A DNA stretch of 23,826 bases, from positions 1 to 23,826 of IMG/VR virus record IMGVR_UViG_3300030109_003036. One strand, 5' to 3'. Made by a program: the position numbers and the translations under genes. This DNA is from a virus. The notes beneath the pieces were generated by a model. That model did no database searches, was not told the DNA's origin, and saw only the letters and a list, made by a program, of their open reading frames with translations. Within the stretch, counting starts at the first letter, position 1; every line of letters begins with the position of its first letter. Shown here one piece after another: positions 1 to 23,826 of this stretch.

Positions 1-573
1 CACGGCGAAGTTGAAGATTGTATTATCTTTGGTATCACCTGTATTACAGGCCGTCCAATCTTATTTCATGCAATTATGGAAAACGGTGCGATCTTTTATA
101 GACTTCCAATTTCTGCGTTCATTCAAAGAGGATTTAAACCAGAGGATGTTCCTAGGTATAGACTGGATGAACTGGAGTTATGGAACTCTTTTAGTTATTA
201 TCCTGCTGTTACTTCTTGGGATATCTTAGACGGACAATCTGGTAAATATATAGGTAAAGATAAGAAATGGCATCCTGGTGCTTATCTTTTCACAGTTGAC
301 TTTGCACACCCAGAGAGTAATATACTAGATACTGATCATTCAGAAATTCCGCACGAACATAAGTGCGCTCACATACTTGCTTTAGACGATGGCAATTATG
401 CGGCTCAGCCAAACAATAGATTAATATGGGACATACCATCTTTTACAGTTAAAGATGAAATTCCTGACTGGAAAGTCCAAACATCCGAATGGAATGTAGA
501 GGACACTCGTAAATGGAAAACAGAAGATACTGACAAGTTCTTCTATGAAATTGAGGAGAAGAAACATGATTAA
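1..573 (+). CDS. Conserved phage protein of unknown function, 5' partial
   Basis: The frame is open from the first base, so the gene starts upstream of the window. The visible part is 190 residues, running through the ATG at 76 that might otherwise be taken as the start. It is rich in aromatic and acidic residues (WNSFSYYP, KKWHPGAYLFTVDF, DDGNYAAQPNNRLIWD) and has no membrane segment, so it looks like a soluble folded protein. The style recalls hypothetical proteins of marine T4-like and pelagic phages, but I do not recognise a domain. The C-terminus is charged (FFYEIEEKKHD). Its last bases carry the GAGGAG ribosome binding site for the next small gene, which suggests co-translation. Function unknown. 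Confidence 0.85.
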   Translation, partial: HGEVEDCIIFGITCITGRPILFHAIMENGAIFYRLPISAFIQRGFKPEDVPRYRLDELELWNSFSYYPAVTSWDILDGQSGKYIGKDKKWHPGAYLFTVDFAHPESNILDTDHSEIPHEHKCAHILALDDGNYAAQPNNRLIWDIPSFTVKDEIPDWKVQTSEWNVEDTRKWKTEDTDKFFYEIEEKKHD

Positions 574-646
574 AAAAATTTGGAATAAGATTAAAGATCT
601 TTGGAACAAATGGGTAGAATGGATGTTCAAAGGATTTTATAAATAA
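566..646 (+). CDS. Mini-protein, 26 aa, amphipathic and Lys/Trp-rich
   Basis: A very short gene overlapping the end of the previous one by 8 bases. GAGGAG at 553-558 lies 7 bases before the ATG, an excellent ribosome binding site. The stop overlaps the next ATG (taATG). The peptide is 26 residues with five Lys in the first ten and Trp/Phe spaced at helical intervals (KIWNKIKDLWNKW, then MFKGFYK). It could form an amphipathic membrane-surface helix. Such a peptide could be a holin-like, antimicrobial-like or membrane-remodelling factor, but nothing proves this. The good translation signals are the main reason to call it real. Confidence 0.6.
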   Translation: MIKKIWNKIKDLWNKWVEWMFKGFYK

Positions 647-960
647 TGAAACAAAAAAAACAAAGTAAACTAGATTGGTTTAAAAAAAATATTGTAATAG
701 TTCCTGTTATAGCAGCTATCTTAGCGGGAACTTTTACATCAATTCGTTATGTCTTAAATTTAACGGATACGATTGAAGCAAATAAATCAACACTTACAGA
801 AATTCACAGAGATATAAAAGATCTTAAAGAAAAAGTAACAGGAATACAAACAAGACTTTCAGCTGCCGAAGCTACATGGGAGATGGCAGAAAATTTATAT
901 AGACAATTAGCAGATCAAGTAAGGGAGCATGCATATGATATTAAGGATCTTAACCGTTAG
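646..960 (+). CDS. Membrane-anchored coiled-coil protein
   Basis: 104 residues. A basic N-terminus (MKQKKQSK) precedes one hydrophobic segment at about residues 17-30 (VIVPVIAAILAGTF). A heptad-rich, charged helix follows from about 40 to 100 (EIHRDIKDLKEKVTGIQTRL), which suggests a coiled coil facing the periplasm or cytoplasm. The start overlaps the stop of the 26-aa gene by one base and the end overlaps the next gene by 26 bases, so these genes are probably translated together. TM-plus-coiled-coil proteins in phage accessory blocks include i-spanin-like and holin-associated proteins. No specific family is recognised. Confidence 0.8.
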   Translation: MKQKKQSKLDWFKKNIVIVPVIAAILAGTFTSIRYVLNLTDTIEANKSTLTEIHRDIKDLKEKVTGIQTRLSAAEATWEMAENLYRQLADQVREHAYDIKDLNR

Positions 961-1462
961 TGTTTTATTCTTTCTGTTCTCTACAACAGCACAAGCACGA
1001 AACGAATATTTAAACAACGGCACAAACACATGTGCTCAAGGTGAGTTTTCAGTTTCTGTTGAACAAAGAGATGACCAGTACAACTATAATCATAATAGTC
1101 CTACTAATAATTATGAAGGAACTGATGATGATAGAATGTTAAGATTTACATACAGAAAATATTTAGGTTCGGCATGCACAGATGAATTTGTAGAAGAACA
1201 AGAAAAACAAATGAAGATTAAAACTCAATTAGAAGTTATTAAAGAGTGTAAAAGAGTACCTAGAATTAATCCTCCACCACCAGAATTTGCTGAATTAATT
1301 AATATGTGTATGAAAGTGGGTGTAATGTCAGCGTCTAGTTTTAATGGAGACAGGGATTTTGACCCTAAAGTAAGCTACTGGACTATACTTAAAAAGCAGT
1401 ATTTGAAAGATAATCCAGATGTGGTAATAATGAAAGACCCAAGGTTAAAAAATGTCAAATAA
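935..1462 (+). CDS. Secreted protein with signal peptide, unknown function
   Basis: The ATG at 935 is preferred over that at 929, because GGGAG at 923-927 lies 7 bases upstream of it. The N-terminus MILRILTVSVLFFLF ending STTAQA-R is a textbook Sec signal peptide with an AxA-type cleavage site near residue 21. The mature part (about 154 aa) has several cysteines (GTNTCAQGEF, GSACTDEF, EECKRV-like and NMCMKVG), compatible with disulfides in the periplasm. It has a polar Asn/Asp stretch (YNYNHNSPTNNYEGTDDD) and a Pro-rich loop (RINPPPPEF). It sits between two TM/coiled-coil proteins, so the three may form an envelope-associated complex. No known domain recognised. Confidence 0.8.
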   Translation: MILRILTVSVLFFLFSTTAQARNEYLNNGTNTCAQGEFSVSVEQRDDQYNYNHNSPTNNYEGTDDDRMLRFTYRKYLGSACTDEFVEEQEKQMKIKTQLEVIKECKRVPRINPPPPEFAELINMCMKVGVMSASSFNGDRDFDPKVSYWTILKKQYLKDNPDVVIMKDPRLKNVK

Positions 1463-1829
1463 ACCTATGAAAATATCAGAGTCAGCTGCAGTGCAAATGC
1501 CAATGAAAACGGTAGCGTCATTAATTGTAATGGTTGCAATGGGTGTGTTTGCGTACACAGAAATTACAGGTAGGCTCACAAGCTTAGAGACATCAAGAGA
1601 GTTAATGGGTGCAGACTTATTGAAAAAAAGTGAGCAGTTGCCCGTAGACCAAGAACAGCTAATGTTGTTGGAGGATCTTTATAAGACCACTGAAAAAATA
1701 GAAATAAGAATTGAAGACATGATGCACAACAAAGTTAATATAGAATTTTTACAAAAACAAACTGAAAAATTATTAGAAGATGTAGAAGAATTAAAAGATA
1801 AAGTAAGAGCAAATGGAAGTGCACATTAG
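1452..1829 (+). CDS. Membrane-anchored coiled-coil protein
   Basis: 125 residues, overlapping the secreted protein by 11 bases. A hydrophobic segment lies at about residues 20-35 (VASLIVMVAMGVFAY). Long charged helices follow (LEDLYKTTEKIEIRIEDM and TEKLLEDVEELKDKV), typical of coiled coil. The organisation mirrors the protein at 646-960 (short N-terminus, one TM, then coiled coil), so the pair flanking the secreted protein may be functional partners. An alternative start at residue 6 (1467) is possible. Role unknown. Membrane attachment is inferred from hydrophobicity alone. Confidence 0.8.
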   Translation: MSNKPMKISESAAVQMPMKTVASLIVMVAMGVFAYTEITGRLTSLETSRELMGADLLKKSEQLPVDQEQLMLLEDLYKTTEKIEIRIEDMMHNKVNIEFLQKQTEKLLEDVEELKDKVRANGSAH

Positions 1830-2414
1830 GTGATTTTTACCCGAGACCAAGAAAACAAAAAAATTTTAATCGACAACAAATATTTCAATTTTCAAACCAT
1901 GATGGAATGGGAAAAACCTTACATGGAATTTTTAGTTGATAATTTAAAACCACATGGTCATGTTTTAGAAATTGGATATGGATTAGGATACAGTTTTAAT
2001 AGAATACAAAAGCACGATATATCTTCACATACTCTTATTGAGTGTAATCAAACCGTTATAGATTCAATCAACAATAAAAATGTAAAGATTATTAAAGGAT
2101 ATTGGCAAGATGTTTTTAATCAACTTGATAAATATGATTGCATTTTTTTTGATGATGCCCCTAATGAAAAATACTCAAAAAAGAATAGATTTGATGAGTT
2201 TTTAATGAAAATACTAAGACACGTAAAATATAATACAAGATTAACATGGTACTGTGATCAATTTGACACAGATCTTTCTAATTATCCAGCTAAAATAGAT
2301 TTAAAAAAATTTAATGTAAAAGTCCCAAAAAATTGTAAATACACTAAAGCAAAAGAGTATATGTTAGCTCCTGTTTTGTCATTTAAACACGTAGATCCAT
2401 TAAAAATATCTTGA
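1830..2414 (+). CDS. GAMT/RMT2-like SAM-dependent methyltransferase
   Basis: 194 residues starting at a GTG that abuts the previous stop. The N-terminal MEWEKPYMEFL (about residues 25-35) matches the WETPYM region of guanidinoacetate N-methyltransferase, whose Glu contacts substrate. HVLEIGYGLGYS (44-55) is the SAM-binding motif I, HTLIECNQ (67-74) matches the family IIECN segment, and KGYWQDV (89-95) matches KGLWEDV. YDCIFFDDAP (102-111) carries the acidic active-site region. NCKYTKAKEYMLAPVL near the end matches the NCxY...PLV ending of GAMT. Family members methylate guanidino groups (guanidinoacetate, or arginine in RMT2). Substrate here is unknown. Neighbours give no pathway. The family assignment is firm by motif order, the substrate is not. 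Confidence 0.85.
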   Translation: MIFTRDQENKKILIDNKYFNFQTMMEWEKPYMEFLVDNLKPHGHVLEIGYGLGYSFNRIQKHDISSHTLIECNQTVIDSINNKNVKIIKGYWQDVFNQLDKYDCIFFDDAPNEKYSKKNRFDEFLMKILRHVKYNTRLTWYCDQFDTDLSNYPAKIDLKKFNVKVPKNCKYTKAKEYMLAPVLSFKHVDPLKIS

Positions 2415-2438
2415 TAAATCAACATCAATTTGTATAAT
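2411..2438 (+). promoter_or_regulatory. Sigma70-like promoter, possibly leaderless
   Basis: TTGATA at 2411-2416, a 16-base spacer and TATAAT at 2433-2438. The ATG of the 24-aa gene lies at 2444, 6 bases after the -10 box, about where transcription would start. It overlaps the stop codon of the methyltransferase gene. Confidence 0.5.
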
Positions 2439-2443
2439 TACTT

Positions 2444-2518
2444 ATGAAAAAATTTCTTTCTAAACTTGTGGATAAGATAGAACAGTTATTATTAACCCTT
2501 ATGGGATGGAAAAAATAA
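2444..2518 (+). CDS. Mini-protein, 24 aa, amphipathic
   Basis: A 24-residue open frame with a Lys-rich start and Leu-rich middle (MKKFLSKLVDKIEQLLLTLM then GWKK). It would form one amphipathic helix. There is no Shine-Dalgarno, but a good promoter ends 5 bases upstream, so translation could be leaderless. It resembles in type, not in sequence, the 26-aa peptide at 566-646. The function is unknown, and its reality is uncertain because a frame of this size can occur by chance. Confidence 0.4.
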   Translation: MKKFLSKLVDKIEQLLLTLMGWKK

Positions 2519-2525
2519 AATTTTT

Positions 2526-2735
2526 ATGGAAATTGTAGTAGCCCTTTTAATGTTTGTAGACCACGAAATCAAAGAACACAGAATTCAACCGTCAATGAGT
2601 GTGTGTCTTAAAGGTAAGCGTGAGGCTTCGCGTCAGATTAGCGATAATATAGAGTATAAATGTATTAAAACTAAAGCTGAATTAGAAGACAATATTGATG
2701 GGACAAAATCTATCAAAAAGATAATATTGGAGTAA
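2526..2735 (+). CDS. Small membrane or secreted phage protein
   Basis: 69 residues. A short hydrophobic N-terminus (MEIVVALLMFV) is followed by a polar body containing CLKGKREASRQ and YKCIKTKAELEDNIDGTKSIKK. Two cysteines about 18 residues apart could form a disulfide if exported. I believe closely similar small proteins occur in other marine phages, from memory of the style (ALFMF...ECLKGKREA). The stop overlaps the next ATG (taATG). The hydrophobic stretch is too short to be sure it is a signal peptide. Unknown function. Confidence 0.75.
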   Translation: MEIVVALLMFVDHEIKEHRIQPSMSVCLKGKREASRQISDNIEYKCIKTKAELEDNIDGTKSIKKIILE

Positions 2736-2857
2736 TGCAAAAGCGCAATAAGAAACGCAATCCTATTGCACAACAATTAAGGCACTTTACTTCAAAGATA
2801 ATAAAGAATAAAAAGAAGTATGACAGAAAAAAGATTCCACCACAGGATCTCAGCTGA
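2735..2857 (+). CDS. Small basic protein, DUF7230-like
   Basis: 40 residues, starting on the last base of the preceding stop and overlapping the next gene by 38 bases in another frame. The sequence begins MQKRNKKRNPIAQQLRHF and continues with KIIKNKKKYDRKK. The pattern K-K-NP(I/V)A-x-x-L-R ... KxxKxKKxYxRK is a well-known small conserved phage protein type (DUF7230-like, recalled). It is strongly basic with no acidic residues until the end, so RNA or DNA binding is plausible. The conserved pattern and tandem coupling support the call despite its length. Confidence 0.7.
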   Translation: MQKRNKKRNPIAQQLRHFTSKIIKNKKKYDRKKIPPQDLS

Positions 2858-3044
2858 TATCGTAAACGGTGAATGTCCAACATGCGAGGAAAGCACTATG
2901 CTAGTAGGAATTACTAGGGATAGTTATAGATGTGTAAATTGTGGTGCGGATTTACATCAGCATATAAACGGAAAAATTAGCTACATACCTACATCTAATA
3001 ATAGTGAAAAAAATTACGACATGTATTTAAAAGACTGGATGTAA
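2820..3044 (+). CDS. Zinc-ribbon protein
   Basis: 74 residues. CPTC at about residues 19-22 and CVNC at 38-41 form a CxxC-x15-CxxC zinc ribbon. The N-terminus MTEKRFHHRISADIVNGE and the tail HINGKISYIPT are soluble. Zinc ribbons of this size typically bind nucleic acid or a host protein. It overlaps the basic 40-aa gene upstream and its stop overlaps the ATG of another basic protein downstream, so it sits in a cluster of very small probable nucleic-acid-binding proteins. The target is unknown. Confidence 0.8.
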   Translation: MTEKRFHHRISADIVNGECPTCEESTMLVGITRDSYRCVNCGADLHQHINGKISYIPTSNNSEKNYDMYLKDWM

Positions 3045-3175
3045 TGGTTAAACGAGCTCTTTTTGGAGTTAATTCATACGTAAAACGTACTAAACCTAAG
3101 ATAGGAAGACACAAAAAACGTATGAACAAATCAGAAAAAAGAAGTTATAAACCTACACGAGGCCAAGGGCGCTAA
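3044..3175 (+). CDS. Small very basic protein
   Basis: 43 residues starting on the last base of the previous stop, with its own stop overlapping the next ATG. Composition is dominated by Lys and Arg (VKRTKPKIGRHKKRMNKSEKR and the ending YKPTRGQGR). It has no hydrophobic core to speak of, so it is probably disordered and nucleic-acid binding. The GRHKK..NK.EKR...RGQGR pattern is one I associate with small conserved proteins in other marine phages (recalled, not checked). Back-to-back one-base overlaps on both sides strongly favour a real translated gene. Confidence 0.7.
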   Translation: MVKRALFGVNSYVKRTKPKIGRHKKRMNKSEKRSYKPTRGQGR

Positions 3176-3387
3176 TGGAAAAGATTGTTATAATTACCCT
3201 GTTTACGTTAACGTTTACGGGGAAAGTTGAAATGCTTTCTTTTGAACTTCCCAGCAAACAAAGTTGTTCTTCTTGGTGGCATCAAAATATAAAACCGTTA
3301 CCTATTAAAGAAAGACCTTTAAGTCAACGCAACTACCGATTGTATAAAGGACTACATGTAGTAGATTATAGATGTTCTGGACACTAA
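3175..3387 (+). CDS. Small exported Cys-pair protein
   Basis: 70 residues. A hydrophobic start (MEKIVIITLFTLTFTGKV) looks like a signal sequence or anchor. One cysteine lies in KQSCSSWWHQN and another in the terminal VVDYRCSGH, so the mature domain could be closed by one disulfide. The layout (export signal, Cys near residue 30, Cys close to the C-terminus) recurs at 3890-4096 and in the minus gene 5391-5603. Unknown function. The next small gene overlaps its end. Confidence 0.7.
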   Translation: MEKIVIITLFTLTFTGKVEMLSFELPSKQSCSSWWHQNIKPLPIKERPLSQRNYRLYKGLHVVDYRCSGH

Positions 3388-3458
3388 TCATAACATTATT
3401 GTGGATAGATACTTGCATTTGGAACAATAATGCATTATATAGGATAAAAGAAAGGTAA
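3372..3458 (+). CDS. Mini transmembrane protein, 28 aa
   Basis: Open frame of 28 residues overlapping the previous gene by 16 bases. It begins MFWTLIITLLWIDTCIW, a hydrophobic helix rich in Trp, and ends with the charged RIKER. It looks like a single-pass membrane microprotein. Translation signals are weak, with no clear Shine-Dalgarno. Its last bases (GAAAGG) form the ribosome binding site of the next gene. It may be a chance frame. Confidence 0.4.
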   Translation: MFWTLIITLLWIDTCIWNNNALYRIKER

Positions 3459-3459
3459 T

Positions 3460-3648
3460 ATGAGATACACATACATAATAACAGATGAAGATAGTAAATC
3501 AGAAACAATTTATGCTATGAGTTTTAAAAAAATGTTAAAACAGCTCGATAAGAAAAAGACGTTCTGGGTCACCTACGAAAATAAGAAAGGAAATCCTCAG
3601 ACAAAAGTGATAGTAAATGGGAAAGAACAAAAAAATATACACACCTAA
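3460..3648 (+). CDS. Small soluble hypothetical protein
   Basis: 62 residues with GAAAGG about 6 bases upstream of the ATG. The sequence (MRYTYIITDEDSKSETIYAM, SFKKMLKQLDKKKTFWVTYENKK) alternates hydrophobic and polar residues, consistent with a small alpha/beta domain: strand, helix, two strands. No family recognised. The downstream gene at 3617 overlaps it by 32 bases in another frame. Confidence 0.7.
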   Translation: MRYTYIITDEDSKSETIYAMSFKKMLKQLDKKKTFWVTYENKKGNPQTKVIVNGKEQKNIHT

Positions 3649-3763
3649 TGTTTATAACCAGTGGTTAGCATTATTTCGTAAAAATTTAGAGGAGAAGAAA
3701 AAACATGAAAGAGAAAAAAATAACCATAACAAGCAAAAACATAAGCCCAAAGCAGTGGTCTAA
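3617..3763 (+). CDS. Small Lys-rich hypothetical protein
   Basis: 48 residues bridging two clearer genes, overlapping both (32 bases upstream, 59 downstream). The N-terminal half is folded-looking (YTPNVYNQWLALFRKNLEEK) and the second half is almost only Lys, His, Asn and Glu. The ATG follows GTAAATGG without a clear ribosome binding site, so translation would rely on coupling. GAGGAGAAG inside it serves the next gene. Moderate support: the N-terminal half does not look random, but the tail is forced by the overlap. Confidence 0.5.
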   Translation: MGKNKKIYTPNVYNQWLALFRKNLEEKKKHEREKNNHNKQKHKPKAVV

Positions 3764-3887
3764 TTTAATATTAGAACTTAATCTTTTAAAAAAAGCATGG
3801 GCTCCATATGCGACTTTAAGTTTACAAACGTTTGGGATAAACAAAGTCATATCACACGGCACACGAACGGTTGAAAAAGAAGACTAA
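3705..3887 (+). CDS. Small conserved phage protein
   Basis: 60 residues behind a strong GAGGAG ribosome binding site. The core KNISPKQWSNLILELNLLKKAWAPYATLSL reads as a helix followed by a strand. It resembles in pattern the minus-strand protein at 14061-14276 (KNASQGQLRSLEAELRILSRQWRSYGPIIKI), with the same order of Lys-Asn, a helix with spaced Leu, Lys/Arg-x-W, Tyr-Gly/Ala and a hydrophobic strand. The two may be distant paralogues. Function unknown. Confidence 0.75.
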   Translation: MKEKKITITSKNISPKQWSNLILELNLLKKAWAPYATLSLQTFGINKVISHGTRTVEKED

Positions 3888-3889
3888 AA

Positions 3890-4096
3890 ATGTGCAAAAC
3901 ATTAATTGTATTGATCCTATTATTTGACGGGACTTTGATACAAAAGAAGCATGCCCTGCATAAAAGTATGACCGTGGAAGAATGCTCACAGATTGGGGAC
4001 CAGTACAGAGAGAAGTTTGCTACGTATAATGATGCAGATAATATATGGGTCATGAACGACAAATCCGGCTCCTGGCAGGGTTTTATCTGTAAATAG
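3890..4096 (+). CDS. Small exported Cys-pair protein
   Basis: 68 residues. A hydrophobic N-terminus (MCKTLIVLILLFDG) is followed by a soluble part with MTVEECSQIGDQYREKF and a C-terminal WQGFICK. The Cys spacing fits one intramolecular disulfide after export. It is last in the run of very small genes that precedes the Hsp20 promoter, with only two bases between it and the gene before. Unknown function. Confidence 0.7.
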   Translation: MCKTLIVLILLFDGTLIQKKHALHKSMTVEECSQIGDQYREKFATYNDADNIWVMNDKSGSWQGFICK

Positions 4097-4107
4097 GTGT
4101 CTCCCCC

Positions 4108-4135
4108 TTGACTTTAGCACAATTGCTCTTATATT
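4108..4135 (+). promoter_or_regulatory. Sigma70-like promoter for hsp20
   Basis: TTGACT at 4108-4113, a 16-base spacer and TATATT at 4130-4135. It lies in the only clear gap of the left block, directly before the chaperone gene. A weak hairpin in the leader (ATAGG at 4141 with CCTAT at 4157-4161, followed by TTTT) could act as an attenuator or as the terminator of the previous operon. Confidence 0.65.
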
Positions 4136-4193
4136 AAGGGATAGGTGCCTTTAAGGGCCTATTTTATTAACTGTCTAAACAAGGAGGTTTTAA

Positions 4194-4637
4194 ATGACAT
4201 TCAATAAATTACCATCCATCTTTAAAAGATTCAGACCTGTTTCAATAGGTTTTGATGATGTTTTCGAAAATTTTGATAGACTTATGAGAGAGAGTTTTGA
4301 CCAAGATAGCGGTTTTAATAACTTTCCCTATCACGATATCGTAAAAACTGGAGATACAACGTATAATATAGAAGTTGCTCTAGCTGGATATTCAAAAAAT
4401 GAAATATCAGTGGAGTATGCAGATAACTTATTACGTATTACTTCTGAAAAACCTGAAGATGAAAATAAAAAAAGTACAATTCACCAAGGAATTTCAAAAA
4501 AATATTTCTCTAAAGTATTTTCTTTAGCTGATGAAGTAGAAATTAAAGGTGCTGAGTTTAAAGATGGATTGCTCAAAGTATCTTTAAAAAGAATTGTTCC
4601 AAAAGGAAAAGAACCAAGAAAGATTGCCATCAAGTAA
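4194..4637 (+). CDS. Hsp20/IbpA small heat-shock protein
   Basis: 147 residues behind a near-perfect AAGGAGG (4181-4187) 6 bases before the ATG. The alpha-crystallin domain spans about residues 35-140: PYHDIVKTGDTTYNIEVALAG, EISVEYADNLLRITSEK, GISKKYFSKVFSLADEVEI and the hallmark AEFKDGLLKVSLKR. The N-terminal arm (FDDVFENFDRL) and the C-terminal basic IAIK tail match the IbpA group. These ATP-independent chaperones hold unfolding proteins and occur in T4-like cyanophages and other marine phages. Its own promoter and strong ribosome binding site suggest high expression, perhaps to protect virion proteins during assembly. Confidence 0.95.
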   Translation: MTFNKLPSIFKRFRPVSIGFDDVFENFDRLMRESFDQDSGFNNFPYHDIVKTGDTTYNIEVALAGYSKNEISVEYADNLLRITSEKPEDENKKSTIHQGISKKYFSKVFSLADEVEIKGAEFKDGLLKVSLKRIVPKGKEPRKIAIK

Positions 4638-4643
4638 ATAATT

Positions 4644-5309
4644 ATGTTCAACATTCAAGATATAATATTAAGAGTCCCTAATATGATGTCTGACGAAGAG
4701 TGTGAACTTTTAATTAATTATCATAAAGAATATGAGAAAGCATCTGTTTTAGAACATTGTGATGAAGCAAATACAGGGGTGGATACTGAATCTACTTTTA
4801 AGTGTTTAAGTCTCCCCCCTAAAAGTAAAGAACACGAACTCGTGCATAAAAAAACTAAAGCTATGATCGAAAACTGGTTGCTTCATTTAGACAAATTCAA
4901 AGCTTTTCATCTACCTTTGTTTTCTAAATGTTTAAACTTTTCTCATATGTATAGACTTTTAAAATATGAAAAAGGAGCAAAGATTCATCCACACTCTGAC
5001 TTTTGTGATTATACCTATGCCAGCTGCACTTTTAATTTAAATGATGATTATACTGGCGGAGAATTTGGATTTTGGAATGGTCAACACACAGTTAAATTAA
5101 AAAAAGGAGAAGGAATGATTTGGCCCGCTGATTTTTTTTGGGTTCATGAAGTAAATCCTATTAAGACAGGAGTTCGTTATTCTACTAACTCTTTTATTCA
5201 ATCTGTTGATACTGATCTTGTTCAAGAAATGAATGAACAAACTTATAGTAAAGCTCGTACACGTTCTTTAAATCATCCACAATATTTTTGGAATGAAGAA
5301 ATAAAATAA
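4644..5309 (+). CDS. 2OG-Fe(II) oxygenase, prolyl-4-hydroxylase-like
   Basis: 221 residues, 6 bases after hsp20, so probably the same transcript. The double-stranded beta-helix iron site is visible: HSD at residues 117-119 (in KIHPHSDFCDY), the strand GGEFGFWNG near 138-146, and the distal His168 (WVHEVNPI) followed by Arg178, which would bind 2-oxoglutarate. The N-terminus (VPNMMSDEECELLINYHKE) matches the start of the P4H-type fold. It should couple 2-oxoglutarate decarboxylation to hydroxylation of a protein or small molecule. Such genes are frequent in T4-like and marine phages, but substrates are mostly unknown. A hairpin at 5312-5345 ends the unit. Confidence 0.9.
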   Translation: MFNIQDIILRVPNMMSDEECELLINYHKEYEKASVLEHCDEANTGVDTESTFKCLSLPPKSKEHELVHKKTKAMIENWLLHLDKFKAFHLPLFSKCLNFSHMYRLLKYEKGAKIHPHSDFCDYTYASCTFNLNDDYTGGEFGFWNGQHTVKLKKGEGMIWPADFFWVHEVNPIKTGVRYSTNSFIQSVDTDLVQEMNEQTYSKARTRSLNHPQYFWNEEIK

Positions 5310-5311
5310 AG

Positions 5312-5345
5312 ACCTATCCTAAAGAGGGAAAAAATAAGGATAGGT
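5312..5345. terminator. Bidirectional hairpin between convergent genes
   Basis: ACCTATCCT at 5312-5320 pairs perfectly with AGGATAGGT at 5337-5345 around a 16-base A-rich loop. It lies between the stop of the oxygenase and the end of the minus-strand gene, where a shared terminator is expected. There is no long T tract, so its strength is uncertain. Confidence 0.5.
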
Positions 5346-5390
5346 TATTGTGGTGAGAATGTGTTGTCCTAACACAATTTGGCCATAATG

Positions 5391-5603
5391 TCAAGTAATA
5401 TTAATTTCTCTACACTCAAAAGTAATAGATATCTTATGTAAATCAACTTCTTCTTTACCAATCTCTATTAACTTATCAGCTGAAGCTTTAAAACCTACCA
5501 TACTGCAATCATATGCACTATCAAACTTAACAGGCCATTCAAATGGAGTCATACACTCATAGGTTGTAAGGCTACACATAGTTAAAATTAATATTATTTT
5601 CAT
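5391..5603 (-). CDS. Small exported Cys-pair protein, minus strand
   Basis: 70 residues, the only convincing minus-strand gene in the first 11 kb. On its strand AAAGGA lies about 8 bases before the ATG. The N-terminus MKIILILTMCSLTTYECM is a short hydrophobic export sequence. Body cysteines occur in SAYDCSMVGF and the terminal FECREINI. The central helix ADKLIEIGKEEVDLHKI is amphipathic. The type matches the proteins at 3175 and 3890. It faces a strong divergent promoter and a ribbon-helix-helix gene, which hints at separate control. Function unknown. Confidence 0.8.
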   Translation of the reverse strand: MKIILILTMCSLTTYECMTPFEWPVKFDSAYDCSMVGFKASADKLIEIGKEEVDLHKISITFECREINIT

Positions 5604-5604
5604 G

Positions 5605-5633
5605 TTGACAATCCTTTTAAAAAATCCTATATA
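5605..5633 (+). promoter_or_regulatory. Strong sigma70-like promoter
   Basis: TTGACA at 5605-5610, a 17-base spacer and TATATA at 5628-5633, near consensus. It starts at the ATG of the minus-strand gene and drives the ribbon-helix-helix gene at 5661. Confidence 0.75.
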
Positions 5634-5660
5634 GTCATCATAAATAAATGAAAGGTACAG

Positions 5661-5834
5661 ATGACTGACACAAGTAAATATAGAAATGTTTCTTTAACAC
5701 ATGGAACATACAAGACTTTAATCGCATTGTCGAAGGTATTATTGCCAGATGCAAAATTGTCTATAAGCAAAACCATTGAATCACTAGTTAACGAAAAATC
5801 TAAAAAGTTGAATGGTAAAATTAAAAAAGACTAG
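5661..5834 (+). CDS. Ribbon-helix-helix (Arc/MetJ-type) DNA-binding protein
   Basis: 57 residues with GAAAGG upstream of the ATG. The order is a polar N-terminal strand (KYRNVSLTHGTYKTL), a first helix (YKTLIALSKVLLPDAKLS) and a second helix (SISKTIESLVNEKSKK), the arrangement of the RHH fold, in which the strand pairs in a dimer to read the major groove. The segment LSISKTIESLVNE is typical of phage RHH regulators. It is the first gene after a strong promoter and beside a divergent gene, so autoregulation of this intergenic region is likely (inference). Its end overlaps the next gene by 23 bases. Confidence 0.7.
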   Translation: MTDTSKYRNVSLTHGTYKTLIALSKVLLPDAKLSISKTIESLVNEKSKKLNGKIKKD

Positions 5835-6030
5835 CGTTCATATAGCTACATGTCCCACGTGTCGTGGGAATGGCTATTTGAGAGTAACTAATCAAACTAA
5901 CCCAACAGAAGAAGCAATACATCAATGCTGGGATTGTGATTCTGAAGGAGAATTTTATGTACATGAACCGAAAGATAATCAAGATAATGATGATAGTGAC
6001 AACTCTACTATTGATAAGTTCTTGCACTAA
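5812..6030 (+). CDS. DnaJ-type zinc-finger protein
   Basis: 72 residues. CPTCRGNGYLRV near residues 14-25 and QCWDCDSEGEF near 38-48 reproduce the CxxCxGxG repeat of the DnaJ zinc-binding domain, with the last Gly partly replaced. The C-terminal 25 residues are acidic and disordered-looking (DNQDNDDSDNS). No J domain is present, so it is a free-standing zinc module, possibly binding host proteins or chaperones. Similar modules are at 9336-9515 and fused at the end of the oxygenase 6526-7278. Its 3' end encodes a lipoprotein in another frame. Confidence 0.8.
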   Translation: MVKLKKTSVHIATCPTCRGNGYLRVTNQTNPTEEAIHQCWDCDSEGEFYVHEPKDNQDNDDSDNSTIDKFLH

Positions 6031-6100
6031 TAAACCTAAAGGAGATTTTAATCCAACGAGTACAATCGTTAGATTAGTATTTAATATTTATGGTCAGTGA
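5957..6100 (+). CDS. Small lipoprotein overlapping two genes
   Basis: 47 residues in a different frame from its neighbours. It overlaps the zinc-finger gene by 74 bases and the endonuclease gene by 11. GAAGGAG at 5944-5950 lies 6 bases before the ATG. After a basic start (MYMNRKIIK) comes a hydrophobic stretch and LLISSC, a proper lipobox with Cys at residue 23, so signal peptidase II processing is expected. The mature part (TNKPKGDFNPTSTIVRLVF) is about 24 residues. Embedded small lipoproteins in phages are often Rz1-type o-spanins. The size would fit, but no Rz partner is evident here. The ribosome binding site and lipobox make it more than a chance frame. Confidence 0.65.
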   Translation: MYMNRKIIKIMMIVTTLLLISSCTNKPKGDFNPTSTIVRLVFNIYGQ

Positions 6101-6533
6101 TGTAGATAGAGCTTACATAGCAGGGTTATTTGACGGTGAAGGTAGTGTTTATTACACTAGAAAGCCCGAGAGAAAGAAAAAGCATAAAGGAAATGGTTAC
6201 AGGGTGTCTAACTCTATGCGTATTAGTATGGAGATCTCTATGACTGATCAATCTGTACTCGTTTGGTTACATGAAACTGTGGGTTGTGGGACATTAACTA
6301 AAAAACCTAGAAAAGGTTTAAGAAAAGATGGTACAAAATATTTAATGCAATGGAAATGGCGTTGTTCATTTAGAGATGCTTATTACGTGTCGTGTTTAAT
6401 CAGACCTTGGTCGCATACAAAACTTGCACAAATACAAAAAATTATTCAACATTATAAAAAAGTTAGAAAAGAAACTAAGATTGTTAATATGGAAGAATAT
6501 AAACTAATAAAAAAATTAGAAAGACATGGATAA
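6090..6533 (+). CDS. LAGLIDADG-type homing endonuclease
   Basis: 147 residues. The first helix DRAYIAGLFDGEGSVYY (about 6-22) is a LAGLIDADG motif, with the acidic residue that binds metal. One motif is visible, so it would act as a homodimer. The following beta-strand pattern (RISMEISMTDQSVLVWLHE, CGTLTKK, MQWKWRCSFRDAYYVSCLI) fits the saddle that contacts DNA. It is a free-standing gene with no intron signs visible. Such enzymes cut a specific site in related genomes lacking the gene and are copied by repair. It overlaps the next gene by 8 bases, so it has settled into the operon. Confidence 0.85.
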   Translation: MVSDVDRAYIAGLFDGEGSVYYTRKPERKKKHKGNGYRVSNSMRISMEISMTDQSVLVWLHETVGCGTLTKKPRKGLRKDGTKYLMQWKWRCSFRDAYYVSCLIRPWSHTKLAQIQKIIQHYKKVRKETKIVNMEEYKLIKKLERHG

Positions 6534-7278
6534 AGAAAATCAACAAATAAGTTATCAAGTATTAACGTGGGGACCTTGTGTGGCTAAGATGAAAATTACC
6601 GACAGTTTCTATGACTTATTAGTAAAAGAAGCAGAAGCTTCTAAAGTAGAAGAATTAAATTACCAACACAGATTAGCTGGAGTTATTAAAAAAGAATTTA
6701 AATTTAGAAATCTAGAAATTTTAATGCCATATATGGGAGATCTTGTTAGACTCTATGATGGTATATGGGACAAATGGAGAAACTCTGAAAAACCTTCTGC
6801 ACATAAATATTTAGTTAAAAGTATGTGGGTTAATTATCAAGGACCTGGAGAGTTTAATCCTCCTCATGATCATTCAGATGAATTATCTTTTGTAATATAT
6901 TTAAAAGTTCCATCAGAAATTAAAAAAGAAAACTCAGAATTTAAAGGAAAAAGTTCAGGCCCTGGAGGTATTACTTTTCTTTATGGTGAAGGAGATCGTC
7001 AAGCTATTACTTATCAAGCACACTTTCCTGAAGAAAAAGATATATTTATTTTTCCTGCATGGCTTAAACACTTTGTTCTGCCTTTTAAATCAAACGTTGA
7101 AAGAGTTTCTGTTTCTGGAAATCTAACCCGTAATATTCCTTTTAAAGAAATGCATACTCCAGATCAAGTGGGTACATGTCCTAAGTGTAAAGGAAAGGGT
7201 AATACAACTTCCGAAAAAGGAAAAAGTTTATGTATACAATGTGACGGTAGTGGGGAGGTCATTCATCCTAAAAAATGA
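6526..7278 (+). CDS. 2OG-Fe(II) oxygenase fused to a DnaJ-type zinc finger
   Basis: 250 residues. The iron-binding region is NPPHDHSDELSFVIYL (111-126): His114 or His116 with Asp118, followed by a strand typical of the TIGR02466/2OG-FeII_Oxy_5 group. The distal part FPAWLKHFVLPF has His182, and Arg193 follows in NVERVSVSGN. After residue 210 comes an added CPKCKGKG (218-225) and CIQCDGSG (236-243), the DnaJ zinc-finger signature. The oxygenase would hydroxylate a protein or metabolite, and the zinc module could recruit the target. The fusion is unusual because the same zinc module occurs as separate genes in this window. Substrate unknown. Confidence 0.85.
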   Translation: MDKENQQISYQVLTWGPCVAKMKITDSFYDLLVKEAEASKVEELNYQHRLAGVIKKEFKFRNLEILMPYMGDLVRLYDGIWDKWRNSEKPSAHKYLVKSMWVNYQGPGEFNPPHDHSDELSFVIYLKVPSEIKKENSEFKGKSSGPGGITFLYGEGDRQAITYQAHFPEEKDIFIFPAWLKHFVLPFKSNVERVSVSGNLTRNIPFKEMHTPDQVGTCPKCKGKGNTTSEKGKSLCIQCDGSGEVIHPKK

Positions 7279-7445
7279 AAACAATACCTGATACAATAGA
7301 TGATATAAAATACTTTTGGAAGAAAACTAAAGATATTTATTATAAATTTTTTGAACACTATGGCAGTAAGATGAGTGCCTATGGTTGGAATAAAAGATGG
7401 AAAAACAAAGAGAAAGGGACTGGCTATGGCTACGAAAAAAGATAA
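7275..7445 (+). CDS. Small basic hypothetical protein
   Basis: 56 residues, starting inside the stop of the oxygenase (ATGA overlap). The N-terminal half is helical and aromatic (DDIKYFWKKTKDIYYKFFEHY), and the second half is basic with Trp and Gly (SAYGWNKRWKNKEKGTGYGYEKR). No family recognised, though proteins of this shape are common in pelagic phages (recalled). The ATGA coupling supports translation. The next gene starts 20 bases before its end. Confidence 0.65.
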   Translation: MKTIPDTIDDIKYFWKKTKDIYYKFFEHYGSKMSAYGWNKRWKNKEKGTGYGYEKR

Positions 7446-7605
7446 AGGTAAAAAGTGGGATGGACGATCACGTCCTGCAACTGAACTTTATAAAAAGAAT
7501 TATAATGATATTTTTAAAAACCCTAAGATGAAGAAAAAGAAAGACGACTATTTTACTAGACCGAGTCTAGTTGAACTTATGGAAAAAGGAGTTAAAGAAG
7601 AATGA
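7426..7605 (+). CDS. Small basic hypothetical protein
   Basis: The ATG at 7426 is chosen over that at 7375 because AAAGGG at 7413-7418 gives a 7-base spacing. It yields 59 residues: a Lys-rich start (MATKKDKGKKWDGRSRPAT), an amphipathic middle (ELYKKNYNDIFKNPKMKKKK) and a C-terminal helix (RPSLVELMEKGVKEE). It shares an ATGA overlap with the next gene. It is possibly nucleic-acid binding because of its charge. Function unknown. Confidence 0.7.
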   Translation: MATKKDKGKKWDGRSRPATELYKKNYNDIFKNPKMKKKKDDYFTRPSLVELMEKGVKEE

Positions 7606-8153
7606 AAGTGGATCCTAAATATTTAGATATGTTACCGGCGCCAAAAAATTACAAGAACCGCCCAAAGCCTATTATTCAAAAGAATGTTTTAAGACCTATG
7701 GAATACAAACGCCTTTTTGACTTACTATTAAGTAATGGTCTCTTCCCTATATTTTATAATTGTGGCGTTGGTTACAAAGGAGAAAAAGACTTTTATTTTT
7801 TCCACAATATATTTGATGCTACACGAGGATGGGTAGGTGTTGAATCAGGCATTGAAGCCATTAGACCTATACTTGGAACAATGGATATTAAGGCTTTGCT
7901 TAGAATAAAAATTAATTTTTTTACTAAAACAGAGGAGATTCAAAAACATTCACCACACATAGATTTTCCATATGAATGTAAAACTGCTTTGTTCTACGTC
8001 AATGACAATGATGGGTATACCGGTTTTGCTGATGGGACAAAAATACCGAGTAAAGGTAATACTTTAGTGAATTTTGATGCTGGGATTCCTCACTACAGTA
8101 CTACCTGTACAGATGAAAATTTAAGATGTAACATTAACATTAATTACTTTTAA
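7602..8153 (+). CDS. 2OG-Fe(II) oxygenase-like protein
   Basis: 183 residues with an ATGA overlap to the gene before. The iron motif HID is at residues 119-121 (KHSPHIDFPYECK). It is followed by ALFYVNDNDGYTGFADG, the strand and turn seen in phage oxygenases that accept 2-oxoglutarate. Distal His164 (AGIPHYSTT) and Arg175 (NLRCNININYF) complete the site. The N-terminal part resembles the helical cap of P4H-like enzymes (VLRPMEYKRLFDLLLSNGLF). It is the third member of the superfamily in the window and is not closely similar to the other two. Substrate unknown. Confidence 0.85.
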   Translation: MKVDPKYLDMLPAPKNYKNRPKPIIQKNVLRPMEYKRLFDLLLSNGLFPIFYNCGVGYKGEKDFYFFHNIFDATRGWVGVESGIEAIRPILGTMDIKALLRIKINFFTKTEEIQKHSPHIDFPYECKTALFYVNDNDGYTGFADGTKIPSKGNTLVNFDAGIPHYSTTCTDENLRCNININYF

Positions 8154-8170
8154 TAGTGCTTAAATACTTT

Positions 8171-8356
8171 ATGAAAAAAAAAAAAATAAAAAAATCTAAA
8201 TACTTTTTGTTAGCGGAGTGTATTTCCACTGACCAAGTACCAGCTGAACATATTGAAGAGTACTTTAAAGATAAAAAATTTAAAAAATTTTATTATGAAG
8301 AATATATTAATCCTTATGCTAGAAATGAAGAAGAAGATTTACCAACTTTACATTAA
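8171..8356 (+). CDS. Small charged hypothetical protein
   Basis: 61 residues from the ATG at 8171, or 66 from a GTG at 8156. Neither has a clear ribosome binding site. The start is almost pure Lys (MKKKKIKKSKYF), followed by LLAECISTDQVPAEHIEEYFKDK, a likely helix-turn, and an acidic tail (ARNEEEDLPTLH). Its end overlaps the membrane protein gene by 32 bases. No family recognised. A run of A at 8173-8185 makes this region slippage-prone in sequencing. Confidence 0.6.
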   Translation: MKKKKIKKSKYFLLAECISTDQVPAEHIEEYFKDKKFKKFYYEEYINPYARNEEEDLPTLH

Positions 8357-8540
8357 TAATAGACCTACTATTGTTAGGACTTTAGTTTATACGGTTGGTC
8401 ACTTTTGTATCGCGGCTGGAGTTATAATGGCCGTGGCTGATGTAACAATCTACGAGGCTATGACTGATGCGGTCGTTGAACCTTTACTTAATTCGATATG
8501 GTACTTTTGTTTAGATAAATGGTGGGCGAGTAAGAAATGA
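8325..8540 (+). CDS. DUF2061-like small membrane protein
   Basis: The likely start is the ATG at 8325, the third in-frame Met of a longer frame. It gives 71 residues: MKKKIYQLYINNRPTIVRTL, then a hydrophobic helix (VYTVGHFCIAAGVIMAVAD), a polar turn (VTIYEAMTDAVVEP) and a second hydrophobic helix (LLNSIWYFCLDKWW). This R-x-x-(K/R)-T-L-x-Y/W start with two helices is the pattern of DUF2061, a bacterial and phage inner-membrane family of unknown function. The end overlaps the exonuclease start by 4 bases. Confidence 0.75.
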   Translation: MKKKIYQLYINNRPTIVRTLVYTVGHFCIAAGVIMAVADVTIYEAMTDAVVEPLLNSIWYFCLDKWWASKK

Positions 8541-9346
8541 AGAAAAATAATAAATACACCTACGTCGAAGGAAAACAGCTCACGGACCACGGATCAGGGA
8601 CCAGGGTTTATGAAATAGAAGGGGCTAGACTTCCTTCAGTAACTACGATATTAGGGGCCACCAAAGATAAACAATTTTTAAAAGACTGGAAGGCCAAAGT
8701 TGGAGAAGCAGAAGCAGAGAGAATCAAGAATCATTCTAGTGCACGAGGGACACTTGTCCACAAGTTCATGGAACATCATGTTCTCGGAACTGGCTACGAT
8801 GATCTTACGCAACTCGGACAACAGGCGAAAGCCATGGCCGAAAAAATTATTGAAGTGGGCCTTACGCCAGTGGAAGAATACTTTGGCTCGGAAGTCATGC
8901 TCAAATATAGTGGTCTTTTTGCTGGTAGCTGCGACCTTGTTTGTAAGCACGATGGTTTCGAATCTGTTGTAGATTTTAAACAAAGTAATCGTCCAAAGAG
9001 AGAAGAATGGGTGACTGATTACAAATTACAATGTGCAATGTATGCACTAGCCCATGATGATCAACATAAAAGCAACATAGAACAATGTGTTATTATGATG
9101 GTTACACCGGATCTATACTATCAAGAGTGGAAGTTAAAAGGCAACGAACTACGACACTATAAACACGAAGCTTTAAAAAGAATAGATAGATTCTATGAAA
9201 TGAAGAAAGATGAGAAAGAAAACGCGAAAGTAGAAATAAAGGAACAAGATTTTTTAGAAAGAGCAGAACAAGAGAAGAAGGAATTAGAAGAATCTTATAA
9301 AGAATCATTAAGACAAGCAAACGAAAGGAAATTTAATGAACAATAA
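8537..9346 (+). CDS. PD-(D/E)XK exonuclease (RecB/MGME1-like)
   Basis: 269 residues. RGTLVHKFMEHH (His75) is the first conserved region, followed by Asp133 in GSCDLV, the DFK core at 146-148 (VVDFKQSNR) and Gln165 in YKLQCAMYALA. That order (H, D, D-x-K, Q-Y) defines the RecB-nuclease branch that includes Cas4, lambda-like exonuclease relatives and mitochondrial MGME1, and is common as the exonuclease of marine T7-like phages. It is metal dependent and probably degrades host DNA or processes phage ends for recombination. The C-terminal 60 residues are highly charged coiled coil (EKKELEESYKESLRQ). It overlaps the next gene by 11 bases. Confidence 0.9.
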   Translation: MKKNNKYTYVEGKQLTDHGSGTRVYEIEGARLPSVTTILGATKDKQFLKDWKAKVGEAEAERIKNHSSARGTLVHKFMEHHVLGTGYDDLTQLGQQAKAMAEKIIEVGLTPVEEYFGSEVMLKYSGLFAGSCDLVCKHDGFESVVDFKQSNRPKREEWVTDYKLQCAMYALAHDDQHKSNIEQCVIMMVTPDLYYQEWKLKGNELRHYKHEALKRIDRFYEMKKDEKENAKVEIKEQDFLERAEQEKKELEESYKESLRQANERKFNEQ

Positions 9347-9515
9347 TAATAATAAAATAAAATGCCCTACCTGTATAGGTAACGGCTTTTACAGGGTGCC
9401 TTATGCAGAGGCAGAAGAAGAAGTTCACGCAAGATGTGAAGATTGCGACGGCAAAGGAAAGATAGCTGTAGATGCTCTCACACCTGAGGAACTAAGATGG
9501 AAGGGGGTTATATAG
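9336..9515 (+). CDS. DnaJ-type zinc-finger protein
   Basis: 59 residues, with GAAAGG 7 bases before the ATG and an 11-base overlap with the exonuclease. CPTCIGNGFYRV at about 10-21 and CEDCDGKGKI at about 34-43 are two CxxCxGxG repeats of the DnaJ zinc domain, sharing the CPTCxGNG start with the protein at 5812. The tail (ALTPEELRWKGV) is a short helix. It is a free-standing zinc module without a J domain, which may bind unfolded protein or act as an adaptor. Next to the exonuclease, DNA-metabolism roles are also possible. Confidence 0.8.
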   Translation: MNNNNNKIKCPTCIGNGFYRVPYAEAEEEVHARCEDCDGKGKIAVDALTPEELRWKGVI

Positions 9516-9518
9516 TCA

Positions 9519-9737
9519 ATGAAAAAGAATAGAATAGGTAAAGTTTTTTTAAAAGGAGCAAATATTACATTTAAAAGTGTATTAGCAGTTATGTTAATTG
9601 CTTCTTGTTTAGTTTTATTAAACTCATGTACTTATAGTGTAAAAGTGGGAAAAAAATGTACACCAGGTAGCACAGAGTGGAGCTACTTATGGTTTATGAA
9701 AGGTGAGTCTGATGTTAGCAAAGAAAATTGCGAATAA
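9519..9737 (+). CDS. Small lipoprotein or membrane protein
   Basis: 72 residues starting three bases after the zinc-finger gene. A basic start (MKKNRIGKVFLKG) leads to a long hydrophobic segment (VLAVMLIASCLVLLNSC). VLLNSC is an acceptable lipobox, with Cys at about residue 37, so a lipoprotein is possible. The signal is longer than usual, so a plain membrane anchor is the alternative. The remainder has two more cysteines (KKCTPGSTEWSYLW and KENCE). It overlaps the following gene by 26 bases. Confidence 0.7.
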   Translation: MKKNRIGKVFLKGANITFKSVLAVMLIASCLVLLNSCTYSVKVGKKCTPGSTEWSYLWFMKGESDVSKENCE

Positions 9738-10212
9738 GGTAGGAAGTTTAGATAACTTTTTTAAATGGGTTAAGGGGACTAACTTAATTGAGTTAGATTC
9801 CATAGACATTACAGAAGATCCAGTAAGACCGGAGCTGTCGCTCGAGTTTAGGAAAAGCTACGATAGAAAGATATATGGCTTAGAATTTAATAAAGAAATA
9901 GAAGGAATTATATGTGTGGCATTTACTAATGATATACCTAAGACTGTTAAGGAATTAGATCTTATGTCTCAGAATGCACACTTTAAACAAAACGCTGACA
10001 CAGCTGTAGCTTACACCGTTTGGTCTAGAAAGCGTGGGGCTGGTAAAGAGATTTTACAGAAGACTACAGAATTTGTTAAAGGGAAAGAAGATATTAAGAG
10101 GTTGGTAACGCTATCGCCATTGACCCCAATGGCTACGCATTTCCATATACGAAACAAAGCTAAGCTAATTAGTATAAACCCAACAACTCAAAACTTTGAA
10201 TACAGGCTATAA
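9712..10212 (+). CDS. Possible GNAT-fold acetyltransferase-like protein
   Basis: The start is taken at ATG 9712, because AAAGGTGAG lies 5 bases upstream. A GTG at 9703 is less likely. 166 residues. AYTVWSRKRGAGKEILQKTTEF contains R-K-R-G-A-G, which fits the R/Q-x-x-G-x-G acetyl-CoA loop of GNAT enzymes after a beta strand. The earlier GLEFNKEIEGIICVAF and later RLVTLSPLTPMATHF would be strands 3-4 and 5. The LVTLSPLT segment recalls malonyl-CoA decarboxylase, which also has a GNAT fold. The assignment rests on motif reading only. The substrate is unknown. Confidence 0.55.
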   Translation: MLAKKIANKVGSLDNFFKWVKGTNLIELDSIDITEDPVRPELSLEFRKSYDRKIYGLEFNKEIEGIICVAFTNDIPKTVKELDLMSQNAHFKQNADTAVAYTVWSRKRGAGKEILQKTTEFVKGKEDIKRLVTLSPLTPMATHFHIRNKAKLISINPTTQNFEYRL

Positions 10213-10246
10213 TGTGGCTAAAATGTGTTCAAAATATGGCTTTTAA

Positions 10247-10858
10247 ATGCAAATTATAGCGTGTAATTCAGTACCCATTGCAACTGTTAACGCGGGTCCT
10301 TTACTTAATGAGAAAGAATTAGCCTTTCTTAAAAATCAAAATATGCAAATTGGTGGTGATAATAAAGCTGATGTGTCAATAGATTCTAATCTACTTTATC
10401 TACCTGAGATGGAGAGAGTTAGGAATATCATTGATGGTTATGCTGAGCAATATATGAAAAATGTTTTAGAGTTAAATAATGAAATATATCCTTGTCAAAG
10501 TTGGATAGCTAGATCTAAAGCAGGTGATAGTCATCCCCAGCACGCGCACAAAGGATGTTTATTTAGTGCGGTGTATTATGTTTATGGAAAAGGTAGGTTA
10601 AGCTTTAATTTTCTTAGAAGCAGAATTAATGAACAAATGAATTTTAGTTTTGACATTATTAGACCCAATGATTTTAACTCCGACATACACCATTTTAATA
10701 CTTATCCCGGTTTTTTAATATTCTTTCCAGGGCACATCTTACACGAAGGAAAAGACGTTGTAGAAGATAAAATGATTTTAGGGGCTAATTATTTTGTTAA
10801 AGGTTTTATAGGGGAAACTTCAGATCAAGTTGATAGATTAAAAATCAAACCTTATTAG
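10247..10858 (+). CDS. 2OG-Fe(II) oxygenase-like protein, HxH type
   Basis: 203 residues. SWIARSKAGDSHPQHAHKGCLFSAVYYVYG (85-114) contains His99-Ala-His101 where others have HxD. It sits before a beta strand, as in the TIGR02466/2OG-FeII_Oxy_5 family. The distal site is FFPGHILHEGKD, with His163 and His166. No obvious Arg for 2-oxoglutarate follows, although Lys175 could serve. With HxH rather than HxD the enzyme might be a divergent oxygenase or a cupin-like metalloprotein. It is the last gene of the left block, ending at a perfect hairpin. Confidence 0.75.
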   Translation: MQIIACNSVPIATVNAGPLLNEKELAFLKNQNMQIGGDNKADVSIDSNLLYLPEMERVRNIIDGYAEQYMKNVLELNNEIYPCQSWIARSKAGDSHPQHAHKGCLFSAVYYVYGKGRLSFNFLRSRINEQMNFSFDIIRPNDFNSDIHHFNTYPGFLIFFPGHILHEGKDVVEDKMILGANYFVKGFIGETSDQVDRLKIKPY

Positions 10859-10877
10859 TGTTGCATTTTTGCAACAC
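10858..10877. terminator. Perfect hairpin at end of left block
   Basis: GTGTTGCA at 10858-10865 and TGCAACAC at 10870-10877 form an 8-bp stem with a TTTT loop, beginning in the stop codon of the last oxygenase gene. There is no T tract directly after, so it may be a processing or factor-dependent end rather than an intrinsic terminator. Confidence 0.5.
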
Positions 10878-11188
10878 CTATCCAATGTATAGGGATCTAA
10901 AAAAAAATAAAAAATAAAAATAAAAACATTGAAAAAAAAGTGTCTTTTTGTCTTTTTCGTCTAGAAGCATTGATTTTATTGACTTTAGGGTAGACACTAG
11001 GGTAGACACTTTTTGAAAAAAGAGACACTAAATAATGTCTACCTAAAAGTGAGCAATACCAACAAAAAGTTAAAAATACCGCATAAAACAGCATAGGATT
11101 GCCTATGCGCGAAGCAATTCAATTTCTATCTAATTCTAATTCTTTTAAGATCCCTATACATTTTTCAAGGTATGGGTTATACAGGGTA
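10878..11188. repeat. Non-coding region with TAGACACT-type repeats
   Basis: I see no convincing gene here. It opens with an A-rich run (10901-10939). AGGGTAGACACT occurs twice in perfect tandem at 10987-10998 and 10999-11010. Shorter copies of the core AGACACT occur at 11023-11029, inverted at 10939-10945 (AGTGTCT), and inverted in a longer form at 11036-11044 (TGTCTACCT). A hairpin GCATAGG-ATTG-CCTATGC lies at 11091-11108. The cluster could be an operator array, an origin or a recombination site. Nothing in it identifies which. Confidence 0.6.
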
Positions 11189-11479
11189 ATGCCTAGGAAG
11201 AGAAGAAAAAGAATCACAACTCAAACAACTCCTGATATACCTTTTCCAAAAGTCAGAGTGGAGTGGGTCGACGCTATGAGTGACTCAGGCTGGGCCAATG
11301 AGAAAGAATTTACTAAAATGAAATTAGCCTATCCAATTAATGAAGGTTGGTTATATTCTAAAGACAACAAAGCAATTAAATTGTTTGCTTCTTTTGATAA
11401 AGAGGATGATGGTTCGTTTAGTTTTGGGGATCGGACGATGATACCTCGTCAGTGGGTTCGGAAGATTCAGAAGATTTAG
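11189..11479 (+). CDS. Small conserved phage protein
   Basis: The start is placed at ATG 11189 (MPRKRRKRITTQ), since the upstream ATGs at 11099 and 11105 lie in a hairpin and the residues before 11189 look non-coding. AGGG lies upstream at a short spacing. 96 residues: a basic head, then TTPDIPFPKVRVEWVDAMSDSGWANEKEF, GWLYSKDNKAIKLFASFDKED and a final TMIPRQWVRKIQKI. It looks like a small beta-rich domain with aspartates. The 3' end overlaps the end of the minus-strand TerS gene by 62 bases, so the two are convergent. Function unknown. Confidence 0.75.
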   Translation: MPRKRRKRITTQTTPDIPFPKVRVEWVDAMSDSGWANEKEFTKMKLAYPINEGWLYSKDNKAIKLFASFDKEDDGSFSFGDRTMIPRQWVRKIQKI

Positions 11480-11963
11480 GTGCTTCAATCGCTTCACCTT
11501 CAACAGTCGTTGCATTTAAAAGAGGAGCGTAGTCGTCTAAGATTTGTTTCATTTTTGCTTCTAATTGTTCTTCTGTTAGGTCCTCTAATTTACCTGTCTT
11601 TATTATTTTTCTGTCTATGTATAATCCTGCTGCCTTGCCACGAGATACTTCAGCGTTTACAGCGGATGAGAAAGATCCTTTTTTTAAAGCTGCTGTCTTA
11701 ATTCTGTCTAATTCTGCCACGTGTTTGGCATAAGTAACTTCATGTTTCTGCAATCTTTCTTCTTGTAGTTTTCCAATGTACTGAACTACTAATGGTGAGT
11801 GTCTAGGATTGGTTAATTCTGATCCTTCTACGGGTGCTCTTTTGGGACTATAGCCCGCAGCTATAGCTGACTCTGTTTTAGACATAGGTCCATCAGTTCC
11901 ACCGAATACTAAATACTCGGCAAATCTTTTTTGCATTTCAGTTAATCTTTTTGGAAGACCCAT
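11418..11963 (-). CDS. terS: Terminase small subunit
   Basis: 181 residues on the minus strand. LTEMQKRFAEYLVFGGTDGP, SKTESAIAAGYSPKRAPVEGSEL and PLVVQYIGKLQEER form the N-terminal helix-turn-helix DNA-binding domain of the Terminase_2 family (PF03592 type), including the AAGYS signature. A helical oligomerisation region follows (LDRIKTAALKKGSFSSAVNAEVSRGKAAGLY). The C-terminal 40 residues are acidic and Ser-rich (SSESSEPTDEVSSSD), the part that usually meets TerL. It recognises the packaging site on phage DNA. It is unusual in lying antisense to, and 5.6 kb away from, terL. AGGTAGAAA precedes the ATG. Confidence 0.88.
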   Translation of the reverse strand: MGLPKRLTEMQKRFAEYLVFGGTDGPMSKTESAIAAGYSPKRAPVEGSELTNPRHSPLVVQYIGKLQEERLQKHEVTYAKHVAELDRIKTAALKKGSFSSAVNAEVSRGKAAGLYIDRKIIKTGKLEDLTEEQLEAKMKQILDDYAPLLNATTVEGEAIEAPKSSESSEPTDEVSSSDPQN

Positions 11964-12048
11964 TTTTTCTACCTATACTGTATCCTATTAAAAAACTACA
12001 ACCCATTACTGAGAGTATTGCTAACAGGTGCCATACTAAAAAATTCAT
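11938..12048 (-). CDS. Small single-pass membrane protein upstream of TerS
   Basis: 36 residues, upstream of terS on the same strand and overlapping its start by 26 bases, which suggests coupled translation. It is mostly one hydrophobic helix (MNFLVWHLLAILSVMGCSFL then IGYSIGRKNGSSKKIN) with a Lys-rich cytoplasmic end. Membrane microproteins of the form LLAIL...GYxxGRKNGSS are known to me from other marine phages (recalled). No ribosome binding site is obvious. The role is unknown, with a holin-like function conceivable. Confidence 0.65.
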   Translation of the reverse strand: MNFLVWHLLAILSVMGCSFLIGYSIGRKNGSSKKIN

Positions 12049-12097
12049 AATTTTGTAGGGATAGAGCAAGGCTACTTTGTGATTTCTCTTGATACCC

Positions 12098-12139
12098 CAT
12101 ATTGACAATTTAAGGTAAGTATCCTATATTGTCAATATG
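12098..12139. promoter_or_regulatory. Promoter inside a 12-bp perfect inverted repeat
   Basis: TTGACA (12102-12107), a 17-base spacer and TATATT (12125-12130) form a near-consensus + strand promoter. CATATTGACAAT at 12098-12109 and ATTGTCAATATG at 12128-12139 are perfect inverted repeats covering the -35 box at one end and the start codon at the other. A dimeric repressor could bind both ends. Transcription would start at about 12137, the first base of the ATG. Confidence 0.75.
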
Positions 12140-12394
12140 AATGATACGAAAGAAGACAGAGGAGAACTTGATTTAACCCTCTTGATTGAAAAGCACCAGA
12201 AAGAGATCTGGGATTATAAACAACGTGAATCTGAATGGATTAGAACCGATAATCTACTCAAAGGCGCTTATAAAATTGTAGATGATATGACTGCTAAAAT
12301 TGTAAAGCAGCAGAAAAGAATAGATGAACTTGAATTTAATAATAAGGTTTACAAGGAAGAATTACAAAAGGTTCTTGCGAAAGAACAAAAATGA
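12137..12394 (+). CDS. Coiled-coil hypothetical protein
   Basis: 85 residues with no hydrophobic segment. Almost the whole chain is a charged helix: LDLTLLIEKHQKEIWDYKQRESEWIRTDN, AKIVKQQKRIDELEFNNKVYKEELQKV. The first bases of the gene lie in the right arm of the operator-like inverted repeat and coincide with the predicted transcription start, so no ribosome binding site is present. It has an ATGA overlap with the next gene. It may be a scaffold or regulator. No family recognised. Confidence 0.75.
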   Translation: MNDTKEDRGELDLTLLIEKHQKEIWDYKQRESEWIRTDNLLKGAYKIVDDMTAKIVKQQKRIDELEFNNKVYKEELQKVLAKEQK

Positions 12395-12657
12395 GAGTAA
12401 GAGATCTACAAGAATTCCTTTCTACTTTTACCGCTAGTAATAAGGCAGGCACAAGGCAAGGTAATGCTGTTAGTGATGCTGTAATATATGTTGAAGTGAA
12501 TGGTCATTTACACGAAATTAAAAAAATGGAAGTACAAGAGAACAGTCAAACTATATTTGGGTTACATAAAAACCATCATTCGCACCGTCTTGTTATGAAA
12601 ACAGCAGAGGCGTCTAATATAATTTTACCGGATAAATTGCGTACGCCGGGCGCATAA
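12391..12657 (+). CDS. Conserved phage hypothetical protein
   Basis: 88 residues, coupled by an ATGA overlap. MRVRDLQEFLSTFTASNK is a likely helix, and AVIYVEVNGHLHEIKKMEVQ gives two beta strands. I recall the phrase VYIEVNGHLHEIKKxEVQ from small proteins in several marine phages. The C-terminal part (IFGLHKNHHSHRLVMKTA) is His-rich. Its stop overlaps the ATG of a possible overlapping gene at 12657. Function unknown. Confidence 0.8.
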   Translation: MRVRDLQEFLSTFTASNKAGTRQGNAVSDAVIYVEVNGHLHEIKKMEVQENSQTIFGLHKNHHSHRLVMKTAEASNIILPDKLRTPGA

Positions 12658-12824
12658 TGAGTGACGACATTACCCCGAAAACTTCATGGGTCCAGAAGCT
12701 AAATTTTACAAACAAATTAAAAGAAATTTTAAGGAACTTTCCCTTATCAGGATTGAAAACACTAGCTTACTCGGGACTCCTGATTTATTGGTCTATAATA
12801 CTTCTGGGCACTTTTGCACTATAG
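12657..12824 (+). CDS. Possible membrane protein overlapping the nuclease gene
   Basis: A 55-residue frame that starts on the last base of the previous stop (taATGa) and shares 139 bases with the nuclease gene in another frame. The N-terminus is polar (MSDDITPKTSWVQKLNFTNK), the middle amphipathic, and the last 20 residues (LAYSGLLIYWSIILLGTFAL) make a clean transmembrane helix. The one-base coupling and the sensible topology argue for it. The strong overlapping nuclease frame and poor ribosome binding site argue against. The nuclease ATG at 12686 also lacks a ribosome binding site and would then be reached from inside this gene. Confidence 0.4.
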   Translation: MSDDITPKTSWVQKLNFTNKLKEILRNFPLSGLKTLAYSGLLIYWSIILLGTFAL

Positions 12825-13066
12825 AGCTTAAGGTAACGAAGAGTAAAAAAATTCGTTTTTCACCACACCAAATTGCGTTCCATACACGTCATCCTAACAA
12901 TACTTTTATCATGGTAAAGGCCCTCGGTCCTTTACCAAAGAAAACTTCTTCAGTTTTCTTGTACCGTGGTTCGAGGATCAAGGAGCTTGTTGCTTGTGGC
13001 TTGGAGCTTGAACCTGACTGCTTGGGACTGACGGCTTGTGGCTTGTGCCTCCAGAACCTGAACTAG
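12686..13066 (+). CDS. VRR-NUC/PD-(D/E)XK-like nuclease
   Basis: 126 residues. MGPEAKFYKQIKRNF matches the conserved Glu-containing first helix. LLGTPDLLVYN (Asp33) and CTIELKVTKSKK (Glu47-x-Lys49) give the PD-ExK core. SPHQIAFHTRHPNNTFIMVKAL supplies the following helix with Gln and the strand. This layout is that of VRR-NUC and Holliday-junction-resolvase-like phage nucleases. The last 35 residues (from about RIKELVACGLELE) are encoded by GCTTG-type repeats rather than a conserved domain, so the end may have been extended into repeat DNA. The stop codon lies in the hairpin 13051-13073. Confidence 0.75.
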   Translation: MGPEAKFYKQIKRNFKELSLIRIENTSLLGTPDLLVYNTSGHFCTIELKVTKSKKIRFSPHQIAFHTRHPNNTFIMVKALGPLPKKTSSVFLYRGSRIKELVACGLELEPDCLGLTACGLCLQNLN

Positions 13067-13135
13067 GTTCTGGTTTACAACCTGAGGTTGTGCGCTTGAG
13101 CCTTGGAGCTTGAGCCTTGAAACTTGGGCCTTGAA
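12983..13135 (+). repeat. GCTTG-type degenerate repeats, copy A
   Basis: Many near copies of GCTTGNNG (CTTGTTGCTTGTGGCTTGG style) run from the end of the nuclease gene to the end of the minus-strand gene at 13136. The stretch contains the hairpin CCAGAACC-GGTTCTGG (13051-13073) and the palindrome ACAACCTGAGGTTGT (13077-13091). It is G+T-rich on the + strand, unlike the rest of the window. Confidence 0.7.
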
Positions 13136-13312
13136 TCATTTTTCCGCCGAACCGGTTTCCCGGTTCGGGGTTCCACTAACAGGAATTTTTTGGGCTGCTC
13201 GAAGCTTACCGCTGCTAAAGAATGGTTTGCGTCCAATCGGGTAACCGTTGGCCACGCACCACTCTTCATGAATCACTTTGATTAGGTTGTAGTACTTACG
13301 CTTAGCAGCCAT
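13136..13312 (-). CDS. Small basic hypothetical protein
   Basis: The start is taken at 13312 (MAAKRKYYNLIKVIHEEWC) rather than 13333, because GAGG lies 6 bases upstream on the coding strand and the frame before it is the end of the neighbour gene. 58 residues: a basic start, an aromatic helix (YYNLIKVIHEEWCVANGY), then PIGRKPFFSSGKLRAAQKIPVSG. It overlaps the upstream gene by 11 bases, so translation is probably coupled. No family recognised, but the amphipathic helix and conserved-looking Trp/Cys suggest a folded protein. Confidence 0.65.
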   Translation of the reverse strand: MAAKRKYYNLIKVIHEEWCVANGYPIGRKPFFSSGKLRAAQKIPVSGTPNRETGSAEK

Positions 13313-13691
13313 ACATGTCCTCGCAATACTCATCCAGCCCCAGGTTGTCAGTGAAGGGCACGTTCACGCGGTCCCAGCCCCAATATCCTTGGACCTCCAT
13401 CGTGTTCAAGTTTACCCATATCGTTGGGCCACCGCCTGCTACTAGTAACTCTGCTCCCATGTAACGCTTCTTCCGGTCTACTAAATAATGTATGTCGTAG
13501 ACGTCTTCCATGAAGCGGCCAGCCTCAAGGATCACCTCACACTTACTATCATAATCTGAAAGGCGTTCTGTCTTGCCTGAAGTTATTTCTTCTGCAATGC
13601 TCTTACACATTCTGCGAAGCTGCTGCTTACAGGTCTCTCTTCGTCCTTCTTTGTCTCTAACTGTTTTGATTCTTTCTTTTACTACTTGCAT
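13302..13691 (-). CDS. Conserved phage hypothetical protein
   Basis: 129 residues. The N-terminal third is basic helix (ERIKTVRDKEGRRETCKQQLRRMCKSI). The C-terminal half (AELLVAGGGPTIWVNLNTMEVQGYWGWDRVNVPFTDNLGLDEYCEDMY) has a GGGPTIWVNxxxxxVxGYWG pattern that I associate with a small conserved family in T4-like and marine phages (recalled). GAGGAGAAAC precedes the ATG, and an ACACTAACA leader box lies further upstream inside the previous gene. It overlaps that gene by 10 bases. Function unknown. Confidence 0.8.
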   Translation of the reverse strand: MQVVKERIKTVRDKEGRRETCKQQLRRMCKSIAEEITSGKTERLSDYDSKCEVILEAGRFMEDVYDIHYLVDRKKRYMGAELLVAGGGPTIWVNLNTMEVQGYWGWDRVNVPFTDNLGLDEYCEDMYGC

Positions 13692-13906
13692 GTTTCTCCT
13701 CTTGGTTTTGTTAGTGTGTATCTAAATGATCCATTCATAGGCATGATCATATACTCATCGACCCATTGATAATTCTTAAACTTTTTATTGTGCGCGATGA
13801 TGGCGTCATATTCGTCTTTGCCTTCAACTTCTATAAAAGTTTTTCTTAACTCAGCCTGGTCGATTTCTTTGTCTTTGTACTTTGTTATGCCGATCTTATA
13901 TTTCAT
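13682..13906 (-). CDS. Small hypothetical protein, first gene of minus operon
   Basis: 74 residues with GGAGAAAG just before the ATG. The sequence looks like an alpha/beta mini-domain (MKYKIGITKYKDKEIDQAELRKTFIEVEGKDEYDAIIAHNKKF, then YQWVDEYMIMPMNGSFRYTL). A near-consensus promoter (13928-13956) and an ACACTAACA leader lie upstream, so it is the first gene of a three-gene minus operon (13906 down to 13136). No family recognised. Confidence 0.75.
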   Translation of the reverse strand: MKYKIGITKYKDKEIDQAELRKTFIEVEGKDEYDAIIAHNKKFKNYQWVDEYMIMPMNGSFRYTLTKPRGETCK

Positions 13907-13927
13907 CTTTCTCCTTTGTTAGTGTTC

Positions 13928-13956
13928 ATCCTACAATCTCCCTTAATCATTGTCAA
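13928..13956 (-). promoter_or_regulatory. Minus-strand sigma70-like promoter
   Basis: Read on the minus strand: TTGACA (13956-13951), 17 bases, TAGGAT (13933-13928). The leader carries AACACTAACAAAGGAGAAAG before the ATG at 13906. The -35 box lies within CTTGACAAT, a half-site also seen in other promoters of the window. Confidence 0.7.
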
Positions 13957-13971
13957 GCGCTATTTTAAAAT

Positions 13972-14057
13972 ACAACCTCAGGTTGTGCGCGGCCTTCGGC
14001 CGCTTGTTGCTTGTTGCTTGTGCTTGTTGCTTGTGCCTTGGTTCATGGTGCTTGGGC
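13972..14057 (+). repeat. Palindrome, GC hairpin and GCTTG repeats, copy B
   Basis: ACAACCTCAGGTTGT (13972-13986) is followed by the hairpin GCGGCC-TTC-GGCCGC (13989-14003) and about six near copies of GCTTGTT up to 14057. The order palindrome, then GCGC, then GCTTG repeats matches copy A at 13077-13135, so this is a composite element present twice, each time just beyond the end of a minus-strand gene. Confidence 0.7.
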
Positions 14058-14060
14058 CTC

Positions 14061-14276
14061 CTACCATCTAGATAAATTTCGCGACCATTTTTTTGCTATC
14101 CGCTTGCGGCTGGAATCTTGGACCCTGAGATCTTTCTTTGTTCCGGAGTCTTTACCGTCTATTTTAATAATAGGCCCGTAAGATCTCCACTGACGTGACA
14201 AGATCCGAAGCTCCGCTTCTAAAGAGCGAAGCTGCCCCTGGGATGCATTCTTGATATCTAAATTAATTCTAATCAT
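14061..14276 (-). CDS. Small basic phage protein
   Basis: 71 residues. AGGAGAGAAAC precedes the ATG, a strong ribosome binding site. MIRINLDIKNASQGQLRSLEAELRILSRQWRSYGPIIKI gives a strand, a Leu-rich helix and another strand, followed by a basic tail (SSRKRIAKKWSRNLSRW). The first part resembles in pattern the + strand protein at 3705-3887. It overlaps the upstream gene by 8 bases (coupled). Nucleic-acid binding is plausible from the charge. Confidence 0.75.
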   Translation of the reverse strand: MIRINLDIKNASQGQLRSLEAELRILSRQWRSYGPIIKIDGKDSGTKKDLRVQDSSRKRIAKKWSRNLSRW

Positions 14277-14418
14277 GTTTCTCTCCTATTATGTTCCAAT
14301 ATTTATATTGCTCTTCGTTAAAAAACTCCTCACATGATTTTAGATAATCAGCTGGTAAGTCCGCATGATCATCTGTGAAGTATGGGAACAAGTCGTTATG
14401 GTCTATTTTCTTTTTCAT
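14269..14418 (-). CDS. Small acidic hypothetical protein
   Basis: 49 residues with AAGGAGAGAAAC before the ATG. MKKKIDHNDLFPYFTDDHADLPADYLKSCEEFFNEEQYKYWNII reads as an acidic, aromatic helical protein. It is the first gene of a two-gene minus unit, the gene at 14276 being second. The 480 bases upstream contain no gene but many inverted repeats. No promoter is clear directly upstream. TTGACC at 14466-14461 on the minus strand is a possible weak -35. Function unknown. Confidence 0.7.
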   Translation of the reverse strand: MKKKIDHNDLFPYFTDDHADLPADYLKSCEEFFNEEQYKYWNIIGEKHD

Positions 14419-14553
14419 GTTTCTCTCCTTTATCATTCAATTGTGTCAAGCTTGTGACTTGGTCAAGCTCACGCATTTTATCTGGGTGAGCACCAGCAAG
14501 GTTGCGAACCTACCCACTTGACCTTGGTCAAGGCGCGATCTCTCACGCTTACC

Positions 14554-14619
14554 CTTGACCCCAGATCACAGGACGCCGTCGGCTTATTAATACTTACCAA
14601 CCTGTGATCAGGGCTCAAG
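14554..14619. repeat. Inverted-repeat unit 1
   Basis: CTTGACCCCAGATCACAGG (14554-14572) and CCTGTGATCAGGGCTCAAG (14601-14619) pair over 19 bp with only two mismatches, C-C at position 6 and A-A at position 10. The loop is 28 bases. Confidence 0.8.
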
Positions 14620-14683
14620 TTTGGCCAAGCAAAGTTAACTAGTTAACCGCACTCCGTTTCATATAACTCACGGACGAGTGTTG

Positions 14684-14734
14684 CTTGACCCCAGATCCCT
14701 GTATGACAAGCATTAGCAGAGATCAGGGTTCAAG
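14684..14734. repeat. Inverted-repeat unit 2
   Basis: CTTGACCCCAGATCCCTG (14684-14701) pairs with CAGAGATCAGGGTTCAAG (14717-14734). Mismatches fall at positions 6 and 10, as in unit 1, plus one at 15. The loop is 15 bases. Confidence 0.8.
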
Positions 14735-14824
14735 CCTGTCGCTTGATGGTGTTCACTTTGGACTAAAACATACCACTACTAACACCATCTACGGGTCAAG
14801 GGCAATTGCCCTTAACATATTGCC

Positions 14825-14896
14825 CTTGACCCCAGATCCCACTTATCTTAGACCGATACCCGAAGGTTCATCTTACGAGCGAGATCAGGGCTCAAG
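14825..14896. repeat. Inverted-repeat unit 3
   Basis: CTTGACCCCAGATC (14825-14838) pairs with GATCAGGGCTCAAG (14883-14896) with the same two mismatch positions. The loop is 44 bases. The left arm can also pair with 14793-14806. The unit ends two bases before the end of the minus-strand gene at 14899. Confidence 0.8.
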
Positions 14897-14898
14897 TT

Positions 14899-15069
14899 TT
14901 AATTCATCTGTTTATACTCTCTTTTGCTTTTCGCTTGTGAGTTGCAAACTCTATCATACTCATCAATATAATGTTCTGTTATAATTTGTTTTGAATATGG
15001 AAAGTTTTCAATCTTACGATTAATTGCGTCTATTCTTTTGCTTTGCCAGTTTTTTTTATTTGTTTTCAT
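14899..15069 (-). CDS. Small basic hypothetical protein, leaderless
   Basis: 56 residues on the minus strand. MKTNKKNWQSKRIDAINRK is basic and helical, IENFPYSKQIITEHYIDEY is a mixed helix, and the tail (NSQAKSKREYKQMN) is polar. No ribosome binding site is present. The start codon follows the minus -10 box TATATT by six bases, as in the gene at 12137, so translation may begin on a leaderless transcript. It is expressed divergently from the gene at 15150. It may be a regulator (small, basic, next to a symmetric promoter), but no DNA-binding fold is recognisable. Confidence 0.65.
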   Translation of the reverse strand: MKTNKKNWQSKRIDAINRKIENFPYSKQIITEHYIDEYDRVCNSQAKSKREYKQMN

Positions 15070-15075
15070 ATTGTT

Positions 15076-15104
15076 AATATAGCACTTGACAACTACTTTG
15101 TCAA
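15076..15104 (-). promoter_or_regulatory. Minus promoter of the divergent pair
   Basis: Minus strand: TTGACA (15104-15099), 17 bases, TATATT (15081-15076), then ATG at 15069. It shares its -35 region with the + promoter, so the two cannot be occupied by polymerase at once. Confidence 0.75.
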
Positions 15105-15114
15105 GTAGTATATA
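15086..15114 (+). promoter_or_regulatory. Plus promoter of the divergent pair
   Basis: TTGACA (15086-15091), 17 bases, TATATA (15109-15114). The inverted repeat ACTTGACAA (15084-15092) / TTGTCAAGT (15098-15106) contains both -35 boxes. Confidence 0.8.
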
Positions 15115-15149
15115 GGACTAATTATAAACACTAACAAGAAAGATATAAT

Positions 15150-15710
15150 ATGAATAAGAAAAAAGGAACAGAACTCAAACTGCACCAAAGAGAGCATTTT
15201 GAGAGGAAGATAGAAAAGAGGTTAAAACCTGAGATTGAAAGGGAAGAACTTCGTATCAAGACTACTATTCAAAGTATCTTGGGTAAAGGTCAGAAGAACT
15301 TTGCTAAAAAGATTGGTGCAGATAAAGTTATATCAGCACTTGAAAAGGCAGAGGACAACTTAAGAACTGCGTCAAGGAACGCATATATATTCTTTGATAA
15401 AGAGGCAGGGAAAACTCTACCTTATAATAAAGTTAAAGACTATAAATTTAGTAGAGATGATAAGAACAGCATATCTGTTAAAGATTGTAGAGAGCAACTT
15501 GATAAATGGGCAGAAGTCCAAGCCCAACAACTTGCAGAGAAAACTCCTCAGGGTCAGAGGTTGGCTTATCTTAGAGCATTACAAGAGAAAGCAGAAGATT
15601 TAGTTAAAGAGGCGTCTATATCAGATGAACTAACTCAATCACTGGATAACCTATTCCAAATGGTTGGCGTGAGTTGGGAAAGAAATCTTCCTCAACTGCC
15701 GAGAAAATAG
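15150..15710 (+). CDS. Coiled-coil-rich hypothetical phage protein
   Basis: 186 residues, preceded by a CTAACAAGAAAG leader. Long charged helices dominate (MNKKKGTELKLHQREHFERK, KRLKPEIEREELRIKTTIQS, EQLDKWAEVQAQQLAEK, LQEKAEDLVKEAS). A short ordered centre contains NAYIFFDKEAGKTLPY and VKDYKFSRDDKNS. No membrane segment. It is the first and largest gene of the + strand unit that starts at the symmetric divergent promoter. Function unknown. Confidence 0.8.
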   Translation: MNKKKGTELKLHQREHFERKIEKRLKPEIEREELRIKTTIQSILGKGQKNFAKKIGADKVISALEKAEDNLRTASRNAYIFFDKEAGKTLPYNKVKDYKFSRDDKNSISVKDCREQLDKWAEVQAQQLAEKTPQGQRLAYLRALQEKAEDLVKEASISDELTQSLDNLFQMVGVSWERNLPQLPRK

Positions 15711-15714
15711 GGTA

Positions 15715-15752
15715 TTGACATATGAGGGATTATAGACTATAATCCCTCATAT
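15715..15752 (+). promoter_or_regulatory. Consensus promoter with a 33-bp palindrome
   Basis: TTGACA (15715-15720), 17 bases, TATAAT (15738-15743): full consensus. The sequence from 15720 to 15752 is a perfect palindrome with 16-base arms around A15736 (left arm ATATGAGGGATTATAG). The -10 box is inside the right arm. Confidence 0.85.
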
Positions 15753-15778
15753 TATAAATACTAACGGAAAGATATAAA

Positions 15779-16042
15779 ATGAAAACAAACGACCTAAAAA
15801 ACCAACTACACGAGATGAATAGTATTATGGTATCATCAATGGATTATGCTACAGCAACTTGTTTAAAAAATTGTGCTTTAGACATAATTCAAATTATGAA
15901 AGATGAGTTGGCAACGGAGGGCAAACAAGATTCTGATAAGAGCAATAGAAGAATGTTTGTTAATATCTCTAGCAAAATTGCTGACTTGGCTAAATCATAC
16001 CAAAAACAAGCCAAAGAAATAGAAGAAAGAACCAAAGATTAA
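15779..16042 (+). CDS. Small helical hypothetical protein
   Basis: 87 residues, with CTAACGGAAAG before the ATG. MKTNDLKNQLHEMNSIMVSS, CLKNCALDIIQIMKDELATEG and RRMFVNISSKIADLAKSYQKQ form three amphipathic helices with no beta structure. No domain recognised. It has its own palindromic promoter, so it is expressed separately from the gene before. Confidence 0.75.
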   Translation: MKTNDLKNQLHEMNSIMVSSMDYATATCLKNCALDIIQIMKDELATEGKQDSDKSNRRMFVNISSKIADLAKSYQKQAKEIEERTKD

Positions 16043-16044
16043 GG

Positions 16045-16082
16045 TTGACATATCTGGGATTATGAACTATAATCCCAGATAT
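16045..16082 (+). promoter_or_regulatory. Consensus promoter with a palindromic spacer
   Basis: TTGACA (16045-16050), 17 bases, TATAAT (16068-16073). ATATCTGGGATTAT (16050-16063) and ATAATCCCAGATAT (16069-16082) are perfect inverted repeats. The dyad centre is 21 bases after the start of the -35 box, as in the promoter at 15715. Confidence 0.85.
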
Positions 16083-16105
16083 AAATGCTAACAGAAAGAA
16101 ATAAA

Positions 16106-16375
16106 ATGGACACACTCGACAAAATGCCAAGTTCGTTTTTTATAACTTACTTCGCAAAGACACACAAAGGTGAGCAGTACCCTAACGGAGGAAAAATCAT
16201 CACTAGAAAAGCACAAGAGCCAAACCCTAAAGGTACAGCAGGTAGAATCTTCACAGATAAAAATGGAACAGACAGATATATCTACTGGGACTTAGAGGCA
16301 AGAGATGAAAAAACAAATGCTTTAGGGGCTTGGAGACACGCAACTGGTAAATGGAATATTAAAACAAATGATTAA
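16106..16375 (+). CDS. Small soluble hypothetical protein
   Basis: The ATG at 16106 follows the CTAACAGAAAG leader of the consensus promoter, so it is preferred over the upstream in-frame ATG at 16085. 89 residues: MDTLDKMPSSFFITYFAKTH, GGKIITRKAQEPNPKGTAG and GTDRYIYWDLEARDEKTN give a beta-rich domain ending in LGAWRHATGKWNIK. It resembles in style single-strand-binding or small regulatory phage proteins, but nothing specific is recognised. The first hairpin after it (16405-16428) probably ends its transcript. Confidence 0.75.
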   Translation: MDTLDKMPSSFFITYFAKTHKGEQYPNGGKIITRKAQEPNPKGTAGRIFTDKNGTDRYIYWDLEARDEKTNALGAWRHATGKWNIKTND

Positions 16376-16404
16376 TGTTCTTATAAGTTTAGGGCTAGAA
16401 TTTT

Positions 16405-16440
16405 GGATTGGGGCTTTCGCCTCAATCCTAATTCTTTATT
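16405..16440 (+). terminator. Intrinsic terminator after the small gene
   Basis: GGATTGGGGC (16405-16414), loop TTTC, GCCTCAATCC (16419-16428): a 10-bp stem with one G-T wobble, followed by a T-rich stretch (TAATTCTTTATTTTT). Confidence 0.7.
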
Positions 16441-16470
16441 TTTATATTTAACACTAACAAGAAAGGCACA

Positions 16471-16656
16471 ATGACAAATGTAGAAGTAAAATCAATCATA
16501 GCAAGGGTTGAAGATATGACAACAGCAGATTTTAATTTGTTGTTGGAAGATGAAACATTTAAAAATATGTTTTCATTATTAACAAAAGGTGAAAACGCTG
16601 ATCTTAAAAGTATAAGCAAAAGATTAAGCGATTACGCAAATGAAAACTTAATATAA
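16471..16656 (+). CDS. Small acidic helical hypothetical protein
   Basis: 61 residues preceded by ACACTAACAAGAAAGG, the same leader found before the three genes upstream. MTNVEVKSIIARVEDMTTAD, FNLLLEDETFKNMFSLLTKG and LKSISKRLSDYANENL make three helices. The promoter is less clear than for the previous genes, with only a TATATT at 16443-16448. Last gene before the hairpin-rich stretch. Function unknown. Confidence 0.7.
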   Translation: MTNVEVKSIIARVEDMTTADFNLLLEDETFKNMFSLLTKGENADLKSISKRLSDYANENLI

Positions 16657-16852
16657 TAAATAGTTGTATGCAATAATTGCATACAACCACAGGTTGTGCG
16701 CCCCCTTCGGGGGCGCTATACATAGTGTCAAGCATAATCCTAGACTCTATGTCCAAAATGGGTCTGGGCTTCGCCCCATACAACCACAGGTTGCATTGCC
16801 TTAATTTTGCCACAATTCGCGCCCTTCGGGCGCCCTCATTTTCTGTTGGGTC
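16657..16852. repeat. Run of stacked palindromes and GC hairpins
   Basis: No gene seen. In order: the perfect palindrome GTTGTATGCAAT-A-ATTGCATACAAC (16663-16687), ACAACCACAGGTTGT (16683-16697), GCGCCCCC-TTC-GGGGGCGC (16698-16716), CATAGTGTC/GACTCTATG with one mismatch (about 16721-16750), GGGC-TTC-GCCC (about 16767-16777), a second ACAACCACAGGTTG (16780-16793) and GCGCCC-TTC-GGGCGC (16819-16833). The strong terminator follows. Confidence 0.75.
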
Positions 16853-16890
16853 GACCGACCTCCGCTAGCGCGGAGGTCGGTCTTTTTTTT
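16853..16890 (+). terminator. Strong rho-independent terminator
   Basis: GACCGACCTCCGC (16853-16865), loop TAGC, GCGGAGGTCGGTC (16870-16882): a 13-bp perfect stem followed by eight T. It should end the + strand unit from 15150-16656 before the late genes. Confidence 0.9.
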
Positions 16891-17069
16891 CCATATCAAT
16901 AGAGGTACCAGCACGGGTTGCATTTTTTTTGGATCACGGAACATCGACCCCCTTAATATAAAAAGGAGTCTCACAACCTCAGGTTGTATCGCTTGATTTA
17001 GAAAGACAATGGTGCTAAAAAACTTCTTTAACACCTTATAGGGGTGCAAAAAAATTTTAAAAATTTTTT
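16891..17069. other. Gene-free leader before the HNH gene
   Basis: No convincing gene. It holds one more copy of ACAACCTCAGGTTGT (16973-16987), an AAAAAGGAG-like stretch near 16959-16968 that is not next to a start, and a run of A and T before the next ATG (17046-17069). A late promoter may be here, but no sigma70 boxes are clear, so a phage-specific promoter is possible. Confidence 0.5.
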
Positions 17070-17558
17070 ATGATTTTTGACGCTTACGAAATAGATAACA
17101 GAATAAAACCTAATACATACATAGTTCATACTGAAGGTGGTTATCATATGTTTCACCATAGGTGTTCTAAGGATAAGTATTTAAACCCTTTGTATAGAGA
17201 AAAAATTTGGCCATATGTAGAAGACAAAAATAGAATTATATGGCCGGGCCTTACCAAAAAAGATCCGTATCCTCGTTTACATCTCACACCGAGGATTAAG
17301 AAAAGAACTGAAACAGGAAACATTAAAAATATTTTTATTTATATGCATCAATTAATTGGGTCTCTTCATAAAAAGAAAAATACTGAAGATGTGGTTAATC
17401 ATATTAATGGGAATCCGGTAGATTACAGACTTAAAAATTTAGAATATGTGTCTTTTGCTAAAAATGCAGAAGGTGTTGAAAGAAAAAGAATAAACTATAA
17501 CGAAATTTATGATACTTATTTAACAAGAGGTTTTAAAAACGTATATGAATTTAGATAA
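17070..17558 (+). CDS. HNH homing endonuclease
   Basis: 162 residues. YMHQLIGSLHKKKNTEDVVNHINGNPVDYRLKNLEYVS (about 111-148) is the HNH core: first His in MHQLI, VVNHINGNPxDYRLxNLE with the central Asn and the acidic/Asn-rich turn of the HNH_3 type. The N-terminal 100 residues include GGYHMFHHRCSKDKYLNPLY and would contact DNA. It overlaps terL by 14 bases. HNH genes beside terminase genes are common in phages, where they can act in mobility or in packaging. Which role applies here is not visible. No intron signs. Confidence 0.85.
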   Translation: MIFDAYEIDNRIKPNTYIVHTEGGYHMFHHRCSKDKYLNPLYREKIWPYVEDKNRIIWPGLTKKDPYPRLHLTPRIKKRTETGNIKNIFIYMHQLIGSLHKKKNTEDVVNHINGNPVDYRLKNLEYVSFAKNAEGVERKRINYNEIYDTYLTRGFKNVYEFR

Positions 17559-19023
17559 TATAGATATAAGTAAATTACCTGCTGAAGTTAGAAAGCAACT
17601 CTTACAGTTACAAGTAATGGTAGCTGAAAAGAAAATTAAGAATCGTGCTAAAGATGACTTCATGTCCTTTGTCAAAGCTGTGTGGCCCGAGTTTATAGAA
17701 GGTCCGCACCATAGAGTTATAGCTAAAAAGTTTAATGACCTTGCAACTGGAAAAATTACACGACTAATTGTTAACATGCCACCTAGACACACTAAGTCTG
17801 AGTTTGCAAGTTACTTGCTACCAGCATGGATGGTGGGCCGTGAGCCAAGATTAAAGATTATTCAAGCAACACACACGGGAGAATTAGCAGTAAGGTTTGG
17901 TCGTAAAGCAAAAACACTCATTGACAGTCCAGATTATGCAAAAATTTTTGACACAAGACTTCGAGAAGACAGTCAGGCTGCAGGAAGATGGGAAACGGCA
18001 CAAGGTGGAGAGTATTTCGCAGCTGGTGTAGGTGGAGCTATTACCGGTCGAGGTGCTGATCTTCTAATTATTGACGATCCACACTCGGAACAAGACGCAA
18101 TGTCAGCTAGCGCCTTTGAAAATGCGTATGAATGGTACACATCTGGTCCAAGACAACGTCTTCAACCAGGAGCTAAGATTGTTTTAGTTATGACGCGTTG
18201 GTCAAAAAAGGATTTAACAGGAATTTTACTCAATAATCAAAAAGATATTAAGGGTGATCAGTGGGAAGTGGTTGAATTCCCAGCAATCATGGACCACGGA
18301 ACTAAAAAAGAACCGGTTTGGCCACAATATTGGAAGATGGATGAACTTGAGAAGGTAAAAGCAACACTTCCAGTTGGAAAATGGAACGCACAATGGATGC
18401 AAAAGCCAACTTCTGAAGAAGGAGCCATTATAAAACGTGAATGGTGGCGAAAATGGGACAAAGATTGGTTGCCAGACTGTTATTACGTTATTCAATCGCT
18501 AGATACAGCTTTTTTAAAGAAAGAAACCGCCGATTACTCGGCAATTACCACTTGGGGAGTGTTTTATCCAAATGAAGACTCAAAACCAAACTTAATTTTG
18601 CTTGATGCCATCAAAGAACGTTATGAATTTCCAGAATTACGAAGAGTTGCACTTGATCAATATAAATATTGGAATCCTGACATGGTTGTAGTTGAACAGA
18701 AGGCTTCAGGAACTCCATTAACTCACGAACTTCGTCAAATGGACATTCCAGTAATGACCTTTACTCCTAGTCGAGGAAATGATAAACATGTTAGAGTAAA
18801 TTCATGCGCACCGTTATTTGAAGCAGGAATAATATGGGCTCCAGATAGAAAGTTCGCAGAAGAAGTCGTTGAGGAATGTGCTTCGTTTCCTTACGGCGAT
18901 CATGACGATTTAGTCGATTCTATGACTATGGCGGTCATGCGATTCAGGCAGGGAGGCTTCCTAACCCATCCAGAAGATTATGAAGATGAGAAAAAAGAAC
19001 CTAGGAAGATGGAGTATTACTAA
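17545..19023 (+). CDS. terL: Terminase large subunit
   Basis: 492 residues. The ATPase domain shows the Walker A motif PPRHTKSE (79-86) and Walker B LLIIDDPHSE (173-182), with a coupling motif near VLVMTRWS (213-220). The nuclease domain has Asp320 (QSLDTAF), Glu384 (VVEQKASG) and the HDD at 453-455 (GDHDDLVDSM), the RNase H-like metal site. It drives DNA into the procapsid and cuts it. Length and motifs are complete. The next gene starts on its last base (taATGg overlap). The small subunit is not adjacent but lies antisense at 11418-11963. Confidence 0.97.
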   Translation: MNLDNIDISKLPAEVRKQLLQLQVMVAEKKIKNRAKDDFMSFVKAVWPEFIEGPHHRVIAKKFNDLATGKITRLIVNMPPRHTKSEFASYLLPAWMVGREPRLKIIQATHTGELAVRFGRKAKTLIDSPDYAKIFDTRLREDSQAAGRWETAQGGEYFAAGVGGAITGRGADLLIIDDPHSEQDAMSASAFENAYEWYTSGPRQRLQPGAKIVLVMTRWSKKDLTGILLNNQKDIKGDQWEVVEFPAIMDHGTKKEPVWPQYWKMDELEKVKATLPVGKWNAQWMQKPTSEEGAIIKREWWRKWDKDWLPDCYYVIQSLDTAFLKKETADYSAITTWGVFYPNEDSKPNLILLDAIKERYEFPELRRVALDQYKYWNPDMVVVEQKASGTPLTHELRQMDIPVMTFTPSRGNDKHVRVNSCAPLFEAGIIWAPDRKFAEEVVEECASFPYGDHDDLVDSMTMAVMRFRQGGFLTHPEDYEDEKKEPRKMEYY

Positions 19024-21053
19024 TGGATAAAATATTTAAACTTATAAGGGCATTTCAAAAAGCAAATGGTAGATCTCCTACTCCTAGCGAATTAGCACAA
19101 TTAAAAAAACAAGCAGGTGCCATTCCTGAAAGAGGAAAATTTTTACAGTTTCCTCCAGGGGGTAAAGGAGGAAAAGGTCCAACTAACATAATGGAAGAGG
19201 TGGTTGATGAGCAAGGGAATTATATTGGAAATAGAAAAGCAGAAGAAATGGGTCTTGGAAGTCTTCGTGAAAGTTTTACTAAAAAATACCCACCACACAA
19301 AGTTAGTGATAAATTAGGATTTAGACGAAAAGAATATCCAGCAGGTGTAGAACCAGGAAGCAGATTTGCTAAAGCTATTGATGAGTCAGATGCAATTCAA
19401 GAATCAAAACTTAAATTAAGAATGGAAAGACAAAATAAGGAAACAGCTGAGAGAATAAGAAATAAAAAACAAATGACTGATAAAGAGGTTAAAGACTTCG
19501 CAGATGAATTTGGTATAGATCCATCAGCAGAAGAATATAATTGGGATGGCACCCTTGGTGATGCAAAAAAACTTTTAAAATCTATGAAGGATGAAGAAGC
19601 TTACATGTTTCAACAATACAAAGCAGGTAGACTAGATCCTAAACCAGGGGAATCAGGTAGAAAAGAATTTTTACAAAAGAAAATGCAAGAAATGGAAATG
19701 AGTGGTGATAAAAGATTAATGACTCAAGATGAGATAGAGGAGTTAATAGGTTTAGAAGACTTTGCATCAGGCGGCAGAGCTGGTTTTAGTAATGGTAGTT
19801 CTCAACAAAGATTGGCGGGCATAACGGCTCTGCAACCTCTGGAAGCAAGAGCTAGAACAGAAAATACTTCTGAAAAAATTTTTAATAAACTACTTGAAGT
19901 TGCTAAAACTTTAGAATCCGAAGAACAGAAATATATGTACGAATTTGTTATTCCCAAGACTTTAATGAAACTATCAGCTGATGTAGGCACGAAAGAATCA
20001 CAAGCAATAAGAAATTTTTTAGCGGAGAACCCAGATCTTACCAAAGTTGATCTTAGTAATATTCCTCTTAAGTTTAACGATAACACCCATCTTAAAACAA
20101 TGTTAGAGATTCCACTTCCTTCTAACATAAAAGCAAAGGTTACTGCAGACTCTTCTATGACTGGAAGTGATTTAGATAAAATAGAACTAACCTCAAAAAA
20201 TTTAGACATTGAATATGATAAGAAAAAAAATGAAATAGCTAGTGATTTAAATTTTGATATAGGTCAGGGAGATATAAATCTTTCTAACGTCAATTATTTA
20301 AATGACAACACTAATGCCTCTAGGTTAGATGTTAAATACCCTTTCAAAGCAGGAAATTTAAAAGCTAGAGTTAATGCAGAAGATGGCAACATTTATAGAG
20401 GGCAAATTGGATACGCAGATGACAAACAAGGTTTAAATTTTTTTCTTAATGAAGACACAGCTCCTTCTATTTCAGCGTATAGAGATTTTGATAATAATAT
20501 TGGTCTAGATGCGGATCTTTCTTTAGACAAAGAAGACTTAAATCAAATTGGTGTTAGATATCAACCAGATAACAATCTTAATCTATTTGCTAAGCAAGAT
20601 ATTGGTGAAGGAGGAACCACTATAGGTGGAGACTATATTCTTTTCGATACTAAAGATGATGTAGGAAATAAATCTCGTTTTGATATTGGTGCACGGGCAG
20701 ATTTAGATGGAGAAAAGAATGCGTATTTTAGATATGTAAAAAATTTCGGATTAAAAGAACCTGGTCTTCAATTTCAAACAAACAATCCCGACGAAGCTAT
20801 AGATTTTCTTTCAAGTAAAAAGAATTTTTTTAATTCAGGCGGAAGAGCTGGTTTTTATTTTGGTGGTGATGTTAAACCAGACATGTCTGACATTGGACAT
20901 GGTTCAGATTCTTTGATGGCTAGAACAAGATTAGTTTCACCAAATGGTATGGCAACGACTTCAACTGGATTAAATTACTTATTAGCAGAGGATAATGACA
21001 ATATCAGAATTCCTTATGCCAAAGGCGGCGTAGCTAAAATTTTAAAAGAATAA
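19023..21053 (+). CDS. Large protein with GGRAGF motifs and a beta-strand-rich region
   Basis: 676 residues starting on the last base of terL. N-terminus: MDKIFKLIRAFQKANGRSPT, a helical start. Residues 130-240 are charged coil. SGGRAGFSNG (about 248-257) and SGGRAGFYFGG (about 603-613) are two copies of one motif. Between about 335 and 590 many alternating short strands appear (LNFDIGQGDINLSNVNYL, RLDVKYPFKAGNLKARVN, RGQIGYADDKQGLNFFLN, IGVRYQPDNNLNLFAKQD), with the pattern and Asp/Asn turns of an outer-membrane-like barrel or repeated beta sheet. The end (YAKGGVAKILKE) repeats the Gly-Gly theme. It sits between terL and the portal gene, so it is probably a virion protein. Role unknown. Confidence 0.8.
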   Translation: MDKIFKLIRAFQKANGRSPTPSELAQLKKQAGAIPERGKFLQFPPGGKGGKGPTNIMEEVVDEQGNYIGNRKAEEMGLGSLRESFTKKYPPHKVSDKLGFRRKEYPAGVEPGSRFAKAIDESDAIQESKLKLRMERQNKETAERIRNKKQMTDKEVKDFADEFGIDPSAEEYNWDGTLGDAKKLLKSMKDEEAYMFQQYKAGRLDPKPGESGRKEFLQKKMQEMEMSGDKRLMTQDEIEELIGLEDFASGGRAGFSNGSSQQRLAGITALQPLEARARTENTSEKIFNKLLEVAKTLESEEQKYMYEFVIPKTLMKLSADVGTKESQAIRNFLAENPDLTKVDLSNIPLKFNDNTHLKTMLEIPLPSNIKAKVTADSSMTGSDLDKIELTSKNLDIEYDKKKNEIASDLNFDIGQGDINLSNVNYLNDNTNASRLDVKYPFKAGNLKARVNAEDGNIYRGQIGYADDKQGLNFFLNEDTAPSISAYRDFDNNIGLDADLSLDKEDLNQIGVRYQPDNNLNLFAKQDIGEGGTTIGGDYILFDTKDDVGNKSRFDIGARADLDGEKNAYFRYVKNFGLKEPGLQFQTNNPDEAIDFLSSKKNFFNSGGRAGFYFGGDVKPDMSDIGHGSDSLMARTRLVSPNGMATTSTGLNYLLAEDNDNIRIPYAKGGVAKILKE

Positions 21054-21055
21054 GT

Positions 21056-23059
21056 ATGGATATTAAAGAATACGCACAAATGATGAAGTATCTTACTCGT
21101 CCTCAGGAACCAGCCATTGGCGGCAGGATTGGTTTTGGTAAAGGAGGAGCAGCTAAGGTATATGATTATTTAGAGTCTCTACCTAAAGGAACAGAAATAG
21201 ATTTAAATTTTGTCAGAGACTATGTTGAAAAAAATAATATAGATGCTGACGCCGATAATGTATTTAAAAATTTCTATGAGATAGATAGAAAACAAAAAGC
21301 TGCATCTGGGAATATAACTTTTAAACACGGAGAACAGAGAAGAAAACAACTACAAACAATAAAAAATAAATTAGTTTTTAAAAAATTAAAAGAATTTATT
21401 CCGGCTACTAAAGAAAATTTAGAGAAACTAGATAATTTAATTAAAAATACAGACTTAAACATAGAGCAAATAGGAAAAGAATTAGGTTTTAAAAACCCAA
21501 AAAGTCTTAAGTTTGCACCCACAAGCAAAAATGTTTTAGTAAAAGAATACATTAAAAAATATGGTAATCTACCTGAAGGTAGATTTAAAATAGGAAAATT
21601 AACACCTGATTCTGAAATAGTTAAACAAGCCATAAAATTAAAAGAAACACCTTTAAGCACAAGACAAGTTGCTAGAGAACTTGGTGTTACTCAAAGCGCT
21701 GTGGTTAACTATTTTAGAGCTGGAGACAGAGAGGACCTTGTAGGAGAGGTGCCGGTTAAAAAAGAAGGAACACCAGTAGATCGTAAGAAAAAAGCTAGAA
21801 TGGAAAATATAGCGGAGGGAGAAAAATTTGCATCTAAAGCAGATAAAGCTTTCAATAAAGCAGAGGATTTACGTGTTCAAAAAATTAATTCTTTTTTAAA
21901 AAACAATTCTGATCTATTAGCTAATAATCAAAAGTTTATTAATCTAGTTAACTTAAAATTAGATGGAAAAGGTAATATTATATCAAAAAATAAAAGCCCT
22001 GAAGTAATAGCAAAACTTCTAAAGGAGGATAGACTTTTTGAAAGAGATCATATTTCTTCTGTTGCAAAAAGAAAAAGAAATATGCAATTTCCTGTTAACT
22101 TTCAAATGGCTCCAAAAAACATTAATCAAGGATTTTTTGGCGCTGTTGAAGCCTATGTTAATAGACCTGATGCAGACCCTGAAAAAATAAAAAAAATATC
22201 TAAGGTGTTAGATCAATACGATCTTCGAATATCTACGAATAAAGGAATTATCGGTGCAAAACCAATACCAGCTAGTCAAGTCATAGATAGAAATTTAAAA
22301 TCATTAGGTTTATCTACTGATATTGGTAAGCCATCAAAACCCGTAGTTTTAGGATCTACTTTTGCAAACGTTGATAAAGAAATGTTAGATTTTAGAAAAT
22401 TACCTGGTGATTTAAAAAACATTACTCGTAGTACTATAGAAGCAGCCCAGGCTGCAGGCAAGTCCCCTGCATTTATTAACGCTTTGAAAAAAGCAAAAGC
22501 CGTTGGAAAATTTACGAAAGCAACTGCTGCGCCTTTTTTAGTGACTGAACCACTTTTTGGAGAATATGGATATATGATGGGAGAATCTCCAGAGAGACTA
22601 TTGGGAGATGCTACATTGGGTTTAGCAGGAGAAACTGGAGAAGAGGAAATAAGAAAAGCGACGGGTGAAAGAGGTTATGCAACTCAAGAACTAGATACAC
22701 GTGGTTCTCAGTTAGAAGGAATTGAATCTGCATACAATGCTTTGAATGATGAAAATGATCCAAGAGGAGAACAACGAGAAATGTTTGAAAATTTATATGG
22801 AAGTATTAGAAACAAATATGATAAAGCATATGATGTGTTTGTAGACGATCAAGGGCAATTTGATAAAGATTTATATAATCAAGCTATTAATAACTACACT
22901 GCAGGGTTAATTCAAATAGATAAATTTAAAAAATTAAAACAAGCTGAACGAGCAGAAGCAGCTGGAGGACTTGAGGGTGTACTTCAAGACAAAGAAATTA
23001 GAGACATAAGAGGTTATGCAGAAGGAGGTATTACAAGTTTAAATGTTAAAAAAAAATAA
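21056..23059 (+). CDS. Large virion-region protein with HTH and HNH-like parts
   Basis: 667 residues, two bases after the previous gene. IGGRIGFGKGG (21-31) matches the GGRAGF motif of its neighbour. Two helix-turn-helix-like stretches are DLNIEQIGKELGFKNPKSL (133-151) and STRQVARELGVTQSAVVNYF (201-220). LFERDHISSVAKRKRNMQFPVNFQMAPKNINQGF (327-360) has the Asp-His, then PxNxQ, then N-x-x-x-x spacing of an HNH-like metal finger. The C-terminal 250 residues are helical with ALGLAGETGEE-like turns, ending GYAEGGITSLNVKK. A DNA-binding, possibly nuclease, protein packaged or ejected with DNA is the best guess. It sits before the portal gene. Confidence 0.75.
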   Translation: MDIKEYAQMMKYLTRPQEPAIGGRIGFGKGGAAKVYDYLESLPKGTEIDLNFVRDYVEKNNIDADADNVFKNFYEIDRKQKAASGNITFKHGEQRRKQLQTIKNKLVFKKLKEFIPATKENLEKLDNLIKNTDLNIEQIGKELGFKNPKSLKFAPTSKNVLVKEYIKKYGNLPEGRFKIGKLTPDSEIVKQAIKLKETPLSTRQVARELGVTQSAVVNYFRAGDREDLVGEVPVKKEGTPVDRKKKARMENIAEGEKFASKADKAFNKAEDLRVQKINSFLKNNSDLLANNQKFINLVNLKLDGKGNIISKNKSPEVIAKLLKEDRLFERDHISSVAKRKRNMQFPVNFQMAPKNINQGFFGAVEAYVNRPDADPEKIKKISKVLDQYDLRISTNKGIIGAKPIPASQVIDRNLKSLGLSTDIGKPSKPVVLGSTFANVDKEMLDFRKLPGDLKNITRSTIEAAQAAGKSPAFINALKKAKAVGKFTKATAAPFLVTEPLFGEYGYMMGESPERLLGDATLGLAGETGEEEIRKATGERGYATQELDTRGSQLEGIESAYNALNDENDPRGEQREMFENLYGSIRNKYDKAYDVFVDDQGQFDKDLYNQAINNYTAGLIQIDKFKKLKQAERAEAAGGLEGVLQDKEIRDIRGYAEGGITSLNVKKK

Positions 23060-23183
23060 ACCTAAAAAGAACCCAACTCTTGCTAAAAACAATACAAGCT
23101 TTAAATGGTGGGCAGTACCACCTAAAAAAGGACCTTTATCACAAGGGTTGAATATTAGTTCAAAAAAGAGTAAGAAGGCATAG
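23043..23183 (+). CDS. Small basic protein with WWAVPPKKGP motif
   Basis: 46 residues, overlapping the end of the large gene by 17 bases. A Lys-rich start (MLKKNKPKKNPTLAKN) leads to FKWWAVPPKKGPLSQGL and a basic tail (SSKKSKKA). The WWAVPPKKGPxxQGL phrase is one I recall from a small protein next to the portal gene in other marine phages. It may bind nucleic acid or the portal. Translation is coupled and the portal gene follows after AGGAG. Confidence 0.75.
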   Translation: MLKKNKPKKNPTLAKNNTSFKWWAVPPKKGPLSQGLNISSKKSKKA

Positions 23184-23192
23184 GAGAAAATT

Positions 23193-23826
23193 ATGGCAGA
23201 CATAGATAAGTCTCTCCCAAATACTAAGAACCCAGAGGAAGTTGCAGAAGGGGTTAGTATTGAGGAGATTCAAGAAACACCCAAAGGACCAGTAGAAGTT
23301 ACAGAAGACGAATCAGGAGCATTAATTGATTTTGATCCAACGGCACTTAAAATGCCTGAAGGTGGAGATCATTTTGCTAACCTTGCAGATTTTCTTCCAG
23401 AAGATGAGACTGGAGTTATCGGCAATCAATTACAAAACGATTATCAAGAGTATAAAGTTTCAAGAGCAGAATGGGAAAGAGCTTATATTGTAGGTTTAGA
23501 TCTTTTAGGATTTAAATATACAAATAGAACAGAACCTTTCCAAGGAGCAAGTGGTGCAACACACCCGGTTCTTGCAGAAGCTGTTACTCAATTTCAAGCG
23601 TTGGCTTATAAAGAATTATTACCGGCCGACGGACCTGTCAGAACAATGGTAATGGGTAAATCAGATCCTCAAAAAGAAATGCAAGCTCAAAGAGTTAAAA
23701 ACTTTATGAACTATCAGATTATGGATCAGATGAAAGAATATGAAGCTGATTTTGATCAGATGTTATTTTATTTACCTCTAGCAGGTTCTACATTTAAAAA
23801 AGTTTATTATGACGAATTACTGGGAC
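23193..23826 (+). CDS. Portal protein, 3' partial
   Basis: 211 residues are visible before the window ends. AGGAG at 23182-23186 lies 6 bases before the ATG. The N-terminal 50 residues are acidic and Pro/Glu-rich (NPEEVAEGVSIEEIQETPKG). Then the portal-like body begins: EWERAYIVGLDLLGFKYTN, TEPFQGASGATHPVLAEAVTQFQALAYKELLPADGPVRT, KNFMNYQIMDQMKEYEADFDQMLFYLPLAGSTFKKVYYD. The FQGASGATHPVLAEA and LPLAGSTFKKVYYD segments are characteristic of the head-to-tail connector (portal) family of marine podoviruses. It forms the dodecameric channel for DNA. Confidence 0.9.
   Translation, partial: MADIDKSLPNTKNPEEVAEGVSIEEIQETPKGPVEVTEDESGALIDFDPTALKMPEGGDHFANLADFLPEDETGVIGNQLQNDYQEYKVSRAEWERAYIVGLDLLGFKYTNRTEPFQGASGATHPVLAEAVTQFQALAYKELLPADGPVRTMVMGKSDPQKEMQAQRVKNFMNYQIMDQMKEYEADFDQMLFYLPLAGSTFKKVYYDELLG

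Follow-up and report, generated by a model that had tools for sequence, protein, structure and literature searches.

The terminase interval and its promoter-associated hairpins

The window, which is the whole stretch of 23,826 bases of a virus record analysed here, derives from a SAR11 podophage near HTVC027P, with whose large terminase its own shares 68.6% identity, while no close DNA relative was found among the named phages. Small genes, several of them without a known family, fill the interval between the small and the large terminase genes, and perfect TTGACA-17-TATAAT promoters precede two of them (Table 1). The genes gp33 and gp34 of HTVC027P, which lie within the same terminase-gene interval, show high early-to-middle expression in the transcriptome of that phage, the early genes of which are all of unknown function (PMC12753301).

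Table 1. Genes, promoters and hairpins of the terminase interval in the window.
Feature	Position	Strand	Remarks
Small terminase gene	11418-11963	-	
Promoter TTGACA-17-TATATT with dyad	12098..12139	+	dyad spans both boxes, 12 bp arms
Promoter-like TTGACA/TATATA with other dyad	15084..15114	+	dyad ACTTGACAA/TTGTCAAGT; upstream of the 186 aa ORF
ORF, 186 aa	15150..15710	+	no known family; stop codon directly before promoter 1
Promoter 1, TTGACA-17-TATAAT	15715..15743	+	perfect sigma70 consensus, by sequence only
Hairpin 1	15720..15752	+	arms 15720-15735 / 15737-15752, 16 bp, around A15736
ORF, 87 aa	15779..16042	+	between hairpin-promoters 1 and 2
Promoter 2, TTGACA-17-TATAAT	16045..16073	+	
Hairpin 2	16050..16082	+	arms 16050-16063 / 16069-16082, 14 bp, loop 5 nt
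ORF, 89 aa (MDTLDKMPSSFFITYF...)	16106..16375	+	
Intrinsic-terminator-like hairpin	16405..16445	+	canonical, with T-rich tail; follows the block's last gene
Large terminase gene	17545-19023		

The exact promoter pattern occurs twice in the window, whereas two matches were found in none of 100 dinucleotide shuffles. Both promoters overlap a dyad with its centre exactly 21 bases downstream from where the -35 box begins (+21), and the -10 box of promoter 1 lies inside the right arm of hairpin 1. The two dyads are the longest perfect short-loop hairpins of the window, and in 20 Markov-resampled windows only 0-1 hairpins with arms of at least 11 were found per window, with a maximum of 12. RNA folding gives -19.0 kcal/mol (z -5.7) for hairpin 1 and -20.6 kcal/mol (z -6.4) for hairpin 2. 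The inner core is identical in the two, while the outer arms differ in a paired manner (ATATGA/TCATAT versus ATATCT/AGATAT). The first-pass annotation had described two consensus promoters with dyads at this centre, a shared core and a paired outer difference, all of which agree with the present analysis; its starting position, 15720, is that of the dyad, but promoter 1 itself begins five bases earlier. No match to the window above the gathering score was obtained in Rfam.

Related sites in other phage contigs

A scan with the inner core retrieved 49 IMG/VR contigs, and scans with other cores retrieved 19 (CCCATTAT-TATAATGGG) and 46 contigs (GGGAGTAT-TATACTCCC), not all of which are members of the family. 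The core pattern is also found in 49 bacterial or archaeal contigs, almost none of which joined the family in the promoter scan. The retrieved loci together contain 1400 sigma70-like promoters, in which strongly paired dyads cluster at the centre +21 (75 sites), and a selection in which Watson-Crick, G.U and A.C cells were scored alike yielded 77 distinct sites. A few sites are centred one or more bases off this position, and the -10 box falls in the loop at two sites (L184 1989 and L168 2228). The strong sigma70-type consensus is kept across the family and is perfect at both sites of the window. Four such promoters follow one another in contig L021, each before a small ORF, and homologues of the 89 aa ORF are located downstream of a hairpin promoter in several contigs. 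At some promoters of the same clusters the hairpin is weak or absent.

Paired change of the arms

Pairing is most fairly examined in the 35 distinct promoters that were retrieved by the inner core alone and whose outer arms are unselected. Watson-Crick pairs are present at k=11, 12 and 13 in 35, 34 and 29 of these 35 sites, where shuffling gave on average 20.6, 10.5 and 13.7 (at most 28, 19 and 23), respectively, and pair 12 alone is represented by four pair types. When 37 sites are aligned without gaps, 98.0% of the cells are paired versus 74.9% when shuffled and 38-49% when slid, the covariation score is 0.532 versus 0.102, and both sides change in 8 of 12 pairs; as the core of this alignment is partly selected, the test of the outer pairs in the 35 sites is the stronger one. 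Among related sites GGG/CCC is inverted to CCC/GGG with the pairing kept, and a paired change is found even within the -10 box, where TATAAT/ATTAT has become TATACT/AGTAT. Seventy-two unrelated phage promoters of the form TTGACA-8-ATTAT-4-TATAAT, which served as a negative control, pair at 0-6 of 9 outer positions, which is the chance level; the symmetry is thus a property of this phage group, and a general phage property is ruled out. A putative second hairpin just upstream of the -35 box (AATAGTT/AACTATT) was dropped, the pairing being inconsistent by eye.

The aligned spacers of related phages therefore bear out the earlier proposal that the symmetry is maintained and that the arms change together. 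The same comparison speaks against the dimer-binding DNA site which that annotation had preferred over an RNA hairpin, since base identities are swapped, including positions of the -10 box together with their partners. A perfect dyad over the spacer and the -10 box with a common inner core (GGGATTAT/ATAATCCC) is what an operator overlapping the promoter, bound by a dimeric repressor or activator of the phage or the host, would look like. The half-sites, however, vary in identity, with cores of CCC/GGG and of TTT/AGG (wobble), arms of ATAGGGCTATTC and 14 kinds of outer triplets. A conserved half-site is lacking and the arms exchange identity while the pairing holds, and an operator was rejected as very improbable.

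Another explanation is that the symmetry is of mutational origin, with template switching during replication repairing one arm from the other without any selection for a hairpin. This would account for the observation that most stems, 36 of the 62 distinct ones over k=3-13, are perfectly Watson-Crick paired and that whole arms are rewritten together, but it does not predict that imperfect stems are biased to G.U pairs and to the coding strand, that the centre stays at +21, or that promoters elsewhere are devoid of such symmetry. We therefore consider a purely mutational symmetry quite unlikely.

The strand on which imperfect stems fold

The coding strand gives the more stable fold for 22 of the 26 distinct imperfect stems (sign p 0.0003). 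The perfect stems (n=36) have no strand bias; control promoters also lean slightly to the coding strand (64 to 33, median -0.3). On the coding strand, G.U exceeds A.C by 41 to 6 in stem cells outside the -10 box and by 23 to 5 when counted by local context, but by only 5 to 3 at k=13-14 in the 35 outer-unselected sites. As many of the wobble-bearing stems derive from one lineage, with the left arm TTTTATT, the independent events are fewer than these counts. The preference of the imperfect stems for the coding strand favours an RNA hairpin in read-through transcripts, and the strand evidence for it is good, although not overwhelming. The clearest single case of asymmetry, as judged from predicted folding, is the stem between gp35 and gp36 of HTVC027P (record 19224-19262), which has 15 pairs around the same centre, two G.U pairs and a weakened -10 box (TAGGAT), and for which -18.3 is obtained on the coding strand versus -10.1 on the other. 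In L249, a relative of HTVC027P, the genes on either side are the same but the arms are entirely different.

Folding at the DNA level, through extrusion of a cruciform or of a hairpin in the coding strand alone, could regulate replication or the accessibility of the -10 box and would also be compatible with several of these features. The dyad covers the -10 box and is mostly upstream of the expected transcription start, covariation of the pairs alone fits DNA equally well, and G.T would likewise be tolerated better than A.C if the coding DNA strand formed the hairpin. A cruciform, however, needs both strands, and it is mostly the non-coding side on which imperfect stems lose stability; the first-pass preference for a cruciform over an RNA hairpin is not supported, a cruciform being strand-neutral and the imperfect stems being biased by 22 to 4. 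Besides, a site located directly after the upstream stop codon and oriented with the genes fits a role in mRNA better. A hairpin formed in DNA is accordingly regarded as unlikely.

Position between genes and proposed function

At 74 of 77 sites, an upstream ORF that has 60 or more codons or extends beyond the end of the contig terminates close to the stem, with its stop a median of 10 nt ahead of it, and the next ATG is usually found 16-32 nt past the stem. Given these positions and the usual rule for transcription starts, the hairpin belongs to the read-through RNA of the upstream gene and not to the RNA of its own promoter. The first-pass annotation correctly placed most of the dyad ahead of the start expected for its own promoter's transcript, but overlooked that read-through RNA of the preceding gene contains the dyad, which begins about 10 nt after that gene's stop codon.

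The element may accordingly be viewed as a composite gene-boundary cassette. At the DNA level it would act as a strong promoter for the host sigma70 RNA polymerase, driving the downstream small gene. At the RNA level the same bases are predicted to fold into a hairpin of 13-16 bp about 10 nt past the upstream stop in read-through RNA, whereas transcripts from the promoter itself would be without the hairpin, since they begin close to where the right arm ends. The hairpin most likely sets the 3' end of the upstream message, either through arrest or attenuation of transcription or as a barrier to 3' exonucleases, in which case each small gene would constitute an insulated unit. Together with a use of the cassettes in recombination (see below), a promoter of one gene merged with an RNA hairpin that ends the previous message is the reading we hold to be reasonably probable on the basis of the sequence comparisons.

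Only 1-3 T are found in the 8 nt after the stem at 69 of 77 sites, and a canonical intrinsic (Rho-independent) terminator is ruled out by the lack of a U-tract directly after the stem. A terminator scan reported nothing at the two hairpin-promoter sites of the window. Strict termination is not supported by the sequence, as the U-tract is lacking and as an ordinary terminator ends the same block of genes (at 16405); for want of this tract, a role as terminator or 3' stabiliser is putative. Processing has also been considered. In phage T7, RNase III processing takes place between the early genes, and a site of this type could cut polycistronic read-through RNA into single-gene messages. An intergenic stem of 13-16 bp before each small gene would suit such a site, but the alignment shows no conserved internal loop or bulge and every gene already has a promoter of its own, which makes RNase III cleavage decidedly improbable. 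Attenuation, 3' protection and processing are all candidate roles.

Gene exchange at the elements

Alignment of the window with its nearest relative, contig L048, gives a 94.7% match up to 15781 and an 88.2% match from 16021. In the stretch between these positions the window carries the 87 aa ORF, while L048 has an unrelated ORF of 61 aa at the same place, and the homology resumes at both hairpin-promoters. The difference is one clean cassette exchange bounded by the two elements. Pairs of sites with homology on one side only are common, a count in which homology may be missed by searches with short flanks. Their sequence similarity may also allow the cassettes to act as recombination points for the exchange of genes. 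The element offers a sequence rule for both gene boundaries and points of exchange.

Comparison with known systems

The closest counterparts are the promoter early stem-loop (PeSL) cassettes of the T4-type phages RB49 and phi1, as described in two reports (PMC4503421, PMC5931544). The two kinds of element have in common a strong sigma70-like promoter combined with a stem-loop between small genes, many copies and a link to gene shuffling. The primary PeSL papers are reportedly those of Arbiol et al. 2010 and Comeau et al. 2014, and the PeSL stem-loops are said to be effective transcription terminators. In RB49, promoter stems overlapping the spacer and the -10 box were found (for instance GGGAGTAT-GCTATA-ATACTCCC; positions 36985, 39130, 42355 and 3201), which should be the PeSLs of the literature, and several RB49 examples are also without a U-tract. 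The position of the RB49 stem varies and the -10 box is often in the loop or outside, while in the SAR11 podophages the stem is fixed at +21 with the -10 box within the right arm. Since the large terminase is related to that of podophage HTVC027P and not T4-type, the design is the same but the lineage is not; the pelagiphage element is of the PeSL kind in a different phage group, with a fixed geometry of its own. This suggests that promoter/stem-loop cassettes may have arisen more than once. That the elements of SAR11 and T4-type phages make up a distinct class of overlapping promoter/gene-end element with separate origins is a tentative idea which we regard as rather doubtful.

More distant parallels exist. 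The haloarchaeal virus HGTV-1 has a TATA box and an inverted repeat before most left-side ORFs, a motif which has been likened to PeSLs (PMC3950731); it resembles the present element in placing a promoter-like box with an inverted repeat before many genes, but the promoter is of the archaeal type and the likeness is one of description. The ESAS of cluster K mycobacteriophages are imperfect repeats of 17 bp that have a derivable consensus, vary in their spacer and are tied to a translation-start motif of 13 bp (PMC3203893). They too are inverted repeats upstream of a subset of genes in many copies per genome, yet their half-sites keep their identity and those of the SAR11 phage element do not.

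The late promoters of the T4 genes e and soc lie inside mRNA hairpins that hide the ribosome site, and in both T4 and the SAR11 phages the promoter is located within a hairpin present only in read-through RNA. Sequestration of the ribosome site as in e and soc is ruled out here, as this site is outside the stem, downstream of it, and stays free. In a survey of HTVC023P-type genomes, promoters, palindromes, hairpins and terminators are unmentioned in the main text (PMC9599517). The cultured HTVC027P-HTCC1062 system, in which the host is a strain of the abundant marine bacterium SAR11 and for which an infection transcriptome exists, makes the element testable.

Other promoter-associated dyads

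The promoter at 12098 carries a second type of promoter hairpin, which folds at -16.1 kcal/mol (z -4.7) and has similar dyads in five contigs (L061, L062, L259, L024 and L015). The dyad at 15084 folds at -11.4 (z -2.7); it also occurs in L065 (about 17690-17730), and a like dyad (CTTGAC...GTCAAG) precedes gp35 in HTVC027P. In L027 (10927-10971) a dyad of about 45 bp, TTGACAAGATCTGGGATTAT...ATAATCCCAGATCTTGTCAA, is potentially bidirectional since it contains both -35 boxes. A further promoter class, TTGACAATCC..TATAATAGGGGTGGGAGG, is located before GC-rich DNA (reading-strand positions L039 3264, L046 732, L001 2942 and L031 980). The window also contains GCTTG-rich clusters of near-tandem repeats with a spacing of about 14 nt (12992-13131 and 14022-14059), and three non-coding copies of the dyad ACAACCTCAGGTTGT with GC-rich flanks (13970-13999, 16681-16710 and 16963-16989).
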